A stretch of 64,000 nucleotides of DNA, taken from the NCBI GenBank assembly GCA_018433585.1, contig JAHDQW010000006.1, positions 1 to 64,000 on the forward strand, in the 5' to 3' direction. The position numbers were made by a program, and so were the translations under genes. Source of the stretch: Candidatus Praeruminimicrobium purgamenti (GTDB lineage: Bacteria; Elusimicrobiota; Endomicrobiia; Endomicrobiales; Endomicrobiaceae). Positions within the stretch are counted from its first letter, which is position 1, and every line of letters begins with the position of its first letter. The notes under the pieces are model-generated. The model worked only from the letters and a program-made list of their open reading frames with translations. It had not been told where the DNA came from and searched no databases. This document shows, one piece after another, positions 1 to 64,000 of this stretch.

Positions 1-514
<514 letters not shown>

Positions 515-619
515 TTCTCTAATCTAAGTGATTTTTTTTAGAAAATGTTGTATAATAAATATGTAAGATGTCTTTAGCCTATTAAGTGAATAAATGTTGT
601 TCTTTAAATCAAAAATATT

Positions 620-735
620 TCTGGTGACTATACCTGTGAGGACACACCCGATCCCATACCGAACTCGGAAGTTAAGCTCATATGGGCCGATGGTACTTGC
701 ACCGCAGGGTGCCGGGAGAGTAGGTCGTTGCCAGA
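620..735 (+). rRNA. rrf: 5S ribosomal RNA
   Basis: A 116-nt sequence has the 5S signature: the conserved loop CCGATCCCATACCGAACTCGG, and complementary ends (CTGG near 621, CCAG at 731-734) closing helix I. It lies about 105 bp behind 23S, so it is the distal gene of the rRNA operon. Exact ends are estimated from helix I. Confidence 0.96.
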
Positions 736-744
736 TTCATTATA

Positions 745-788
745 ATCTGCAAGTGTTATTAAGTTAGCACTTGCAGATAAAATTTTTT
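745..788 (+). terminator. Rho-independent terminator of the rRNA operon
   Basis: A perfect 11-bp inverted repeat (ATCTGCAAGTG at 745-755, complement at 768-778) with a 12-nt loop is followed by a run of six T at 783-788, directly behind 5S. Confidence 0.85.
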
Positions 789-789
789 G

Positions 790-862
790 TCAAAGACAGC
801 AAGAACCTTGCAGAAGGTTTAATGTTATACGGTTTACCTGTATATTCTTGCCGAGACTGAGT
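790..862 (+). promoter_or_regulatory. Ribosomal protein L10 leader (autoregulatory RNA)
   Basis: The segment resembles the L10 leader RNA found before rplJ-rplL in many bacteria: an AGACAGC start at about 794, a stem of GCAAGAA (799-805) with TTCTTGC (845-851), an inner hairpin AACCTT/AAGGTT (804-818), and the closing TGCCGAG signature at about 849-855. In known cases L10 (with L12) binds here and represses its own operon. Here the leader is followed by a terminator hairpin and then a radical SAM gene, with rplJ about 0.9 kb further on. A covariance-model search (Rfam RF00557) would settle it. Confidence 0.72.
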
Positions 863-884
863 TTATTATTAGCCTTTATTTTTT

Positions 885-913
885 GCTTCTCATTCTCGTG
901 AGAAGCTTTTTTT
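885..913 (+). terminator. Attenuator hairpin after the L10 leader
   Basis: An 8-bp perfect stem, GCTTCTCA (885-892) with TGAGAAGC (899-906), 6-nt loop, is followed by seven T (907-913). It lies between the L10 leader and the first gene of the operon, where a transcription attenuator controlled by L10 binding is expected. Confidence 0.75.
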
Positions 914-924
914 ATTTATACATT

Positions 925-1785
925 ATGAAAAAAAATTTGGAAGTTACGACGCATATAGGTTGTAAAGTTCTTTGCAAGTACTGCCCTCAAAGCAAAATTG
1001 TAGAAGCATACGGAAAATTAAAATCTAAAAACGTTATGACTTTATCTGATTTCAAAAAGATATTGTTAAACGTCGACAATAAGGATACGAAACTTATTTT
1101 CGCGGGTTTTTCAGAATGTTTCTTAAATAAAGATTCTGTCGACATGATAATACATGCTTGCAGACAGGGTTTTAAAATTGATATTTTTACGACGGCAGTC
1201 GGTCTTACAAAAGCTAAAATTTTAAAAATGAAAAAAGCTGGCGTTTCTTTTTATGCCGTTGCTTTTCATCTTTTTAAATCGGATAGATTTTTTAAAAAAG
1301 ACAAATTTTATAAAACGGTTGAATTTTTTAAAAGCAATATAGAAAGCAGGGTTTGTAAAGTAGTTGAGGTCAGAAAAGTTTTTTCAAGAGCAGGTTCTTT
1401 GTTTAAGGTTGATAAAAAACCGGGAAAGTTAGTTTGTTTGAATAATTTTGTTTATCAAAATGTTGTTTTGCCTAACGGTGATTTGTTTTTATGCTGCAAT
1501 GATTTTTCTTTAAAGCATAAATTAGGCAATTTGTTTGAAAATCATAATTCTTCAAAGAAAATAGAAAGCGAAAGAAAAAAAATAGTAAGTTTGATGAAAA
1601 AGGAAGATTCTGATATAGCGTGCAGGTTTTGCGAAATATCTTCCTGTTTTGACAAAAACAACAATATAAGATTCGGCACAAATAAAGATTTTTTAGAAAA
1701 AGACGATAGATTCAAAGATAAGATTGAAACCGTTAATAAATTAAAGCAGAAAATAAAAGAGAAAATAAAGAAGGAGAATATATAA
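925..1785 (+). CDS. Radical SAM/SPASM-type protein of unknown substrate
   Basis: The protein (286 aa from the ATG at 925) begins with a CxxxCxxC radical SAM motif (C-KVL-C-KY-C, residues about 14-21) that would hold a [4Fe-4S] cluster and bind S-adenosylmethionine. The C-terminal half has a SPASM-like arrangement: LPNGDLFLCCND, a GNLFE turn and CRFCEISSC, binding auxiliary clusters. The tail is lysine-rich. A longer reading from TTG at 883 would start inside the attenuator stem, so ATG 925 is preferred although no clear ribosome binding site precedes it. The gene ends 1 nt before rplJ, and the rplJ ribosome binding site lies in its last codons, so the two are co-transcribed. Substrate unknown; peptide or protein modification is only the usual theme of SPASM proteins. 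Confidence 0.8.
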   Translation: MKKNLEVTTHIGCKVLCKYCPQSKIVEAYGKLKSKNVMTLSDFKKILLNVDNKDTKLIFAGFSECFLNKDSVDMIIHACRQGFKIDIFTTAVGLTKAKILKMKKAGVSFYAVAFHLFKSDRFFKKDKFYKTVEFFKSNIESRVCKVVEVRKVFSRAGSLFKVDKKPGKLVCLNNFVYQNVVLPNGDLFLCCNDFSLKHKLGNLFENHNSSKKIESERKKIVSLMKKEDSDIACRFCEISSCFDKNNNIRFGTNKDFLEKDDRFKDKIETVNKLKQKIKEKIKKENI

Positions 1786-1786
1786 A

Positions 1787-2308
1787 ATGCCAAATAAAAA
1801 GAACCAGACAGAAGTACAGAACTTAACAGACAGGTTTAAAGCAATGAAAGGTATGATAATGACGGAATATCATGGTCTTTCAGTCGGTGAAATTTCAGCA
1901 TTGAGAACGGAACTGAGAAAGTGCGGATGTGAATATTTGGTTGTTAAAAATACTTTGGGTAAAATCGCTCTTAAAGAAGTTGGTTTGGAAAAAGTTAACG
2001 AATATTTTGAAGGACCTACGGCAGTTGTTGTTGAAGCATCAGATCCTGTCGCTCCTGCAAAAGTTGTTTCTGAATTTGCAAAAAAATATGAGAAGTTTGT
2101 AGTAAAAGCAGGTTTGTTGGACGGAAAAATTTTGGGTGTAGCTGAAATACAGTCTTTGGCATCTCTTCCTTCAAAAGAAGTTCTTATTGCAAAGATGCTT
2201 GGAAGTATGAAAGCTCCTATTTCAGGATTTGTAAATGTTTTGCACGGAACAACAAGAAACTTGGTATGTGTATTAAGCGCAATTAAAGAACAAAAAGCAA
2301 ACGCTTAA
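1787..2308 (+). CDS. rplJ: 50S ribosomal protein L10
   Basis: L10 (173 aa) forms the base of the ribosomal stalk and carries L7/L12 dimers on its C-terminal helix. The N-terminal half shows the family pattern: YHGLSVGEISALRTELR, then VVKNTLGKIALKE and a FEGPTAVV segment. Length is normal. AAGGAG at 1771-1776 supports ATG 1787, one base behind the radical SAM gene. rplL follows after 38 bp. Neither rplK nor rplA precedes it, unlike the common order rplK-rplA-rplJ-rplL. Regulation by the L10 leader at 790-862 is expected. Confidence 0.97.
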   Translation: MPNKKNQTEVQNLTDRFKAMKGMIMTEYHGLSVGEISALRTELRKCGCEYLVVKNTLGKIALKEVGLEKVNEYFEGPTAVVVEASDPVAPAKVVSEFAKKYEKFVVKAGLLDGKILGVAEIQSLASLPSKEVLIAKMLGSMKAPISGFVNVLHGTTRNLVCVLSAIKEQKANA

Positions 2309-2346
2309 AAAATAAAAAAATAATATAAAAGTGGGGGATTAGTAAA

Positions 2347-2727
2347 ATGGCAATGTCAAAAGATCAATTAATTGAAGAAATTTCGTCTATGACAGTTCTG
2401 GAAATGGCAGAATTGGTAAAGGCTCTTGAAGAAAAATTCGGCGTTTCAGCAGCGGCACCTGTAGCAGTAGCAGCAGCAGGCGGAGCAGCAGCACCTGCAG
2501 CAGCAGCTGAAGAAAAAACAGAATTTAACGTTGTTCTTGCAAATGCAGGCGCAAGCAAAATAAACGTAATTAAAGTTGTCAGAGAACTTACCGGTCTCGG
2601 ATTGAAAGAAGCTAAGGACTTGGTAGACGGCGCTCCAAAAACAGTAAAAGAAAACGTTTCTAAAGCAGAAGCAGAAGAAATGAAAAAGAAACTTGCTGAA
2701 GCCGGTGCAACAGTTGAACTTAAGTAA
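2347..2727 (+). CDS. rplL: 50S ribosomal protein L7/L12
   Basis: L7/L12 (126 aa) is the flexible stalk protein that recruits translation GTPases. An N-terminal dimerisation helix (residues about 4-33) is followed by an alanine-rich hinge ([20 protein letters not shown]) and a globular C-terminal domain with [23 protein letters not shown]-rich ribosome binding site lies at about 2332-2336. ATG 2353, two codons downstream, is an alternative start. It is followed by a promoter, not directly by rpoB, so rplJ-rplL and rpoBC can be controlled separately. Confidence 0.97.
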
Positions 2728-2776
2728 TAGCAATATTAGTAAGTTTAAAAATGGTTGTAAAATTAATATAAAATAC

Positions 2777-2806
2777 TTGACAAAAGATAATTATTAAGTA
2801 TATAAT
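2777..2806 (+). promoter_or_regulatory. Sigma70-type promoter for rpoB-rpoC
   Basis: A perfect -35 box TTGACA (2777-2782) and a perfect -10 box TATAAT (2801-2806) are separated by 18 bp, about 50 bp before rpoB. No terminator is seen between rplL and this promoter, so read-through is also possible. Confidence 0.85.
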
Positions 2807-2858
2807 ACATACTTAATTTTATCTTTTTGTCAAAATAAAAATAATGGATCTATAAGTA

Positions 2859-5800
2859 ATGAAAAGAGTTAACTTTGGAAAAATAAGTTCACCGATTGAT
2901 CCACCTTTACTGCTTGGCATGCAGAAAAATTCATTTGCAGAGTTTTTGCAGATGGACGTAGACCCTGAAAAGAGAAAATTTCAAGGTCTTGAAGGTGCTT
3001 TTAAAGATGTTTTCCCTCTGACAAATTCAGACGGGAGTTTAATTATGGAATATATCTCCTACAGCTTTGGAGAACCTAAATATTCCGTAGAAGAATCTAT
3101 TGCCAGAGATGAGACCTATTCGTCATCATTGAAGATAAAGTTAAGATTACTGCATAAAAAAGAAGACGGCAAAGTCAAGGAACTTTCAGAACAGGAAGTT
3201 TATTTTGGCGATATTCCGCTTATGACAGATACGGCTACGTTTGTTATTAACGGCGCCGAAAGAGTCGTCGTAAGCCAGATTCACCGTTCTCCGGGCGTAA
3301 TTTTTGAAGAAGACGAAGAAAAGAAGGTTACCGTTTTCGGTAAGCCTTTATATTTTGCAAGAATTATACCTTACAGAGGAGCATGGGTTGAATTTGAATT
3401 TGACCAGAATGGTCTTTTGTATGTAAGAATAGACAGAAAAAGAAAAATATTGGCTACAACTCTTTTGAGAGCTATCGGTTTTGAAAACGACAATGATATT
3501 TTAAATCTTTTTAAAGAAACAAAAGAAGTTTCTTTGGACACTCCGGCTTCAGCTTTGGCAAACGAATGTTTGGCTGACGATATTTACGATAAAGCCACCG
3601 GTGAGGTTCTTTTTGATGCAGGTAAAGAATTGACTGAAACCGTAATCGAAAAGATGAAAGCCAAAGGTTTGACTTCCGTAGTTGTTCTTAAAGATTCTAC
3701 AATTTTGCTGACATTGAAAAAAGACACCATTAAGACTCAGAAAGAAGCCGTAAATCATATTTATAAAGTTTTAAAAACCCAGGAGTTCATTGTTCAGGAA
3801 AGAGCTCAGGGCTTTTTGGACGAATTGCTGTTTAAATCTGTAAGAAGATACGATTTTACCGCAATCGGAAGATATAAAATTTTAAAGAAGCTCGGACCTA
3901 TTTATAAATTTTACAAGAATCATTTTAGTTTAACTGTTCCTGCCGAAAACAAGAGAACTGTTGCAAGAGAAGATATCGTTGCGACGATCAAGTATCTCTT
4001 GATGATTTATAACGGCGAATCGGAATTTATTGAAAATGACGAAAAAATGAAATTAGGTTTGGACGATATAGACCATTTAGGCAACAGAAGAGTAAGATCT
4101 GTAGGCGAATTGCTTGAAAATCAGGTAAGAATCGGATTGGTTCAGATGGCAAGACTCGTAAAAGAGTATATGAACAATCAGGATAAAGCCACGGTTACTC
4201 CTAGATCTCTTATAAATATTACTCCTTTTGTCGCACAGATAAGAAAATTTTTCGGAACTTCGCAGCTTTCTCAGTTTATGGACCAAATCAATCCGTTGGC
4301 TGAATTAACGCACAAGAGAAGACTTTCTGCTTTAGGCCCTGGAGGTCTTAACAGAAAAAGAGCCGGATTTGAAGTCAGAGACGTTCATTATACGCATTAC
4401 GGAAGAGTATGCCCTATTGAAACTCCTGAAGGACCGAATATCGGTCTTATAACTTCATTGTCCGCTTATGCGAGAGTAAACCAGTACGGTTTGATTGAAA
4501 CTCCTTATAAAAAAGTTGAAAACGGCAAAGTTACCGATAAGATAGATTATATGACTGCGGATACCGAAGATGATTTCTTCGTAGCCCAGGCAAACACTCC
4601 TATCGATGCAAGCGGTAAATTTACCATTGATACCGTACAGGGAAGACATTGGAACGATTTCTTGTTTAAATCACCTGATAAAGTTGATTATATGGATATT
4701 TCTCCGATGCAGGTTGTTTCTGTTTCGGCAGGACTTATTCCTTTCCTCGAACATGACGATGCAAACCGTGCGCTGATGGGCTGTAACATGCAGAGACAGG
4801 CAGTACCTCTTCTTGTTACCGAACAGCCTGTAGTTTGTACCGGCGTTGAAGATAAGGTTGCAAGAGATTCAGGCGTTGTAGTATTGTCAAAAATAGACGG
4901 TGAAGTTGTTTCCGTTTCTTCTGATGAAATTATTGTTTGGAGCGATAAAAACGGAATAAAAGAACATAAATTAAGCAAATATTTAAGATCCAACCAGGAT
5001 ACATGCATTAATCATATTCCGATAGTAAAAGTCGGAGATAAAGTTAAGAAAGGCGACATTATTGCCGACGGTCAGGCTACAAAGAACGGACAGCTGGCTT
5101 TAGGTCAAAACCTTCTTATAGCTTTCATGCCTTGGGACGGATATAATTTCGAAGATGCTATTTTGTTGTCGGAGAAATTAGTTCATGACGATAAATTTAC
5201 GTCTGTTCATATAAGAGAGTTTGAAACTGAAGCAAGAGAAACGAAAGGAAGACCTGAAGAAATAACGAAGGATATTCCTAACGTAGGCGCTGAAGATCTT
5301 TTGAACCTTGATGAAGACGGCGTAATCAGAGTAGGAGCAACAGTCCAGAGAGGAGATATCCTTGTAGGTAAGACTGCTCCGAAAGGCGAACAGCAGACAA
5401 CTCCTGAAGAAAGACTTTTGAGAGTGTTGTTCGGTAAAAAAGCGGAAGATGTTCAGGACGTTTCTTTGAGAGTCGACCCGGGAACTGCAGGTAAAGTTTT
5501 GGGCGTCAGAACTTTTGTAAGAAGAGAAAAACTCTCTGAAAAAGAAATCAAGAAGAAACAGGACGAAGTAGCGTCATTATATAAATCTGCAAAATCTAAG
5601 CTGGAAAAAGAGAAGAAAGAACTTTTGGAAACGGCAAATAAGTCCGAAAGAAAAAAGATTGAAGATTTATATCAGGCTAAAGAAGAAATTCTTAAACAGA
5701 ATTATGAAAAAGAGAAAGACAGATTTAAAAAAGGCGACGAATTGCCTGTATCTGTCAATAAAATAGTAAAAGTTTATATAGCTGCAAAATTAAAAGTTCA

Positions 5801-6614
5801 GGTTGGAGATAAATTAGCCGGAAGACACGGTAACAAAGGTATTGTTTCAAGAATACTTCCTGTTGAAGATATGCCGAGACTTCCTGACGGAACGCCTGTA
5901 GACTGTGTTCTTTCTCCTCTTGCCATACCGTCCCGTATGAACGTAGGACAGCTTTTGGAATCTATGTTGGGATGGGCTGGAAAAGTCTTGAACATTCAAA
6001 TGGTTACTCCTGTATTTGACGGAGCAACAGAAGACCAGGTAAAAGAACAAATCAGAAAAGCAAAAGATATGCTTGTAGAGCACAAGAAGCAGGAATTTGA
6101 AAGAAGAGGAATGAAAGGGGAAGAACTTTCAAAAGCTCTTGAAGATTACAGACTCCGCTATTTGCCTACGGATGATTGCAAAATTACATTGTATGACGGC
6201 AGAACAGGTGAAGCTTTTATGGAAAAAGTAACCATCGGCGTCATGTATATGTTAAAACTTAATCATCTTGTTGAAGATAAAATGCACGCAAGATCAACCG
6301 GTCCTTATTCTCTTATTACAAGACAGCCTCTCGGCGGAAAAGCCCAGTTCGGAGGTCAGAGATTCGGAGAAATGGAAGTTTGGGCGGTTCAAGCATACGG
6401 TGCGGCACATGTTTTACAGGAATTTTTAACTGTAAAATCCGATGATGTCGACGGCAGAGTTAAAATGTATGACTCTATCATTAAGGGCGAAGCCATATCA
6501 GAGCCTGGAATACCGGAATCATTTAAAGTGCTTGTAAACGAACTCAAAGCTTTGGGGTTGAATGTGGATCTTCTGAAAGATAATGTAAGCAGCAGTACCG
6601 AAGAACAAAAATAA
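2859..6614 (+). CDS. rpoB: DNA-directed RNA polymerase subunit beta
   Basis: The beta subunit (1251 aa) forms one pincer of RNA polymerase. The rifampicin-binding region is plain near residues 465-530 (SQLSQFMDQ, THKRR, LSALGPGG), with the usual sensitive-type residues, followed by GRVCPIETPEGPNIGLI. Further on come the NFEDAILLSE segment, a lysine/glutamate-rich coiled-coil insertion at about 905-960 (flap region), KLAGRHGNKGIVS, and the C-terminal GGKAQFGGQRFGEMEVWA. Start ATG 2859 gives the family N-terminus (SSPIDPPLLLGMQKNSFAEFLQ). The gene has its own promoter and rpoC follows after 24 bp. Confidence 0.98.
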   Translation: MKRVNFGKISSPIDPPLLLGMQKNSFAEFLQMDVDPEKRKFQGLEGAFKDVFPLTNSDGSLIMEYISYSFGEPKYSVEESIARDETYSSSLKIKLRLLHKKEDGKVKELSEQEVYFGDIPLMTDTATFVINGAERVVVSQIHRSPGVIFEEDEEKKVTVFGKPLYFARIIPYRGAWVEFEFDQNGLLYVRIDRKRKILATTLLRAIGFENDNDILNLFKETKEVSLDTPASALANECLADDIYDKATGEVLFDAGKELTETVIEKMKAKGLTSVVVLKDSTILLTLKKDTIKTQKEAVNHIYKVLKTQEFIVQERAQGFLDELLFKSVRRYDFTAIGRYKILKKLGPIYKFYKNHFSLTVPAENKRTVAREDIVATIKYLLMIYNGESEFIENDEKMKLGLDDIDHLGNRRVRSVGELLENQVRIGLVQMARLVKEYMNNQDKATVTPRSLINITPFVAQIRKFFGTSQLSQFMDQINPLAELTHKRRLSALGPGGLNRKRAGFEVRDVHYTHYGRVCPIETPEGPNIGLITSLSAYARVNQYGLIETPYKKVENGKVTDKIDYMTADTEDDFFVAQANTPIDASGKFTIDTVQGRHWNDFLFKSPDKVDYMDISPMQVVSVSAGLIPFLEHDDANRALMGCNMQRQAVPLLVTEQPVVCTGVEDKVARDSGVVVLSKIDGEVVSVSSDEIIVWSDKNGIKEHKLSKYLRSNQDTCINHIPIVKVGDKVKKGDIIADGQATKNGQLALGQNLLIAFMPWDGYNFEDAILLSEKLVHDDKFTSVHIREFETEARETKGRPEEITKDIPNVGAEDLLNLDEDGVIRVGATVQRGDILVGKTAPKGEQQTTPEERLLRVLFGKKAEDVQDVSLRVDPGTAGKVLGVRTFVRREKLSEKEIKKKQDEVASLYKSAKSKLEKEKKELLETANKSERKKIEDLYQAKEEILKQNYEKEKDRFKKGDELPVSVNKIVKVYIAAKLKVQVGDKLAGRHGNKGIVSRILPVEDMPRLPDGTPVDCVLSPLAIPSRMNVGQLLESMLGWAGKVLNIQMVTPVFDGATEDQVKEQIRKAKDMLVEHKKQEFERRGMKGEELSKALEDYRLRYLPTDDCKITLYDGRTGEAFMEKVTIGVMYMLKLNHLVEDKMHARSTGPYSLITRQPLGGKAQFGGQRFGEMEVWAVQAYGAAHVLQEFLTVKSDDVDGRVKMYDSIIKGEAISEPGIPESFKVLVNELKALGLNVDLLKDNVSSSTEEQK

Positions 6615-6638
6615 GATAATATAGAAGGGCAACTATAA

Positions 6639-9600
6639 ATGAGTATAAAAAATTTAAAAAATTCAAAGAAAAAGCAGCATAATCTAAATTTCGTAGATTT
6701 TGATGCCGTAAAATTAACGGTTGCAAGTCCGGAAGATATAAGATCCTGGTCTTACGGCGAAGTTAAAAAACCTGAGACTATCAACTACAGAACTTTTAAA
6801 CCTGAGAGAGACGGGTTGTTCTGCGACGGTATTTTCGGTCCTACAAAAGACTGGGAATGTCATTGCGGAAAATATAAATACATCAAGCATAAAGGAACAA
6901 TCTGCGACAGGTGCGGAGTTGAAGTTACCGAAGCAAAAGTCAGAAGAGAAAGATTCGGGCACATTGATTTGGCAGTGCCGGTTGCTCATCCTTGGTTTTT
7001 AAAGAAGCCGCCTTCAAGAATTGGTATTTTGCTTAATATGAAAATATCGGATCTTGAAAAGGTTATCTATTATACGAAATATGTAGTTACCAATACTTTA
7101 ACGGATTCTTCAAAAACGGTTCCTTTTTTGCATAAAGGCGCTTTGCTTAAAGAAGAAGAGTACAATTTGTTCCATTACGGAATGAACAGCGCAGTCGTTA
7201 AAGAAGAACTGAAAAATGTTTTTGACGGTATTGTTGTCGAAGAAATTGAATTCAGCGACGATGAAAAAGAACTAAAGAAACAATTGGACAAATTGGTTAA
7301 GACCATGGCGGATTACGGCGTAGAAAAGAAATCCGACATAGTTAAACTTATTGCCGACAATATACTTGAAAAAGGCTGCAAATATTTTAAATGTTATTTT
7401 AAGCCTCATTCAATATATTTTTACGACGTTGAAGGTTCTCAAAAGTCAGAACTTAAAAAGTTGTTGACCGCTACTTTTGAAAAATCTCCGGAAGTTTCAA
7501 TAACGGAGCCTGATAAAAAAGTAAGAGTTGAATTCTTTGATTTGGAAAAAGAAAAGATATTTAACGAATTGAGAAAAAATTCGGAAGGATTGAAGCCTTT
7601 TGACGGCAAGCTTAAAGTTGAAGTTTTCAGAATGGAAATGCCTATACTTAAGACTTTTTCAAAGCCTGAAGCTCCTATTTTGCTTGAAGAAAGCGACGTT
7701 AAAAAATTCCAGACAGGTTTCGGCGACAGCTTGAAAGTTGACATCGGAGCATCGGCAGTAAGAAAACTTTTGGAAGAACTTAATTTAGAAGAAGAACAGA
7801 AAAATATACAGTTGGAAATCTCAAAAATAACTTCTGACGCTGAAAGAGCCAGACTTATCAGAAGGCTCAGAGTTGTTGAAGGATTTAAAAATTCAGGGAC
7901 AAGACCTGAATGGATGATTCTTACAGTGCTGCCTGTAATTCCGCCTGATTTAAGACCTTTGGTTGCTCTTGAAGGCGGCAGATTTGCAGCATCTGATTTG
8001 AATGATTTATACAGAAGAATTATTAACAGAAATAACAGATTGAGACATATAGAACAGCTTAAAGCTCCTACTGTGATGATCAACAACGAAAAGAGATTGC
8101 TCCAGGAAGCCGTAGACGCTTTAATAGACAATGATTCTATGTCAAGGCCTGTTACCGGCGCAGGAAACAGAGTTTTGAAATCTTTATCCGATACTTTAAA
8201 AGGTAAACAGGGAAGATTCAGACAGAACCTGCTCGGTAAAAGAGTTGACTATTCGGGCAGAAGCGTTATCGTTGTAGGTCCGTCTTTAAAACTCAACCAG
8301 TGCGGTATACCTAAAGAAATGGCTTTGGAATTATTCAAGCCGTTTATTATAAGAGAACTTATTAACCAGGAAGGTGCAACTTTAAAATCGGCAAGAAGAA
8401 TACTTGAAAGAGGAGATGTTAAGGTTTGGAGCATACTTGAAAAAGTTACAAAAGATCATCCTGTATTATTAAACAGAGCTCCTACTCTTCACAGACTCGG
8501 TATTCAGGCTTTTGAACCTGTTTTGGTTGAAGGAAAATCAATACAGCTGCATCCGTTGACATGTACTGCTTTTAACGCAGACTTCGACGGTGACCAAATG
8601 GCTGTGCACGTTCCTATTTCCGTAGAAGCGCAGCTTGAAGCTAAAATGCTTATGATGACGACAAAAAATATTCTTTCTCCGTCTTCAGGAAAGCCTATCA
8701 CGGTTCCGGGACAGGATATCGTTTTGGGAAGCTGCTTCATGACGAAAGAAAAGAACGGCGTTAAAGGCGAAGGCAGCATTTTGGCAGGAGTTGCCGAAGT
8801 TATAAGCGCTTACCAGCAGAAAGAAATAGATTTGCATGCAAGAATTAAAGTTGCAGGCATAACGACTTTAAGAGACCCTAAACTTAAAGACAACGAACAA
8901 AAAGACATAACAAAATGGAAAAACAATAAAGACGAAAAACCTAATTATACTACGGTAGGAAGAGTTATATTTAACGAACATTTGCCGAAGAATGAAGACG
9001 GTTCTTATGCTTTGGGTTATATTAACAGACCGATGAATAAGAAAGAACTCGTAAATATTGTCGATACATGCTTCAAGAAATTAGGCCAGTATAAGACGAT
9101 TATTTTGCTGGATGAAATAAAAAAACTCGGTTATAAATATGCGACGCTTGCAGGTATTTCGATTTCGATAGACGCTATGAAGATTCCGCCTAAAAAGAAT
9201 ATTTTAGTCAAGGATGCAAAAGCGAAAATCAAGGAAATCGAAAAACAGGCAAAACTCGGTCTTATTACCGAAAGCGAAAGATACAACAAGATTATCGATA
9301 TTTGGACAAAAGTCACTGATGAAGTCGCAGACATCATGTTTGACGAAATGAAAAAAGACGAGATGGAAGTTTATCAGGAAAATACAAACAGATTTAATTC
9401 AATATTTATGATGGCGGATTCAGGCGCCAGAGGTTCAAGACAGCAGGTAAGACAGCTTGCAGGTATGAGAGGTCTTATGGCGAAACCTCAGAAGAAATTG
9501 TCGGGCGGTATCGGTGAAATTATCGAAACCCCTATCATTTCAAACTTCAGAGAGGGATTGTCTGTTTTGGAATACTTCTTGTCTACTCACGGCGGAAGAA

Positions 9601-11366
9601 AAGGTCTTTCTGATACGGCTTTGAAAACTGCGGAAGCCGGATATTTGACAAGAAAATTAGTCGACGTATCTCATGATGTAGTCGTTACTGAATATGATTG
9701 CAAAACTCCGAACGGAGTATTTATCGGTAATTTGCAGTCAGGCGACGAAGTTATTGAAAAAATAGACGAAAGAATCATCGGAAGAGTTGCCCTTGACAAC
9801 GTTGTCGGTATTATTCAGGAAGGCGACGATATTAAGGAAGAGCTCATTGTTAAAAGAGGCGAAATGATAACTGCCGAGAATGCCCAAAAGCTTCTTGACG
9901 CAGGTATCGATAAAATAGGTATAAGAAGCGTATTAACATGCGAAGCCGAACACGGCGTATGCGCAAAGTGTTACGGATTAAGCCCTGCTACCGGAAAATT
10001 AGCTGAAGTCGGCGAAGCTGTAGGTGTTGTTGCGGCGCAGTCAATCGGCGAACCTGGAACGCAGCTTACTCTTAGAACTTTCCACATCGGCGGAGCGGCA
10101 AGCAGAGTTGTCCAGAAATCTGAAATTTACGCCGAGAAAGACGGAACTGCGGATTTCTATAATTTAAAATCCATTAAGAACAGAAACGGGGAGACTTTGG
10201 TCGTCAGCAGAAATACGGAACTTGTATTTACGGAAAATTCTCCTAGAAGAAGACAGGTATATAAAATTCCTTACGGCGCGATAATAGAAGTTAAAGACGG
10301 TCAGGAAATCAAGTTAAAAGAAGATAAGAAGCATATTCTCCTTGTAAAATGGGATCCTCATTCAAAATCTATTATTTCGGAATATGACGGAAAACTTAAG
10401 TTTGTAGGCATAAAAGAAGGTATAACTCTGCAAAAAGAAAAGTCTAAGATTACCGGTCAGATAGAAAGAATTATTATTGAAGACAGAACAAGAAAAAATA
10501 AACCTAAATTTGTAGTTGAAAAAGACGGTAAAACGGTTGTTGAATATCCTTTGCCGGTAGGCACGACGCTTGTTGTAAAGAACGGCGAAGATATAAAAAT
10601 AGGCGATATTTTGGCTAAGATTCCTCAGGAATTCTCAAAGTCAAAAGATATCACCGGCGGTCTTCCTAGAGTTGCAGAGTTGTTTGAAGGAAGAAAGCCT
10701 AAAAATGTTGCCGTTGTTTCCGAAATTGACGGTATCGTTAAATTCGGAGAAGCTACAAAGAAAGGCGCTTTAAAAGTTAAGATTGTCGACCCTGATACAA
10801 AGATGGAAAAAGAATATACCGTTCCGCTTGGAAGACATTTGGTTGTCTATGAAGGCGATAAAGTTGAAGCAGGAGAAGCTTTGTCGGACGGCGCGGTAAA
10901 TCCTCACGATATTCTTAAAGTAAAAGGTCCGAAAGTCGTTCAGGAATATCTTGTAAACGAGATACAGCAGGTTTACAGACTGCAGGGTGTTTCCATTAAC
11001 GATAAACATATAGAAGTTGTCGTAAGGCAGATGCTTTCCAACGTAAGAATTGTTGAAGCCGGCGACAGTAAATTTTTAAGCGGTGAAATTATTTCAAGAT
11101 ATAAATATGAAAATGAGAGAAAGGCTATAAAAGAAAAAGGCGGGAAAATTCCTGTTGCCCATCCTGTTCTTTTAGGTATCACGAAAGCAGCTCTTTCGTC
11201 AGATTCGTTTATATCTGCCGCAAGCTTCCAGGAAACTACAAGAATTTTGACGGAAGCGGCAGTTTCCGGACAAATAGATACTCTTAGGGGCTTGAAAGAA
11301 AATGTGGCGATAGGTCATTTGATACCTGCTGGTACGGGGCTGAAGCCGATAGTTGACAAAAAATAA
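6639..11366 (+). CDS. rpoC: DNA-directed RNA polymerase subunit beta'
   Basis: The beta' subunit (1575 aa) carries the catalytic magnesium-binding motif NADFDGDQM at about residues 645-653. The N-terminal zinc site is [20 protein letters not shown], and a second zinc site ([11 protein letters not shown]) lies before the [15 protein letters not shown] trigger-loop region. It is about 170 residues longer than the E. coli protein. Extra sequence is visible near residues 195-330 and 755-870, where lysine/glutamate-rich lineage-specific stretches interrupt the conserved core. An AGAAGGG ribosome binding site precedes ATG 6639. It is translated after rpoB and before rpsL (25-bp gap). Confidence 0.98.
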   Translation: [1575 protein letters not shown]

Positions 11367-11391
11367 ATTAATATAGTTTGAGGAAAGAACA

Positions 11392-11781
11392 ATGCCAACA
11401 ATTAATCAGTTGATTACAGACGGAAGAAAAAAAGTTATACAAAAGACAAAATCGCCTGCTTTGAAAAGCTGTCCGCAGAGAAGAGGAGTATGTACAAGAG
11501 TTTATACGACGACTCCAAAAAAACCTAACTCGGCTTTGAGAAAAGTAGCAAGAGTAAAATTGACATCAGGTTATGAAGTTGCTTCATATATACCGGGCGT
11601 AGGACATAACTTACAGGAGCATTCAATTGTTCTTATAAGAGGCGGAAGAGTCAAAGATCTTCCTGGCGTAAGATACCATATCGTCAGAGGAAGCCTTGAT
11701 TCAACCGGAGTAGACGGAAGAAAGCAGTCGAGAAGCAAATACGGCGCAAAAAAAGCAAAAGCAGCAGCGGCAAAAAAATAA
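11392..11781 (+). CDS. rpsL: 30S ribosomal protein S12
   Basis: S12 (129 aa) sits at the decoding centre. It shows the family start MPTINQLI, the [14 protein letters not shown] loop and [13 protein letters not shown]. Both lysines whose change usually gives streptomycin resistance are present, so a sensitive-type sequence is predicted. The C-terminus is an alanine/lysine tail. GAGGAAAG precedes the ATG. It sits in the str-type block right behind rpoC. Confidence 0.98.
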
Positions 11782-11806
11782 TATAAAAAAGTAAGAGGAA
11801 GAAAAT

Positions 11807-12286
11807 ATGCCACGTAAAGCATTAAAGCCAAGAGAAAAAAGAGGTATGCCGGAAGGAGATTCTGTTTATAATTCTGTTTTATTAGCAAGAGTTATAAATA
11901 AATTGGACCACAGCGGCAAGAAAAGCACAGCAGAAAGAATAATTTATAAAGCATTTGATATAATCAAAGAAAAAATGGGTGAAGATCCTTTAGTAGTTTT
12001 TAACAGAGCTATTGAAAACGCAAGACCATTGCTCGAAGTCAGACCAAGAAGAGTCGGAGGAGCAACATATCAGGTTCCTATGGAAGTTCCAATGGTAAGA
12101 TCAACAACATTGGCAATGAACTGGATAATGGAAACAGCAAGAGCCAAGACCGGTAAGCCGATGTGTGAAAGACTCGCACAGGAACTTATGGATGCAAGCA
12201 AGAAAGAAGGCGCTGTTATGAAGAAGAGAGAAGATACTCATAAGATGGCGGAAGCTAATAAGGCGTTCGCTCATTATAAATGGTAA
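11807..12286 (+). CDS. rpsG: 30S ribosomal protein S7
   Basis: S7 (159 aa) nucleates assembly of the 30S head. The N-terminus has [13 protein letters not shown], and the middle carries [23 protein letters not shown], the hallmark rRNA-binding hairpin. AGAGGAAG precedes the ATG, 25 bp behind rpsL. The usual fusA and tuf genes do not follow; the operon ends here with a hairpin in the next intergenic region. Confidence 0.98.
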
Positions 12287-12336
12287 ACCTTTTTTAACAA
12301 ATTTTATAGCGGCCGAAATATTTTGATGATAATTTT

Positions 12337-12393
12337 ATATCGCAAGAACTCATGTACTCCTCACGGGAAATGTACACTTCGTTCTTGCGATAT
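12337..12393 (+). terminator. Long hairpin downstream of rpsG, probable operon end
   Basis: A perfect 13-bp inverted repeat (ATATCGCAAGAAC at 12337-12349, complement at 12381-12393) holds an inner 5-bp stem TGTAC/GTACA (12353-12357, 12372-12376). No long T-run follows, only TTTCATTC, so termination strength is uncertain. A hairpin with the same inner TGTAC/GTACA plan lies behind hydA at 37123. Confidence 0.5.
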
Positions 12394-12468
12394 TTCATTC
12401 TAATCAAAATCTTTCTAGTTTTTAACAATAAAAGCAAACATGCTTTTTTGAAATTTAAATAAATATAC

Positions 12469-12497
12469 TTGACAAATTATTTTGTTTAGAATACAAT
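12469..12497 (+). promoter_or_regulatory. Sigma70-type promoter before the NYN gene
   Basis: TTGACA at 12469-12474 and TACAAT at 12492-12497 are separated by 17 bp. The predicted transcript starts near 12504 and runs through a structured leader into the gene at 12620. Confidence 0.8.
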
Positions 12498-12547
12498 ATG
12501 GATACTATCTAGACGGTTATTAAAAAAAGATTTGCATTTTATGTTCT

Positions 12548-12604
12548 AACCCTAAGCAGTAAGCCTTTCAGTTATCCAGAAAGTGCCGAGCCTTAGGGTT
12601 TTTT
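12548..12604 (+). ncRNA. Structured terminator-like leader RNA (class unknown)
   Basis: AACCCTAAG (12548-12556) pairs perfectly with CTTAGGGTT (12592-12600), followed by a short T-run (six T from 12599). Inside the 35-nt loop a second stem CTTTC/GAAAG (about 12565-12583) is visible. It lies between a strong promoter and the ribosome binding site GAGAGG (12608-12613) of the next gene. It could be an attenuator or riboswitch, or the terminator of a small RNA of about 100 nt. It matches no riboswitch class recognised here. Confidence 0.55.
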
Positions 12605-12619
12605 CTTGAGAGGTTAATT

Positions 12620-13348
12620 ATGAAAACGGCAGTTTTAGTAGACGGAGCATTTTTTTTAAAGAGATTGCGTTTCTTCTACGGTAAAGATCCCTCATTTAAA
12701 ATCAACGATGCAAACGTAATAGTAAATTTGTTAGAAAAATTATGTTATTATCATATGAATGAATGTAATAATGATACAAAGCCACAAGAAAAAACGTATG
12801 GAAAAAAACATGAATTATATAGAATATTTTTTTATGATTGTCCTCCTTTAATGAAGAAGGCTCACTATCCAATTTCTAAAAAAACAATTGATTTTTCAAA
12901 AACACCTCAAGCTATCTTGAGATTGCAAATACATGAAGCACTAAAAAGAAAACCTAAAACTGCCATACGCCTTGGCAGATTAAGTGATGTTGGAGATTGG
13001 TGTATAAAATCAGATGTATTAAAAGAAATTTTGAATGAAAAAAGAAAAATAACCAGTCTTTCAGATTTTTCAGATGATGATTTTTATTATGATGTTAAAC
13101 AAAAAAGTATAGACATGAAAATAGGAATAGATATAACTTCTTTAGCTTATAAAAAACTTGTTGAACGTATAGTTTTAATAGCTGGAGATTCCGATTTTGT
13201 TCCAGCAGCAAAGCTTGCTAGAAGAGAAGGTATTATGTTTATATTAGATCCAATGTGGAGTGCCATATCTCCTGATTTGTTTGAACACATTGATGGTTTA
13301 ATTAGTACTATTAAAAGACCAAAATTAAAAACAGTAACTCAGAACTAA
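12620..13348 (+). CDS. NYN (PIN-like) domain protein, probable ribonuclease
   Basis: The 242-aa protein has the NYN/LabA-type PIN-like fold: an N-terminal strand with the acidic residue (AVLVDGAFF, Asp about 8), a middle IFFYDCPP strand, and a C-terminal block VLIAGDSDFVPAAKLARREG with the GDSDF acidic motif, then an ILDPMW strand. Such proteins are metal-dependent, usually RNA-cleaving nucleases or their relatives. The gene stands alone behind its own promoter and structured leader, convergent with the Fic gene. Its base composition is more AT-rich than the ribosomal block. Substrate unknown. Confidence 0.8.
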   Translation: MKTAVLVDGAFFLKRLRFFYGKDPSFKINDANVIVNLLEKLCYYHMNECNNDTKPQEKTYGKKHELYRIFFYDCPPLMKKAHYPISKKTIDFSKTPQAILRLQIHEALKRKPKTAIRLGRLSDVGDWCIKSDVLKEILNEKRKITSLSDFSDDDFYYDVKQKSIDMKIGIDITSLAYKKLVERIVLIAGDSDFVPAAKLARREGIMFILDPMWSAISPDLFEHIDGLISTIKRPKLKTVTQN

Positions 13349-13398
13349 TATTAAAGATTGATGTGTTTAAAATCCGTTGTGAAAAATCCCAAAGTTAT

Positions 13399-14505
13399 TT
13401 AACCGTAAATCTCGTAGTGGGTGCTGCGGCCGGCGCCGATTTTTTTTAGAATTTTATTTTTCAGTAAATAGTCTATATCTCTGCCGGCTGTGTCTTGAGA
13501 ACATTTGCAAATCTTTGCCCATTTTGACGACGTTAAGTTGCCTTTAAAATTATCAAACAGCATATTAATCATCAATAGTTGTCTGGCGTTTAGTTTATGT
13601 TCGGAACATTTTTGTAAAAAAGCATGTTTTTGTAATATTTTAGATAGTAAAATATCAGAATTTTTTACAGCCGATAACAAACAATTTAAAAACCATTCAA
13701 GCCAATCCGTTATATCAAGGGACCCTTTTTGCGTTTTTTCTAAGATATCATAATAACTGTTTTTTGTTTGTTGTATCTGATAAGACATGCTGTAAAATCT
13801 TTTGCTGCTGTTATCTGATTTTGCAAGCAGCATATCAGTTATCGTTCTGGCTATTCTTCCGTTGCCGTCTTCAAACGGATGTAAGGTTACAAACCATAAG
13901 TGGGCTATTGCGGATTTTATTATTATATTTTGAGAAATGTCATGGTTAAACCAATTTAAAAATCTTTTCATTTCCATTTCTAATTTTTCTGCCGAAGGCG
14001 CTTCGTAATGGATAGTTTCTCTGCCGATTGCTCCGGATACAACTTGCATAGGACCGGATTCTTCAGTTCTGAATGCGGCCGTTTTTATTTTTATAAGACC
14101 GCTGTATCCGTTTGGAAACAAAGAATTATGCCATGCAAATAAACGGTTTGTCGTTAATTCTGAATTATAATTATGTATTGCGTCAAACATCATTTCAACT
14201 ATACTGTCAATATTTCTTTTAGCGGTGACAGGTTCTTCTATATTGATGCCTAATCTTTTTGCCACTGAAGAACGAACTTCTTTTAAATTTAATATTTCTC
14301 CTTCAATTTCTGATGATTTAATAATATCTTGAGTTATCGTGTCTAAATTAGCTGTTTCCTGCAGACTAAGACCGATTGTTGACATTTTGCCGAATAATAA
14401 CCCTTTGGTAAATTGAACTTTTGCCAATAAAGAAAGTATTTTTTCTTTATCCCAAAAAAAGTCAGGCCATTGATTGTATTGATATATGTATTTGTATTGT
14501 TTCAT
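13399..14505 (-). CDS. Fic family protein (adenylyltransferase-type)
   Basis: The 368-aa protein has the full Fic core HPFEDGNGRIART (about residues 213-225), the catalytic loop that moves AMP or another nucleotide moiety from a donor onto a target hydroxyl. The N-terminal part resembles DUF4172 and contains an SSEIEG inhibitory motif (about residue 64-69), which in class II Fic proteins blocks ATP binding until relieved. The C-terminal 70 residues look like a winged helix (TSSKWAKICKCSQDTAGRDIDYLLK). ATG 14505 has no ribosome binding site but a -10-like TATAAT 6 nt upstream, which suggests a leaderless mRNA. No antitoxin partner is adjacent; inhibition is probably within the chain. Confidence 0.88.
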   Translation of the reverse strand: MKQYKYIYQYNQWPDFFWDKEKILSLLAKVQFTKGLLFGKMSTIGLSLQETANLDTITQDIIKSSEIEGEILNLKEVRSSVAKRLGINIEEPVTAKRNIDSIVEMMFDAIHNYNSELTTNRLFAWHNSLFPNGYSGLIKIKTAAFRTEESGPMQVVSGAIGRETIHYEAPSAEKLEMEMKRFLNWFNHDISQNIIIKSAIAHLWFVTLHPFEDGNGRIARTITDMLLAKSDNSSKRFYSMSYQIQQTKNSYYDILEKTQKGSLDITDWLEWFLNCLLSAVKNSDILLSKILQKHAFLQKCSEHKLNARQLLMINMLFDNFKGNLTSSKWAKICKCSQDTAGRDIDYLLKNKILKKIGAGRSTHYEIYG

Positions 14506-14614
14506 GCGGATATTATAGTTTATAATCTCCGCAAAATCAATACTAAAATAATTGATATTTTATGAATTTATATATATAAATTAGTGTGCGGAGAAAAGAC
14601 TTATAATCTCCGCA
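14504..14614. promoter_or_regulatory. Divergent regulatory region with repeated TCCGCA motifs
   Basis: Between the Fic gene and the acetyltransferase gene, TGCGGA (14505-14510) and TCCGCA (14528-14533) form one interrupted inverted repeat, and TGCGGAGA (14587-14594) with TCTCCGCA (14607-14614) a second, perfect 8-bp one. TATAATCTCC occurs at both. The minus-strand Fic promoter (TTGATT, 17 bp, TATAAT; 14512-14540) is inside the first repeat. An unknown repressor could bind both. Operator function is inferred. Confidence 0.5.
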
Positions 14615-14681
14615 TATAAATCTTTTGTAATAATTTTGTAAAATATAAACAATATAAATTTATTAACAGGCAGGTAATTAT

Positions 14682-15302
14682 ATGAACCCAAACTTAATAT
14701 ATCCAAGAGAGCCGTTTAAAGATACCGTTTATTTAAAATCAGTAATAAAAAATCCGAACATTATTGTTGGGGATTTTACTATGTATCATGACTGGGTAAA
14801 TGACCCGGCGCAGTTTGAAAAAAACAACGTTTTGTATCATTATCCTATCAATAACGATAAGCTTATTATCGGAAAATATTGTTCCGTTGCCTGCGGAGCA
14901 AAGTTTATGTTTACTTCAGGCAATCATGCCATGAAATCTTTGGCGACTTATGCTTTCCCGATTTTTTTTAACGAATGGGATTTGGATTGGCAGAATATTA
15001 CAAAAGCATGGGACAATAAAGGCGATATCGTTATCGGTAATGATGTATGGATAGGTTATGAATCCGTTATAATGCAGGGAGTTCATATAGGCGACGGCGC
15101 AATAATAGGCACAAGAGCGGTCGTCACAAAAGATGTTCCGCCTTACACTATTGTCGCAGGCGTTCCGGCAAAACCCGTTAAAAAACGGTTTGATGACAAG
15201 ACTATCGATAAACTTATGGCTATACAATGGTGGGACTGGTCTCCCGAAAAAGTCAAAGAAAAACTTCATCTTATAATGAACGGCGACATTGGGAATATAT
15301 AA
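14682..15302 (+). CDS. CatB/Vat-type xenobiotic O-acetyltransferase
   Basis: The 206-aa protein belongs to the hexapeptide-repeat acetyltransferases of the CatB/Vat group. The left-handed beta-helix repeats are seen as IGKYCSVACGAKFMF, IGNDVWIGYESVIMQGV and IGDGAIIGTRAVVTKDV, ended by PYTIVAGVPAKPVKKRF. The probable catalytic histidine is in TSGNHAM (about residue 87). The usual role is acetyl-CoA-dependent acetylation of chloramphenicol, streptogramins or related hydroxyl compounds; homology alone does not prove resistance. It is a single gene closed by a bidirectional terminator. Confidence 0.88.
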   Translation: MNPNLIYPREPFKDTVYLKSVIKNPNIIVGDFTMYHDWVNDPAQFEKNNVLYHYPINNDKLIIGKYCSVACGAKFMFTSGNHAMKSLATYAFPIFFNEWDLDWQNITKAWDNKGDIVIGNDVWIGYESVIMQGVHIGDGAIIGTRAVVTKDVPPYTIVAGVPAKPVKKRFDDKTIDKLMAIQWWDWSPEKVKEKLHLIMNGDIGNI

Positions 15303-15321
15303 TAAACAATAATATTAAAAG

Positions 15322-15355
15322 AAAAACCCTGTGTATTTTTCAGCACAGGGTTTTT
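15322..15355. terminator. Bidirectional terminator between convergent genes
   Basis: AAAAACCCTGTG (15322-15333) and CACAGGGTTTTT (15344-15355) form a 12-bp stem with A and T tails, serving the acetyltransferase (+) and the choloylglycine-hydrolase-family gene (-). Confidence 0.9.
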
Positions 15356-15378
15356 CCTTTATATCTTTATTTATAAAA

Positions 15379-16470
15379 TCAATCAAATTTAGGCACTTTC
15401 AATTCCTCAGGATCGGCTTTTTGAAAAAGTTTTGAAACATCTCCGTGATAATCTTGATTTTTGCTTAAATCAAGTTTCATCGCTTCAGTCGCTGAATTAA
15501 ATCCTGAAAAGTTCGCCCATACAAGATACGGGCTTATTGTAGATTCGTAATAGTAATACCCGTTCGTTAAATCTCCTACCGTGCGCCAGATGGTCGCAGC
15601 CGTATAAGGATTTTTAGGGTCTAATGAAACTATAAAAGGCTGTGAAGCGTTTCTTGTTACGCTGAACATATATGCAAGAGCTTCTCTAAGGTTGTTAGGT
15701 TTTGGGAGATTTTTAAGATAAAAAGAAGCGCGTACAAAACGGTCTGTTGCCTGTGATGTGCCGGGTACAGGTTTATCCCCGCCGAAACACTGATACTGTT
15801 TTAGATTTTCCTGCTGTTTATCAAAGGTAGGGGAATTAGTCATAATTGTATAGTTGCGGTCATGATAAATGACAGGTTTGCCGTTAATGTATTCTATAAC
15901 GGCCGAATCGCCGGTTTTATCCGCTAAAGCAAGGTGCAGTGACGCTTTTGTTATGGTTGTTCCTACAGTAGGTATATACATTGGGATATTGACGTCAACA
16001 ATCTGGAATTGTTCCTTTTTTACGGCTTCTACGGCTTCTTCAACCGTTGCGTAATTGTCCAGAACATATTGGGCCAGCAAAGCTATTGATAAACCCGGGC
16101 GTGATTTATTTCTCTTCCCGTAATCGCTTTCATTAAGCCATAGAAGGTTTGCTTCAAGCCCTTTTTCATTTATTCCGTCTGCCGCAAAAGATTGTCCTTT
16201 TACAGAAGAGGCTACAATAAGACTGTCATATTTGGCAGACCATGCCAATGACTTGCCTTCTGAAAGACCGCTGCGTTTTATTCCTTTCGGCAAAAACCAT
16301 AAAGCGCTGTCAACATTTTCAGGCCAATCCATATTTCGTCCTACTAAAACGGCTTGCCCGTTATCTGCAGATAATACTCTGCTGCAGGCTGATACAAAAT
16401 CGTCGGCATAAAAGAAAAAAATTGCTGCCGTGCATAAAACAAAACAAATCTTTCGAAAACGACGATACAT
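15379..16470 (-). CDS. Exported choloylglycine hydrolase/penicillin V acylase family protein
   Basis: This is an Ntn-type amide hydrolase of 363 aa. A hydrophobic signal sequence (residues 8-22) ends in VSA, directly followed by CSR; Cys29 is the expected nucleophile, freed by signal cleavage. The GRNMDW motif follows at about 43-48, and RFVRASFYL matches the family's active-site arginine region. Family members cleave linear amides such as bile salt conjugates, penicillin V or acyl-homoserine lactones; the substrate here cannot be read. ATG 16470 is chosen because GGAGGAAG lies just upstream; a longer frame from 16497 lacks such a site. VSAC could also be read as a lipobox, which would block the nucleophile. 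Confidence 0.85.
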   Translation of the reverse strand: MYRRFRKICFVLCTAAIFFFYADDFVSACSRVLSADNGQAVLVGRNMDWPENVDSALWFLPKGIKRSGLSEGKSLAWSAKYDSLIVASSVKGQSFAADGINEKGLEANLLWLNESDYGKRNKSRPGLSIALLAQYVLDNYATVEEAVEAVKKEQFQIVDVNIPMYIPTVGTTITKASLHLALADKTGDSAVIEYINGKPVIYHDRNYTIMTNSPTFDKQQENLKQYQCFGGDKPVPGTSQATDRFVRASFYLKNLPKPNNLREALAYMFSVTRNASQPFIVSLDPKNPYTAATIWRTVGDLTNGYYYYESTISPYLVWANFSGFNSATEAMKLDLSKNQDYHGDVSKLFQKADPEELKVPKFD

Positions 16471-16585
16471 AACTTCCTCCTTTATTAAACCCGACAAGAT
16501 GAATTTTATACAATCAATTGCAATTAATAGTCAAAACCGCTGTGTGCATTTTATATATTCCGTTAATGTAATTGTTCGAAAGCAG

Positions 16586-17086
16586 TTATTTAGTTTTCCA
16601 AAAATAAGTTGAATCTGTTTCTTTAAACAGAATCATTCCGTTTTTTATCATGACTTTATGAGAAGCTATATTGTCTTTTTCAGTTTCGGCGGTTACGCAT
16701 TTAATTTCGTTTTTGGCTAAAGCCCATTTTAATATTTCTTTTACAGCTTCCGTCATATAACCTTTGCATCTGAATTTTTCGTCAATCCCGTATCCTATCT
16801 CAACTGTTCCTGTATTATCGGGAATACCTTTAAAACATGCGCTTCCTATCGAGATATTTTCAGATTTCAGAATTATCTGCCAGTTTGTATAAAAAAGATA
16901 ATTTTCTTTATCGTTTTCGGCCTGTCCGTACAGCCACCGCATTGCGCTGAGAGTATGTTCGTTTAAACCGCTGTCAGACGGACTTAAGTTTAAAGCTTTT
17001 TCCATTTTATCAACGCCTGAAAGAAGAAGTTTAAAGTGCTGGAGTTCAAGAGGGATGATTTTTAATCTCTGCGAATTTAACTGCAT
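16586..17086 (-). CDS. GNAT family N-acetyltransferase
   Basis: The 166-aa protein follows the RimJ/RimL-like GNAT plan: an N-terminal LNSQRLKIIPL strand, a central VEIGYGIDEKFRCKGYMTEAVKEI block (acetyl-CoA pyrophosphate loop, R-x-x-G-x-M) and a C-terminal ASHKVMIKNGM helix typical of the fold. ATG 17086 is preferred over the upstream frame because AGGAGA precedes it at the right distance. It is divergent from the arsenic operon and not obviously linked to it. Substrate unknown. Confidence 0.85.
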   Translation of the reverse strand: MQLNSQRLKIIPLELQHFKLLLSGVDKMEKALNLSPSDSGLNEHTLSAMRWLYGQAENDKENYLFYTNWQIILKSENISIGSACFKGIPDNTGTVEIGYGIDEKFRCKGYMTEAVKEILKWALAKNEIKCVTAETEKDNIASHKVMIKNGMILFKETDSTYFWKTK

Positions 17087-17147
17087 AACAGTATCTCCTG
17101 TATGCAACAATTATAATATACGGTTTTCAATAAGTCAAAAAAATAAA

Positions 17148-17199
17148 TTGACTTATTTATGGCTTTTTTTATAATATATTTCCATATTATTGGAAATAT
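17148..17199 (+). promoter_or_regulatory. Promoter and palindromic operator of the arsenic operon
   Basis: TTGACT (17148-17153), 16 bp, then TATAAT (17170-17175). Immediately behind the -10 box lies a perfect 9-bp inverted repeat ATATTTCCA (17176-17184)/TGGAAATAT (17191-17199) over the expected transcription start. The operon encodes an ArsR-type repressor, so this is its most likely operator (inference). Confidence 0.75.
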
Positions 17200-17255
17200 G
17201 GAAATGATAAACGAATCAACTGGAAAGATTTTATTTAAATCAGAGGCAAAATTTT

Positions 17256-18287
17256 ATGGAAAAAAATGTTTCAGTATTAGGTTTTTTTGAACGGTATTTA
17301 AGTATATGGATAGCATTAGCTATTGTAATAGGAATTTTGTTCGGTAATTTGTTCCCTGATTTAATTTATTTTTTTAGTAAGCTTGAATATGCTCATGTTA
17401 ATATTCCGATAGCAGTATTAATTTGGTTTATGATTTATCCTATGATGATCCAAATTGATTTTAACAGTATAAAAAATATAAGAAAAGAACCTAAAGGATT
17501 AATTTTAACTTTAATTGTAAACTGGGCGGTAAAACCTTTTACAATGGCATTACTGGCAATGTTATTTTTTAAATATATATTTGCCGGATTCGTTTCTGCG
17601 CAGGAAGCTAAAGAGTATATCGCCGGAATGATTTTGTTGGGTGTTGCGCCTTGTACCGCTATGGTTTTTGTATGGAGCCAGCTGACTAAAGGCAATCCTA
17701 ACTATACTTTAGTTCAGGTGGCCGTAAACGATTTAGTGATGATTTTTCTTTTCGCGCCTATAACAGGGCTGCTTTTAGGCGTTTCTGATATTGTTGTTCC
17801 GTGGAATACTTTATTTATGTCAGTGTTTTTGTATGTTGTGATACCTTTGTCTGTCGGTTATTATACTCGTAAATTATTAGATAAAAAACAAAAAGATATT
17901 GATTCTTTTGTTAAAAAGATAAAACCTTTTTCAATTATAGGCTTAATTGCTACAGTCGTTTTATTATTTGCATTTCAGGCTGAAACGATTATATTGAAAC
18001 CGGCTGTCATTATATTGATAGCTGTTCCGTTGCTTATACAAAGTTATGGAATTTTTGCCGTATCGTATTTTGCGGCAAAAAAAATCAGACTGCCTTTTGA
18101 TATAGCTGCGCCTGCCGCTATGATTGGCACGTCTAATTTTTTTGAGCTGGCTGTTGCCGTGGCAATCAGCTTGTTCGGGCTGAATTCTGGAGCTGCATTA
18201 GCTACTGTAGTCGGCGTGTTAGTCGAAGTGCCGGTTATGTTGTCATTGGTTTCATTTGCAAATAAAACTCAAAGGTGGTTTAAATGA
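17256..18287 (+). CDS. acr3: ACR3 family arsenite efflux permease
   Basis: The 343-aa protein has about ten hydrophobic segments and the ACR3 signature [20 protein letters not shown], with the conserved cysteine that binds arsenite, and a VNDLVM segment after it. It exports As(III) across the inner membrane using the proton motive force. ATG 17256 is preceded by a long leader with the operator palindrome; a weak AGAGG ribosome binding site is present. Its stop overlaps the arsR start (ATGA), so the two are translationally coupled. No arsenate reductase gene is in the cluster. Confidence 0.93.
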
Positions 18288-18583
18288 AAATAGAAAAAGT
18301 TTTATCCGTATTTAACGTTTTAAGCCAGGAAAGCAGATTAAAAATATTCAGAATTTTAGTCGAGCACAGCAGCAGCGGCATAACTCCTACGGAAATATCG
18401 AAAATTTTAAATGATATGCCGAGAAACACTCTGTCGTTTCATTTATCTCTGATGGCGCAGGCTGATTTATGCAAAACGCTGAAAAAAGGCAAGCAAATTA
18501 TTTATAAACCGAATTGCGGGACAATAAAAACAACGGCGCAGTTTTTGTTAAAAGATTGCTGTGAAGGGAGATGCAAATGTTAG
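18284..18583 (+). CDS. arsR: ArsR family metalloregulator
   Basis: A 99-aa winged-helix protein with the ArsR core: [26 protein letters not shown], then a recognition helix region [18 protein letters not shown]. The C-terminal DCCEGRCKC has several cysteines that could bind As(III) or another thiophilic metal, away from the classical alpha-3 site. It probably represses its own operon through the 17176-17199 palindrome and lets go on arsenite binding. It overlaps acr3 by 4 nt and the following permease by 7 nt. Confidence 0.9.
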
Positions 18584-19536
18584 AAATTTTTACAAAATTA
18601 GCAGATTGGTCAATTTTGCAGATGGGGTTATCTCAAGATACTCATCTTGGCAGCGCAGTCCATTTTTTTATAGAAGACACTGTAAAAATATTTGCTTTGA
18701 TTTACTTCATTATATTTATTATTTCATTGTTCAGAGCGCAGCTTTCTCCTGAAAAAGTAAGAATGTATTTGTCAGGCAAATCAAAATTTTACGGGTATCT
18801 GCTCGCTGTATTTCTTGGTATAGTGACTCCGTTTTGTTCCTGTTCGTCAATACCGATATTTATGGGTTTTCTGGCGGCGGGAGTGCCGTTCGGAGTAAGC
18901 ATGGCTTTTATTATAAGTTCTCCTCTGGTAAGCGAAATAGCCGCAATTATGCTGCTGGGAATGCAGGGCGCAGGCGTAAAAGTTGCGGCGATATATGTTT
19001 TGTCGGGCTCAATAATTGCCGTAATCGGAGGCTGGCTCAGTGATAAATTTAATTTGGAAAAGTATTTAATTTTTAAGCCTGCCGTAACGGCCGTTAATGA
19101 AAAAGCGTCTTCGGTAAAAGAAAAAATAATTGCATTGATAAAATATGCCAATAATTTTGCTTATACTACGATAAAATCTTTGGCGTTGTATATTCTGGTA
19201 GGATTGGTTATCGGAGCGTATATGCACGGTTATATTCCGCAGGAATTGTTTGTAAAGTATTTAGGACATGATAATCCTTTTGCGGTTCCTTTTGCCGCTT
19301 TGATAGGCATTCCTATATATGCAAGTCATGCCGGCGTCGTGCCTGTTATTCAGGTGCTTCTTATGAAAGGCGTTCCTGTAGGCACGGCATTAGTAGCTTT
19401 AATGAGCATTACCGCAATTTCTTTGCCTGAAATGGTTATGCTTAAAAAAGTTTTTTCTTATAAACTTCTTATTTTATTTGTCAGTTTTTTATTGGCTGCT
19501 TTTATTGTAACAGGATATATAATAAATATGTTATAA
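18577..19536 (+). CDS. ArsP-like/DUF318 family permease
   Basis: This membrane protein (319 aa from ATG 18577) has about eight hydrophobic segments and the family motif TPFCSCSSIP with paired cysteines, plus a related second half (GIPIYASHAGVVPVI). Relatives include ArsP, which exports trivalent organoarsenicals, and many uncharacterised permeases of arsenic clusters. ATG 18577 is chosen over 18571 because AAGGGAG (18564-18570) is 6 nt before it but touches the other. It overlaps arsR and precedes a redox-active small thioredoxin. Confidence 0.85.
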   Translation: MLEIFTKLADWSILQMGLSQDTHLGSAVHFFIEDTVKIFALIYFIIFIISLFRAQLSPEKVRMYLSGKSKFYGYLLAVFLGIVTPFCSCSSIPIFMGFLAAGVPFGVSMAFIISSPLVSEIAAIMLLGMQGAGVKVAAIYVLSGSIIAVIGGWLSDKFNLEKYLIFKPAVTAVNEKASSVKEKIIALIKYANNFAYTTIKSLALYILVGLVIGAYMHGYIPQELFVKYLGHDNPFAVPFAALIGIPIYASHAGVVPVIQVLLMKGVPVGTALVALMSITAISLPEMVMLKKVFSYKLLILFVSFLLAAFIVTGYIINML

Positions 19537-19549
19537 CGGAGGATGTAAA

Positions 19550-19795
19550 ATGAAAGAGATAAAAGTTTTGGGTACGGGATGTTGTTCTAAATGTCAGAAT
19601 CTTTATAATGCCGTAAAGCAAAAGGCGGACGAATTGAAACTTGAAGCGGACGTAATTAAGTCGACAGACATTAATGAAATAATGAAATACGGCATAATGT
19701 CAACTCCTGCAATAGTTATAGACGGCAAAGTTGTCGCTTACGGGAATGTTCCTTCGGCGGAAGAAATAGAAAAAATATTAAAAAAGAACAAATAA
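19550..19795 (+). CDS. Small thioredoxin-like redox protein (CCxxC)
   Basis: An 81-aa single thioredoxin fold with a GCCSKCQ active site near residues 10-16 and a cis-proline loop STPAIVIDGK. Proteins of this short type commonly sit beside DUF318/ArsP permeases and may deliver or reduce thiol-bound arsenic species. A GGAGG ribosome binding site lies 13 nt after the permease stop. It is the last gene of the operon, followed by a strong terminator. Confidence 0.88.
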   Translation: MKEIKVLGTGCCSKCQNLYNAVKQKADELKLEADVIKSTDINEIMKYGIMSTPAIVIDGKVVAYGNVPSAEEIEKILKKNK

Positions 19796-19812
19796 CAAAA
19801 AGTTAAAAAAAT

Positions 19813-19850
19813 AAAAAAGACGGCAGTTAAATAAATCTGCCGTCTTTTTT
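19813..19850. terminator. Bidirectional terminator
   Basis: AAAAAAGACGGCAG and CTGCCGTCTTTTTT form a 14-bp stem with a 10-nt AT loop (19813-19850) between the arsenic operon (+) and the GGGtGRT gene (-). Confidence 0.9.
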
Positions 19851-19864
19851 GTTTATATTAAAAA

Positions 19865-20863
19865 CTATTTGTTTGACTGTTCAACCGCAACTGCAACTGC
19901 AACTGATGCTCCTACCATAGGATTGTTGCCCATTCCGATAAGCCCCATCATTTCCACGTGGGCAGGAACTGACGATGACCCTGCAAACTGCGCGTCGCCG
20001 TGCATTCTTCCCATAGTGTCTGTCATACCGTAAGAAGCAGGACCTGCAGCCATATTGTCAGGATGAAGCGTTCTTCCCGTTCCGCCGCCTGAAGCTACTG
20101 AAAAATATTTTTTACCGTTTTCAACGGCCCATTTTTTGTAAGTGCCGGCTACAGGATGCTGGAATCTTGTAGGGTTTGTTGAATTTCCCGTGATTGAAAC
20201 GTCTACGCCTTCCGCAATCATTATAGCTACGCCTTCTGAAACGTCGTCTGCGCCGTAAACTTTAACTTTTGCTTTATCTCCGTCTGAAAAAGAAACCTGT
20301 TTTACAACGTTTAGTTTTCCTGTTGCATAATCATATTCGGTTTCAACATGAGTAAAACCGTTGATTCTTGATATTATATATCCTGCATCTTTTCCCAAAC
20401 CGTTAAGAATAACTCTCAAAGGTTCTTTTCTTACTTTGTTTGCCGTTCTTGCAATACCGATTGCGCCTTCGGCTGCCGCAAAAGATTCATGACCTGCCAA
20501 AAAGCAGAAACATTTTGTTTCTTCTCTTAAAAGCATAGCCGCCAAATTTCCGTGTCCTAAACCTACCGCTCTCTGGTCTGCAACGGAACCGGGTATACAG
20601 AAAGCCTGCAAACCTACGCCGATTAATTCTGCAGCCTGAGAAGCTGTTTTTGCGCCTTTCTTTATGGCGATTGCTGCGCCTAAAGTATATGCCCATACGG
20701 CATTTTCAAATGCGATCTGCTGTACGCCTTTTACAATTTCTTCAACGTTAATTCCTTTGGCGGTGCAGACTGCTTTTGCGTCTTCCAAATCTTTTATGCC
20801 GTATTCTTTCATACAGGCGTTTATTTTATCTATTCTTCTTTCATATCCTTCAAATTTAACCAT
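19865..20863 (-). CDS. GGGtGRT family protein
   Basis: The 332-aa protein carries the motif for which the family is named, GGGTGRTLHPD, near residue 258, and glycine/alanine-rich segments such as GAAIAIKKGAK and a C-terminal GMGNNPMVGASVAVAVAVE. The biochemical role is unknown. Its partner is the NifU-like gene 11 bp upstream; this pair is common in anaerobes, so a role with iron-sulfur clusters is inferred from context. AAGGAG precedes ATG 20863. Confidence 0.88.
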   Translation of the reverse strand: MVKFEGYERRIDKINACMKEYGIKDLEDAKAVCTAKGINVEEIVKGVQQIAFENAVWAYTLGAAIAIKKGAKTASQAAELIGVGLQAFCIPGSVADQRAVGLGHGNLAAMLLREETKCFCFLAGHESFAAAEGAIGIARTANKVRKEPLRVILNGLGKDAGYIISRINGFTHVETEYDYATGKLNVVKQVSFSDGDKAKVKVYGADDVSEGVAIMIAEGVDVSITGNSTNPTRFQHPVAGTYKKWAVENGKKYFSVASGGGTGRTLHPDNMAAGPASYGMTDTMGRMHGDAQFAGSSSVPAHVEMMGLIGMGNNPMVGASVAVAVAVEQSNK

Positions 20864-20874
20864 TTTTTAACTCC

Positions 20875-21573
20875 TTATTTATGTCTCGGATCTATTTTTG
20901 TTGCGGCTTCTGCAAATCTTCCGTAAGTGCCGGTATTTTTTTCGAAAGCTTCCTGAGGGTTTACGCCTTTCTTGATAGCTTCCATCATTTTTCCTACGTG
21001 AACGTATTTGTATCCGATGACTTCGGAATTCTTATCCAGTCCTATTTCAAGAACATACCCTTCAGCCATTTCCAAATATCTTACGCCTTTTTCTTTCGTT
21101 CCGTACATAGTTCCGACCTGGGATCTTAACCCTTTTCCCAAATCTTCAAGACCTGCGCCGACCGGAAGTCCGCCTTCTGAAAATGCAGTCTGTGTTCTTC
21201 CGTAAACTATTTGTAAAAATAATTCTCTCATAGCAGTGTTGATTGCGTCGCAGACTAAATCGGAGTTCAATGCTTCAAGAATAGTTTTTCCAGGCAGCAC
21301 TTCCGACGCCATAGCTGCGGAATGCGTCATGCCTGAGCAGCCCAAAGTTTCAACAAGGGCTTCTTCTATAACGCCGTTCTTAACGTTAAGAGTAAGTTTG
21401 CAGGCTCCCTGCTGCGGTGCGCACCATCCTACTCCGTGCGTCAAACCGCTGATGTCGGTAATTTCTTTTGCTTTTACCCATTTACCTTCTTCAGGAATAG
21501 GAGCAGGACCGTGTTTTGCGCCCTTAGCAACAGTACACATGTGTTTTACTTCTTCTGAACAAATGCAACTCAT
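20875..21573 (-). CDS. NifU-like iron-sulfur cluster scaffold protein
   Basis: The 232-aa protein contains a NifU/IscU N-terminal-type domain: GWCAPQQGACKLTL and VETLGCSGMTHSAAMASE, holding cysteines that could bind a transient Fe-S cluster, then LVCDAINTAMRELF. The N-terminus adds CIC and a further cysteine. The C-terminal part is longer than IscU. ATG 21573 is chosen over GTG 21582 because AGAGGTGA lies 5-9 nt upstream. It forms an operon with the GGGtGRT gene. Note that no nifS/iscS is adjacent. Confidence 0.82.
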   Translation of the reverse strand: MSCICSEEVKHMCTVAKGAKHGPAPIPEEGKWVKAKEITDISGLTHGVGWCAPQQGACKLTLNVKNGVIEEALVETLGCSGMTHSAAMASEVLPGKTILEALNSDLVCDAINTAMRELFLQIVYGRTQTAFSEGGLPVGAGLEDLGKGLRSQVGTMYGTKEKGVRYLEMAEGYVLEIGLDKNSEVIGYKYVHVGKMMEAIKKGVNPQEAFEKNTGTYGRFAEAATKIDPRHK

Positions 21574-21657
21574 TTTTGTCACCTCTTATACTATTATCAA
21601 TAAATATGGACTTTTGTCTTAATAAAAGTCTTTTGATTTTACTAAAAAGAGACTGTG

Positions 21658-21687
21658 TTTGCAAATGGTTTTTGATAGTTGTATAAT
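21658..21687 (+). promoter_or_regulatory. Possible promoter of pheA-hisC
   Basis: A perfect -10 box TATAAT (21682-21687) has a weak -35 TTTGCA (21658-21663) at 18 bp. Start of pheA is 45 bp on. Confidence 0.5.
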
Positions 21688-21731
21688 AAAAATGTTTGAT
21701 ATTAAAGAAAAATTTTTATTTAGAGATATCT

Positions 21732-22799
21732 ATGAATGATAAATTGCAGGAATACAGAAATAAAATAGACGGCATAGATCTGAAAATTTTAAAACTTCTT
21801 AACGAAAGGGCTGAAACGGCCGTTAAAATAGGCGAGTTGAAAAATTCGGCTTCCAAAACAGTTTACGTGCCTAGCAGAGAAGTCGAAGTTATAAACAATC
21901 TTTTAAAAAGCAATTCCGGTCCTTTGGAAAAAGAAGACATACTTAATATTTATAAAGAAATTATGAGCGTATGCAGGGCTAAGGAAGAAAAAATAAAAGT
22001 TTCTTATCTCGGTCCGGAAGCAACGTTTTCGCATCAGGCAGCATTGAGACAATTCGGCTCAAAGGCTGAATTCATTTCTTTGCCGAGGTTCGAAGACGTC
22101 GTTTACGAAGTTGAAAAATCAAGAGCCGATTTTGCCGTTGTCCCGATAGAAAACTCTAACGAAGGCGCCGTAAGCACCACTCTTGACCTTTTGGTTGACA
22201 CAAAACTTAACGTTATAAACGAAATAAATATGAGGGTTTCTCCTTGTCTGTTGTCAAATGCTCGTATGGAGAACATCAAAATTGTTTATTCGCACCAGCA
22301 GCCTTTGGCGCAGTGCAGCAGCTGGCTGCATAAGCATCTGCCTAACGCTAAAATTTCCTCGGTAGGTTCAACGGCCGAGGCCGCAAAACTTGCTGCAAAG
22401 AACGAAAATTCCGCCGCCGTGGCTTCTGAAATTGCCGCCAAAATTTATAATCTGAATATTTTGGCAAAATCGATAGAAGACAGCAGGGATAACTGGACAA
22501 GATTTTTCGTATTGGGCAAAAATAAAGCTTTAAGAACGGGCAATGACAAAACTACGATTATTTTTTCAATAAAGGACAAAGTCAGCGCTTTGCATGATAT
22601 TTTGTCGGTTTTCAGCAAAAACAAAATAAATTTGACCAAAATAGAATCAAGACCTACAAAGAAAAAAGCATGGCAGTATTTGTTCTTCCTTGATTTTGTC
22701 GGACATGCAGATGATAAAAAAGTCCGTGAAGTTTTGGAAGAAGTCGAAAAGGATTGTGTTTTTTTAAAAGTATTAGGCTCATATCCGAAAGCCGATTAA
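21732..22799 (+). CDS. pheA: Bifunctional chorismate mutase/prephenate dehydratase
   Basis: The protein (355 aa) makes phenylpyruvate from chorismate. An AroQ-type chorismate mutase lies at residues 1-85 (LQEYRNKIDGIDLKILKLLNERA, then ICRAKEE-like end), a prephenate dehydratase domain at about 95-270 (YLGPEATFSHQAALRQFG, VVPIENSNEGAV), and an ACT domain at about 280-350 with the ESRPTKKKAWQYLFFLDF motif for phenylalanine feedback. A longer frame from TTG 21696 is less likely, since ATG 21732 gives the normal family start. hisC follows after 20 bp. Confidence 0.95.
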   Translation: MNDKLQEYRNKIDGIDLKILKLLNERAETAVKIGELKNSASKTVYVPSREVEVINNLLKSNSGPLEKEDILNIYKEIMSVCRAKEEKIKVSYLGPEATFSHQAALRQFGSKAEFISLPRFEDVVYEVEKSRADFAVVPIENSNEGAVSTTLDLLVDTKLNVINEINMRVSPCLLSNARMENIKIVYSHQQPLAQCSSWLHKHLPNAKISSVGSTAEAAKLAAKNENSAAVASEIAAKIYNLNILAKSIEDSRDNWTRFFVLGKNKALRTGNDKTTIIFSIKDKVSALHDILSVFSKNKINLTKIESRPTKKKAWQYLFFLDFVGHADDKKVREVLEEVEKDCVFLKVLGSYPKAD

Positions 22800-22819
22800 A
22801 TTGGGAGATTTAGAAAAAA

Positions 22820-23950
22820 ATGGAAAAATTTGACGCTTGTAAAATTGTCAGAAAAAATTGTTTGTCGTTTGAACCTTATGTAGCGGGAAAACCGATAGAA
22901 ACGTTAAAAAGAGAACTTGGCCTTAAACATATTATAAAAATCGCTTCTAACGAAAACCCTTTGGGCCCTTCAAAGAAAGCGGTAAAAGCAATGAAAGATA
23001 TTGCGGAAAAAGTGTATTTTTATCCTGATTTTAATTCTACCGAACTTAAAATGGCGATAGCAAAAAAATTCAAACTGGATATTAAAAATATTTTGGTCGG
23101 CGCAGGGTCTGACGAGCTTATTGAAATTATAGGAAGATTGTTTTTTACGAAACAAGACGAAATTGTTATTTCAAAACATGCTTTTATCAGATATCAGATG
23201 GCTGTAAGACTTATGGACGCAAAAAGCGTTATAGTGCCTATGAAAGAAGGTTTGTACCACGATTTAAAAGCTATGGCAAAAGCCTGCACAAAGGATACAA
23301 AAGCGGTTTTTATCGCTAACCCTAATAACCCTACGGGAACATATAATACGACGAAAGAATTTGAAGACTTTATGAAATCTTTGCCGACAAACAGATACGG
23401 TTTAAAACCTGTTGTCATCTTGGACGAAGCTTATCATGAATTTGCGAGTTATAAAAAAGATTATCCCGACACGTTAAAATTTTTGAATAAATATCCTAAT
23501 ATGATAATACTCAGAACGTTTTCAAAAATTTACGCTCTTGCCGGAGCAAGAGTCGGATACGGCTTTTCAAGCGATTCAATAGTGGATTATATTGAAAGAA
23601 TAAGACCGCCTTTCAATCTCAATATGTTTGCCCAGGTCGGAGCGGCGGCAAGTCTTCAGGATAAAGCGCAGGTTACAAAGAGTCTTGCTCATGTAAGAAA
23701 AGAAATGAAGTTTATATGCGACGGCTTTAAAAAACTCGGTATTAAGTATGTTGATTCCGTCGGTAACTTTATTTTGTTCTCGGTTGCTCCTTTTGCAGGA
23801 AAAGACGTTTTCAAAAAAATGCTCTGCGAAGGCGTTATAATAAGGGCAATGGACGAATACGAATTGCCGGGCTGGCTTAGAGTTACTATAGGAACAAGAA
23901 AAGAAAACGAGCTTTTTCTGAGAAAGATAAAAAAAGTTCTCGGCAAATAG
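22820..23950 (+). CDS. hisC: HisC-family aminotransferase (histidinol-phosphate/aromatic)
   Basis: A 376-aa class I/II PLP aminotransferase. SNENPLGPSKKAVKAM marks the N-terminus, NPNNPTGTY the PLP-contact segment, ILDEAYHEFA the cofactor aspartate, and TFSKIYALAGARVGYG the lysine that forms the Schiff base. The sequence fits HisC. Placement behind pheA suggests that it also, or mainly, transaminates phenylpyruvate; no other histidine genes are near. GGGAG precedes ATG 22820. A terminator follows. Confidence 0.9.
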   Translation: MEKFDACKIVRKNCLSFEPYVAGKPIETLKRELGLKHIIKIASNENPLGPSKKAVKAMKDIAEKVYFYPDFNSTELKMAIAKKFKLDIKNILVGAGSDELIEIIGRLFFTKQDEIVISKHAFIRYQMAVRLMDAKSVIVPMKEGLYHDLKAMAKACTKDTKAVFIANPNNPTGTYNTTKEFEDFMKSLPTNRYGLKPVVILDEAYHEFASYKKDYPDTLKFLNKYPNMIILRTFSKIYALAGARVGYGFSSDSIVDYIERIRPPFNLNMFAQVGAAASLQDKAQVTKSLAHVRKEMKFICDGFKKLGIKYVDSVGNFILFSVAPFAGKDVFKKMLCEGVIIRAMDEYELPGWLRVTIGTRKENELFLRKIKKVLGK

Positions 23951-23965
23951 AAAAAATAATAATAA

Positions 23966-24006
23966 AAAAACAGGCAATTAAAGTTTAACTTGCCTGTTTT
24001 TTTTAT
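23966..24006 (+). terminator. Rho-independent terminator behind hisC
   Basis: AAAAACAGGCAA (23966-23977) pairs with TTGCCTGTTTTT (23990-24001), with further T to 24004. Confidence 0.9.
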
Positions 24007-24057
24007 TTTAATATCGCTATAAACAGTCAAATTTGATAAAATAACAATAATGAGGAT

Positions 24058-24130
24058 ATGCCCGTAGCTCAATCGGATAGAGCGCTGGTTTCCGGAACCA
24101 GTGATTCCGGTTCAACTCCGGACGGGCATA
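24058..24130 (+). tRNA. tRNA-Arg (anticodon CCG)
   Basis: A full cloverleaf is read: acceptor ATGCCCG/CGGGCAT, D arm GCTC/GAGC, anticodon stem CTGGT/ACCAG around TTCCGGA (anticodon CCG, reading CGG), T arm TCCGG/CCGGA with loop TTCAACT, discriminator A. No CCA is encoded. The next gene starts about 12 nt after the 3' end. Confidence 0.95.
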
Positions 24131-24142
24131 GAGAGAAAAAAA

Positions 24143-25015
24143 GTGAATTATAATATAGATAAATTGTACAAACTTATGGAAAAATGCCGTTTATGTCCGA
24201 GAAACTGCGGCGTTAACCGTTTAAAAGGCGAGACCGGCGCTTGCAGAACAGGCAGAGAAGTCAAGGTCGCAAGCATTAATCTCCATTACGGAGAAGAGCC
24301 TCCTATATCGGCCGAAAGCGGTTCAGGCACAATATTTTTTACAAATTGTAATTTGTCATGCGTGTTTTGCCAGAATTATCCGATAAGCCAGTTATCAAAC
24401 GGAAATGCCGTAACCGCTGAAAATCTTGCGGACAAAATGCTTGAATTACAGCAAAAAGGCGCAAACAATATAAATCTTGTAACCCCTACCCATGTTTATC
24501 CTTTTGTTGCGGAAACTGTTTTTATAGCGAAGCAGAAAGGCTTAACAATTCCTGTACTGTCTAACTGCGGCGGTTATGAAAGCGTTGAAGTTCTTGAACT
24601 TATGGAAGATTTTATAGACATATATATGCCCGATATGAAATATTCTTCAAATTTTTACGCAAAAAAGTTTTCAAAAATAGACAATTACGTTGAAAATAAC
24701 AGAAGAGCCGTCAAAGAAATGTTCAGGCAGAAAGGACATTTAAAAATTAACGGCGGCGAAATAGCGGAGAAAGGCCTGCTTATAAGACATTTGGTGCTGC
24801 CTAATAATGTTTCAGGTTCTAAAGAAATTTTTGATTTTATCGCCGGTGAAATATCAGAGGATACTTACGTAAGCGTTATGGCCCAGTACCATACGGCTAA
24901 TATTTCGGATAAGTTTGAAGAAATAAACAGAAAACTGACTCAGAAAGAATACGACGATATTGTCGAATATTTTGAAAATGTCGGACTTCACAACGGATGG
25001 GTGCAGGAACTGTAA
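24143..25015 (+). CDS. PflA/PflX-like radical SAM protein (COG1313 type)
   Basis: The protein (290 aa) has the radical SAM triad CNLSCVFCQ (CxxxCxxC) with the TIFFTNCN strand before it, and an N-terminal CRLCPRNCGVNR cysteine motif typical of the PflX-like group, which resembles pyruvate formate-lyase activases. The ATG-less N-terminus suggests GTG 24143 as start, with AGAGAG about 7 nt before; an ATG at 24179 has no ribosome binding site and would drop few conserved residues. An even longer frame would run into the tRNA. Target protein unknown. It is the first gene of a run to 27983. Confidence 0.85.
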   Translation: MNYNIDKLYKLMEKCRLCPRNCGVNRLKGETGACRTGREVKVASINLHYGEEPPISAESGSGTIFFTNCNLSCVFCQNYPISQLSNGNAVTAENLADKMLELQQKGANNINLVTPTHVYPFVAETVFIAKQKGLTIPVLSNCGGYESVEVLELMEDFIDIYMPDMKYSSNFYAKKFSKIDNYVENNRRAVKEMFRQKGHLKINGGEIAEKGLLIRHLVLPNNVSGSKEIFDFIAGEISEDTYVSVMAQYHTANISDKFEEINRKLTQKEYDDIVEYFENVGLHNGWVQEL

Positions 25016-25042
25016 TTTTGTATAATATCTTCAGAGGTAAAA

Positions 25043-25396
25043 ATGGACAGAAATAAAATAATTGTGCTGCTTGCGGCTATGACGACGCTTATTTTAGGTC
25101 CCGGCGCTGGGCATTTAGTCATAAAAGAGTGGAAAAGAGCCGTTTTTTTTATTGCTTTGGCGGCCGGATTGTTTATAATACTCGGAATTAATTTCATTTC
25201 AGAAGTCGATCGTAACACTTTAACCGCTGTCGCAAATTATGATCATCTCGAGCAGTTTAAAGAAATATATTACAGGTTTCAGGATAATAATCCTAAAACT
25301 ATGACTTTTTTTGACGTATTTTTCGCCGCTTTGTGGGCATATTCAATAGTTGATATTTTTATGATAGCTAAAAATAAAGGTGTCTTAAAAAAATAA
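25043..25396 (+). CDS. Small membrane protein, unknown function
   Basis: A 117-aa protein with three hydrophobic segments (about 6-27, 33-52 and 88-108) and a short polar stretch between the second and third. Glycine-rich GPGAGHLVI in the first segment and the overall layout recall TM2-like small membrane proteins, but no family is assigned. AGAGG lies 7 nt before ATG 25043, and a -10-like TATAAT near 25021 could start transcription. It is followed after 2 nt by an M16 peptidase gene. Confidence 0.7.
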   Translation: MDRNKIIVLLAAMTTLILGPGAGHLVIKEWKRAVFFIALAAGLFIILGINFISEVDRNTLTAVANYDHLEQFKEIYYRFQDNNPKTMTFFDVFFAALWAYSIVDIFMIAKNKGVLKK

Positions 25397-25398
25397 AA

Positions 25399-26691
25399 AT
25401 GAAAAAGATTTTAATTTCCTCGGTTTTATTGTTTTTGATAACGTCGGTTTATGCCGATGTTTATAAAGGAGCTGAATTTATGAAGTTTTCAAACGGGCTT
25501 AACGCGGTTATAAAAAAAGATGCTTCGGTTCCCGTGGTATCTGTAAATATATGGGTAAGAGTCGGTTCTGTCAACGAAAACGAACAACAGGCCGGGCTGT
25601 CTCATTTTATAGAACATTTGCTGTTTAAAGGAAGCAAAAATTATCCCGGCGATTTAATGACGAGAAACGTTGAAAAAATGGGCGGAATAATCAACGCAGC
25701 AACTTCAAAAGAATATACGTGTTTTTACATAGACATACAGAAAGAAGGGTACGTCGAAGCGATAAAGATGCTTGCCGATACGGTCTTAAATCCGTTATTT
25801 CCTGCAGATGAAATTACGCAGGAAAGAAAAGTCGTTATTGAAGAAATACAAAGGCATCTTGATAATCCGCAGTCCCAGCTGTTTGAATATTTTATGCAGA
25901 CTGTTTATAAAGAATCCGCTTATAAAAACAGCATAATAGGCAATGAAAACGTCATTGCAAACATATCAAGAGACAACATAATTTCTTATTTTAAAACTCA
26001 TTATATTCCTTCAAATATGGTTGTGTCCGTCGTAGGCGATATTGACGTTGAAGAAACGAAAAAAACGATAGAAGAAACTTTGGGCAAAGCCGTAAAGGAA
26101 AAAGTTCCGGCCGAACCGGTTCTTACGGAATCATTAAAAAAAGGCGAAACTTTTACAATAAAAGACAAAACCGCGCATACATATCTTCTCGCCGGTTTCT
26201 TGGGTCCTGATATGTCGTCTGACGATATCTATACTGCCGATATCGCTTTAAATATTTTAGGTTCGGGGAAATCTTCAAGGCTTTACAGGACGTTAAAAGA
26301 AGAGAAAAAACTTGTTTTTGCGGTAAGTTCTTCATATATGACTTTGAAAGGAACAGGTTCTGCTTTTATATCGGCTGTGTTTGAACAGAATAAATACGAT
26401 GAAGTTATGGCGGCTCTTACAGCCGAAATAAACAGATATGCCAATGACGGACCGACGCAGGAAGAATTGGATAAAATAAAAATGAACATAAAAGCAGACT
26501 GGCTTTTCGGACTTCAGACATTTAACGAGCAGGCCGGACAGTTCGGTTACTGGCAGCTTCAGGGGCATCTGCCTGCATTTAAAAACTATTTAAAAAATAT
26601 AGATAAAGTAACGGTTCAAGACATAAAAAATTTTATGAAAAAATATTATTCCCAGGACAGATTATCCAAGGCGGTAATATTCCCGAAATGA
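25399..26691 (+). CDS. M16 family zinc peptidase, catalytic subunit
   Basis: The 430-aa protein has a signal sequence (residues 1-19, cleavage after VYA) and the inverted zinc motif HFIEHLLFKGS (HxxEH, about residues 67-71), with a downstream ERKVVIEEIQRH glutamate as third zinc ligand. The M16 C-terminal half (SSRLYRTLKEEKKLVFAVSSSY) is also present. Periplasmic location is inferred. It overlaps by 4 nt with a second M16 gene lacking the zinc motif; such pairs form heterodimers. Confidence 0.92.
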   Translation: MKKILISSVLLFLITSVYADVYKGAEFMKFSNGLNAVIKKDASVPVVSVNIWVRVGSVNENEQQAGLSHFIEHLLFKGSKNYPGDLMTRNVEKMGGIINAATSKEYTCFYIDIQKEGYVEAIKMLADTVLNPLFPADEITQERKVVIEEIQRHLDNPQSQLFEYFMQTVYKESAYKNSIIGNENVIANISRDNIISYFKTHYIPSNMVVSVVGDIDVEETKKTIEETLGKAVKEKVPAEPVLTESLKKGETFTIKDKTAHTYLLAGFLGPDMSSDDIYTADIALNILGSGKSSRLYRTLKEEKKLVFAVSSSYMTLKGTGSAFISAVFEQNKYDEVMAALTAEINRYANDGPTQEELDKIKMNIKADWLFGLQTFNEQAGQFGYWQLQGHLPAFKNYLKNIDKVTVQDIKNFMKKYYSQDRLSKAVIFPK

Positions 26692-27983
26692 AACATTTAT
26701 ATTCAGCATTATTTTTTCTTGTATTTTGTAATCAGATATTATTCGGAGGCATTGTGGAAACTTTTAATTTGAAAAACGGCATTAAAGTCATATATAAAAA
26801 AACTGATTCAGTCGAAATAGTTTCGTTAAAATTTTATTCGCCGGTTTCCGTACTTCAGGAAAACGTAAAGCTTGCCGGCGTTACTTCTTTGCTTCACGAC
26901 GTTATGAACAAATCGACGAAAAACAGAAATTCCGACGTTTTATCGACAGATATTGAAAATCTCGGTTCTTCTGTTTCAAGCGACGTTGAATATGATTATT
27001 CAGGATTTACTTTAAACTGCATGAGCCGTTATTTTGACGCTTCATGCGCAATTTTAGCCGATATCATACTGAATCCTGCTTTAGACGAAGAGGAACTGGC
27101 GAAAGAAAAGATAATAATGAAAGAACTTTTAAAAAGCCGGACGGACAGCATCGGACAGACCGCCAACGATAAATTTATAGCGGATTATTACGGTCCTTCT
27201 CATCCTTATTCTTACGTTAAATACGGCAAAGCCGAAACTCTTGATCTTATAACGAAAAAAGATTTGCAGGAAGCCTATGAAAAAATATATTCTTCAAAAG
27301 GCATCGTAATTACGGTAGTCGGCAATATTAAAAAATCACAGCTCAAAAACAGCCTTGAAAAATATTTTTCTCCGTTAAAGCTTTCCGACGCAAAGAACGA
27401 AAAAACTTTTGATTTGTATGTTAATCCGGCGGAAAAAGATGTTGTTGAAGAATCAAAATTTAACCAGGCTTTTGTCCTTTATGCTTATCCTGCGGCAAGC
27501 GTATCAAACGAAGATTTCGCAACGCTTAAGCTGATTAACGCCGTTTTGGGCGGAAGAATGACGGGAAGACTTTTTGTCGAACTGAGGGAAAAACTTGGTC
27601 TTGCTTATGAAGTCAATTCAATATATCCTACAAGAAAAGATAAAAGTTACTTTGAAATTTATTTGGGGCTTGATAAGAAAAATATAGATGTTGCCAAAAA
27701 GGGAATAGAGAAAATAACCGAAGATTTATGCTCTGAAAAAATAGGCGCTGAGGAACTTCAGGATACTAAGAATTTTATAAAAGGGGTATATCTTTTAGAC
27801 CATCAGGCTGTTGAAAGACAGGCTTATTATCTGGCTTTCAGGGAAATTACCGGGCTTGGATATGAATATGACGAAAAATATATTGAAGAACTGGAAAAGA
27901 TAACTCCCGAAGATATAACAGCCGTTGCAAATAAATATTTCAAACAGCGGCCTTACAAACTTATATTGTCTCCGGTAAAATAG
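26688..27983 (+). CDS. M16 family protein, non-catalytic subunit
   Basis: A 431-aa M16 homologue with a signal sequence (residues 1-22). Where the HxxEH motif should be it reads TSLLHDVMNKST, so the zinc site is lost, while the C-terminal R/Y substrate-binding region is kept (GGRMTGRLFVELREKLGLAYEVNSIYP). This is the usual division of labour in M16B pairs: one chain cuts, the other binds. It starts at ATG 26688, within the stop of the catalytic gene. Confidence 0.9.
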   Translation: MKHLYSALFFLVFCNQILFGGIVETFNLKNGIKVIYKKTDSVEIVSLKFYSPVSVLQENVKLAGVTSLLHDVMNKSTKNRNSDVLSTDIENLGSSVSSDVEYDYSGFTLNCMSRYFDASCAILADIILNPALDEEELAKEKIIMKELLKSRTDSIGQTANDKFIADYYGPSHPYSYVKYGKAETLDLITKKDLQEAYEKIYSSKGIVITVVGNIKKSQLKNSLEKYFSPLKLSDAKNEKTFDLYVNPAEKDVVEESKFNQAFVLYAYPAASVSNEDFATLKLINAVLGGRMTGRLFVELREKLGLAYEVNSIYPTRKDKSYFEIYLGLDKKNIDVAKKGIEKITEDLCSEKIGAEELQDTKNFIKGVYLLDHQAVERQAYYLAFREITGLGYEYDEKYIEELEKITPEDITAVANKYFKQRPYKLILSPVK

Positions 27984-27989
27984 GGGGGG

Positions 27990-28066
27990 ACTTTTTTGTC
28001 TCGTGAAAAAAGTAAAAATAGTTTTAATAAAAATTTTCTTACAATAAAATATAAAAAAAGACGGGT
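27990..28066 (+). repeat. Direct repeat copy 1
   Basis: 77 bp starting ACTTTTTTGTCTCGTG and ending AAAGACGGGT, nearly identical to 28327-28406; the only difference is a 3-bp gap near the 3' end. Here the terminal hairpin of the second copy is broken. Confidence 0.9.
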
Positions 28067-28180
28067 GATTTTTAATCCATCCTCTCTTATCTTGTTTTTT
28101 GTTACCGCATAAAAACACGATTATGAACGAAATATTTTTCAATGTAAAAACTATATAATTGCAGAAGTTTTTAATCACTG

Positions 28181-28208
28181 CTTGTTTGAATAAAAATCCG
28201 TTTCATTA
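28181..28208 (+). repeat. Dispersed 28-bp repeat, copy 1
   Basis: CTTGTTTGAATAAAAATCCG and the following TTTCATTA match the reverse complement of 51698-51725 except for one base. Both copies lie in intergenic regions. Confidence 0.8.
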
Positions 28209-28326
28209 AGATGTTAGAATTTTTAACTGATGTTGGGCAGACTGTTGACAAAGTCAATCTGTCTGGGGTTCAGTGATGGCATTGAAAAATATAAGAGAAT
28301 GTGTTTAGCGGTGGGGCTTTTTGTTT

Positions 28327-28406
28327 ACTTTTTTGTCTCGTGAAAAAAGTAAAAATAGTTTTAATAAAAATTTTCTTACAATAAAATATAATAAAAAAAG
28401 ACGGGT
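28327..28406 (+). repeat. Direct repeat copy 2
   Basis: 80-bp second copy of the 27990-28066 repeat. Its 3' end runs into an intact terminator stem. Confidence 0.9.
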
Positions 28407-28426
28407 TTTTTTGTCCCCGTCTTTTT
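28395..28426. terminator. Bidirectional terminator
   Basis: AAAAAGACGGG (28395-28405) pairs with CCCGTCTTTTT (28416-28426), 11 bp, between the M16 operon (+) and clpB (-). Confidence 0.88.
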
Positions 28427-28452
28427 ATTTGTCAATTTTTATGATCTGAATC

Positions 28453-31038
28453 TTATTTAAATATCAATTCTTTTTTATCTTTATCCAAATCAACTTTTAT
28501 ACTGCTTCCTTCCGTAAATTCGCCGGATATTATTTTTGCTGATAAAGGGTTCAAAACATACGTCTGCAAAGCTCTTTTTAAAGGTCTTGCTCCGAAAGCC
28601 GGTTCGTACCCCTGTGTCGATATAAAGTCTTTGGCTTTATCCGTAAGAGTTAACGTTATTTTTCTTTCTGCCAGCCTTTTTGTAATTGCGTTTAACTGAA
28701 TATCTATTATTTTTCTCAAATCGTCTTTTTCGAGCCTTCTGAATATTATTATTTCGTCTATTCTGTTTAAAAATTCGGGTTTAAACTGCATGTGCAGTGT
28801 TTCGTCCACTTTCTTTTTTATTTCTTCATAATCCGAACTTTCCTGAATCCACTGAGAACCTATGTTTGACGTCATAATAATTACGGTATTTTTAAAATCT
28901 ACTGTTCTTCCCTGGCTGTCCGTAAGTCTTCCGTCGTCCAATAATTGAAGCATTATATTAAATACTTCAGGATGAGCTTTTTCTATTTCATCAAACAAGA
29001 CTACAGAATAAGGTCTTCTTCTGACAGCTTCGGTCAACTGTCCTCCTTCTTCAAAACCGACATATCCCGGAGGCGCTCCTATCAATTTTGATACGGCATG
29101 TTTTTCCATATATTCTGACATATCTATTCTGACAATGTTCTTTTCGTCGTCAAACAAAAGTTCCGCAAGCGCTTTGGCGAGTTCTGTTTTTCCTACGCCG
29201 GTAGGTCCGAGGAATATAAAAGAACCCATAGGTTTGTTAGGATCGGATATTCCCGATCTTGACCTTCTTACGGCATTGGAAATTGCAATTACGGCGTCAT
29301 TTTGTCCGATTACTCTTTCGTGCAGCCGGTCTTCCATCTTCAGCAGTTTCTGCATTTCGCCTTCAAGCATTCTTGAAACGGGAATTCCCGTCCATTTGCT
29401 TATAACAGACGCTATATCATCATCGTCGACTTCTTCTTTAAGCATCTTTTTATCCGACTGTATTTTTGCAAGTTTTTTATTTTCTTTCTCAAGTTCTTCT
29501 GTTATTTTCGGTATTTTGCCGTAACGTATTTCGGCAACCGTGTTTAACTCTCCGTTTCTTTCCGCTTTCTGTTCGTCAATTTTGAGTCTGTCTATATCCT
29601 GTTTAAGCTTTCTTATTGCAGATATCGCGTCTTTTTCTTTCTGCCAGTGCACTTTCATATTGTTTGACGACATTTTTAATTTTTCTATTTCTGATTCTAT
29701 TGCCGCAAGTCTTCCTTTTGAAGCGGCGTCACTGTCTTTTTTTACGGCCTGTTTTTCAATCTCAAGCTGTCTTATTTTTCTTTCAACAGTATCGAGTTCT
29801 GTAGGCATTGAATCAATTTCTATTCTTAATTTGCTGGCGGCTTCATCTATTAAGTCTATTGCTTTATCAGGCAGAAATCTGTCTGTTATATATCTTGAAC
29901 TTAACGCTGCGGCCGCTACGAGAGCCGAATCTTTAATTTTTACTCCGTGGTGGACTTCATATTTTTCTTTAAGCCCTCTCAGTATCGCAATTGTGTCTTC
30001 TATTGAAGGCTCGCCGGTATAAACGGTCTGAAATCTTCTTTCAAGCGCTTTATCTTTTTCAATATATTTTCTGTATTCGTCAAGAGTTGTTGCTCCTATA
30101 AGTTTCAGTTCTCCTCTTGCAAGCATAGGTTTTAACATATTGCCGGCATCCATTGCGCCTTCCGTCGCTCCGGCTCCGACGATAGTATGTATTTCGTCAA
30201 TGAACAAAATGATTTTACCCTGCGCCGCCTGGATTTCTTTCAATACGGCTTTAAGTCTGTCTTCAAATTCGCCTCTGTATTTTGCTCCGGCTATTAAAGA
30301 ACCCAAATCCAAAGCTATGACTTTTTTGTCTTTTAACGATTCAGGCACGTCATGCGACACTATTCTTTGGGCAAGCCCTTCGACTATCGCCGTTTTTCCT
30401 ACGCCCGGTTCTCCTATAAGAACGGGATTATTTTTTGTTCTTCTTGACAGCACCTGGATGCTTCTTCTTATTTCTTCGTCTCTTCCGATAACAGGATCAA
30501 GTTTTCCTCTTTTTGCAAGTTCTGTCAAATCTTTTCCGTATTTTTCCAAAGCCTGATATTTGTCGTCAGGATTTTGGTCTACTACTCTGTTAGAGCCTCT
30601 TATGTCCACAAGAGCTTTTAAAACAGAATCTTTCGTTATTGCGTATTTTTTTAATATTTTATATCCGTCCGACCCGTGAAATTCCAGTATTGCCAAAAGG
30701 AGATGTTCTGTCGAAACATATTCGTCTTTCAAATCTTTTGCAATTTTTTCGGCAGTCGTAAAAAGTTTGTTTAAATCCTGAGAAATATAAGTCTGCGCGC
30801 CTGAAACTTTAGGTTTTGCTTCAATAAGTTTTAAAATATCCTGTTCTATCAGAGGTTTAAGGTTTTGTTCGGCAGCCGATAACTTTGATATAATAGCGCC
30901 GACAATACCCTGCTCCTGTTTTAATAATGCGTATAAAAGATGTTCAGGAGTAAGTTCCTGGTTGCCGTACTGCGTTGCAATGTCCTGCATATCGGCAAGG
31001 GCTTCCTGTGATTTTATTGTAAATTTAGATAAATTCAT
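28453..31038 (-). CDS. clpB: ATP-dependent disaggregase ClpB
   Basis: ClpB (861 aa) pulls polypeptides out of aggregates together with DnaK. It has the N-domain repeats ([25 protein letters not shown]), first AAA+ module with [13 protein letters not shown], the long middle coiled coil at about 400-530 that marks ClpB rather than ClpA/C, the second AAA+ module with [14 protein letters not shown] and the C-terminal D2-small domain. Length is normal. AGGAGG lies before ATG 31038. Upstream is a CIRCE element inside a sigma70 promoter, so HrcA control is expected. Confidence 0.97.
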
Positions 31039-31053
31039 TTTAACCTCCTATAT

Positions 31054-31080
31054 TTAGCACTCTTTATTATTGAGTGCCAG
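31054..31080 (-). promoter_or_regulatory. CIRCE element (HrcA operator)
   Basis: TTAGCACTC (31054-31062), 9-nt spacer, GAGTGCCAG (31072-31080). The left arm is a perfect CIRCE arm; the right matches 7 of 9 bases. It lies just before clpB and abuts its -10 box, the classical place for heat-shock repression by HrcA. Confidence 0.92.
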
Positions 31081-31107
31081 TATAGCATAAGAAAATTTAT
31101 TTGTCAA
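31079..31107 (-). promoter_or_regulatory. clpB promoter
   Basis: On the minus strand TTGACA (31102-31107) and TATACT (31079-31084) are 17 bp apart, and the CIRCE arm follows over the transcription start. Confidence 0.85.
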
Positions 31108-31156
31108 TATATATTTGTTTTAAAATTTTGTATTATATGAAGCGGAAAATAAATAA

Positions 31157-31921
31157 ATGAAACAATATTTGATGTTATTATCTTTTATATTCCTGTTTGT
31201 AAACGCCTGTTCTTCCGTTCCTATAACGGGAAGAAGCCGTCTTCTTTTAAGCAGCGAAAGCGAAGAAGTTGCGGCGGGAGCTGCAAGCTATAAAACTTTT
31301 TTATCCGAAGCAAAAATTTCAAAGGATGCCGCTAACGGCGCTCTTGTAAAAAAAGTCGGAGAAAAAATTGCAAAAACTTCAGGGTTAAACTATGACTGGG
31401 AATTTACTCTGGTTGAAAATGACGAAGCAAACGCTTTTTGTCTTCCGGGCGGTAAAGTCGCCGTTTATACCGGCATTTTAAAGTATACAAAGACAGAAGC
31501 GGGTCTTGCGACTGTGATGTCTCATGAAATTGCGCATGCCGTCGCCAGACACGGAGCCGAAAGAGCTTCACAGGCTCAGATATTGCAGCTCGGGCTTTCC
31601 GTGGGAGATACTGCTCTGAGCGACAATCCTAATAAAGATTTGATTTTGCAGGGAATAAATGTTGCCGGCAATGTCGGCGTTATTCTTCCGTACAGCAGAA
31701 AGCATGAATCGGAAGCGGATTACATGGGGCTTATCTTGATGTCAAAAGCCGGATATAATCCTAATGAAGCGATTGCTTTTTGGCAGAGAATGTCTGCCGG
31801 CGGCTCGGGTAAACAGGATTCAATAACTAAATTCTTGTCAACTCATCCTACGGATGAACAAAGAATAAAAGATCTGCAGAAACATTTAAAAGAAGCATTA
31901 ACCTATTATAATAAAAAGTAA
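31157..31921 (+). CDS. M48 family metalloprotease, lipoprotein
   Basis: The 254-aa protein starts with a lipoprotein signal (hydrophobic residues 4-16, lipobox VNAC with Cys18) and carries the zinc motif HEIAH (in VMSHEIAHAVARHGAE, about residues 124-128) and a downstream glutamate in ESEADYMGL. This is the short periplasmic M48 group related to BepA/LoiP, which act in outer-membrane protein quality control. A terminator closes the gene, and a promoter-like TATTAT lies before it. Confidence 0.9.
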   Translation: MKQYLMLLSFIFLFVNACSSVPITGRSRLLLSSESEEVAAGAASYKTFLSEAKISKDAANGALVKKVGEKIAKTSGLNYDWEFTLVENDEANAFCLPGGKVAVYTGILKYTKTEAGLATVMSHEIAHAVARHGAERASQAQILQLGLSVGDTALSDNPNKDLILQGINVAGNVGVILPYSRKHESEADYMGLILMSKAGYNPNEAIAFWQRMSAGGSGKQDSITKFLSTHPTDEQRIKDLQKHLKEALTYYNKK

Positions 31922-31933
31922 TCGGGACTGTAT

Positions 31934-31968
31934 AACGCAAAAGTATAAAAATATACCTGCGTTTTTTT
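31934..31968 (+). terminator. Rho-independent terminator behind the M48 gene
   Basis: AACGCA (31934-31939) with TGCGTT (31958-31963), inner stem GTATA/TATAC (31943-31956), then a T-run to 31968. Confidence 0.75.
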
Positions 31969-31973
31969 ACATA

Positions 31974-32017
31974 TTGACAAAATAATTTTTTATAGATATA
32001 ATTTTATCTATAAAAAA
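31974..32017 (+). promoter_or_regulatory. rex-hyd promoter with palindrome over the -10 box
   Basis: TTGACA (31974-31979), 17 bp, TATAAT (31997-32002). A perfect 13-bp inverted repeat (arms 31986-31998 TTTTTTATAGATA and 32005-32017, 6-bp spacer) covers the -10 box. It does not match the usual Rex operator (TTGTGAN8TCACAA or TTGTTAA-N4-TTAACAA), so Rex may use a variant site or another regulator may act. Confidence 0.75.
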
Positions 32018-32049
32018 TTATCCATTGATATAGTATGTAGGAAAAATCA

Positions 32050-32715
32050 TTGAAAAATCAAGTAGTTTTAGATAACAGAAGAGATGTGCCGGAAGCTACA
32101 ATAAGAAGACTGCCGGTATACCGCCATTACTTAAAGCAGTTGGAAAGTGAAGGCGTTGTTTGCGTTTCCTGCACACAGATTGCAAACTGGCTTAGCTTTA
32201 GTCCTATTCAGGTAAGAAAAGATATAGAATTTACCGGGGTGGAAGGTAAACCTAAAATAGGTTATGAATTAAAAGATTTGATTGCCCATATAGAAAATTT
32301 TTTGTGTTTTCATACAAAAAACGAAGCCGTTTTAATCGGCGCCGGGCATTTGGGATATGCTCTTTTAGGATATCACGGCTTTAAGGAATTCGGACTTGAA
32401 ATAGTTGCCGCTTTTGATAACAGCCAGGATAAAATTGATAAATTTATAAATTTCAAAAAAGTATTTTCAATTGACAAGCTTGAAGAAATGGTTTCCAGAA
32501 TGAAAATACAAATAGGCATATTAACCGTTCCTGCCTCATGCGCGCAGGCGCTTACCGACAGAATGGTCGCAGCGGGCATAAAAGCTATTTGGAATTTTGC
32601 TCCCGTAAAAATAAATGTTCCTAAAGACGTTGTCGTGCAGCACGAGAATTTAGCGTCTTCTCTTGCGGTGCTTTCTAAAAAAATAGATGAACAAATAAAA
32701 AGAGATTTGAAGTAA
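32050..32715 (+). CDS. rex: Redox-sensing transcriptional repressor Rex
   Basis: Rex (221 aa) represses fermentation and hydrogen genes until NADH/NAD+ rises. The N-terminal winged helix reads VPEATIRRLPVYRHYLKQLE with SFSPIQVRKDIEF as recognition helix; the Rossmann domain has LIGAGHLGYALLGY (dinucleotide loop) and the following AAFDNS acid. Start is TTG at 32050, since no ATG fits and AGGA lies upstream. It heads the hydrogenase operon, with hydC 12 nt on. Confidence 0.93.
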   Translation: MKNQVVLDNRRDVPEATIRRLPVYRHYLKQLESEGVVCVSCTQIANWLSFSPIQVRKDIEFTGVEGKPKIGYELKDLIAHIENFLCFHTKNEAVLIGAGHLGYALLGYHGFKEFGLEIVAAFDNSQDKIDKFINFKKVFSIDKLEEMVSRMKIQIGILTVPASCAQALTDRMVAAGIKAIWNFAPVKINVPKDVVVQHENLASSLAVLSKKIDEQIKRDLK

Positions 32716-32727
32716 GGAGAAATGAAG

Positions 32728-33210
32728 ATGGAAAATTACGGGAAGTTTGATAGGGTTTGTCAGATCTTGGAAGAGAACGGCAAAGATAAAGCAAAACTTA
32801 TCCCTATCTTACAGGCGGTGCAGGATGTTTACAGATATCTTCCGGAGGAAATGCTGGCTTTTATAGCTTCATCGCTGAACATTTCTCCTGCAAGAGTATA
32901 CGGCGTGGCAACATTTTTTTCACATTTCACGCTGAAACCTAAGGGTAAACATATCATTAAAGTATGCGACGGAACGGCATGCCACGTTAAAAAGTCAACG
33001 CTTTTGATTGATGCCATAAAAACAAAATTAAAGCTCGGCGCATCGGAAATGACTACAAAAGATATGTTGTTTACTATAGAAACGGTATCATGTTTGGGCG
33101 CATGCGGGCTTGCTCCTGTTATGGTTATAGACAACGATGTTCACGGTCAGGTTACCCCTGAAAAAGTCTCAAAGCTTATTGACGATATTATGAAACAGGA
33201 GGAAAAATAA
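32728..33210 (+). CDS. hydC: NADH-dependent [FeFe]-hydrogenase subunit HydC (NuoE-like)
   Basis: The protein (160 aa) is a thioredoxin-fold [2Fe-2S] protein of the NuoE family: CDGTACHVKKS and CLGACGLAPVMVI provide the four cysteines. It pairs with HydB to pass electrons between NAD(H) and the cluster chain. ATG 32728 is chosen because AAGGAG (32714-32719) is 8 nt before it and only 2 nt before the other ATG at 32722. It is 1 nt overlapped with hydB. Confidence 0.93.
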   Translation: MENYGKFDRVCQILEENGKDKAKLIPILQAVQDVYRYLPEEMLAFIASSLNISPARVYGVATFFSHFTLKPKGKHIIKVCDGTACHVKKSTLLIDAIKTKLKLGASEMTTKDMLFTIETVSCLGACGLAPVMVIDNDVHGQVTPEKVSKLIDDIMKQEEK

Positions 33211-35087
33211 TGAATACCGATTTGGATAAAATATCAGCTAAAGTAAAAGATGCGTCAAAAAAAATAAACAAAAGAATAATTCTTTGCGCCGGAACCGGAT
33301 GCGTTGCAAACGGAGCTTTGAAAGTTTATGATGCTTTTTTAAAAACGGCTAAAGAATTAAACATAGAAGTATGCGTTGAATTAAAAGAAGAAAGCAAAGG
33401 AATGCTTGTTTCTCAAAGCGGCTGTCAGGGATTTTGCCAGATGGGACCTTTGGTTTCCGTGCTTCCCGAAGATATTTTGTATACAAAAGTTAAAGTTGAA
33501 GACGTTAAGGAAATATTGGAAAAAAGCATTATCGGCGGCGAAGTCGTAGAAAGATTGTGTTACAGTGAAAACGGTTCCGTTTATAAAGGGCCTAATGAAA
33601 TTCATTTTTACAAAAAACAGCACAGACACGTTATAAAACAATGCGGAAGAATTGCCGCGGAAGATATTGAAGAATATATAAGCATCGGCGGATATTATGC
33701 GGCAAAAAAAGCCTGTCTTGAAATGTCAGCCGAAGATATCTGCAAAGAAATTTTAGATTCAGGTTTAAGAGGAAGAGGCGGAGGCGGATTTCCTACAGGA
33801 AGAAAGTGGGAATTAACCAGAGTCCAGCCTGGTCCTAAGAAATATGTTATTTGTAACGGAGACGAAGGAGATCCGGGAGCGTTTATGGACAGAAGCGTTC
33901 TTGAAGGAAATCCTCACAGCGTTATAGAAGGTATGATTATAGCCGCAAAAGCAATCGGCGCGGATGAAGGGTACGTTTATGTAAGAACGGAATATCATCT
34001 TGCAGTTGAGAGAATGAAGAATGCAATCAAAAAAGCAAATGAAATCGGAGTTTTAGGTAAAAATCTTTTCGGCTCAGACCACAGTTTTGATTTGCATGTT
34101 ATGGAAGGCGCCGGCGCTTTTGTGTGCGGTGAAGAAACGGCGTTGATAGCTTCAGTCGAAGGCAAGAGAGGAATGCCTACGCCTAAGCCTCCTTTTCCTG
34201 CGCAAAGCGGTTTGTGGGGAAAACCTACGGTTATAAACAACGTTGAAACTCTTGCTACGGTTCCTTTAATTATAAAAGACGGAGCGGACACTTTTAAAAG
34301 TCTCGGAGTTCCGACTTCAACAGGGACAAAAACTTTTGCTTTGACAGGACACGTTAAAAATACAGGCTTGATTGAAGTTCCTTTCGGAACGACTTTAAGA
34401 CAGATAATATTTGATATAGCCGGCGGAGTAACAGACGATACGGGAAACGTAGTCGAAGGCGCATTCAAAGCCGTACAAATCGGAGGCCCTTCCGGAGGCT
34501 GTTTGACTGCGGAGCATTTGGATCTGCCTTTGGATTTTGATTCTTTAAGAAAAGTAGGCGCTATGGTCGGTTCAGGCGGACTTGTAGTCATGAACCAGAC
34601 GACTTGTATGGTAAACGTAGCAAAGTTTTTTATGCAGTTCACCCAGCATGAATCATGCGGCAAATGCGTTTTGTGCAGAGAAGGAACAAGACAAATGCTT
34701 CTTATGCTTGAAGATATAACGGAAGGAAGAGCAACGGAAGAAACAATTCCATTACTTGAAAAATTGGCCCATACGGTAAGAGTAGGCTCTTTGTGCGGTC
34801 TCGGTAAAACGGCTCCAAACCCTGTTTTGTCAACATTAAAATATTTCAGACACGAATATGACGCCCATGTTAAAGAAAAAAGATGTCCTTCTCAGAGTTG
34901 TACGAGTTTAATTAATATAACGATTGATCAAGATAAATGTATAGGCTGTACTGCTTGCGCCAGAAAATGCCCGGTCGGAGCAATTAAAGGCGCTTTAAAA
35001 GAAAAGCATATTATTGATCAGAAAACATGCGTAAAGTGCGGCGTTTGCGTTGCGACATGTAAATTCGGGGCGATTAAGAGAGGATAA
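33210..35087 (+). CDS. hydB: NADH-dependent [FeFe]-hydrogenase subunit HydB (NuoF-like)
   Basis: The 625-aa subunit holds FMN and binds NADH. From N to C: a thioredoxin-like [2Fe-2S] domain (residues about 22-95, GTGCVANGA and SGCQGFCQMGP), the NuoF core with the glycine loop GRGGGGFPTGRKWE (about 188-201) and CNGDEGDPGAFMDR, an SLBB domain, the cluster motif ESCGKCVLCREGT (about 480), and a C-terminal 2x[4Fe-4S] ferredoxin (CIGCTACARKCP, CVKCGVCVATC). This is the layout of HydB in trimeric electron-bifurcating hydrogenases. A GGAGG ribosome binding site lies in the end of hydC. Confidence 0.96.
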   Translation: MNTDLDKISAKVKDASKKINKRIILCAGTGCVANGALKVYDAFLKTAKELNIEVCVELKEESKGMLVSQSGCQGFCQMGPLVSVLPEDILYTKVKVEDVKEILEKSIIGGEVVERLCYSENGSVYKGPNEIHFYKKQHRHVIKQCGRIAAEDIEEYISIGGYYAAKKACLEMSAEDICKEILDSGLRGRGGGGFPTGRKWELTRVQPGPKKYVICNGDEGDPGAFMDRSVLEGNPHSVIEGMIIAAKAIGADEGYVYVRTEYHLAVERMKNAIKKANEIGVLGKNLFGSDHSFDLHVMEGAGAFVCGEETALIASVEGKRGMPTPKPPFPAQSGLWGKPTVINNVETLATVPLIIKDGADTFKSLGVPTSTGTKTFALTGHVKNTGLIEVPFGTTLRQIIFDIAGGVTDDTGNVVEGAFKAVQIGGPSGGCLTAEHLDLPLDFDSLRKVGAMVGSGGLVVMNQTTCMVNVAKFFMQFTQHESCGKCVLCREGTRQMLLMLEDITEGRATEETIPLLEKLAHTVRVGSLCGLGKTAPNPVLSTLKYFRHEYDAHVKEKRCPSQSCTSLINITIDQDKCIGCTACARKCPVGAIKGALKEKHIIDQKTCVKCGVCVATCKFGAIKRG

Positions 35088-35091
35088 AATA

Positions 35092-37095
35092 ATGGAAAAA
35101 ATATTAACGATAAACGGTAAAAAATTCAGTTTTGATAATGAGAAAAACCTTTTGGAAGTTATCAGAAAAGCAAATATAGAACTCCCTACTTTCTGTTATC
35201 ATTCTGAGCTCAGCACTTACGGTGCCTGCAGACTTTGTATGGTAAATGTTGAAAAAAGAGGAATTCTTCCTGCCTGTTCAACGCCTCCTGAAAACGGTAT
35301 GGTCGTTGTAACTAATAATGAAGAAATCAGAGAAATGAGAAAAATGATAGTCGAGCTTTTGCTTGCAAACCACGATAAAGACTGTACGAGCTGTCATAAG
35401 AGCGAAAGCTGTCAGCTTCAGACGCTTGCAAGAAGACTCGGAATACATAAAATAAGATTTAAAAACGTTATGAAAAAAGAACCTCAGGATTTTTCAACGT
35501 ATTCTTTGGTCAGAGACCCTAACAAATGCGTTCTTTGCGGAGACTGCGTAAGATTCTGCGAAGAAATACAAACTGTCGGAGCGATTGACTTTGCCCACAG
35601 AGGTTCAAAATCAGCCGTTTGTCCTAGCTTCGGAAAAGATTTGGAATCTTCCGAATGCGTATATTGCGGACAGTGCGCAAGAGTTTGTCCTACCGGCGCT
35701 TTGACTCCTAAATCGGAAGTCAGCCACGTATGGAATGCTTTAAGCAATAAAAATAAAACGGTTGTAGTAGCTATAGCTCCTGCAGTAAGAGCCGCAATCG
35801 GCGAAGCTTTCGGCTTGAATAACGAAACAGGAACCGAAGCAGCCGGAAAAATGGTTACGGCTTTAAAAACTATAGGATTTGCAAAAGTTTTTGATATATC
35901 TTTTGCCGCCGATATGACAATTGTCGAAGAAGCGAAAGAATTCGTCGACAGATTTTCAAAAGGCGAAAAGCTCCCTCAGTTTACGTCCTGCTGTCCTGCA
36001 TGGGTTAAATTTGTCGAACAGTATTATCCTGATATGATAGAAAATCTTTCAAGCTGCCGTTCTCCTCAGGGAATGTTCGGCTCTCTTGCAAAAAAAGTTC
36101 TGCCTGAAATGTACGGCATTAAAAAAGAAGATTTGGTCGTTATATCGGTTATGCCTTGTACCGCAAAGAAATTTGAAGCAAGAAGGCCTGAACTCTCAAA
36201 AGACGGTCTTCCTGATACGGATTTTGTTTTGACTACGCAGGAACTGGCAAGAATGATAGAAGAATCAGGTTTGTCTTTTAAGGATTTGGAACAGTCTGCA
36301 TTTGATGTGCCTTTAGGTTTCAAAACAGGCGGAGGCGTTATATTCGGAAATTCCGGAGGCGTAACAGAAGCCGTTTTGAGAAACGTTTTGGCAAAAGAAG
36401 ATTCTAACGAAGTTGACGAATTCAGTTTTGTCAGAGGCGAAGACGGAATCAGAGAAACAACCGTGTCGGTAAACGGCAAAGATTTGAAAGTAGCCGTTGT
36501 TTACGGACTCGGAAACGCAAGAAAAGTCGTAAGAGATATAAAGTATAATCATAAACATTATGATTTGATAGAAGTTATGGCATGCCCGGGCGGATGTATA
36601 GGCGGAGCGGGACAGCCTGTTTATAACAGTTTGGACGTAAGGTCAAAAAGAACAAAATGTCTTTATGAAAACGACAAGGTTTTGGAACTTCATAAACCTC
36701 AGGACAATCCTTATGTTCAGAAAATATATAAAGATTTCTTAAAAGAACCGGGCAGCCATGAAGCCCACGAATGTCTGCATACTTCACATACAAGCAGAAA
36801 GAGACTTGCCGAAAATCCGTTTACAATACATAAAGGCAAACACGAAAAGACTCTTAAAATAAACGTATGTTTCGGGACAAGCTGTATGTTAAGAGGTTCC
36901 CAGAAACTTTTGAAATCAATTCTTGAATTGGTTGAAAAGAAAAATATTCAGGATAAAGTTGAAGTTCAGGCTTCTTTCTGTTTCGAAAAGTGCGCCAGAG
37001 GACCTGTCGTAAGAATAGGTTCAAAAGTGATAACGAAGTGTACTATAGAGTTGGCGGAGAAGGCTATAGACACCGAAATAAAAACCATAGCTTAA
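35092..37095 (+). CDS. hydA: [FeFe]-hydrogenase catalytic subunit HydA
   Basis: HydA (667 aa) makes H2 from NADH and reduced ferredoxin together with HydBC. N-terminal [2Fe-2S] (CYHSELSTYGACRLC), His-ligated [4Fe-4S], and 2x[4Fe-4S] (CVLCGDCVRFCEE, CVYCGQCARVCP) precede the H-cluster motifs TSCCPAW (about 297), MPCTAKK (about 353) and CPGGCIGGAG (about 497). The last 80 residues add a NuoE-like thioredoxin [2Fe-2S] domain (CFGTSCMLRGS, CFEKCARGP). ATG 35092 with AGAGG before it gives the normal start; the frame continues upstream into hydB. The maturases HydE, HydF and HydG are not in this window. Confidence 0.97.
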   Translation: MEKILTINGKKFSFDNEKNLLEVIRKANIELPTFCYHSELSTYGACRLCMVNVEKRGILPACSTPPENGMVVVTNNEEIREMRKMIVELLLANHDKDCTSCHKSESCQLQTLARRLGIHKIRFKNVMKKEPQDFSTYSLVRDPNKCVLCGDCVRFCEEIQTVGAIDFAHRGSKSAVCPSFGKDLESSECVYCGQCARVCPTGALTPKSEVSHVWNALSNKNKTVVVAIAPAVRAAIGEAFGLNNETGTEAAGKMVTALKTIGFAKVFDISFAADMTIVEEAKEFVDRFSKGEKLPQFTSCCPAWVKFVEQYYPDMIENLSSCRSPQGMFGSLAKKVLPEMYGIKKEDLVVISVMPCTAKKFEARRPELSKDGLPDTDFVLTTQELARMIEESGLSFKDLEQSAFDVPLGFKTGGGVIFGNSGGVTEAVLRNVLAKEDSNEVDEFSFVRGEDGIRETTVSVNGKDLKVAVVYGLGNARKVVRDIKYNHKHYDLIEVMACPGGCIGGAGQPVYNSLDVRSKRTKCLYENDKVLELHKPQDNPYVQKIYKDFLKEPGSHEAHECLHTSHTSRKRLAENPFTIHKGKHEKTLKINVCFGTSCMLRGSQKLLKSILELVEKKNIQDKVEVQASFCFEKCARGPVVRIGSKVITKCTIELAEKAIDTEIKTIA

Positions 37096-37122
37096 GATTT
37101 TAATATTTGGATTACAATTTTA

Positions 37123-37174
37123 TAAATTCCAGCCTTATGTACTAAACTTGTACACTGCGGCTGGAATTTATTTT
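37123..37174 (+). terminator. Terminator hairpin of the hydrogenase operon
   Basis: TAAATTCCAGCC (37123-37134) pairs with GGCTGGAATTTA (37159-37170), 12 bp, with an inner TGTAC/GTACA stem as at 12337-12393, followed by TTTTATTT. Confidence 0.65.
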
Positions 37175-37302
37175 ATTTCATCTCAAACTTTTAAGTTTAT
37201 GTAAATGCTGTAGGGTGATATACACTGCGGACGAGAATTTTTTTGTTTCAGCTGAAATCTTCAAATCTTGATATTCTTCTTATTTTATATTATAGTATTA
37301 TT

Positions 37303-37352
37303 GCTCTCTTGGAAACCCGGGCTTTGTAATCCTGGCAACTTCCTAAGAGAGC
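37303..37352 (+). other. Unexplained long hairpin, 5' of the AT-rich cassette
   Basis: GCTCTCTTGGAA (37303-37314) pairs with TTCC-T-AAGAGAGC (37340-37352) with one bulge, and an inner stem CCGGG/CCTGG (37317-37321, 37331-37335) closes a 9-nt loop. No T-run follows, so it is not a normal terminator. It precedes a membrane protein gene. Confidence 0.55.
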
Positions 37353-37556
37353 TTTAATTCCCTTTCAATTGTAAAACAAAGCTCAATATAAGTTGTTATT
37401 TTTATAAAATAATAAGCCATAGTTAATGAATAATTATTGATGTTTTTTGTGAAAGAAAAATTATACTTATCAAATAAAATTAAACAACATCTTGTTTAGA
37501 ATATTATAATTCAACCATATTTTTTATCAGTTTTAGGTATATTTGGCATTCTGTTT

Positions 37557-38297
37557 TTGCTGATTTTGAGAGTAGATTCTAATGTCATTACTTCATATAC
37601 AATATCTATATTAATATTAATAATAGCATCTATTAAATGGAACGAAAATAAAGTTTTTGAGAAATTAAAAAATATAATAAAATTTCAATTTTATAATAAT
37701 ATTTCAGAGTTATTACAGCATATATATATATATATATTATATTTTTTTAAAAAATCTCAAAAATTTTTTCCGGAAATTAATTTTACATCAAATTTATATT
37801 TTAATCTTAAATTATATTATTCCGAAGATACAAATGAAGAAACTATTATTAACGATATACAAACATCAATCTGTTATTACAATGAATTAATAGAACAATA
37901 TGATATTTATTTCACTTATCATACAAAATATAAATATTTTTTTATTGAAACAATACTGGAATCTTTCAAAGATGTTAAGGACTTTTTTAATAGAACAAAT
38001 TATAATATTGATAAGAAACATTATCTAAAAGATACTTCTATCAATTCTATTATTTTATTTTTACAAAAAATTTATAATAAAAATAAATATTATGAAAAAA
38101 ACAAACTCTACAGTTTTTTATGTAATGCAGATTCAAATACGTTAATTAAAAACTATACTCGTCAGAAATTAGATTTGGATATTTTATATTCTTCATCTGA
38201 ATATTTAAATTTTAAACATTTTTTATTTTTTGAAGTTTATCAACCAAATTCTTATTGTAAATTTATAAAAAATGATAATAAATTAGTGAGGTTATAA
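37557..38297 (+). CDS. Hypothetical membrane protein, AT-rich, start unresolved
   Basis: The 246-aa frame from TTG 37557 is lysine/isoleucine/tyrosine-rich and much more AT-rich than its neighbours. One hydrophobic segment (SYTISILILIIASIKW) is in the N-terminus; the open frame extends upstream to about 37500 and would add a second one (about 37518-37575), but has no ATG, GTG or TTG there. The start may therefore be TTG 37557, a rare codon or a lost 5' end. The rest is soluble and predicted helical (FYNNISELLQHI). No family recognised. It ends 1 nt before the outer-membrane gene and looks co-transcribed with it. Confidence 0.55.
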   Translation: MLILRVDSNVITSYTISILILIIASIKWNENKVFEKLKNIIKFQFYNNISELLQHIYIYILYFFKKSQKFFPEINFTSNLYFNLKLYYSEDTNEETIINDIQTSICYYNELIEQYDIYFTYHTKYKYFFIETILESFKDVKDFFNRTNYNIDKKHYLKDTSINSIILFLQKIYNKNKYYEKNKLYSFLCNADSNTLIKNYTRQKLDLDILYSSSEYLNFKHFLFFEVYQPNSYCKFIKNDNKLVRL

Positions 38298-38298
38298 A

Positions 38299-38937
38299 AT
38301 GAAAAAAATCTTTTTAACATGTTGTTTGCTTTGCCTTTTCACATACGCATTTGCTGAAAAACAACCATCCTTGCTAGATACAAATGAAGTTACATTGAAA
38401 TTCGGGAAAATCCTTTCGAATGATGTTCAATATGAATCTATAGCCGATAATACATTTTATATATCAGATCATGATTCAAAAGGTATAGTTGTTAAATTAG
38501 ATTATATTTATTATCTTGCAAATTATACAGGAATAGGCTTAGGGTTAAGTTATACAGATAATACTGCAAACAATTATGATCCTGTTACTCCATATATAAT
38601 TATTAAACAAATGTGTCCTGTAGCAACGCAAAACCACGACAACAAAATCTATTTGTATGTTGGTGGAGCTTTTGGCTATGGAATAACCTCAAAAGAACAA
38701 ACTTATATATTGTCTTCTTCAGATAAATATACACTGCAAAACAATGGCGGTCCATACTGGAATGTTTTTGCAGGGATAGATATAAACTCTTTTATCGTTG
38801 ATTTATCATTATCAGAAACTTATTTTAGAAGTACATGTATATGGATAAATGGAATATATGAAGGAAGCGATAAAAATTATATTACATATACAACATTATC
38901 ATTGTCTGTAGGATACAAATTTAATTTTAAATTATAA
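38299..38937 (+). CDS. Putative outer-membrane beta-barrel protein
   Basis: A 212-aa protein with a signal sequence (KKIFLTCCLLCLFTYAFA, cleavage after about residue 19). The mature part alternates aromatic and polar residues in short strands (GIGLGLSYTDN, KIYLYVGGAFGYGI, YTTLSLSVGYKFNF), and ends in an aromatic strand close to the C-terminus (NFKL), as in small OMP_b-brl barrels. Function unknown; it may act with the preceding membrane protein. AT-rich as its neighbour. The ATG follows the upstream stop by 1 nt and GAGG lies before it. Confidence 0.7.
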   Translation: MKKIFLTCCLLCLFTYAFAEKQPSLLDTNEVTLKFGKILSNDVQYESIADNTFYISDHDSKGIVVKLDYIYYLANYTGIGLGLSYTDNTANNYDPVTPYIIIKQMCPVATQNHDNKIYLYVGGAFGYGITSKEQTYILSSSDKYTLQNNGGPYWNVFAGIDINSFIVDLSLSETYFRSTCIWINGIYEGSDKNYITYTTLSLSVGYKFNFKL

Positions 38938-38941
38938 AAAG

Positions 38942-39004
38942 TTGCCGGCGGCTTCTCGGAAGTCCTTGATATTTAAGGCTCTTAGCGAGACCAACCACCG
39001 GCAA
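38942..39004 (+). other. Unexplained long hairpin, 3' of the AT-rich cassette
   Basis: TTGCCGG-C-GG (38942-38951) pairs with CC-A-CCGGCAA (38995-39004); inner stems TCTCG/CGAGA and CCTT/AAGG continue the rod, with internal loops GGAAGT and CTCTTAG. GC-rich within AT-rich surroundings, without a T-run. Confidence 0.55.
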
Positions 39005-39061
39005 TATAAATATAAGCCAAAGATTGTGAAATGTCAACAAATTTTATGATACAATATTTTC

Positions 39062-39520
39062 ATGATAACAATTTTAACAGGACTTCCCGCAAATAAAAAT
39101 GACGATTCAAAAGTGTGCCGTGATTTTTCCGTCGCAGAAGGCATAAAGGCTATATGCGGTTCTTCAACAATGAAAATGTACTGCAGAGAACTTAACATAA
39201 TTCCGAAAATAGAAATAATTAACGGCTGTAAAATGCTTCCTGAAGCGGTATATACAATTGAAGGGATAGATTTTGCCTTTGAAGGCGTAATAACGTTAAA
39301 CCAATGTTACCGTATTTTAACAGGGGAAAGCAAAGCCTGCGGGCAGGCGTCTCAGCTTGCAAACCTTTTAAAAACTGCAAAAAACGTGCATTTTATAATC
39401 GGGACGGCAGATAATAAAGAAAAGGAAACATATCTTCAAAACAATCTTTTGCCGCGCAAAGAAATAACCGGCAAAATAGTTTCAATTTTAAATGCCAAAA
39501 CCGAAATAACGTTTATTTAA
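39062..39520 (+). CDS. Orphan domain like the C-terminus of hydrogenase-linked SpoIIE proteins
   Basis: This 152-aa protein reads like a stand-alone copy of the C-terminal module of SpoIIE-type phosphatases found in clostridial and Thermotoga hydrogenase clusters: ILTGLPANKNDDSKV, then AICGSSTMKMYCREL, IEGIDFAFEGVITLNQ, and FIIGTADN. The family pattern (GPPxNxxxD, CGGTTAxIVAREL, EGIDLVTEGVLTL) is recalled, not searched. The phosphatase domain is missing. It lies 2 kb behind hydA, with a -10-like TACAAT 6 nt before ATG 39062, suggesting a leaderless mRNA. Function unknown; hydrogenase regulation is inferred from the family's context. Confidence 0.6.
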   Translation: MITILTGLPANKNDDSKVCRDFSVAEGIKAICGSSTMKMYCRELNIIPKIEIINGCKMLPEAVYTIEGIDFAFEGVITLNQCYRILTGESKACGQASQLANLLKTAKNVHFIIGTADNKEKETYLQNNLLPRKEITGKIVSILNAKTEITFI

Positions 39521-39529
39521 ATAATGCGT

Positions 39530-39928
39530 TTATTTTTTTATGTATTCGGAAAGCTGTTCATAAACGAATTTTGCAAGTTTTGAGTTGTTTGAAATAACTT
39601 GTATTTCGGAAGTTTCCTCTTCCAGCGGATGCACAAAGAAACCAACCTCTGTAGAATCAAGACAGTATTCGTAAAGAAGAGAAAATTTACTTGCCACTAC
39701 ATACATTCTTTTGTCATTTTTAAAGTTAGTCTGGATGCTTTTTTCAAAAAGAAAAAGATTGCATTTGTTATATGCTTTCTGAGCGGATAAATTTGTTTTT
39801 ATCGAAAATTTTCCTTTTTGTTCTGTTTCAAAATTTGCCGTTGAATAACCCGCAATCCGCTTAGGATAATCCAAAACGGCGCAGGAAGACATAAATAACG
39901 TCAAAAGAAGACAGAATAAAATCCGCAT
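39530..39928 (-). CDS. Small lipoprotein of unknown function
   Basis: A 132-aa protein with a lipoprotein signal (MRILFCLLLTLFMSSCAV; Cys16 as lipidation site). The remainder contains no recognised domain; about 110 residues of mixed strands and helices. ATG 39928 lacks a ribosome binding site, and TATAAT lies 6 nt upstream of it, which suggests a leaderless mRNA. An alternative TTG start at 39943 is less likely. It is convergent with the preceding orphan gene and divergent from bioB. Confidence 0.75.
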   Translation of the reverse strand: MRILFCLLLTLFMSSCAVLDYPKRIAGYSTANFETEQKGKFSIKTNLSAQKAYNKCNLFLFEKSIQTNFKNDKRMYVVASKFSLLYEYCLDSTEVGFFVHPLEEETSEIQVISNNSKLAKFVYEQLSEYIKK

Positions 39929-39981
39929 TTTTATATTATACAAAATTTCCGTTTAATACCGTAAAATATGTTTGTTTTTGA

Positions 39982-40034
39982 TTGTAAACCTTTTTGTCTA
40001 AACAGGTTGACAATCAACTTTGTTATATTATAAC
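39982..40034 (+). promoter_or_regulatory. BirA operator and promoter of the biotin operon
   Basis: TTGTAAACC (39982-39990), 14 bp, GGTTGACAA (40005-40013): one mismatch from the BirA operator consensus TTGTAAACC-N14/15-GGTTTACAA. Its right arm contains the -35 box TTGACA (40007-40012), and TATAAC (40029-40034) is a fair -10 at 16 bp. Biotinoyl-AMP-bound BirA would block the promoter; the birA gene is not in the window. Confidence 0.88.
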
Positions 40035-40071
40035 ATTTATCAAGCAAATATTGGTTAAAAAACGGATTTTT

Positions 40072-41031
40072 ATGATAGAAGATTTGAAATCAAAAGTTTT
40101 AAACGGATACGCAGTCGGCAGATCGGAAGCTTTATCTCTTTTTGACGAAGATTTAAATAAATTGTCTTTATATGCCGATGAAATAAGAAATAAATTTTGC
40201 GGCGCGTCTTTTGACGTATGCAGCATTATAAACGGCAAAAGCGGAAGATGTTCGGAAGACTGCAAATACTGCGCTCAGTCGGCTCATTATAAAACTAATG
40301 TCAGGGAATATCCTTTGTTAAATGCAAACAGTATTGTCGCCGAAGCTTTGCATAACCATAATAAAGGCATTGTGAGATTTTCGATAGTAACTTCCGGCAG
40401 AAAACTTACCGATGACGAGCTCTCTCATGTATGCGACAGTTATAAAAAAATAAGGCAGGCGTGCCAAATCAAATTATGCGCTTCGCACGGTCTGCTTTCT
40501 TATGAGCAGCTTGTAAAATTAAAAAATGCAGGAGTATCAAGATACCACTGCAATATTGAAACTTCGGCAAAAAATTTCAGCAATGTGTGCACAACACATA
40601 CGTATGAAGATAAAATTAACACTATAAAAAATGCAAAAAAAGCCGGTCTTGAAGTATGCAGCGGCTGCATTATAGGAATGGGAGAAACGATAGAAGACAG
40701 AGTTGATATAATGCTTAATTTAAGGGAAATGGATATAAGGTCCGTTCCTGTAAACGTTTTAAATCCGATAAAAGCGACTCCTTACGAGAATAATGCAGTG
40801 TTAACGGATGATGAAGTCCGCAGAACTATAGCCGTTTTCAGATTTGTCCTTCCGAAAGCAATGATACGTCTTGCAGGCGGCAGAGAACTTCTCAGCAATA
40901 AAGGCAAAAATATGTTCAGCTGCGGGGCAAACGCGACAATCTCCGGCGATATGCTTACAACGCAGGGGATTTCAATAGACGAAGATATGAAAACAATCTC
41001 CCGATTGGGATTTAAAGTGCAAAAATCATGA
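40072..41031 (+). CDS. bioB: Biotin synthase
   Basis: BioB (319 aa) inserts sulfur into dethiobiotin. The radical SAM triad is CSEDCKYC (CxxxCxxC, about residues 61-68) followed by AQSAHY; NGKSGRC before it, and the [2Fe-2S] ligands appear further on, including the conserved AGGRELL. The ORF reads further upstream, but ATG 40072 gives the usual N-terminus and is behind the operator. No strong ribosome binding site is visible. It overlaps bioD by 4 nt (ATGA). Confidence 0.96.
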   Translation: MIEDLKSKVLNGYAVGRSEALSLFDEDLNKLSLYADEIRNKFCGASFDVCSIINGKSGRCSEDCKYCAQSAHYKTNVREYPLLNANSIVAEALHNHNKGIVRFSIVTSGRKLTDDELSHVCDSYKKIRQACQIKLCASHGLLSYEQLVKLKNAGVSRYHCNIETSAKNFSNVCTTHTYEDKINTIKNAKKAGLEVCSGCIIGMGETIEDRVDIMLNLREMDIRSVPVNVLNPIKATPYENNAVLTDDEVRRTIAVFRFVLPKAMIRLAGGRELLSNKGKNMFSCGANATISGDMLTTQGISIDEDMKTISRLGFKVQKS

Positions 41032-41714
41032 GCAGAGCTGTATTTATAACAGGTACGTCAACAGATGTCGGCAAAACTTTTGTTTCCGGTCTGATATTAA
41101 AAAAACTGCGCGCCGGTAAAATAAGCGCAGGCTATTATAAAGCCGCTTTAAGCGGAGCCGAAGAAGCCGGAGGAATACTTATTCCCGGTGATGCAAAATA
41201 TGTCTGCGACGTTTCAGGTATTAAAGAAAATCCTCAAACGCTGGTTTCTTTTATTTACAAAACTCCGGTTTCTCCTCATCTTGCCGCCCGAATTGAACGC
41301 CAACCTGTTGATTTAGAAAAAATAGAACGTGATTTTAACTCATTAAAATCCGTCTACGAATATATTACCGTTGAAGGCAGCGGAGGTCTTGTCTGTCCGC
41401 TCCGCGTTGACGATAAAATAATTATGCTTACCGACGTTATTAAAAGGCTTAATCTTGATATTGTTATAGTAGCTTCTTCTTTGCTGGGGACTATAAACAG
41501 CACGGTTTTGACTGTTGAGTATGCAAAAAAATTAAATATCGCCGTAAAAGGCGTTATTATGAATTATTTTGACGAAAATGATTTTATGCACATGGACAAT
41601 AAAAAACAAATAGAAAAGTTTACAGGCGTTCCTGTAATAGCTTCGGTATCTAAAAATTCGCAGGATATCGGCGCAGAAGCCGAAGTTATTAAACGTCTTT
41701 ACAAGGAAGTATGA
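41028..41714 (+). CDS. bioD: Dethiobiotin synthetase
   Basis: BioD (228 aa) closes the ureido ring of dethiobiotin from 7,8-diaminopelargonate and CO2 with ATP. N-terminal FITGTSTDVGKTFVSG is the nucleotide-binding loop; VEGSGGLVCPLRVD is the second phosphate/Mg region; and SLLGTINSTVLT follows. Length typical. Translationally coupled to bioB; bioA starts 1 nt after its stop. Confidence 0.95.
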   Translation: MSRAVFITGTSTDVGKTFVSGLILKKLRAGKISAGYYKAALSGAEEAGGILIPGDAKYVCDVSGIKENPQTLVSFIYKTPVSPHLAARIERQPVDLEKIERDFNSLKSVYEYITVEGSGGLVCPLRVDDKIIMLTDVIKRLNLDIVIVASSLLGTINSTVLTVEYAKKLNIAVKGVIMNYFDENDFMHMDNKKQIEKFTGVPVIASVSKNSQDIGAEAEVIKRLYKEV

Positions 41715-41715
41715 A

Positions 41716-43056
41716 ATGAATTTGGCGCAGAAAGATTTAAAGTATATCTGGCATCCGTGTTCCCAGATGAAAGATTACGAAGACCTGCCTCCGATTATAA
41801 TAGAGCGCGCAAAAGGTTTGTATTTGTACGGCGCCGACGGTAAAAAATACGCGGATGTCGTAAGTTCGTGGTGGTGCAATCTTCTCGGACACTGCAACAA
41901 AAGAATTAATGATGCGGTTAAAAGGCAGCTTGATAAACTTGAACACGTTATTTTCGCAAATTTCAGCCATAAAGCTGCAATTGAATTATGCGAAAAGCTC
42001 GTTGAAAAACTGCCTTGCGGGTTAAGTAAAGTTTTTTTTACGGATAACGGTTCTTCCGCAATTGAAGCCGCTATGAAAATGAGTTTCCAGTATCATTATC
42101 AGACAGGCAATCCTCAGAAAAAAAAGTTTATGGCTCTTACAAACGCTTACCACGGCGAAACGGTAGGGGCGTTGTCCGTAGGCGGAGTCGATTTATATTC
42201 CAAAATATTTAAGCCGCTGCTTATTGACGTTATAAGAATCGACGGTCCGGATTGTTACAGATGCAGATACGGCAAATGCAGAGAAAACTGCAATGCGGAA
42301 TGTTTTGAATCGGCGGAAAAATATTTGGACGAATACGGCAACGAAACAAGCGCTTTTATTTTAGAGCCTGTCATTCAGGCTGCAGCAGGAATGAAAATAT
42401 ATTCTCCGGTGTATCTTAAAAAATTAAGACGGTGCTGCGATAAGCATAACGTTCATCTTATTGCCGATGAAATAGCCGTCGGATACGGAAGGACGGGCAG
42501 AATGTTTGCCTGTAACCATGCAGACATAACGCCTGATATTATGTGCCTCGGCAAAGGCCTTACGGGAGGGTATCTTCCGATGGCTCTTACGGTAACAAAC
42601 GATAAAATTTATAAAGCTTTTTACGCCGATTATAATAAAGGAAAAGCTTTTGTCCACAGCCACACTTACAGCGGAAATCCTCTTGCGTGCGCGGCGGCGG
42701 TTGAGGTTTTAAACATTCTTAAAGAGGAAGACATACTGAAGAAAGCAAACGATAAAGCCGAATATTTTAATTCTCTGGTAAGAGAAGCCTTGGAAAGCCA
42801 TAAAAACATAGGCGACATAAGAAGTTCAGGGCTCATTAACGCATTTGAAATTGTCATGAATAAAAAAAGCAAAAAGCCTTTTGACTGCAAAAAAAGAACG
42901 GGATACAGGATTTATAAAGAAGCTCTGAAAATGGGTCTTTTGCTCAGGCCTATAGGCGACGTTATGTATTTTAATCCTCCTCTCACCATAAAAAAATCCG
43001 AAATGGAATCGGTTGTGGAAATATGCAGAAAAGCCGTAAACAATATATTAAAGTGA
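41716..43056 (+). CDS. bioA: Adenosylmethionine-8-amino-7-oxononanoate aminotransferase
   Basis: BioA (446 aa) is a class III PLP aminotransferase; it uses the SAM amino group. WHPCSQMKDYE is the BioA-specific N-terminus, AYHGETVGALSVGG and the HLIADEIAVGYGRTGRMFAC block the cofactor region, and LGKGLTGGYLPMALT contains the lysine for PLP. A cysteine-rich segment CYRCRYGKCRENCNAEC (about residues 180-196), present in some anaerobe BioA proteins, is not explained. It is in the operon with bioD (1-nt gap) and bioF. Confidence 0.95.
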   Translation: MNLAQKDLKYIWHPCSQMKDYEDLPPIIIERAKGLYLYGADGKKYADVVSSWWCNLLGHCNKRINDAVKRQLDKLEHVIFANFSHKAAIELCEKLVEKLPCGLSKVFFTDNGSSAIEAAMKMSFQYHYQTGNPQKKKFMALTNAYHGETVGALSVGGVDLYSKIFKPLLIDVIRIDGPDCYRCRYGKCRENCNAECFESAEKYLDEYGNETSAFILEPVIQAAAGMKIYSPVYLKKLRRCCDKHNVHLIADEIAVGYGRTGRMFACNHADITPDIMCLGKGLTGGYLPMALTVTNDKIYKAFYADYNKGKAFVHSHTYSGNPLACAAAVEVLNILKEEDILKKANDKAEYFNSLVREALESHKNIGDIRSSGLINAFEIVMNKKSKKPFDCKKRTGYRIYKEALKMGLLLRPIGDVMYFNPPLTIKKSEMESVVEICRKAVNNILK

Positions 43057-43062
43057 GGAATT

Positions 43063-44208
43063 ATGGAATATTACAAACACAGAATTTCCGACATTGAAAA
43101 GAGTGATTGTTTAAGACAGATTTCCGATATTGAATATAAAGAAGGCAAATATATTTTTATTAACAATAAAAAATGCCTTAATTTGTCTTCCAACGATTAT
43201 TTGGGATTAAGCACAAACAAAGATCTTGTAAGCGAATTTTTTAAATCAAGCAAAGACGACAAAGAGTTTTTGTTTTCTTCCGCTTCTTCAAGACTTTTGA
43301 CTGGAACTTCTGCGGTTTACTCGAAACTTGAAAAAAATCTTGCCGAACTTTTTAAGAAAGAAAGATGCCTTTTGTTTAACAGCGGATTTCAGTGCAATCT
43401 TGGAGTAATATCTGCTCTCGTTGAAAAAGGAGACGTTATTTTTTCCGATAAGTTAAACCATTCAAGCATAATATCAGGCATGAGGCTGTCTCAGTCTGAT
43501 TTTCACAGATATAAGCATCTTGATTACGAACATTTGGAAAGTTTACTGGAAAAACACCGTCAAAATTACAGGCAGGCGCTTATTGTTTCGGAGTCCGTTT
43601 TCAGTATGGACGGCGATATTGCCGACATAAAAAAACTTGTCGAACTTAAAAAGAAATATGACTGTATTCTTATGATAGACGAAGCGCACGCTTTCGGAAT
43701 TTTCGGAGAAAATCTTTGCGGAGTATGCGAAAAAGAAAATATTTCAGGCGAAGTTGACGTTATAACCGCGACTTTGGGGAAATCTTTTGCTTCCGTAGGC
43801 GCATTCTGCGTTGCCGATAAAACCATTGTCGATTATTTGGTAAATAAAGCGTCGTCTTTTATTTTTTCAACGGCTATGGCGCCGGTTAATGTTATGTGGA
43901 GCAACTGGCTTATTGAAAATAAGTATGAAATACTGAAATCAAAAAGAGACAAACTAACTTCTCTTTTCAACGAAGTCCACGGATATCTTAACGACGGCGG
44001 CAAATCGCAGATTATTCCCGTTATTTTGGGAGACAACAAAACAGCCGTTAAAATAACGGATATGCTGCAGGAAGAAGGATATTTTGTTCTTCCAATACGG
44101 CCTCCGACTGTTCCGCAGAATACTTCAAGAGTCAGACTTTCTCTTATTGCCGATATGTCTTTTGCCGAAGTAAAAAATGTTTTAGACGTTATAAAAGCAA
44201 ATATTTAA
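43063..44208 (+). CDS. bioF: 8-amino-7-oxononanoate synthase
   Basis: BioF (381 aa) condenses pimeloyl-ACP (or CoA) with alanine. The alpha-oxoamine synthase pattern is seen: SSNDYLGLSTNKDL, FNSGFQCNLGVISAL, DKLNHSSIISGMRLS, MIDEAHAFGIFG, and ATLGKSFASVGAFC with the PLP lysine. Length normal. AGTGAGG is the ribosome binding site, overlapping the end of bioA (6-nt gap). Confidence 0.95.
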   Translation: MEYYKHRISDIEKSDCLRQISDIEYKEGKYIFINNKKCLNLSSNDYLGLSTNKDLVSEFFKSSKDDKEFLFSSASSRLLTGTSAVYSKLEKNLAELFKKERCLLFNSGFQCNLGVISALVEKGDVIFSDKLNHSSIISGMRLSQSDFHRYKHLDYEHLESLLEKHRQNYRQALIVSESVFSMDGDIADIKKLVELKKKYDCILMIDEAHAFGIFGENLCGVCEKENISGEVDVITATLGKSFASVGAFCVADKTIVDYLVNKASSFIFSTAMAPVNVMWSNWLIENKYEILKSKRDKLTSLFNEVHGYLNDGGKSQIIPVILGDNKTAVKITDMLQEEGYFVLPIRPPTVPQNTSRVRLSLIADMSFAEVKNVLDVIKANI

Positions 44209-44236
44209 ATAAAGACGAGTGATATAAGGATTTGAA

Positions 44237-44872
44237 ATGAAATACTCCTGGCTCAACAGAAAACAAAACGATAAACTTATAATATTTTTTAACGGATGGG
44301 GAATGGACGAAAAATCGGTGAGCTGTCTGGACTGCGGAGACTTTGACGTTATTTCGTTTCACGATTACAGGAATCTTGAAGCAGAGTGGCCTGAATTGGG
44401 AACATATAAAAGTAAATTTTTGGCGGCATGGTCAATGGGAGTTTTCGTCGCGTCGCTTTTTCGCGAAAGGCTTGAAGACACATGCGTAAAAATAGCTTTA
44501 AACGGCACGCAGAAACCGGTTGACGACGAGTTCGGAATTCCGTCTGCCGTTTATGATTTAACCGTTAAAAATTTCAATGAGCTTTCCTGCAAAAAATTTG
44601 TTAAGAGAATGTTTGCCGGCGATGTTCTTCCTGTTCTTTCCGGCAGAACTCCTGAAGAACTCCGGCAGGAACTTATCTCTATAAGAGACTACTCCGGCGC
44701 CGGTTATTTACCTTTTGATAAGGTTTTTATATCCGAAAGCGATAAGATTGTTCCTCCTAAAAACCAGCTCGGTTTCTGGCAGGCGTCAGGATGCGTTTCT
44801 ATTAAAAATCTTCAGGGCGGACATTATCCTTTTGTGAATTTCAAAAAGTGGGACGACATATTAAATGGCTGA
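44237..44872 (+). CDS. bioG: Pimeloyl-ACP methyl ester esterase BioG
   Basis: BioG (DUF452; 211 aa) removes the methyl group of pimeloyl-ACP methyl ester, ending the BioC-started route. The family motifs are IIFFNGWGMDEK, LAAWSMGVFVASL (nucleophile Ser in WSMG) and, at the C-terminus, GGHYPFVNF with the histidine. It replaces BioH here. It shares 8 nt with bioC, as in many bioG-bioC operons. Confidence 0.93.
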   Translation: MKYSWLNRKQNDKLIIFFNGWGMDEKSVSCLDCGDFDVISFHDYRNLEAEWPELGTYKSKFLAAWSMGVFVASLFRERLEDTCVKIALNGTQKPVDDEFGIPSAVYDLTVKNFNELSCKKFVKRMFAGDVLPVLSGRTPEELRQELISIRDYSGAGYLPFDKVFISESDKIVPPKNQLGFWQASGCVSIKNLQGGHYPFVNFKKWDDILNG

Positions 44873-45599
44873 CAAAAATCTTATCAGGCAGAGGTTTAAA
44901 AAAAGCCTGAAAACCTACTGCAGTAATGCCGCCGTGCAAATCATTATGGCGCAAAAGCTTACGGATATGCTCGGAAGAAACAAATTCTCCTCCGTGTTTG
45001 AAGTCGGATGCGGCGCGGGAATACTGACGGAAAAAATCAAAGAAAAAATAGCATATAAAAGTTATACGGCAAACGATATCGTATGCGAATCAAAACATTA
45101 TGCAGAAAAGATAATACAGAACTGCGGGTTTATTCCCGGAGACATAGAGGAAATAGAGACAGATTTAAAATTTGACCTTATAATATCAAACGCCTGTCTT
45201 CAATGGTGTTCGGATTTTGAAAAAACCGTTTCAAAATTAGCCGGTATGCTTAAACCGGAAGGTATTCTTGCTTTTTCCGTTTTTGCCGGCGGCAATATTT
45301 CGGAAGTTAAAACCGTGCTCGGCGTAGGTCTTGATTATTACAGTCTTGACGATTTTAGACAAATGTTCGGCAGGTATAAAGTAATTCTGCTGAAAGAAGA
45401 AACGGAAAAACTTTATTTTGACAGTCCTTACGACGTTTTACGTCATCTTAAAAATACGGGAGTAAATACTTTTTCTGACATTTATTTCAGTAAAAAGAAG
45501 CTTCGGATTTTTGACGAAACGTACAGGAATCTCTACGCAAAAAACGGGAAAGTCTCTTTAACTTATAATCCCGTATATGCCGTTTTGTGCGCAAAATAA
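44865..45599 (+). CDS. bioC: Malonyl-ACP O-methyltransferase BioC
   Basis: BioC (244 aa) methylates malonyl-ACP to start the synthesis of pimelate by the fatty acid enzymes. The Rossmann-type SAM site is VFEVGCGAGILTEKI (about residues 45-59), and LIISNACLQWCSDFEKTVSK is the characteristic segment around ISNxxxQW. The C-terminal part (YDVLRHLKNTGVN) fits the BioC family. It overlaps bioG by 8 nt and is the last gene of the operon. No terminator is seen. Confidence 0.93.
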   Translation: MADKNLIRQRFKKSLKTYCSNAAVQIIMAQKLTDMLGRNKFSSVFEVGCGAGILTEKIKEKIAYKSYTANDIVCESKHYAEKIIQNCGFIPGDIEEIETDLKFDLIISNACLQWCSDFEKTVSKLAGMLKPEGILAFSVFAGGNISEVKTVLGVGLDYYSLDDFRQMFGRYKVILLKEETEKLYFDSPYDVLRHLKNTGVNTFSDIYFSKKKLRIFDETYRNLYAKNGKVSLTYNPVYAVLCAK

Positions 45600-45632
45600 A
45601 TATAAAAAAATACGGTTAATATAAAAAAATCG

Positions 45633-45661
45633 TTGAAAACACAGTATTTTTTTTGTATATT
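45633..45661 (+). promoter_or_regulatory. Possible promoter of the RND efflux operon
   Basis: TTGAAA (45633-45638) and TATATT (45656-45661) are 17 bp apart, about 60 bp before the first efflux gene. Confidence 0.55.
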
Positions 45662-45719
45662 TTAAAAGTCAAAGTTACAAAACTGAACTTAATAATCATA
45701 ATATTTACGGAGGCTGTTT

Positions 45720-46964
45720 ATGGGTAAAAACAATTGTTTGCTGCTTGCAATTGTATTGATGTTGAACGTTTTATTTCTCGGCGGATGCGGCAAAGGTACA
45801 CAAACTCCTGTTTCCCAGATGCCTCCGGCACTTGTAAGCGCTGTAAAATCGGTAAAACTTGATATTCCTTGGGATGCTGAATATCCTGCTCAGGTATCAG
45901 GTTCTTTGGAAGTTGAAATAAGAGCGCAGGTAGGCGGAATATTGAAGGAAAGACTTTACAACGAAGGACAATATGTAAAAAAAGGCGATATTCTTTTCAC
46001 TATAGATCCTGAACAATACAGAGTCGCTTTGGACAGGGCCGAAGCTTCTCTCGCACAGGTGAACACGGAAGTACAGAAAGCCCAGAGAGACTATTACAGA
46101 ATGAAAGAACTTATAAAGGATAACGCCGTAAGCCAGAAAGACTATGACGATTCTTTGTCTGCTTTTGAAAGGGCCAAAGCCGATTATAAAGCGGCAGACG
46201 CAGTTGTCCAAGACGCAAAAATAAGTTTGGGATATTCAAAAGTAAGAGCTCCTATATCAGGTATAGCCAGAAAAGAAAACCACTCCGTCGGAAGTTTAAT
46301 TTCAGTCGGCGGCGATAATTCTCTGCTTACGACAATGGTTCAGATAAATCCTCTTTACGTTAATTTTGCTCTGCCTAGCAGCCAGATAGCTGCCCTAAAA
46401 GACCAGGTTGTCACTAAAAAAAGAATGGAAGTTTCAAAGGATATAAGAGTTGATGTTTTGCTTCAGGACGGAACTTTGTATAAAGAACCGGGAAAAATTA
46501 TATTTTTCGACAGCGCTGAAGACCCTAACACTGCTTCCATAGCCGTAAAAGCAGAAGTTAAAAATCCTGATTATTCAAGAGATCTTACGCCCGGACAATT
46601 TGTAAGAGTCAGAATAGTAGGAGTAACTTTTAAGGGAGCCGTCATAGTTCCTCAAAGCGCTTTGGTAACTACTCCTAACGGATATATGGTTTATACGGTA
46701 AATACAAGCAGCAATAATGTCGTTGAAGCAAAACCTGTTCAAGCCGGAATGAAAGATTCTGTTGCCGTAATTTCTTCAGGTCTTGAAGGCGGCGAAACGG
46801 TAGTCAGCGCCGGAACTCTTAAGATAAGACCGGGTATGACCGTATCTCCTGATATGAAGACTTTTACGCTTCCTGAAACTTATCAGGCCGCTTATAACAA
46901 ACAGTACGGCGCCGCGGTTTCATCTTCAACCGTAGCTGCGTCTTCGGCAGCCGTTTCTAAATAA
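45720..46964 (+). CDS. RND efflux periplasmic adaptor (AcrA-like lipoprotein)
   Basis: The membrane fusion protein (414 aa) begins with a lipoprotein signal (lipobox LGGC, Cys23). The lipoyl halves flank a hairpin: IRAQVGGILKERLYNEGQYVKKGD, coiled-coil residues about 110-165, then VRAPISGIARK; a beta-barrel and membrane-proximal domain follow. It links the inner-membrane pump to the outer-membrane channel. ATG 45720 has GGAGG before it. It heads the operon with the pump and TolC-like genes; no local regulator gene is seen. Confidence 0.93.
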   Translation: MGKNNCLLLAIVLMLNVLFLGGCGKGTQTPVSQMPPALVSAVKSVKLDIPWDAEYPAQVSGSLEVEIRAQVGGILKERLYNEGQYVKKGDILFTIDPEQYRVALDRAEASLAQVNTEVQKAQRDYYRMKELIKDNAVSQKDYDDSLSAFERAKADYKAADAVVQDAKISLGYSKVRAPISGIARKENHSVGSLISVGGDNSLLTTMVQINPLYVNFALPSSQIAALKDQVVTKKRMEVSKDIRVDVLLQDGTLYKEPGKIIFFDSAEDPNTASIAVKAEVKNPDYSRDLTPGQFVRVRIVGVTFKGAVIVPQSALVTTPNGYMVYTVNTSSNNVVEAKPVQAGMKDSVAVISSGLEGGETVVSAGTLKIRPGMTVSPDMKTFTLPETYQAAYNKQYGAAVSSSTVAASSAAVSK

Positions 46965-47011
46965 CTGCTTCTTAAATGACGTTATATAAAAAATAAGTAC
47001 AGGATAAAACA

Positions 47012-50000
47012 ATGTTTTCAAAGTTTTTTATTGACAGGCCGATTTTCGCCATGGTAATTTCAATACTGATAGTTCTGGCGGGCGTAGTATCAATAGTAAA
47101 TCTGCCGATAGCCCAGTATCCGGAGCTTACGCCTCCTTCAATTTCAGTTACGGCCCAGTATCCGGGCGCAAGCGCCGAAGTCGTTTCTGAAACTGTTGCC
47201 GCTCCGTTGGAACAAAAAATAAACGGCGTTGAAAATATGCTTTATATGAATTCCGTTTCAACAAGCAACGGAAATATGACCCTTACTATTTATTTTAACG
47301 TAGGTTCGGATGCGGATAAAGCTCTTATAGACGTAAACAATAAAGTTCAGGTTGCGCAGTCTGTGCTTCCTGAAGACGTACGCCGTTACGGGCTCGAAGT
47401 GGAAAAGAAATCATCGTCTATTTTAAAACTCATTTCTATAATTTCAAAAGATTCTTCGCTTGATACGACTTATATGGGCAATTATGCTTTGGTTAACGTT
47501 CTTGACGATTTGAAAAGAGTTGAAGGCGTCGGAGACGCAAGTATTCTTACATCCGAAGATTATTCCATAAGAATATGGCTTAAACCGGATGTAATGTCAA
47601 AAGCGAATATTACTCCTGCCGATGTTATGAGGGCGGTTCAGGAGCAAAATGCCCAGAGAGCCGCAGGCAGAATAGGTCAGAGTCCTGTTCCTGCCGGCGT
47701 GGAAAGATCATATTCCGTAATAGCTCCGGGAAGATTAAAAACTCCGGAAGAATTCAGAGAAATAATATTAAGGTCTGACCAAAACGGAAGCGCATTGAAG
47801 CTTAAAGACGTAGCCGATGTCGAACTCGGAGCGCAGACTTATGAGCTTATAGCCAATAATAATTCTGCGCCTGCCGTTCCTATAGGAATATATTTGTCTC
47901 CTGGCGCAAATGCCGTTTCGACTGCAAAAGCCGTTGATAAAAAGATGAAGGAATTATCGGCAAAATTTCCTCACGGAATGGATTACGTGGTTTCTTACGA
48001 CACGACAAAATTTATAAACGCCTCTATTGAGGAAGTTGTGCATACTTTGTTTGAGGCAATGATTCTTGTGTTTTTGGTAGTATTCGTATTTTTAAAGAAC
48101 TGGCGCGCGACAGTTATTCCTTGTCTTGCGGTGCCTGTGTCTATAGTAGGCGCTTTTGCAGGTATGCTGGCGCTTGGTTTTTCTATAAACACTCTCACGC
48201 TGTTCGGGGTCGTGCTTGCCATAGGTATAGTTGTTGACGACGCTATTATAGTTATAGAAAACGTTGAAAGAATAATGGAAGAAGAAAAGCTCGGCGTAAG
48301 AGATGCTACGATAAAGGCTATGGAACAGGTTTCAGGACCGGTAGTCGCAATTGTTCTTGTGCTGTGTTCCGTTTTTGTTCCTGTTGCTTTTATGGGCGGA
48401 CTTACCGGCATTATGTACCAGCAGTTTGCCATAACGATAGCTGTTTCCGTAGTTATATCGGGGCTTGTCGCTTTGACGCTTACTCCGGCTTTATGCGTTA
48501 TGCTTTTGGGTAAAAAACAAACCCACTCAAAATTAAAATTTTTCTTTGACAAATTTGATTTGCTGTTTGCGAAAATTACAAATTTTTACGTCGGAAAAGT
48601 CAGGCTTTTTATTACAAAAATGCCGGTGGCTTTTGCCGTTTTAGGCTGTATTCTCGTTTCTACGGTTATTCTGTTTAAGGTTGTTCCTACAAGTTTGCTT
48701 CCGGACGAAGACCAGGGCGTTATTATGGGCGCTTTAATGCTCGACCCTGCTGCCTCTCTCGAACAGACAAAAGCAGTCACAAAAAAAGTTGAAAATATTC
48801 TTTTGAAATACGCAGATATAAGCCAGGAACTTTCGCTTGCCGGTTTTGATATATTAAGCGGCACTACAAAAAACAGTTCAGGCGCTTTCTTTATTATGTT
48901 AAAAGATTGGAAGGAAAGACCTGGGGCTGACAATTCTGCCGTCGGAATTATAAAAAAGATTTCTTTTGAAGTTTCACAAAATGTTTCCGAAGCTTTTGTA
49001 ATGATGTTTAATCCTCCCGCAATTATGGGAATGTCAACCACCGGAGGAATTGAAGGCTATATACAAAGCAGAGGCGAAGGAACAAGCAAAGATTTGGAAA
49101 CAAAAGTAAGAGAGTTTGTGGCAGCGGCAGGCAAAAGACCGGAACTGGTCGGAACCGCAAGCACTTTTAACGCTTCAACCCCGCAGTATAAAATGGACGT
49201 TGACGAGCTGAAAGCAAAATCTATGGGCGTTTCTTTAAATGACCTTTATCAGACAATACAGGCTACTTTCGGAACTGCTTATGTAAACGATTTCAATAAA
49301 TTCGGAAGAAGTTTTAAGGTTATGATGCAGGCGAAAGGCGAGTTCAGATCGCATGCAAGCGATATAGCCGGAATATATGTAAAATCTTCCAAAGGCGAGA
49401 TGGTTTCTCTGCAGTCTTTAGTCACTATGACCCAGATTACCGGAGCCGATATCGTGGAGAGATTTAACGTGTTTCCAGCCGCAAAAATTTTAACAAATCC
49501 CGCAAAAGGATACAGCACGGGTCAGGCTATAAAAGCCGTTGAAGAAACAGCTGCCGGCGTACTCGGTGAAAATTATTCTTTTGCATGGACAGGTTCTGCA
49601 TATCAGGAAAAACTCGTTTCTTCTTCTTCCTCGGTAACGCTGCTTTTGGGATTGCTTATAGTATTTTTAATTTTGTCCGCTCAATATGAAAAATGGAGTC
49701 TTCCTTTTGCAGTTATTCTTGCCGTTCCTTTTGCAGTTTTCGGAGCTTTGGCCGGAGTATATTTAAGAGGACTTTCAAATGATATATATTTTCAGATAGC
49801 TCTTATAACTCTTATAGGGCTTTCTGCAAAGAATGCTATTTTGATTGTAGAATTTGCCGTTTTGCTCAGGGAACAGGGAAAATCTTTGGCTGATTCGGCA
49901 ATTGAAGCAGCAAAGATGAGATTCAGACCTGTTATTATGACTTCAATGGCGTTTATTTTCGGTTGTATTCCTCTGGCAATAAGTTCAGGAGCGGGTGCTG

Positions 50001-50158
50001 CGGGAAGACACTCCATAGGAACGGCGGTTGTTGTCGGTATGTTGGGAGCTACTGTTTTCGCGCCGTTGTTTATACCTTTGTTTTTCGTTTTGATTTCAAA
50101 GATAAGCGAAAAAATCGGTAAACCTAAAAATCAATTAACGGAACAAGAGGTAAAATAA
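47012..50158 (+). CDS. RND multidrug efflux pump (AcrB/HAE-1 type)
   Basis: This 1048-aa inner-membrane pump has the N-terminus FFIDRPIFAMVISILIVLAG, large periplasmic loops after TM1 and TM7, and proton-relay residues in TM4 (IGIVVDDAIIVIENVER) and TM10 (LSAKNAILIVEFAVLL). This is the HAE-1 subgroup that exports hydrophobic drugs and amphiphiles with protons. Length typical. It ends 0 nt before the channel gene, whose ATG is at 50159. Confidence 0.95.
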   Translation: MFSKFFIDRPIFAMVISILIVLAGVVSIVNLPIAQYPELTPPSISVTAQYPGASAEVVSETVAAPLEQKINGVENMLYMNSVSTSNGNMTLTIYFNVGSDADKALIDVNNKVQVAQSVLPEDVRRYGLEVEKKSSSILKLISIISKDSSLDTTYMGNYALVNVLDDLKRVEGVGDASILTSEDYSIRIWLKPDVMSKANITPADVMRAVQEQNAQRAAGRIGQSPVPAGVERSYSVIAPGRLKTPEEFREIILRSDQNGSALKLKDVADVELGAQTYELIANNNSAPAVPIGIYLSPGANAVSTAKAVDKKMKELSAKFPHGMDYVVSYDTTKFINASIEEVVHTLFEAMILVFLVVFVFLKNWRATVIPCLAVPVSIVGAFAGMLALGFSINTLTLFGVVLAIGIVVDDAIIVIENVERIMEEEKLGVRDATIKAMEQVSGPVVAIVLVLCSVFVPVAFMGGLTGIMYQQFAITIAVSVVISGLVALTLTPALCVMLLGKKQTHSKLKFFFDKFDLLFAKITNFYVGKVRLFITKMPVAFAVLGCILVSTVILFKVVPTSLLPDEDQGVIMGALMLDPAASLEQTKAVTKKVENILLKYADISQELSLAGFDILSGTTKNSSGAFFIMLKDWKERPGADNSAVGIIKKISFEVSQNVSEAFVMMFNPPAIMGMSTTGGIEGYIQSRGEGTSKDLETKVREFVAAAGKRPELVGTASTFNASTPQYKMDVDELKAKSMGVSLNDLYQTIQATFGTAYVNDFNKFGRSFKVMMQAKGEFRSHASDIAGIYVKSSKGEMVSLQSLVTMTQITGADIVERFNVFPAAKILTNPAKGYSTGQAIKAVEETAAGVLGENYSFAWTGSAYQEKLVSSSSSVTLLLGLLIVFLILSAQYEKWSLPFAVILAVPFAVFGALAGVYLRGLSNDIYFQIALITLIGLSAKNAILIVEFAVLLREQGKSLADSAIEAAKMRFRPVIMTSMAFIFGCIPLAISSGAGAAGRHSIGTAVVVGMLGATVFAPLFIPLFFVLISKISEKIGKPKNQLTEQEVK

Positions 50159-51583
50159 ATGAAAAAAATAATTCTTCCCGTTTTAGCGGTATCTTTGTCT
50201 TTTGCGGCTTGCGTCGGCGGAGGTTATAAAAAACCTTCCGTAGATTTGCCGTCCGACCCGCAGATTTCAAATCCTCAGGTAAATAAAGATATAGCTTCTT
50301 TTGAAAGTTATAAGTGGTGGAACGTTTTTCAGGATATAGTTCTTGATAAAATGGAAGAAGATTCTTTAAACTATAACCAGGATTTAAAAACCGCTATGGC
50401 AAGAGTCGCCGAAGCGAAAGCAAGGCTTACTATAGCAAGGTCAAATTTTTATCCTTCAATTGATTTGAAAGCAAATGCAGGCGATTCAAAATCAATTCAG
50501 GACTTAAAAGATTACGGGTTCTTGTCTTCAAGATTTACAATAGGCGTTGCGGCGTCTTATGAATTGGATTTGTGGGGAAAATATATCAAGCAGAGCGAAT
50601 CTGCAAAATCTGATTTTCTTGCAAGCCAGGCAGACAGAGATGCCGTCAGACTTACTTTGACAGCCGAAGTCGCAAAAACTTATTTTCAGCTCAAAGCGCT
50701 TGATTCGCAGCTTGAAATAGCAAAAACCACTTTAAGTTCAAGAGAAGAAAGTTATAACGTTTATAATAACAGATATCAGAAAGGCGTTATCAGCGAACTT
50801 GATTTGAGAAGAGTTGAAGCCGAAATGGAATCTGTAAGAGCGCAGGTATACACGGTTGAAAATTATGTAAAAACTGCCGAAACGGCGCTGAGTATTTTAA
50901 TAGGAAGAAATCCGAGAGCGATTATAGAACAGGAACTTGAAAGAGGCAATAAAATAGAAGACATTATTATAATTCCGGAAATTCCTACGGCAGTTCCTTC
51001 GGATTTAATACTGAGAAGACCTGACGTTAAAAAAATGGAATGGACTCTTAAATCAGCAAACGCAAAAATAGGTTCGGCAAGAGCGGCCTTCTTTCCGACA
51101 ATATCTTTAACGGCTTTCGGCGGAGTGGCAAGTTATGAACTTGAAGATTTGTTCAAAGACGATAAAGATACTTGGTCATATTCCGGAGATATAGTTCTTC
51201 CTATATTTCACGGCGGCAAAGTAGTAAAAAATTATCAGGCGGCAAAAGCAGGTTATGAACAGATGCTGTCTTCTTATCAAAAAACGCTGCAGGTTGCTTT
51301 TAAAGAAATTTTAGACGCTATAAATACAAATAAATTTGCCAAAGACACTCTTACGGCAAGAGAAAAGCAAACTCAGGCTTTAAAGAAAAGTTATGAACTT
51401 GCAGTTAAAAGAGAAAAATCAGGACTGGGAGATTTGCTTGATGTTCTTGATGTCGAAAGAATGTATCTCCAGTCGCAGCTTGATTTGGTAACAGCTCAGA
51501 TGAACCGTTTGAACTCCACTGTTGATATTTGCAAGGCTTTGGGCGGAGGATGGACGGAAGAGAAAGGATTTGAAAGCAAATAG
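50159..51583 (+). CDS. Outer-membrane efflux lipoprotein (NodT/OprM type)
   Basis: The 474-aa TolC-family channel has a lipoprotein signal (lipobox SFAAC, Cys18), then the typical two repeated OEP halves (WWNVFQDIVLDKMEEDSL; AYELDLWGKYIKQSESAKSDFLASQADRD; IPTAVPSDLILRRPDVKKMEWTLKSANAKIGSARAAFFPTISL). It lets the pump discharge through the outer membrane. GAGG is in the end of the pump gene. Last gene of the efflux operon. Confidence 0.94.
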   Translation: MKKIILPVLAVSLSFAACVGGGYKKPSVDLPSDPQISNPQVNKDIASFESYKWWNVFQDIVLDKMEEDSLNYNQDLKTAMARVAEAKARLTIARSNFYPSIDLKANAGDSKSIQDLKDYGFLSSRFTIGVAASYELDLWGKYIKQSESAKSDFLASQADRDAVRLTLTAEVAKTYFQLKALDSQLEIAKTTLSSREESYNVYNNRYQKGVISELDLRRVEAEMESVRAQVYTVENYVKTAETALSILIGRNPRAIIEQELERGNKIEDIIIIPEIPTAVPSDLILRRPDVKKMEWTLKSANAKIGSARAAFFPTISLTAFGGVASYELEDLFKDDKDTWSYSGDIVLPIFHGGKVVKNYQAAKAGYEQMLSSYQKTLQVAFKEILDAINTNKFAKDTLTAREKQTQALKKSYELAVKREKSGLGDLLDVLDVERMYLQSQLDLVTAQMNRLNSTVDICKALGGGWTEEKGFESK

Positions 51584-51997
51584 TTTTGTAATAGTTCTTT
51601 AAAGATATTTTTTTGTTTTTTCTTTTTTAAGCAGTCGGATAGCCATTCGCTTGTTTTTTTTACTGTACAGCTGACAACTTGAAAAATCCTTACAAAATAA
51701 TGAAACGGATTTTTCTTCAAACAAGTCAGCTTAAAATTTTATCTATTTTTAAATTTTACAGAAAAAAAGACTTCGCTCATAAGCGGCTATATACTGCTTG
51801 CAAAAAGAAAAAACTATGATTTAATTAAACTACACTGATGTAAAAATATTTCACTTATAGACGTATTCTAATGTGGTAACAGCAAGAGACAAAACTGTAA
51901 AAACGACAGAAAAAGGCAAAAAGCAGTTGTTTAAATCGTCAAAATTTGGTATTTTATTTATCCATTTAAAATATTCATATATTTTTCCAATATCAGC
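51584..51997. other. Intergenic region before tRNA-Ser, no gene seen
   Basis: 414 bp of low-complexity AT-rich sequence with T-runs (51607-51630), the inverted copy of the 28-bp repeat (51698-51725), and no convincing open frame or hairpin. Confidence 0.6.
51698..51725 (-). repeat. Dispersed 28-bp repeat, copy 2
   Basis: Reverse complement of 28181-28208 with one mismatch; weaker similarity extends some tens of bases beyond. Confidence 0.8.
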
Positions 51998-52084
51998 GGA
52001 GAGATGGCCGAGTGGTTGAAGGCGCAGTCCTGGAAAGACTGTTTATCGGTGACGGTAACAAGGGTTCGAATCCCTTTCTCTCCG
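51998..52084 (+). tRNA. tRNA-Ser (anticodon GGA)
   Basis: A full type II tRNA is read: acceptor GGAGAGA/TCTCTCC, D arm GCC/GGC, anticodon stem CAGTC/GACTG around CTGGAAA (anticodon GGA), long variable arm (TATCGGTGACGGTA region), T loop TTCGAAT, discriminator G. No CCA is encoded. A damaged copy lies at 54350-54436. Confidence 0.96.
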
Positions 52085-52128
52085 TTTTTTACTTCCTAAT
52101 TCATAATTTTTACTGCGTTTTCTCTCGT

Positions 52129-52658
<530 letters not shown>

Positions 52659-52720
52659 AATCTTCGTAAAATATAACAACTTTGATTTTCGTATCCCTCT
52701 GATTTTAGCATTTATACTAT

Positions 52721-52819
52721 ACTTTCACTTGTTCATACCTTGTAAAAATTTAAATTAGTTCGCAAATATTACATTTCATTAAAAAAATAAAAAATATTCG
52801 TAAAATACTGCATAAAATC
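52721..52819 (+). repeat. Intergenic repeat, copy B
   Basis: ACTTTCACTTGTTCATACCT, AAAAATTTAAATTAGTTCGC and AAAAATATTCGTAAAATACTG repeat the pattern of copies A and C, in the gap between the GIY-YIG and ATPase genes. Confidence 0.7.
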
Positions 52820-52932
52820 TAACCGCTTAATTTTTGCAATCGTAATTTGTATTTTTTATATTATACAATATAAAACTTCTTGATTTTATAAAGTTTTTAT
52901 AGTATAATGTTTTTGCGATTTAGGAGGAGTTT

Positions 52933-54123
52933 ATGATACAAAGACAAGAATATCTCAACAAATTGCTTAGTTTTAAAGATAAACAGCTTATAAAAATCGT
53001 AACAGGCGTGCGCCGTTGCGGCAAATCTACTTTATTCGAACTATATCAAGCACAATTGCTTAAAAGTGGAGTGAATAAAAATCAAATTCAAAGTATAAAC
53101 TTGGAGGATCCGGCTTACTCGGAACTTCTTGATTGGAAAAAACTTTATGATTATATAAATAAACGTCTTATTCCAAATAAGCAAAATTATATATTTATTG
53201 ATGAAATACAAAACGTTGCTGATTTTGAAAAAGCAGCCGATGGACTTTTTATCAAAAAAAATGTTGATTTATATTTAACAGGTTCTAATTCGAAAATGCA
53301 GTCTGGAGAGTGGGCTACATTGCTTTCTGGACGATACATTGAAATACATATTCTGCCATTGTCTTTTAAGGAATATCATTCTACCGCTTTTACTGGAAAT
53401 ATAGAAGAAACTTTTAGTAATTATCTTGAAAACAGTTCTTTCCCGTATGCTTTGCAATTAAACGGTGACAGAAAGCAAATAAGGGATTATCTTGGCGGAA
53501 TATATAATACGATAGTTCTTAAAGATGTTGTTGAAAATAAAAAGATACGCGACGTCAGCCGGCTTGAAAGCGTTATAAAATTTATTTCTGACAACATAGG
53601 TAATTTAACTTCCATCAAGAAAATCAGCGATACAATGACATCAGACGGTATAAAAATGCTGCCTCTTACAATAGAAAACTATCTTGACGCATTTCGTGAA
53701 AGCTATATTTTATATAAAGCAAGCAGATATGATGTTAAAGGCAAAAAACTTTTACAAACGCTTGATAAGTATTATCTTGTGGATATAGGCTTGCGCTATT
53801 ATCTGTTAGGTGATAAAAAAGCCGATAGAGGCCATATTCTTGAAAATATAGTATATCTTGAACTATTAAGACGCGGATACAAAGTTTATATAGGCAAAGT
53901 GGCAGATAAAGAAGTAGATTTTGCGGCCGAGGGTATTGACGGCATAGAATATTATCAGGTGGCAGATACGGTGGCAGATACAAAAACACTTGAACGTGAA
54001 CTTACGCCGCTTAATGCAATAAAAGACCATAACCCAAAAATTATTCTGACCAGAGATTTTGATCCAAAGACATCGCACAACGGCATAAAACAAATCAATA
54101 TTTTTGATTGGTTGTTACAATAA
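52933..54123 (+). CDS. AAA_14/DUF4143 family ATPase
   Basis: A 396-aa protein with a Walker A GVRRCGKSTLFE (about residues 27-35), Walker B YIFIDEIQN, a sensor-like LTGSN, and a C-terminal DUF4143 part with REDUCED hydrophobic core (YLVDIGLRYYLLG, RGHILENIVYLELLRRGYKVYIGKV, KEVDFAAEG), the last resembling a PD-(D/E)xK nuclease half (E...VDF). These proteins are abundant in some anaerobes and have no firm function. AGGAGG lies before ATG 52933. Located between the two tRNA-Ser copies. Confidence 0.85.
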   Translation: MIQRQEYLNKLLSFKDKQLIKIVTGVRRCGKSTLFELYQAQLLKSGVNKNQIQSINLEDPAYSELLDWKKLYDYINKRLIPNKQNYIFIDEIQNVADFEKAADGLFIKKNVDLYLTGSNSKMQSGEWATLLSGRYIEIHILPLSFKEYHSTAFTGNIEETFSNYLENSSFPYALQLNGDRKQIRDYLGGIYNTIVLKDVVENKKIRDVSRLESVIKFISDNIGNLTSIKKISDTMTSDGIKMLPLTIENYLDAFRESYILYKASRYDVKGKKLLQTLDKYYLVDIGLRYYLLGDKKADRGHILENIVYLELLRRGYKVYIGKVADKEVDFAAEGIDGIEYYQVADTVADTKTLERELTPLNAIKDHNPKIILTRDFDPKTSHNGIKQINIFDWLLQ

Positions 54124-54349
54124 ATTTAATAATAGAAAACTAATACATAAAAAATTTATTGCAATTTTACTTAACAAGAAAAGATAATAACGTTCAAGAA
54201 AAATTTTTATTTTAGTCATATGCGCTGTATACTATTATGAGTTTAGGCGCTGCTGATTTTAAAGATTTAGATGGAAGAAGTTCTGTTTTTATTAATGAAA
54301 AATTTAACCTTGTTATTAGGGGAAATTTTACTATAACGAGTAGTGGAGC

Positions 54350-54436
54350 AGAGAGAGAGCCGAGTGGTTGAAGGTGCAGTTCTGGAAAGACTGTTTATCG
54401 GTGACGGTAACAAGGGTTCGAATCCCTTTCTCTCGT
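54350..54436 (+). pseudogene. Degenerate tRNA-Ser(GGA) copy
   Basis: Nearly identical to 51998-52084, including the anticodon loop and variable and T arms, but position 8 T is changed to G, the first acceptor pair is A/G, and the D and anticodon stems have new G:T pairs. The following flank also matches the first copy after a 45-bp deletion between short TTCTCTC(C)GTT repeats. Likely non-functional relic of a duplication or integration. Confidence 0.8.
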
Positions 54437-55085
54437 TAGGATACCTCGGGGCTCCGCCCTTTACAGTATACCCTCACTCGTTCATACCTTGTAAAAAATT
54501 AAATTAGTTCGTAAATATTATATTGTGTCAAAAAAATAAAAATATCTGTAAAATACTAAAACAATTTTATTAAATATAGTTGTAGTGAATCTAGAGGATA
54601 TAATAGCTAATACTAGTTAATCAGTTCCTTGCTTTTCTCTAAATATTTCTTAAAATGATTTTTAATTGTCAGAAATTTTTCATTTAGTAAATCAAAAACA
54701 CCAAAAAAGATATCGTAATCGCTATTTTTATAACTTTCCATCCTCTAGTATCGATAAAATGTGTTTTCTTACAATGATTCAGTATTTCTAATAATATTAG
54801 GATATATTTAATGCAGGTTTTGTTTAATAAATATTTAGAAAACATGTAATATAATGGTAATAGCAATGTGCTATATTGAAAAATAGTATAATATAAATCA
54901 AATGGAGTTTAGTAAATATATGCAAGTTTTATTTTTTTATTTACATCAAACTTCAATAAAAGAGATATTGTGTTATAAAATTAATTTTTGTGAAAATAAA
55001 AGCTCTTTGATATTTTTAACAATAAATAGTTTAAATTGTTTTTTCTTATGTAATTATGTTATTTTACTCAAAAGAGGTTATTTTT
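54437..55085. other. AT-rich intergenic region between tRNA-Ser relic and CBASS genes
   Basis: 649 bp without a firm gene. It starts with repeat copy C (54438-54560). A 42-aa minus-strand frame (54613-54741) and a 66-aa plus-strand frame (54902-55102) exist but lack ribosome binding sites and family features. A -10-like TATAAT is at 54887-54892, upstream of the CBASS genes. Confidence 0.5.
54438..54560 (+). repeat. Intergenic repeat, copy C
   Basis: GGATACCTCGGGGCTCCGCC, CTCACTCGTTCATACCTTGT, then AATTAGTTCGTAAATATTAT and a variable ATCTGTAAAATACT end; closest to copy A. Confidence 0.75.
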
Positions 55086-56096
55086 ATGGCAAAAACAGTT
55101 AATGAAGCTTTCAATGAATTTATGAAAAATGTAGTGAATCTTTCTGCATATGATACTAATAATGCAAAAAATAGTAGAAAATGGCTTGTTGATAATATAA
55201 TAGAATTGCCAAATAGCGATTATGATTTTCCATTATTATATATAGAACAGAATATATTTTTTGGCTCATTTGAAAGAAAGACAAAAGCAGAAATATTAGA
55301 TGATATTGATTTAATGATTTGTCTTAGTGCAGAAGGTTCATGGTATGAAGGGTTTGGGGAAGACATAAAAATTCATGTGCCTGATTCAGCAACTAGATTA
55401 AAAAATTTTTGTAATGAGGATGGCAAGACTTTAAACTCAATAAAAGTAATCAATTGTTTTGTTAAAAAATTAGAAAAAATACCTCAGTATAAAAAAGCAG
55501 AAATTCATAGGGATCAAGAAGCTGTAACATTGGATTTGCAATCTTATGATTGGAAATTTGACATTGTCCCTTGTTTTTTTACTAAGCCAACAGAAAGCAA
55601 TAAAACTTTTTATATTATACCAGATGGCAAAGGCACTTGGAAAATGACAGACCCAAGGTTAGATAGAGAAAGAACATATGAAGTTAATAATATGCATGGC
55701 AACAATATAGTTTTAAATATCATTAGAATAATTAAATATTGGAATAATAGACATACTATGCCTTCAATAGGCTCTTATCTATTAGAAAATATGATTTTAG
55801 ATTACTATTACAGTAACTATCAATATAATGTCTCAAAATTCATTGATTTAGAGTTGCTTAAAATATTTTCTGATTTAGCTAGTAGAATATATAGTCAAGT
55901 TCATGATCCTAAAGGAATACAGGGTAATCTAAATTCATTAGATTATGAGACCAGAAAAAAAGTAGAAGCCAAAGCTAGAGAGGATTATTATAAAGTAGGA
56001 GAAGCAATAAAATTTGAACAAGAACAAAATTACAAAGCAGCACTAAATAAATGGAGTGAAATTTTTGGCGATAAATTCCCTAAATATGAGGATTAA
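55086..56096 (+). CDS. SMODS-domain nucleotidyltransferase (CBASS CD-NTase)
   Basis: The 336-aa protein fits the OAS-like nucleotidyltransferases that make cyclic oligonucleotides in CBASS antiphage systems. The polymerase-beta catalytic site is visible: FFGSFERKTKAE (GS, about residues 59-60), DDIDLM (D-x-D, about 70-73) and a third aspartate in WKFDIVPCF (about 157-159). The C-terminal helical part has NIVLNIIRIIKYWN, typical of the SMODS/PAP core. ATG 55086 has AGAGG before it; a longer frame from 55056 lacks support. The next gene follows 1 nt after the stop and encodes a membrane effector. The nucleotide product cannot be read from the sequence. Confidence 0.9.
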   Translation: MAKTVNEAFNEFMKNVVNLSAYDTNNAKNSRKWLVDNIIELPNSDYDFPLLYIEQNIFFGSFERKTKAEILDDIDLMICLSAEGSWYEGFGEDIKIHVPDSATRLKNFCNEDGKTLNSIKVINCFVKKLEKIPQYKKAEIHRDQEAVTLDLQSYDWKFDIVPCFFTKPTESNKTFYIIPDGKGTWKMTDPRLDRERTYEVNNMHGNNIVLNIIRIIKYWNNRHTMPSIGSYLLENMILDYYYSNYQYNVSKFIDLELLKIFSDLASRIYSQVHDPKGIQGNLNSLDYETRKKVEAKAREDYYKVGEAIKFEQEQNYKAALNKWSEIFGDKFPKYED

Positions 56097-56097
56097 T

Positions 56098-56979
56098 ATG
56101 AATGCTATAATTAAAAGAGAAAATGAAGAAGATAGCTTAAAGAAATTAGTAGCTCAGAAAGAATGCTATTCTATGGCGAAAAAAGTTTATTTTATACAAT
56201 TTCTACTTGCAATAGTTGGAGTTGTAATTTTTTCATTTTTACAGATAATGTTTAATAAGTATAAAATAAACATATCATTAATTGTCGCAACATATAGTAT
56301 AACAATTCTTTTTGTTGATGTTTTTTTGGATTCTTATGTTGGGGAACTTAAAGAAAAAGCAAGTTTAATTCAAGAACTTTTTGATTGTTATGTTTTAAAT
56401 ATCCCATGGAACAATATTTTATGTGGAAGTGAAACAGAAAGCAGGGATATCTATTGCAATTGTTTTGAGAAGAAAAAAAGAAATTTTCTAAATTTAAAAA
56501 ATTGGTACGATGAAAGTATTTCTCTTGTTCCAGAGGAAGTAGGTAAAATAATTTGTCAGAAAATTAACTGTACGTATGATGTCGAAATAAGGAAAAAATA
56601 TATGTTGCTGATAAAATGGACAACTGCAATTTCTGTATTGTTAATTGTGTCAATTGCAATTTTTTCTTATACAATATTTGCGAATTTTATATTGGCTGGT
56701 GTTTTACCGCTTTTGCCAATTATTAAATGGATATATAAAAATATCAAAAGTAATACTAGCTCTATAAATGCCCATGAAAAATTAAAAATAAATATAAATC
56801 ACATATTGAAAGATGCTGCAAACAATAGTTCTCATAATGCTATTTCTATAAGGCAGATACAAGATAAAATTTTCCTTAATAGAAAGGAAGTTTTTCTTAT
56901 ACCTGATTATCTTTATAATAAGTGGAGAAATAAACAAGAAGATGCTATTAGAAATTTAGTAGAAGAGAGTATAAAATAA
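56098..56979 (+). CDS. S-4TM family pore-forming effector (CBASS)
   Basis: A 293-aa protein with four hydrophobic segments in two pairs: about 31-53 and 58-80, then about 173-195 and 198-216. This is the layout of the S-4TM effectors that, on sensing the CD-NTase's nucleotide signal, permeabilise the inner membrane and kill infected cells. The middle region and the C-terminus (about 220-293) are soluble and could bind the signal. It starts 1 nt behind the CD-NTase stop with GAGGA before ATG 56098. There is no Cap2/Cap3 or HORMA/TRIP13 partner, so the locus fits the minimal type I plan. Composition is AT-rich compared with the rest of the window. Confidence 0.85.
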   Translation: MNAIIKRENEEDSLKKLVAQKECYSMAKKVYFIQFLLAIVGVVIFSFLQIMFNKYKINISLIVATYSITILFVDVFLDSYVGELKEKASLIQELFDCYVLNIPWNNILCGSETESRDIYCNCFEKKKRNFLNLKNWYDESISLVPEEVGKIICQKINCTYDVEIRKKYMLLIKWTTAISVLLIVSIAIFSYTIFANFILAGVLPLLPIIKWIYKNIKSNTSSINAHEKLKININHILKDAANNSSHNAISIRQIQDKIFLNRKEVFLIPDYLYNKWRNKQEDAIRNLVEESIK

Positions 56980-57033
56980 TATGAACAAATAATATGTGTT
57001 CGTAAATAAATAAAAATAAGGAAGATTTTATCA

Positions 57034-57780
57034 ATGGACATTCCAAGAATATTCAATATTACAGAAAGCGCTCACAGGATTCATAATCCGTTTACGCCTG
57101 AAAAGTTTGCTGTTTTGGGCGCAGCATTGCGTTTGAAAACCGGTACGAAAATACTTGACCTCGGCTGCGGTTCGGGAGAGATGTTGTGTACTTGGGCGCG
57201 AGATTACGGAATTACAGGTACAGGCGTAGATATGAGTAGTGTATTTAGCAAGCAGGCGGAACTCCGCGCTGAAGAGCTCGGTGTTGCCGGTAAAGTTAAG
57301 TTTATTCATGGCGATGCCGCAGGATATGTTTCTGACGAAAAGGTTGGCGTGGCAGCCTGCGTAGGCGCTACTTGGATTGCAGGCGGAGTTGCAGGAACTG
57401 CCAAACTTCTTGAGCGCAGCTTACGTAAAGGAGGGATTATCCTTATCGGCGAACCTTACTGGAGGCAAATACCGCCTACTGAAGAAGTTGCCAAAGGATG
57501 TCTCGCCCACTCAATTTCTGATTTTCTAATTCTTCCAAAACTTGTTGCATCTTTCGCAAATCTTGGTTATGATGTTGTTGAAATGGTTTTAGCTGACCAA
57601 GACGGTTGGGACAGATATGAGGCGGCTAAATGGCTTACAATGCGCAGGTGGCTTGAAGAAAATCCAAATGATGAGTTAGCAAAAGATGTTCGGGCTCAAC
57701 TGACATCCGAACCGGAACGTTACGCCTCTTATACGCGTGAATATCTCGGCTGGGGCGTATTTGCGATTATGCCAAGATAA
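57034..57780 (+). CDS. Class I SAM-dependent methyltransferase
   Basis: The 248-aa protein has the SAM-binding motif ILDLGCGSGEMLCTWA (about residues 43-57) followed by TGTGVDMSSVF, the acidic end of strand 2, then FIHGDAAGYV, and a typical Rossmann-like continuation (GGIILIGEPYW). The substrate is unknown; the fold is that of small-molecule methyltransferases. AGGAAG precedes ATG 57034. GC content returns to the core level after the AT-rich CBASS genes. Confidence 0.82.
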   Translation: MDIPRIFNITESAHRIHNPFTPEKFAVLGAALRLKTGTKILDLGCGSGEMLCTWARDYGITGTGVDMSSVFSKQAELRAEELGVAGKVKFIHGDAAGYVSDEKVGVAACVGATWIAGGVAGTAKLLERSLRKGGIILIGEPYWRQIPPTEEVAKGCLAHSISDFLILPKLVASFANLGYDVVEMVLADQDGWDRYEAAKWLTMRRWLEENPNDELAKDVRAQLTSEPERYASYTREYLGWGVFAIMPR

Positions 57781-57840
57781 TTTATTTTGTGTCTGTATGA
57801 ATTATCAAGGTTAACCAATTTTTTAGTAAAAATAGAATTT

Positions 57841-58602
57841 ATGAATACAAAGACTATCAATATAGTAACGGTTATAGCTTATGTTATTATGATAGCAGTC
57901 AATTATATGGCTGTCTTTTTTCCGCTTGGAGGCAGAACCACCGGAGAAATATCTTACAATTATCCTAATCTTTTTGCGCCTGCCGGATATGCATTTTCTG
58001 TATGGGGTATCATTTATTTACTTCTTGGAATGTATGTCATTTATCAATTGAGGCTCAATAAAAATGAATTGACAGAGAAAGTAAACCGCATCTTTATTGT
58101 TAATGCGCTCTTAAATGCTTCTTGGTTATTTGCCTGGCATTACGATTTAATATGGCTTTCCGTCATTATAATGGCAGGGCTTTTGTTTACGCTTATTAAA
58201 ATTGCCGATATTTTACGCACTAATGTTATTGCTCCAAAAGAGCGTTGGTTTGTGCGGTTGCCGTTTAGCGTTTATTTCGGCTGGATTACGGTAGCTGCAA
58301 TTGCAAATGTTATAGTTTTTCTAGTTTACATCGGATGGAACGGTACCGGCATTTCAGAAGTTTTTTTGACAGTCACGGCTCTTTTGACAGGAACTTGTAT
58401 CGGTTTATGGCGTATGTTGAAAGACCGTTTTTTACCGTACGGGCTTGTGCTTATTTGGGGATACGGCGCTGTTCTTGCAAAACATCTTTCTGCGGTTGGG
58501 TTTGACGGACAATATCCAATCATAATTGGAACAGTTGCTGTTTGTTTATTAGTTTTTACAGGCACAATATTGTTTATAACCGTCAAAACAAAAGATAATT
58601 AA
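57841..58602 (+). CDS. TspO/MBR-related membrane protein
   Basis: A 253-aa membrane protein with about seven hydrophobic segments. FAPAGYAFSVWGIIYLLL near the N-terminus is the recurrent pattern of tryptophan-rich TspO-related proteins, and tryptophans recur (NASWLFAWHY, YFGWITVAAIAN, IGWNGTG). It is longer than classical TspO (5 TM). Function unknown; stress or tetrapyrrole sensing is only the family theme. ATG 57841 is preferred to an upstream frame from 57787, which would not give the transmembrane start. Confidence 0.72.
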   Translation: MNTKTINIVTVIAYVIMIAVNYMAVFFPLGGRTTGEISYNYPNLFAPAGYAFSVWGIIYLLLGMYVIYQLRLNKNELTEKVNRIFIVNALLNASWLFAWHYDLIWLSVIIMAGLLFTLIKIADILRTNVIAPKERWFVRLPFSVYFGWITVAAIANVIVFLVYIGWNGTGISEVFLTVTALLTGTCIGLWRMLKDRFLPYGLVLIWGYGAVLAKHLSAVGFDGQYPIIIGTVAVCLLVFTGTILFITVKTKDN

Positions 58603-58639
58603 ATACGTTTACAAAATTTTCTTCGTTTATGGGGTGAAT

Positions 58640-59140
58640 ATGAAAAAAATTATAGTTAACGATAAAATGCAGAAAAATTATGTATATATTCTTTTAGAAA
58701 AACCCGGCAAAAATTTTGATAAAAACTTCAAACCGGAATTAACTCCTAAAGAAATGTTGGAACTCGGCGTATTCGGCGGTAAATATATGACTGATTGTTT
58801 ATCGGAATTTCCTGATGAATGGTTCAGCAAAGCAAAACTATGTTCTGAGAAACATGATCCGGAACTTAATTTTTTTGGAGTAAACGCAAGTCAGCCTTTA
58901 TCGGTATGGCGCCAAAAAGGGTGGATACATCCGGATGACCCTAGAGGCTGGTTTCAATGGTACTGCAGGTATTTCATGGGCAGAAGACATGAAGATGACG
59001 AAAGGCAGATTAAAAGATGGATAGCAATTAAACGCCATATTGTGCAGATAAATAATAATTGTTTACCGGGCGATTGGGCTTGTCATATAAAACAGCGTCA
59101 GGCTGTACTGCATTGGGCATACGACAGCAGGAAAATATAA
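58640..59140 (+). CDS. Conserved hypothetical protein
   Basis: A 166-aa soluble, charged protein without a recognised domain. It is rich in aromatic and tryptophan residues in its second half (WRQKGWIHPDDPRGWFQWYCRYFMGRRHEDDERQIKRW and WACHIKQRQAVLHWAY), suggesting a compact conserved fold; such Trp-rich proteins of similar length occur in many genomes. GGGGTG precedes ATG 58640. No linked partner. Confidence 0.75.
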   Translation: MKKIIVNDKMQKNYVYILLEKPGKNFDKNFKPELTPKEMLELGVFGGKYMTDCLSEFPDEWFSKAKLCSEKHDPELNFFGVNASQPLSVWRQKGWIHPDDPRGWFQWYCRYFMGRRHEDDERQIKRWIAIKRHIVQINNNCLPGDWACHIKQRQAVLHWAYDSRKI

Positions 59141-59434
59141 CTATTGTTAAAAAATTATTCTTTTTTTATCGTTTTAAAAATATCCATAAAATACTTTGAA
59201 AATTATGAGACAAGATATCGAATTTCAAGATATCAAAATTTTATAACTTATAACCTAGAGATATTGTGATTCAGTAATTTACAAAAAAGAATTGAATTGA
59301 TAGTATTGTTTTAAATGAAGACCAAACTAATTGACAGATTTAAACAAGAAATCAAATTTTATCAAGCTATAAAGTAATTAATCTAAATAATTTACAAAAA
59401 CAGCATTGCTGATAAAATAAGTCCTCAACTTTGG
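59141..59434. other. Intergenic region, no gene seen
   Basis: 294 bp of AT-rich sequence; includes GATATCGAATTTCAAGATATC-like imperfect repeats near 59213 and no convincing hairpin, promoter or coding frame. Confidence 0.5.
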
Positions 59435-60319
59435 TTGAATTTTGTAAAATATGACCAAGGAGCTAATAAAATAAAAAATTATATTTGTAAAACTAAACAG
59501 CCTGTCATACTAATAACAGGAGCAACTTCCGGTATAGGATATGCTGCCGCAAAATTGTTATATGATGATAATTGTCGTGTTATTATTCATGGGCGAAAAA
59601 AAATAACTTCATGTGGAGCTTGTACAAAAATTGGTATTTCTCAGCAAGTAGTCCCTGTATGGGGTGATTTGTCAAGTTTAAAACAAATTCGTCAGCTTGC
59701 AGCGCAAATAAAAGAAATTGCGCCTGTGATTGATGTTGTTATTTTAAATGCTGGTATATTTCAAAAAGATGGATTGCTTTCAGAAGACGGTTTTGAATTG
59801 GATTTTGCTGTTAATTATCTTTCACATATGCTGTTAGTACATTTGCTTCTTTCGTGTTTAATACGCGGTACTCGCATTGTTTTTGTTTCATCATCGGCTT
59901 ACATAAATGGAAAAGTTGATGTTAACAATTTGGGTAATCAGTATATTCATGATCCGATGAATGCTTATGCTACATCTAAACAATTATGTCTTATAGCTTC
60001 TTTGGAATTATCACGTCGGTTGCAAAATCAGCAAATATGCGTTAATGCGTGCAATCCGGGTCCGACAAGCACAAAACTTCTTGCCGCCGGAAAAGAGTAT
60101 GGTTGGAGTAATTTAGGCAGCTCGTCAGTTAAAGCGGCTCACCGTCTTGAATGGCTTGCGCTAAGTCCTGAATTAGAAACGGCAAGCGGACATTATTTTA
60201 ACGATAAAAAAATGCCTAATGTTCCTAAGCGCTTGCGCGATGAAAAGTTTAGTTCTTCGGTATATGAAAAGACTATGTTCTTGTGTAAGACGATGTCGTT
60301 GCCTTTAAATAAAAAATGA
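59435..60319 (+). CDS. Short-chain dehydrogenase/reductase (SDR)
   Basis: A 294-aa oxidoreductase of the SDR family: glycine motif TGATSGIGYAAA (about residues 30-41), then LNAGIF, catalytic serine in VSSSAY and the YATSK active-site tyrosine/lysine. Resembles the retinol-dehydrogenase-like SDR group. Start TTG 59435 is the only start in frame that keeps the N-terminal extension, but the conserved part begins about 25 residues later, so the start is uncertain. Substrate unknown. Confidence 0.82.
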   Translation: MNFVKYDQGANKIKNYICKTKQPVILITGATSGIGYAAAKLLYDDNCRVIIHGRKKITSCGACTKIGISQQVVPVWGDLSSLKQIRQLAAQIKEIAPVIDVVILNAGIFQKDGLLSEDGFELDFAVNYLSHMLLVHLLLSCLIRGTRIVFVSSSAYINGKVDVNNLGNQYIHDPMNAYATSKQLCLIASLELSRRLQNQQICVNACNPGPTSTKLLAAGKEYGWSNLGSSSVKAAHRLEWLALSPELETASGHYFNDKKMPNVPKRLRDEKFSSSVYEKTMFLCKTMSLPLNKK

Positions 60320-60421
60320 AATATTTTTTGGTAAAATTAGTATAAAAATTGTATTCTGCGGCGAATGATTTTATTGTGCGGGAATTTGGTAATTAAATGT
60401 CGGTTTATGGAGATATGAAAT

Positions 60422-61054
60422 ATGGACAGAAAGATTGTGTATGTTTATTTGCTGGACGGATTGTCGGATTGGGAGTTGGGGTATGTTCTGCCGGAACTTA
60501 AGAGCGGGCAGTGTTTTAAAAAAGGAGTTTCGCCTTATACAATCAAGACTGTTTCTTTAAATAAAAATACTGTAATAACAATGGGCGGTTTAAGCATCAT
60601 ACCGGATATGACTCTTGATGAAATTGATTACACGCAGGCTGCTTTATTGCTTTTGCCGGGAAGTTATGACTGGCTTAAATCAGACCATAGCATTATACTG
60701 TCAAAAGTAAAAGAATTTCTTAACAAAAATATTCCTGTCGGGGCTATCTGCGCGGCAACGATTGCTTTGGCAAAAGCAGGAATTTTAAATAATTTTGTGC
60801 ATACAAGCAATGATCTTGATTTCTTAAAACAAGTATGCCCTGAATATACCGGAGAAAAAAATTACCGTAAAGAACCGTCTGTTTCCGATCGTAATTTAAT
60901 TACGGCAGGAGGAACGGCTCCTGTAGAATTTGCCCGTGAAATACTAAAAAAGCTTGATGTTATAAATGAGGAAGTTTTGGATACTTGGTACAAACTTTAT
61001 AAAACGCAGGATGCCCAGTATTATTTCAAGCTTATGCAAATGCTGTCGGCTTAA
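60422..61054 (+). CDS. DJ-1/PfpI family protein
   Basis: A 210-aa DJ-1/PfpI (class I glutamine amidotransferase-like) protein. The nucleophile elbow GAICAAT has the reactive cysteine (about residue 110), and the N-terminus VYVYLLDGLSDWELGYVLPEL matches DUF-type DJ-1 relatives. Roles range from glyoxalase or amidase to stress sensing; not assigned. ATG 60422 is preceded by GGAG. It is 23 bp before the alcohol dehydrogenase gene and probably in one operon. Confidence 0.85.
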   Translation: MDRKIVYVYLLDGLSDWELGYVLPELKSGQCFKKGVSPYTIKTVSLNKNTVITMGGLSIIPDMTLDEIDYTQAALLLLPGSYDWLKSDHSIILSKVKEFLNKNIPVGAICAATIALAKAGILNNFVHTSNDLDFLKQVCPEYTGEKNYRKEPSVSDRNLITAGGTAPVEFAREILKKLDVINEEVLDTWYKLYKTQDAQYYFKLMQMLSA

Positions 61055-61077
61055 ATTTAATTAATTGGAGTAATAAT

Positions 61078-62241
61078 ATGAATAACTTTGAATTTTGTAA
61101 TCCTACGCGTATAATTTTCGGCAAAGACAGCCAGAAAAAAGTCGGTGAATATGTAAAGAAATATTCGTCAAATATATTGTTTCATTACGGGAAAGAAAGC
61201 ATTAAAAAGAGCGGGCTTTATGATGAAGTTATATCGTCTCTTAAAGAAGCGGGAGTCGCTTATACAGAGCTTGGCGGAGTTCAGCCTAATCCGAGAATTT
61301 CGCTTGTCCGCAAGGGCGTAAAAATTTGCAAAGAGAAAAAAATTGATTTTATTTTGGCGGCAGGCGGCGGAAGCGTTATAGACAGCGCCAAAGCGATAGC
61401 GCTCGGCATTAAGTATGACGGAGACGTATGGGACTTTTTTACAATGAAAGCATTGCCGAAACAAACTGCTTCAACAGCTGTCATTTTAACAATACCGGCT
61501 GCAGGAAGCGAGAGCAGTCCGAATACTGTGATTTCAAATGAAGAAGAATCAATGAAACTTGCGGTAAAATATCCTCCGTTAAGACCGGTGTTTAGCATAT
61601 TAAATCCTGCTTTTTGTTTTTCTCTTCCAAAAGAACAGCTGGGATACGGCGTGTGCGATATGATGGCTCATATTTTCGAAAGATATTTCACGCAAACTAA
61701 ATATACGGAGCTTTCAGATAAGCTTTGTGAAGGAACGCTTAAAACAATTATTGATAATGCTTATAAATTGTTAAATAATTTTAACGATTATAACGCATGG
61801 GCTGAAATTATGCTTGCCGGCAACGTTGCCCATAACGGTTTTTTGGGAATGGGAAGACAAGAAGACTGGGCTTCTCACGGAATAGAACATGCGATAAGCG
61901 CAGTTTACGACATACCGCACGGAGCCGGGCTGAGTATTGTTTTTCCTGCATGGATGAAATATGTTTATAAATATAATATTCCTTTGTTTACCCAATTTGC
62001 CGTAAATGTCTGGGGAGTAAGCGGCGGCATAAGCAATTCTGACGAAATTGCTTTGAAAGGAATAGAAGAAACCGAAAAGTTTTTTAAAAGATTGAATCTG
62101 CCTGTAAGGCTCGGAGATTTAAACATAAAAGAAAAAGATATAGAAATTATGGCAAAAAAGGCTACGGCATTCGGAACTTTAGGTTCGTTTAAAGAATTAA
62201 ATACCGAAGATGTTAAGGCAATTTACAAACTGGCATTATAA
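61078..62241 (+). CDS. Iron-containing alcohol dehydrogenase (BdhA/YqdH-like)
   Basis: A 387-aa group III alcohol dehydrogenase that reduces aldehydes with NAD(P)H. N-terminal NPTRIIFGKDSQKKVGEYV, then FILAAGGGSVIDSAKAIALG for the cofactor and C-terminal GIEHAISAVYDIPHGAGLSIVFPAWM, in which the histidines bind iron together with MMAHIFERY. It resembles butanol dehydrogenases of anaerobes. GGAG lies before ATG 61078. It could dispose of fermentation aldehydes. Confidence 0.93.
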   Translation: MNNFEFCNPTRIIFGKDSQKKVGEYVKKYSSNILFHYGKESIKKSGLYDEVISSLKEAGVAYTELGGVQPNPRISLVRKGVKICKEKKIDFILAAGGGSVIDSAKAIALGIKYDGDVWDFFTMKALPKQTASTAVILTIPAAGSESSPNTVISNEEESMKLAVKYPPLRPVFSILNPAFCFSLPKEQLGYGVCDMMAHIFERYFTQTKYTELSDKLCEGTLKTIIDNAYKLLNNFNDYNAWAEIMLAGNVAHNGFLGMGRQEDWASHGIEHAISAVYDIPHGAGLSIVFPAWMKYVYKYNIPLFTQFAVNVWGVSGGISNSDEIALKGIEETEKFFKRLNLPVRLGDLNIKEKDIEIMAKKATAFGTLGSFKELNTEDVKAIYKLAL

Positions 62242-62332
62242 ATTAAAAATGTTAAAAAATATCGACAAAACATCTTTTAATAATATAAAATAGGCGTATT
62301 AGAAAATAAAATTTTTTGTAACGGAGAATTGG

Positions 62333-62422
62333 ATGATTGCGTATGTTGCAGCAAGAAGTATCGGCGTAGAGAGAGTTAACGGAAAATATTTTTATTTAGA
62401 AAAACATAAGTTGAAAACTTAA
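62333..62422 (+). CDS. Possible 29-aa small protein
   Basis: ATG 62333, 29 codons, TAA at 62420-62422; GGAG at 62323-62326 is well spaced before it. The product is basic and reads AARSIGVERVNGKYFYLEK in the middle. It ends 10 nt before the start of rsgA. It may be a small protein, a translated leader of rsgA, or a chance frame. Confidence 0.4.
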   Translation: MIAYVAARSIGVERVNGKYFYLEKHKLKT

Positions 62423-62432
62423 AGGGAAAATA

Positions 62433-63521
62433 ATGAATATAGAGCAGCAAAATAGTAATGTTGATTTTGGGTGGAATTCTTTTTTTGAAACAAATTTTGA
62501 ACAGTATAAAAATCAAAATTATGCCGCATTAAGAATAATAAGAGAAAACAGAGGTAAATATATTGCCTGCAATGCTTCAGGTGAATTTTTATGCGAAATA
62601 ACGGGCAAATTCAGATTTGACAATGAAACAAGGGACAAGTTTCCCATTGTAGGAGACTGGGTAGCCGCTTCTGTCGTTTCTAACGAAAGAAAAGCAATGA
62701 TTCATGCTGTTCTTCCTAGAAAAAGTGTATTCAGCCGCAAAGCTTCAGGCGAGATTACCGAGGAACAGCCTATAGCGGCAAACATAGATACGGTATTTAT
62801 CATAACCGGTTTGGATTTAAATTACAATTTAAGAAGAATAGAAAGATTTTTATCCATAGTCGCCGACAGCGGCGCTCTGCCAGTGATATTTTTAAATAAG
62901 TCCGATTTATGTCCTGAATATGAACAGCGTAAATCCGAAGTTGAAGCTGTTGCAAACGGAGTTGACGTTCATACAATCAGCGCATATAATCAGGAAGACC
63001 TTATAAAATTAAAACAATACATCAAATCAGGCGAAACAGTCGCTTTTTTGGGTTCTTCAGGTGTCGGGAAATCAACTATTATCAACGCGCTGCTTAATAA
63101 AGAACAACTGAAAACAAACGAAGTAAGCGAATTCGGGAGCCGCGGCCGCCATACAACAACTTTTCGTGAACTTATAGTTTTACCGGAAGGCGGAATGGTT
63201 ATAGATACTCCCGGAATGAGAGAAATACAGGTTTGGGGAGATGAGAAAGGTCTTGAGAAAGTTTTTGACGATATAGAAGACCTTGCCGCAGGATGCCGTT
63301 TCAGAGACTGCAGCCATAAAAATGAGCCGGGATGCGCAGTTTTGGAAGCTGTGCAGAAAGGAACTCTGGATAAAAAGCGTTATGAGAGTTATTTAAAATT
63401 ACAGAAAGAATATGAATATTTGGAAGCGCGGCAGACTATGAAAGCAAGCGCTGTTGAAAAAGCGCGCTGGAAAGTCATAACAAAATCGGCAAAGCAGTTG
63501 AAGAAACATAAAATTTATTAA
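62433..63521 (+). CDS. rsgA: Ribosome biogenesis GTPase RsgA
   Basis: RsgA (362 aa) is a circularly permuted GTPase that checks late 30S assembly and frees RbfA-type factors. Motifs appear in permuted order: NKSDLC (G4, about residue 152), SAYN (G5), GSSGVGKSTIINALL (G1) and DTPGMRE (G3). The N-terminal OB fold and a C-terminal zinc finger (CRFRDCSHKNEPGC, C/C/H/C) are present. The ATG at 62433 has AAGGGA before it. The C-terminal tail is basic. Confidence 0.95.
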   Translation: MNIEQQNSNVDFGWNSFFETNFEQYKNQNYAALRIIRENRGKYIACNASGEFLCEITGKFRFDNETRDKFPIVGDWVAASVVSNERKAMIHAVLPRKSVFSRKASGEITEEQPIAANIDTVFIITGLDLNYNLRRIERFLSIVADSGALPVIFLNKSDLCPEYEQRKSEVEAVANGVDVHTISAYNQEDLIKLKQYIKSGETVAFLGSSGVGKSTIINALLNKEQLKTNEVSEFGSRGRHTTTFRELIVLPEGGMVIDTPGMREIQVWGDEKGLEKVFDDIEDLAAGCRFRDCSHKNEPGCAVLEAVQKGTLDKKRYESYLKLQKEYEYLEARQTMKASAVEKARWKVITKSAKQLKKHKIY

Positions 63522-63536
63522 AAATAAAAGCTGAAG

Positions 63537-63590
63537 ATTTACACCCTGTCTGATAATTGTTTTTTAAGCGGGGTGTAAATTTAATTTTTT
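63537..63590 (+). terminator. Rho-independent terminator behind rsgA
   Basis: ATTTACACCC (63537-63546) pairs with GGGTGTAAAT (63571-63580), 10 bp, followed by TTAATTTTTT (63581-63590). Confidence 0.8.
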
Positions 63591-63641
63591 AAGAGGTAAA
63601 ATATCGGTATATGAGATATCGATTAAAAAAGGAGAAAGAGC

Positions 63642-63941
63642 ATGCCGGTTTATATGATTATAGAAGCTAAAGAAGTTATGGATAAAAATAAATATATGGA
63701 ATATATTAAGCAGGTTCCTCCTATTGTTGAAAAATTCGGAGGAAAGTATCTTGCCAGAGGCGGAAAAGTTACGGTAGTTTCCGGCGACTGGAATCCGGCA
63801 AGAGTAATAATTATTGAATTTGCTTCAACGGATAAATTTAACGCATGGTGGAATTCTCCGGAATACCGCTTGGTTGCTCCGCTGCGTGAGCAGTCGGCAA
63901 AAGTAAACGCCGTAATAATTGAAGGCGCGGAAAGTATATAA
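63642..63941 (+). CDS. DUF1330 family protein
   Basis: A 99-aa ferredoxin-like alpha/beta-barrel-type protein of the DUF1330 family: PVYMIIEAKEVMDKNKYMEYIKQVPPIVEKFGGKYLARGGK and the FASTDKFNAWWNSPEY motif are characteristic. Function unknown, related to dimeric alpha-beta-barrel proteins. GGAG lies before ATG 63642. Confidence 0.88.
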   Translation: MPVYMIIEAKEVMDKNKYMEYIKQVPPIVEKFGGKYLARGGKVTVVSGDWNPARVIIIEFASTDKFNAWWNSPEYRLVAPLREQSAKVNAVIIEGAESI

Positions 63942-63972
63942 TTTTTAATTTTAACATAGTAAAGAGGTATTC

Positions 63973-64000
63973 ATGAACAAAAAAATCAAAGCAATAGTAT
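63973..64000 (+). CDS. Start of a further gene, truncated by window end
   Basis: ATG 63973 with AAAGAGG 5-11 nt before it; the first nine codons (MNKKIKAIV) are basic then hydrophobic, as in a signal sequence or membrane protein start. Rest outside the window. Confidence 0.6.

Follow-up and report, generated by a model that had tools for sequence, protein, structure and literature searches.

The gene order 23S-5S-L10 leader-radical SAM-rplJ-rplL-rpoB-rpoC, found on the forward strand of a contig of Candidatus Praeruminimicrobium purgamenti, raises the question of why a gene for a radical SAM enzyme stands between an L10 leader and rplJ. A preliminary description of the window (here, the whole 64-kb stretch of DNA that was analysed) offered two answers, namely that the enzyme could modify a ribosomal component or that the gene is an insertion using existing transcription. 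No paper dealing with this locus, or with genes located between an L10 leader and rplJ, was found in a literature search that left most subscription journals outside its reach.

A radical SAM gene is located between an L10 leader and rplJ

All elements were found in the places that the preliminary description had given them, with one gene between the L10 leader and rplJ:

1–513, + strand: 3′ end of the 23S rRNA gene (RF02541); the window begins within this gene
620–736, + strand: 5S rRNA gene (RF00001, 100 bits)
745–788, + strand: 14-bp hairpin (stem 745–778) followed by AAAATTTTTT, between 5S and leader
772–921, + strand: L10 leader (RF00557; 117 bits with the family covariance model R1, this leader being among the 25 sequences from which the model was built)
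799–851, + strand: predicted L10-binding (anti-antiterminator) hairpin (alignment and covariation of 25 leaders, comparison with Bacillus subtilis)
852–898, + strand: predicted antiterminator, CGAGACUGAG (852–861) with CUCAUUCUCG (889–898) (pairing and energy)
885–913, + strand: predicted attenuator, i.e., terminator hairpin (885–906) and U-tract (907–913)
925–1785, + strand: radical SAM gene, 286 aa, probably BtrN-like (twitch)
1787–2308, + strand: rplJ (L10)
2347–2727, + strand: rplL (L7/L12)
2777–2806, + strand: perfect sigma-70 consensus TTGACA-18-TATAAT, between rplL and rpoB

The radical SAM ORF begins just 3′ of the U-tract of the terminator, and a single base separates its end from rplJ, in agreement with its description as the first gene behind the attenuator. 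Since identity with the sister species runs from residue 1, the start is set at 925; position 790 lies inside the leader.

That an L10-type leader precedes this gene was borne out by a search with RF00557, which matched 772–921 over the full model with 51.5 bits (gathering threshold, 44 bits; E 2.5e-5 for the 64-kb window). The alignment behind the family leader model, built from 25 leaders of the Endomicrobiaceae and its order, contains two-sided, pairing-preserving changes in 8 of 21 consensus pairs; pair 29–98, for example, is UA in 15 and CG in 10 of the 25 sequences. Within the L10-binding hairpin, GCAAGAA (799–805) pairs with TTCTTGC (845–851), followed by an inner stem and an unpaired UAA at 820–822. 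The antiterminator forms 9 of 10 pairs at −11.6 kcal/mol (family-wide shuffled mean, −6.2; sd, 2.6), and by sequence and energy it and the intrinsic terminator are mutually exclusive. Sequence comparison confirms 772–921 as a real L10 leader with a predicted attenuator. A few weak additional matches of the leader model away from rplJ (G007:C1:53404-53548, G306:C18:8539-8657, and G307:C47:8526-8654; E 1e-4 to 1e-3) may be due to chance.

In the rplJL attenuator of B. subtilis (RF00557; Yakhnin 2015, PMC4538822), the UAA hairpin, antiterminator, and terminator follow each other in the same order, and experiments demonstrated that L10(L12)4 stabilises the first hairpin, leading to termination (PMC4538822). 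By analogy, we infer that the window leader works in the same manner, through L10-dependent termination. In both organisms, the position immediately 3′ of the terminator can hold the start of an ORF: in B. subtilis, this is a short ORF whose translation increases rplJL expression about 2-fold, an effect that depends on Rho (PMC4538822), whereas in the window a 286-aa enzyme takes the place of the short leader peptide. Furthermore, unlike in B. subtilis, an rRNA operon lies upstream and no separate promoter is visible, and attenuation is here predicted from sequence.

The arrangement recurs in a sister species

The identical order 23S-5S-leader-radical SAM-rplJ-rplL was found in an independent assembly from another species of the genus, “Endomicrobiaceae bacterium STD2_57” (G001, JAQVBD010000031.1), the leader of which scores 51.6 bits with RF00557. 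The radical SAM proteins of both genomes share 71–72% identity, starting from the first residue. Between the two species, dN/dS of the radical SAM gene is 0.13–0.18 (compared to 0.05–0.14 for rplJ), with about 1.0–1.4 synonymous changes per site; by this comparison, the gene is under purifying selection. Since an independent assembly has the same order, dN/dS is that low, and the leader reaches 117 bits, chance or an assembly quirk can be excluded. A search of 341 Elusimicrobiota genomes revealed no third clear ortholog (2 of 341 carry one), the next-best matches being 37–41% identical over partial length only. Therefore, within present sampling, the gain appears specific to the genus of the window, the only one in which a radical SAM gene was seen behind an L10 leader, and the leader-radical SAM-rplJ arrangement is carried by two genomes only.

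A further claim, that 23S-5S in place of rplK-rplA is peculiar to this locus, had to be abandoned, because a comparison of rplJ loci found 23S-5S before rplJ to be common across the Elusimicrobiota, and rplK and rplA of the window genome (G000; 1.86 Mb, 20 contigs) are located on another contig (C11). On C11 (L152, 1401–8423), rplK-rplA are followed by carbamoyltransferase-like and glycosyltransferase-like genes as well as two different radical SAM genes, all named by eye. At loci from other Elusimicrobiota classes (L103–L114, e.g., L106 and L113), a 240–290-aa exported, beta-barrel-like gene of no assigned family is found 1–87 nt before rplJ, both standing behind 23S-5S; the family leader model did not find an L10 leader at these loci. 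Within the order to which the window belongs, an exported gene of this kind stands before the leader. Homology between this phylum-wide exported gene and the genes inserted before rplJ in Endomicrobium was not detected using phmmer.

Read-through from the rRNA operon probably feeds the leader

Genomes without upstream rRNA genes mostly have a TTGACA-17-TATAAT-like promoter with 0–1 mismatches ahead of the leader. In genomes with 5S 50–72 nt before the leader core, including the window, the best promoter match has at least 4 mismatches. Since these rRNA-adjacent relatives lack the clear sigma-70 promoter that others have, the simplest reading is that transcription probably enters the leader by read-through from the rRNA operon and that the attenuator sets how much passes. 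The strong hairpin at 745–788, which is either terminator-like or an rRNA-processing stem, is a point against this reading: together with its T run, it argues for at least partial termination before the leader, and if rRNA transcripts stopped there, a separate, unseen promoter would be needed. In STD2_57, the stem is kept and the T run is broken (AAAAGTTTTG). By eye, comparable stems were seen in G001, G005, G007, and G017, all with 5S close upstream.

An internal promoter driving rplJ was rejected, as the best match within the radical SAM gene (9/12) is at chance level. With a real leader, a gene in first position, and no good internal promoter, the straightforward expectation from the sequence is that L10 would co-regulate the radical SAM gene with rplJ and rplL. 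Good Shine-Dalgarno sequences precede rplJ and rplL, with that of rplJ lying within the end of the radical SAM gene. The latter has none, and therefore its translation is probably weak. rpoB has its own perfect promoter (2777–2806), which may uncouple the RNA polymerase genes from rplJL.

The enzyme resembles the twitch radical SAM enzyme BtrN

The label “radical SAM/SPASM” given previously to the 286-aa protein holds for its first half. PF04055 (Radical_SAM) matches with 36.3 bits (cut-off, 29.5; E 8e-9), the CxxxCxxC motif for the SAM cluster is present as C13-x3-C17-x2-C20, and the structural model contains a partial TIM barrel. SPASM (PF13186) remains just below its cut-off (21.3 compared to 21.5 bits), and the kept cysteines of the auxiliary domain (C171, C190, C233, and C236, plus C191) are too few for the two auxiliary clusters of a full SPASM protein, so that this label was rejected in favour of a single-cluster twitch enzyme.

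The AlphaFold model (pLDDT 91) has BtrN as its best fold match in the PDB (rank 1, E 5.9e-10, about 20% identity). Furthermore, the subfamily profile matches BtrN over its full length at 5e-12, with C171, C190, C233, and C236 aligned to BtrN cysteines. BtrN itself oxidises an aminocyclitol and, as a twitch enzyme, has one auxiliary cluster with four cysteines (PMC9012708). Model and profile indicate that the window enzyme is likewise a BtrN-like twitch radical SAM protein with one auxiliary cluster, sharing fold, profile, and four aligned cysteines with this butirosin biosynthesis dehydrogenase (PDB 4M7S, 4M7T). With respect to the reaction, the oxidation of 2-deoxy-scyllo-inosamine, the likeness is one of fold only, at about 20% identity; in addition, BtrN belongs to the butirosin cluster, whereas the window enzyme is not part of an antibiotic cluster.

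Relatives occur in viral contigs and beside glycosyltransferase genes

While a contig scan with the two orthologs alone returned nothing, adding two distant relatives to the query revealed 48 relatives in genomes and 317 in viral contigs. In the tree, the two Endomicrobiaceae proteins group with the viral protein L235 (100/98) and then with L236 and L237 (97/90); the contig of L236 carries a terminase. PHROGs contained no family for the window protein. The GC content of the radical SAM gene (0.287, compared to 0.364 for the window) fits horizontal gain, and the gene was probably acquired from a lineage that is likely carried mainly by phages. Since the closest viral relative is only 41% identical, a phage source rests on present sampling.

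Members of this subfamily (e.g., L235–L237, L245, and L193) align with the window protein over the full length and share the motifs CPQ, FxGFxE, SRAG, LPNGD-CC-D-KH-GN, and CRxCE. A GT2 glycosyltransferase is encoded next to L235 and a GT9 next to L237, the phage member L245 is fused to an FkbM methyltransferase, and the relative in G291, from another elusimicrobial lineage, is surrounded by what looks like a glycosyltransferase cluster. Thus, the subfamily is elsewhere FkbM-fused or located beside glycosyltransferases, whereas in the genus of the window it stands behind an L10 leader. No glycan gene adjoins the radical SAM gene of the window, and it is from the neighbours and fusions of its relatives, and from the fold, that the enzyme is predicted to have, probably, a surface glycan or glycan precursor as its substrate, reacting at a sugar or a sugar-like moiety. 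L245, L261, L281, and other viral contigs encode long single-chain proteins combining an N-terminal domain without a Pfam name with this radical SAM domain, and forms of roughly 844 aa also include the FkbM methyltransferase.

The interval between leader and rplJ is a recurrent insertion site

With the family leader model and an L10 profile, leader and rplJ were both located in 44 Endomicrobiaceae genomes, revealing a median leader-rplJ distance of 58 nt, with 15 of the 44 exceeding 250 nt. By comparison, none of 92 Lachnospiraceae exceeded 250 nt (maximum, 195 nt; Fisher p 7e-9, a strength that is overstated since relatives are not independent). Six unrelated types of cargo gene occupy the interval in Endomicrobiaceae:

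G000 and G001: radical SAM gene
G005: two paralogous membrane ORFs (89 and 84 aa)
G006: membrane protein and 45-aa ORF
G013: 107-aa exported protein
G017: 46-aa lipoprotein-like ORF
G018 and G035: 302–314-aa protein with signal-like start

Apart from the paralog pair of G005, blastp revealed no relationship among these types; signal peptides, lipobox, and membrane spans were assigned by visual inspection. Remnants of the 302–314-aa gene are recognisable in G293, G299, G305, G306, and G307, reflecting decay in Endomicrobium, and in G297 and G301 the interval is long and no recognisable gene was found. Since contents differ within single genera (G006 compared to G016, G017 compared to G007, and G013 compared to four others), cargo gains or losses are recent. 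Endomicrobiaceae repeatedly insert unrelated, mostly envelope-type genes between the L10 leader and rplJ, which is the stronger finding here.

Cargo gene, ribosome modifier, or shield

The explanation that we favour, and hold to be rather probable as a whole, is that a cargo gene of phage-borne origin, encoding a glycan-type enzyme, was taken into an L10-autoregulated rplJL operon and is expressed by read-through under L10 attenuation. The alternative of an enzyme that modifies the ribosome or another part of the translation machinery (L10, L12, or 23S/5S rRNA) and owes its operon position to this function draws on its place as first gene behind the L10 leader, beside 23S-5S and rplJL, in two species, and on RlmN, the only ribosome-modifying family listed from NCBIfam, which appears as a weak match far below threshold (19.7 bits; cut-off, 290); RimO gave no match in the family-model search. 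However, clear orthologs occur in 2 of 341 genomes of the phylum, whereas L10 was found in 57 of the 60 genomes searched for it. When 33 family members were aligned, only two columns, both trivial, set the L10 of the genus apart, and no column did so for L12; the KCGC motif of L10 is also present in relatives without the enzyme, so that a ribosomal substrate was rejected for want of any further enzyme-linked site. Moreover, the subfamily is known from phage and glycan rather than ribosomal contexts, and the other cargos of the interval are membrane or exported proteins. We therefore consider a ribosome-modifying role very improbable, contrary to the first suggestion of the preliminary description. 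Its second suggestion, an insertion using existing transcription, fits better, with rRNA-operon read-through as the probable source of that transcription, and most likely the enzyme has no ribosomal substrate.

The ORF could also chiefly do, at greater length, what the rplJ leader peptide does in Bacillus: by being translated, it would shield the transcript from Rho, and the enzyme would matter less for its placement. The Rho-dependent effect of about 2-fold in B. subtilis (PMC4538822) and the ORFs that several relatives keep just behind the attenuator are in line with this. However, purifying selection has preserved the catalytic cysteines along with the entire fold, neither of which a shield would require, the radical SAM gene lacks a Shine-Dalgarno sequence, and most relatives have a short interval with no ORF, which makes a mere shield a poor candidate. 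Slightly more credible, but still unlikely, is a neutral hitch-hiker that landed by chance, with an internal promoter driving rplJ and L10 control of the enzyme having no role. Differing contents in close relatives (G007 and G017, G016 and G006) and decay of cargo in Endomicrobium would be expected of such genes, but dN/dS of 0.13–0.18 across about 1.0–1.4 synonymous changes per site, the fully kept leader and attenuator, and the lack of an in-gene promoter above chance speak against it.

According to the favoured cargo-gene explanation, RNA polymerase would read through from the rRNA operon into the leader, where free L10(L12)4 would stabilise the 799–851 hairpin, block the antiterminator, and cause termination near position 913. 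With L10 in short supply, transcription would continue through the radical SAM gene, rplJ, and rplL, and the enzyme would therefore be made when ribosome assembly is active. The radical SAM gene would probably be translated weakly, with rplJ using its own Shine-Dalgarno site, and the enzyme, a twitch radical SAM oxidoreductase of the BtrN type, would have as its target a sugar or sugar-like moiety of a surface glycan or of a glycan precursor.

Implications for the Endomicrobiaceae

BtrN provides a structural anchor for an uncharacterised, phage-rich, and glycan-associated subfamily of radical SAM proteins. For the family as a whole, we tentatively raise the possibility that the interval couples the expression of cell-envelope genes to ribosome supply, acting as a platform through which the envelope would follow growth rate via free L10, with the cargo being swapped and the switch kept. 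The cargo meant here would, equally tentatively, comprise outer-membrane-like proteins, lipoproteins, membrane proteins, and the putative glycan-modifying radical SAM enzyme. L10 leaders are known to control rplJL as closed feedback switches, and here, one lineage repeatedly opens this unit to foreign genes, a phage-type radical SAM enzyme gene among them. Placing foreign genes under the L10 switch makes it testable whether a free ribosomal protein may serve as a growth-rate signal for unrelated genes.

Follow-up and report, generated by a model that had tools for sequence, protein, structure and literature searches.

A pair of adjacent genes in a 64,000-nucleotide stretch of contig JAHDQW010000006.1 of Candidatus Praeruminimicrobium purgamenti (hereafter the window) raises the question of whether a single cyclase and a single membrane protein constitute a complete defence system, and of how such a compact system may operate. 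The original prediction was that of a minimal two-gene type I CBASS locus, and it is borne out: both genes are matched by family profiles, their coordinates (55086–56096 and 56098–56979, forward strand) and the 1 nt between them are as predicted, and PADLOC names both as CBASS parts, the first as an oligonucleotide cyclase (PDLC00802) and the second as a 4TM effector. One cyclase gene plus one effector gene is the layout described for type I CBASS (PMC10419184). We consider it highly probable (about 0.9) that the pair is a minimal type I CBASS operon with a 4TM effector, with standard activation by a cyclic nucleotide. This reading is supported by both family identities, the complete catalytic triad, the four predicted transmembrane (TM) segments, the tight coupling of the genes, their pairing across phyla and the absence of ancillary genes; among the neighbour genes scanned with PADLOC there was no Cap2 or Cap3 (type II), as had been anticipated, and no HORMA or TRIP13 (type III). 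The locus is real, intact and ordinary, one more example of an established kind, type I CBASS with a 4TM effector. A downstream methyltransferase was rejected as a defence gene, its weak PADLOC match ('mad2') covering the methyltransferase domain only.

The cyclase

The first gene (55086–56096, forward strand) encodes a CD-NTase (SMODS cyclase) of 336 amino acid residues, in an intact reading frame from the ATG at 55086 to the TAA at 56096. This start agrees with the N-terminus MAxTVN of its homologues in the alignment; the frame is also open from an ATG at 55056, but this longer start was discarded, as the N-termini of the homologues fit 55086. A putative Shine-Dalgarno-like sequence, aaaagaggttattttt, read directly from the DNA, precedes the start (55070–55085, forward strand).

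The protein is composed of a nucleotidyltransferase core (G60-S61, D73, D75 and D159) and a helical C-terminal half. Pfam SMODS (PF18144) matches the nucleotidyltransferase domain with 42.7 bits, above the cut-off of 26.5, and PDLC00802 spans residues 1–335 (E=4.5e-140), while the matches to the NCBIfam CBASS cyclase models fall under the equivalog cut-offs. An OAS-like nucleotidyltransferase with a GS...DIDLM...D triad had been predicted and, in fact, the motif GSF..DDIDLM is present, the third aspartate lies within WKFDIVPC, and G60, S61, D73, D75 and D159 are invariant in alignments of 7–8 sequences, so that none of the acidic residues is missing. D159, in the FDIVPCF motif, was taken as the third catalytic residue, since the nearby D150 varies among homologues. 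In human OAS1 the third aspartate sits in FDVLPAF, which we take to be the counterpart of this motif.

The structure prediction proposed as a check points in the same direction, the CD-NTase fold being found in the AlphaFold model of the cyclase (pLDDT 83.3), whose best Foldseek matches are CBASS cyclases and cGAS: Pseudomonas aeruginosa CdnD (PaCdnD) comes first (E=1.7e-12, TM-score about 0.65–0.72), followed by cGAS and Escherichia coli CdnC (EcCdnC). Sequence profiles against the PDB agree in giving PaCdnD as the nearest solved relative, at 20% identity. PaCdnD and EcCdnC have been reported to make cyclic tri-adenylate (PMC13424991), and by analogy with PaCdnD, solely as the nearest solved enzyme, the product here is perhaps the same molecule; we make no confident product call, because identity to PaCdnD is only 20% and the likeness of fold is moderate.

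The S-4TM effector

The second gene (56098–56979, forward strand) starts 1 nt after the first and encodes a S-4TM effector of 293 amino acid residues, from the ATG at 56098 to the TAA at 56979, again without interruption of the frame. The motif GAGG stands before both ATGs, which fits ribosome binding; that of the effector, a putative Shine-Dalgarno-like element also identified by direct reading (56088–56097, forward strand), falls within the final codons of the cyclase and therefore suggests that translation of the two genes may be coupled.

The assignment of the protein to S-4TM holds over almost its full length, since Pfam S_4TM (PF18159) covers residues 2–289 of 293 with 223.7 bits (cut-off 26.9, E=4.2e-66), and PADLOC adds nine matching 4TM effector models (PDLC00715, E=5e-69). 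The four TM segments that had been predicted correspond to hydrophobic segments at residues 30–48, 59–77, 177–195 and 198–216, with four such segments at matching places in seven homologues too, and the AlphaFold model is all helical, with four long helices (pLDDT 83.6, pTM 0.81). Neither a recognised nucleotide-sensor domain in the protein nor a solved relative in the PDB was found, the latter by sequence search or Foldseek (no significant match), and a literature search returned no mention of S-4TM and no biochemical or phage data on it. A pattern scan built from the S-4TM alignment was dropped, the alignment being too diverse.

When the effector model was compared with a viral structure library, 4 of the top 20 Foldseek matches were SMODS/SLOG-associating 2TM effector proteins of giant viruses, with E>=0.33. 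This non-significant likeness might reflect a two-helix unit that is present twice in S-4TM.

Distribution of the gene pair

The adjacent pair is widespread on mobile DNA, with hundreds of plasmids of enterobacteria carrying it. tblastn of plasmid records retrieved the cyclase in 954 and the effector in 919, mostly from Escherichia, Salmonella and Klebsiella, with many of the plasmids conjugative, and the partner is labelled there as 'S-4TM family putative pore-forming effector'. Among viral contigs, a single cyclase sequence as query gave no match, and the alignment (A3) as query gave five loci. They lie next to each other in E. coli, Stanieria, a phage scaffold, Cloacimonadota, Alteromonadales, Planctomycetia and the viral contigs, and in reversed order in Acinetobacter; they are contiguous at every locus where both are fully readable. 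The nearest named homologues of the cyclase, with 52–53% identity and a S-4TM gene adjoining, belong to Cloacimonadota (L008) and Cyanobacteria/Nostocales (L007). At the latter locus, the cyclase homologue (5082–6086) has an internal stop codon and the S-4TM partner is intact.

Since CD-NTases make signalling nucleotides, it may be asked whether this cyclase serves a housekeeping second-messenger pathway instead of phage defence. That general property is the sole point in favour of a role which we regard as barely credible, given the patchy distribution of the pair, its carriage on plasmids and viral contigs, the fact that a predicted membrane-active effector always accompanies the cyclase, and the absence of the pair from the only other genome of this genus. 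The locus described here extends the known range of this defence pair, widespread on plasmids and viral contigs, by a further lineage, and points to movement of the pair between phyla.

Probable horizontal arrival and genomic context

Horizontal arrival had been suggested on the grounds of base composition and of a duplicated tRNA-Ser, and it gains support from the distribution of the genes. S_4TM was found in 2/341 genomes of the phylum sample, and among 60 relatives no other genome carries an effector or cyclase of this kind (59 relatives without the cyclase). The other S_4TM genome (G208) has a different cyclase type (PDLC00776), with a shorter cyclase-like frame before it; at this locus (L055, 6366–7879) the shorter frame is followed by the full cyclase and S-4TM, and a transposase-like gene adjoins them. 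SMODS matches were obtained in 21/341 genomes of the same sample, so that, of the notability claimed for a defence system in a small-genome anaerobe, the defence locus stands but the rarity does not, CBASS-type cyclases not being rare in the phylum.

The claim that the pair is AT-rich against its surroundings is correct for the window as a whole (26.7% G+C vs 36.4%, with only 3.5% of equal-length windows as low) but not for the immediate neighbourhood, where the low G+C extends beyond the pair and 52.2–55.0 kb is similarly AT-rich. The G+C is equally low in another stretch of the window (36500–39500) that holds short reading frames; one of these (37557–38297) has no clear family match. Taken together, because S-4TM is rare in the phylum, the relatives lack the cyclase, the nearest named homologues belong to other phyla and the G+C is low, the operon was probably acquired by horizontal transfer from another lineage.

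The duplication of tRNA-Ser is real, as the two copies (51997–52085 and 54350–54436, forward strand) have 88 nt in common at 94% identity, but only the first is normal. This copy, a tRNA-Ser(GGA) identified with ARAGORN, is context and not part of CBASS; we take it as the resident gene, since in a genome of another genus (G028), as here, this tRNA follows the efflux operon, and a further genome (G010) carries an identical tRNA. The second copy, likewise context only, is degenerate, with its end some 650 nt before the cyclase gene, and the loss of its first acceptor pair together with the change of U8 to G makes it unlikely to function.

Between the two copies lies an AAA_14/DUF4143 ATPase gene (52933–54123), a PADLOC candidate (PDC-S01), whose protein has 86–92% identity with its counterparts in some further genera of the family, whereas the efflux protein is only 34–63% identical between genera. 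The ATPase gene is apparently mobile, and the tRNA-Ser(GGA) looks like a recurrent insertion spot, because the same ATPase gene lies directly behind tRNA-Ser(GGA) in another genome (G298). The duplicated tRNA-Ser may consequently belong to the ATPase module instead of the CBASS pair. A search for another repeat of the tRNA 3' end, as a third copy marking the right edge of an island, gave none, and the downstream methyltransferase does not set this edge either, being missing from the relatives too. In the genome of the same genus (G001), the contig stops right after the efflux gene, and the empty site is not covered.

Two further elements were noticed in this region. An intergenic repeat of ~80 nt, with the core CTCACTCGTTCATACCTTGTAAAA, is present in three copies (52151–52233, 52711–52793 and 54460–54542), two of which follow the tRNA-Ser copies, and it also occurs elsewhere in the genome and in two other genomes (G001 and G007). 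A 96-aa GIY-YIG-like frame, just under the Pfam cut-off, is located between the tRNA-Ser copies (52368–52658).

An acquired pair may also be decayed or silent cargo, no longer expressed or functional in its host. Promoter and terminator scans at the locus gave signals no better than chance, which would suit such a state, as would the standing of the pair as sole family member among 60 relatives and the internal stop in the related Nostocales cyclase. Nevertheless, both frames are of full length, with the catalytic residues complete and plausible ribosome-binding sites in place, for which reasons we find a silent pair unlikely and retain the reading of a functional type I CBASS operon.

Proposed mechanism

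In a type I CBASS operon of this composition, phage infection would switch on the CD-NTase, which would then make a cyclic oligonucleotide out of ATP or other NTPs. The signal would reach the S-4TM protein in the inner membrane, possibly by direct binding, whereupon S-4TM would oligomerise or open and the membrane barrier would be broken, the infected cell dying or stopping growth ahead of phage release. That CBASS can act through membrane-active effectors is well established (PMC10419184). As S-4TM lacks both a recognisable sensor domain and a solved relative, its activation by nucleotide binding is something that we infer, as we also infer that this pair protects against phages.

The opposite sign of signalling was considered as well. 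In Panoptes, a two-gene operon of synthase and TM-effector works with inverted logic (PMC12657218); transferred to this locus, a constantly present nucleotide would hold the 4TM effector shut, and a phage sponge removing the signal would fire it. Gene anatomy alone does not separate activation from inhibition of a 4TM effector. Nonetheless, the synthase here is a CD-NTase and not mCpol, the effector is S-4TM and not S-2TM-beta, and the literature search found no S-4TM example of such logic, which makes an inverted system very unlikely and leaves activation by the cyclic nucleotide as the preferred reading.

As a tentative proposal, to which we give somewhat less than even odds, S-4TM may itself be the sensor of the cyclic nucleotide, by means of an all-helical fold that resembles no solved structure and lacks a SAVED, CARF, STING or beta-barrel domain. 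The sensing site would draw on strictly conserved residues in the soluble parts of the effector, e.g. Q92, D96, W104, W136, Y137, D161, Q255 and R262. If true, self-sensing would hold for the whole known family, beyond this locus. How S-4TM senses and kills is likewise a question for the whole family, for which the compact two-gene version would be a convenient test case.

Comparison with known systems

The E. coli plasmid p40EC-1 (NZ_CP070921.1) has a like gene order and a comparable match to PDLC00802 (E=1.8e-149 vs 4.5e-140 here), with 3 nt instead of 1 nt between the genes and 45% identity between the cyclases. The effectors differ, being only 25% identical, with that described here nearest to a different 4TM sub-model, and so do host and setting, which is chromosomal in our case. 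The closest cyclases found, those of the L008 and L007 pairs, also have S-4TM alongside, but they belong to other phyla and the L007 cyclase contains a stop. PaCdnD (PDB 6p82, 6p8u and 6p8j) shares the D-x-D and D[AIV]VPxF motifs with the present cyclase, but acts with HORMA partners, none of which is found at this locus. CBASS Cap15 and Panoptes OptE (S-2TM-beta) follow the same two-gene logic of a signal and a membrane effector (PMC10419184, PMC12657218); their effectors combine a pair of TM helices with a soluble beta-barrel sensor, whereas S-4TM is formed by four TM helices and is all helical.
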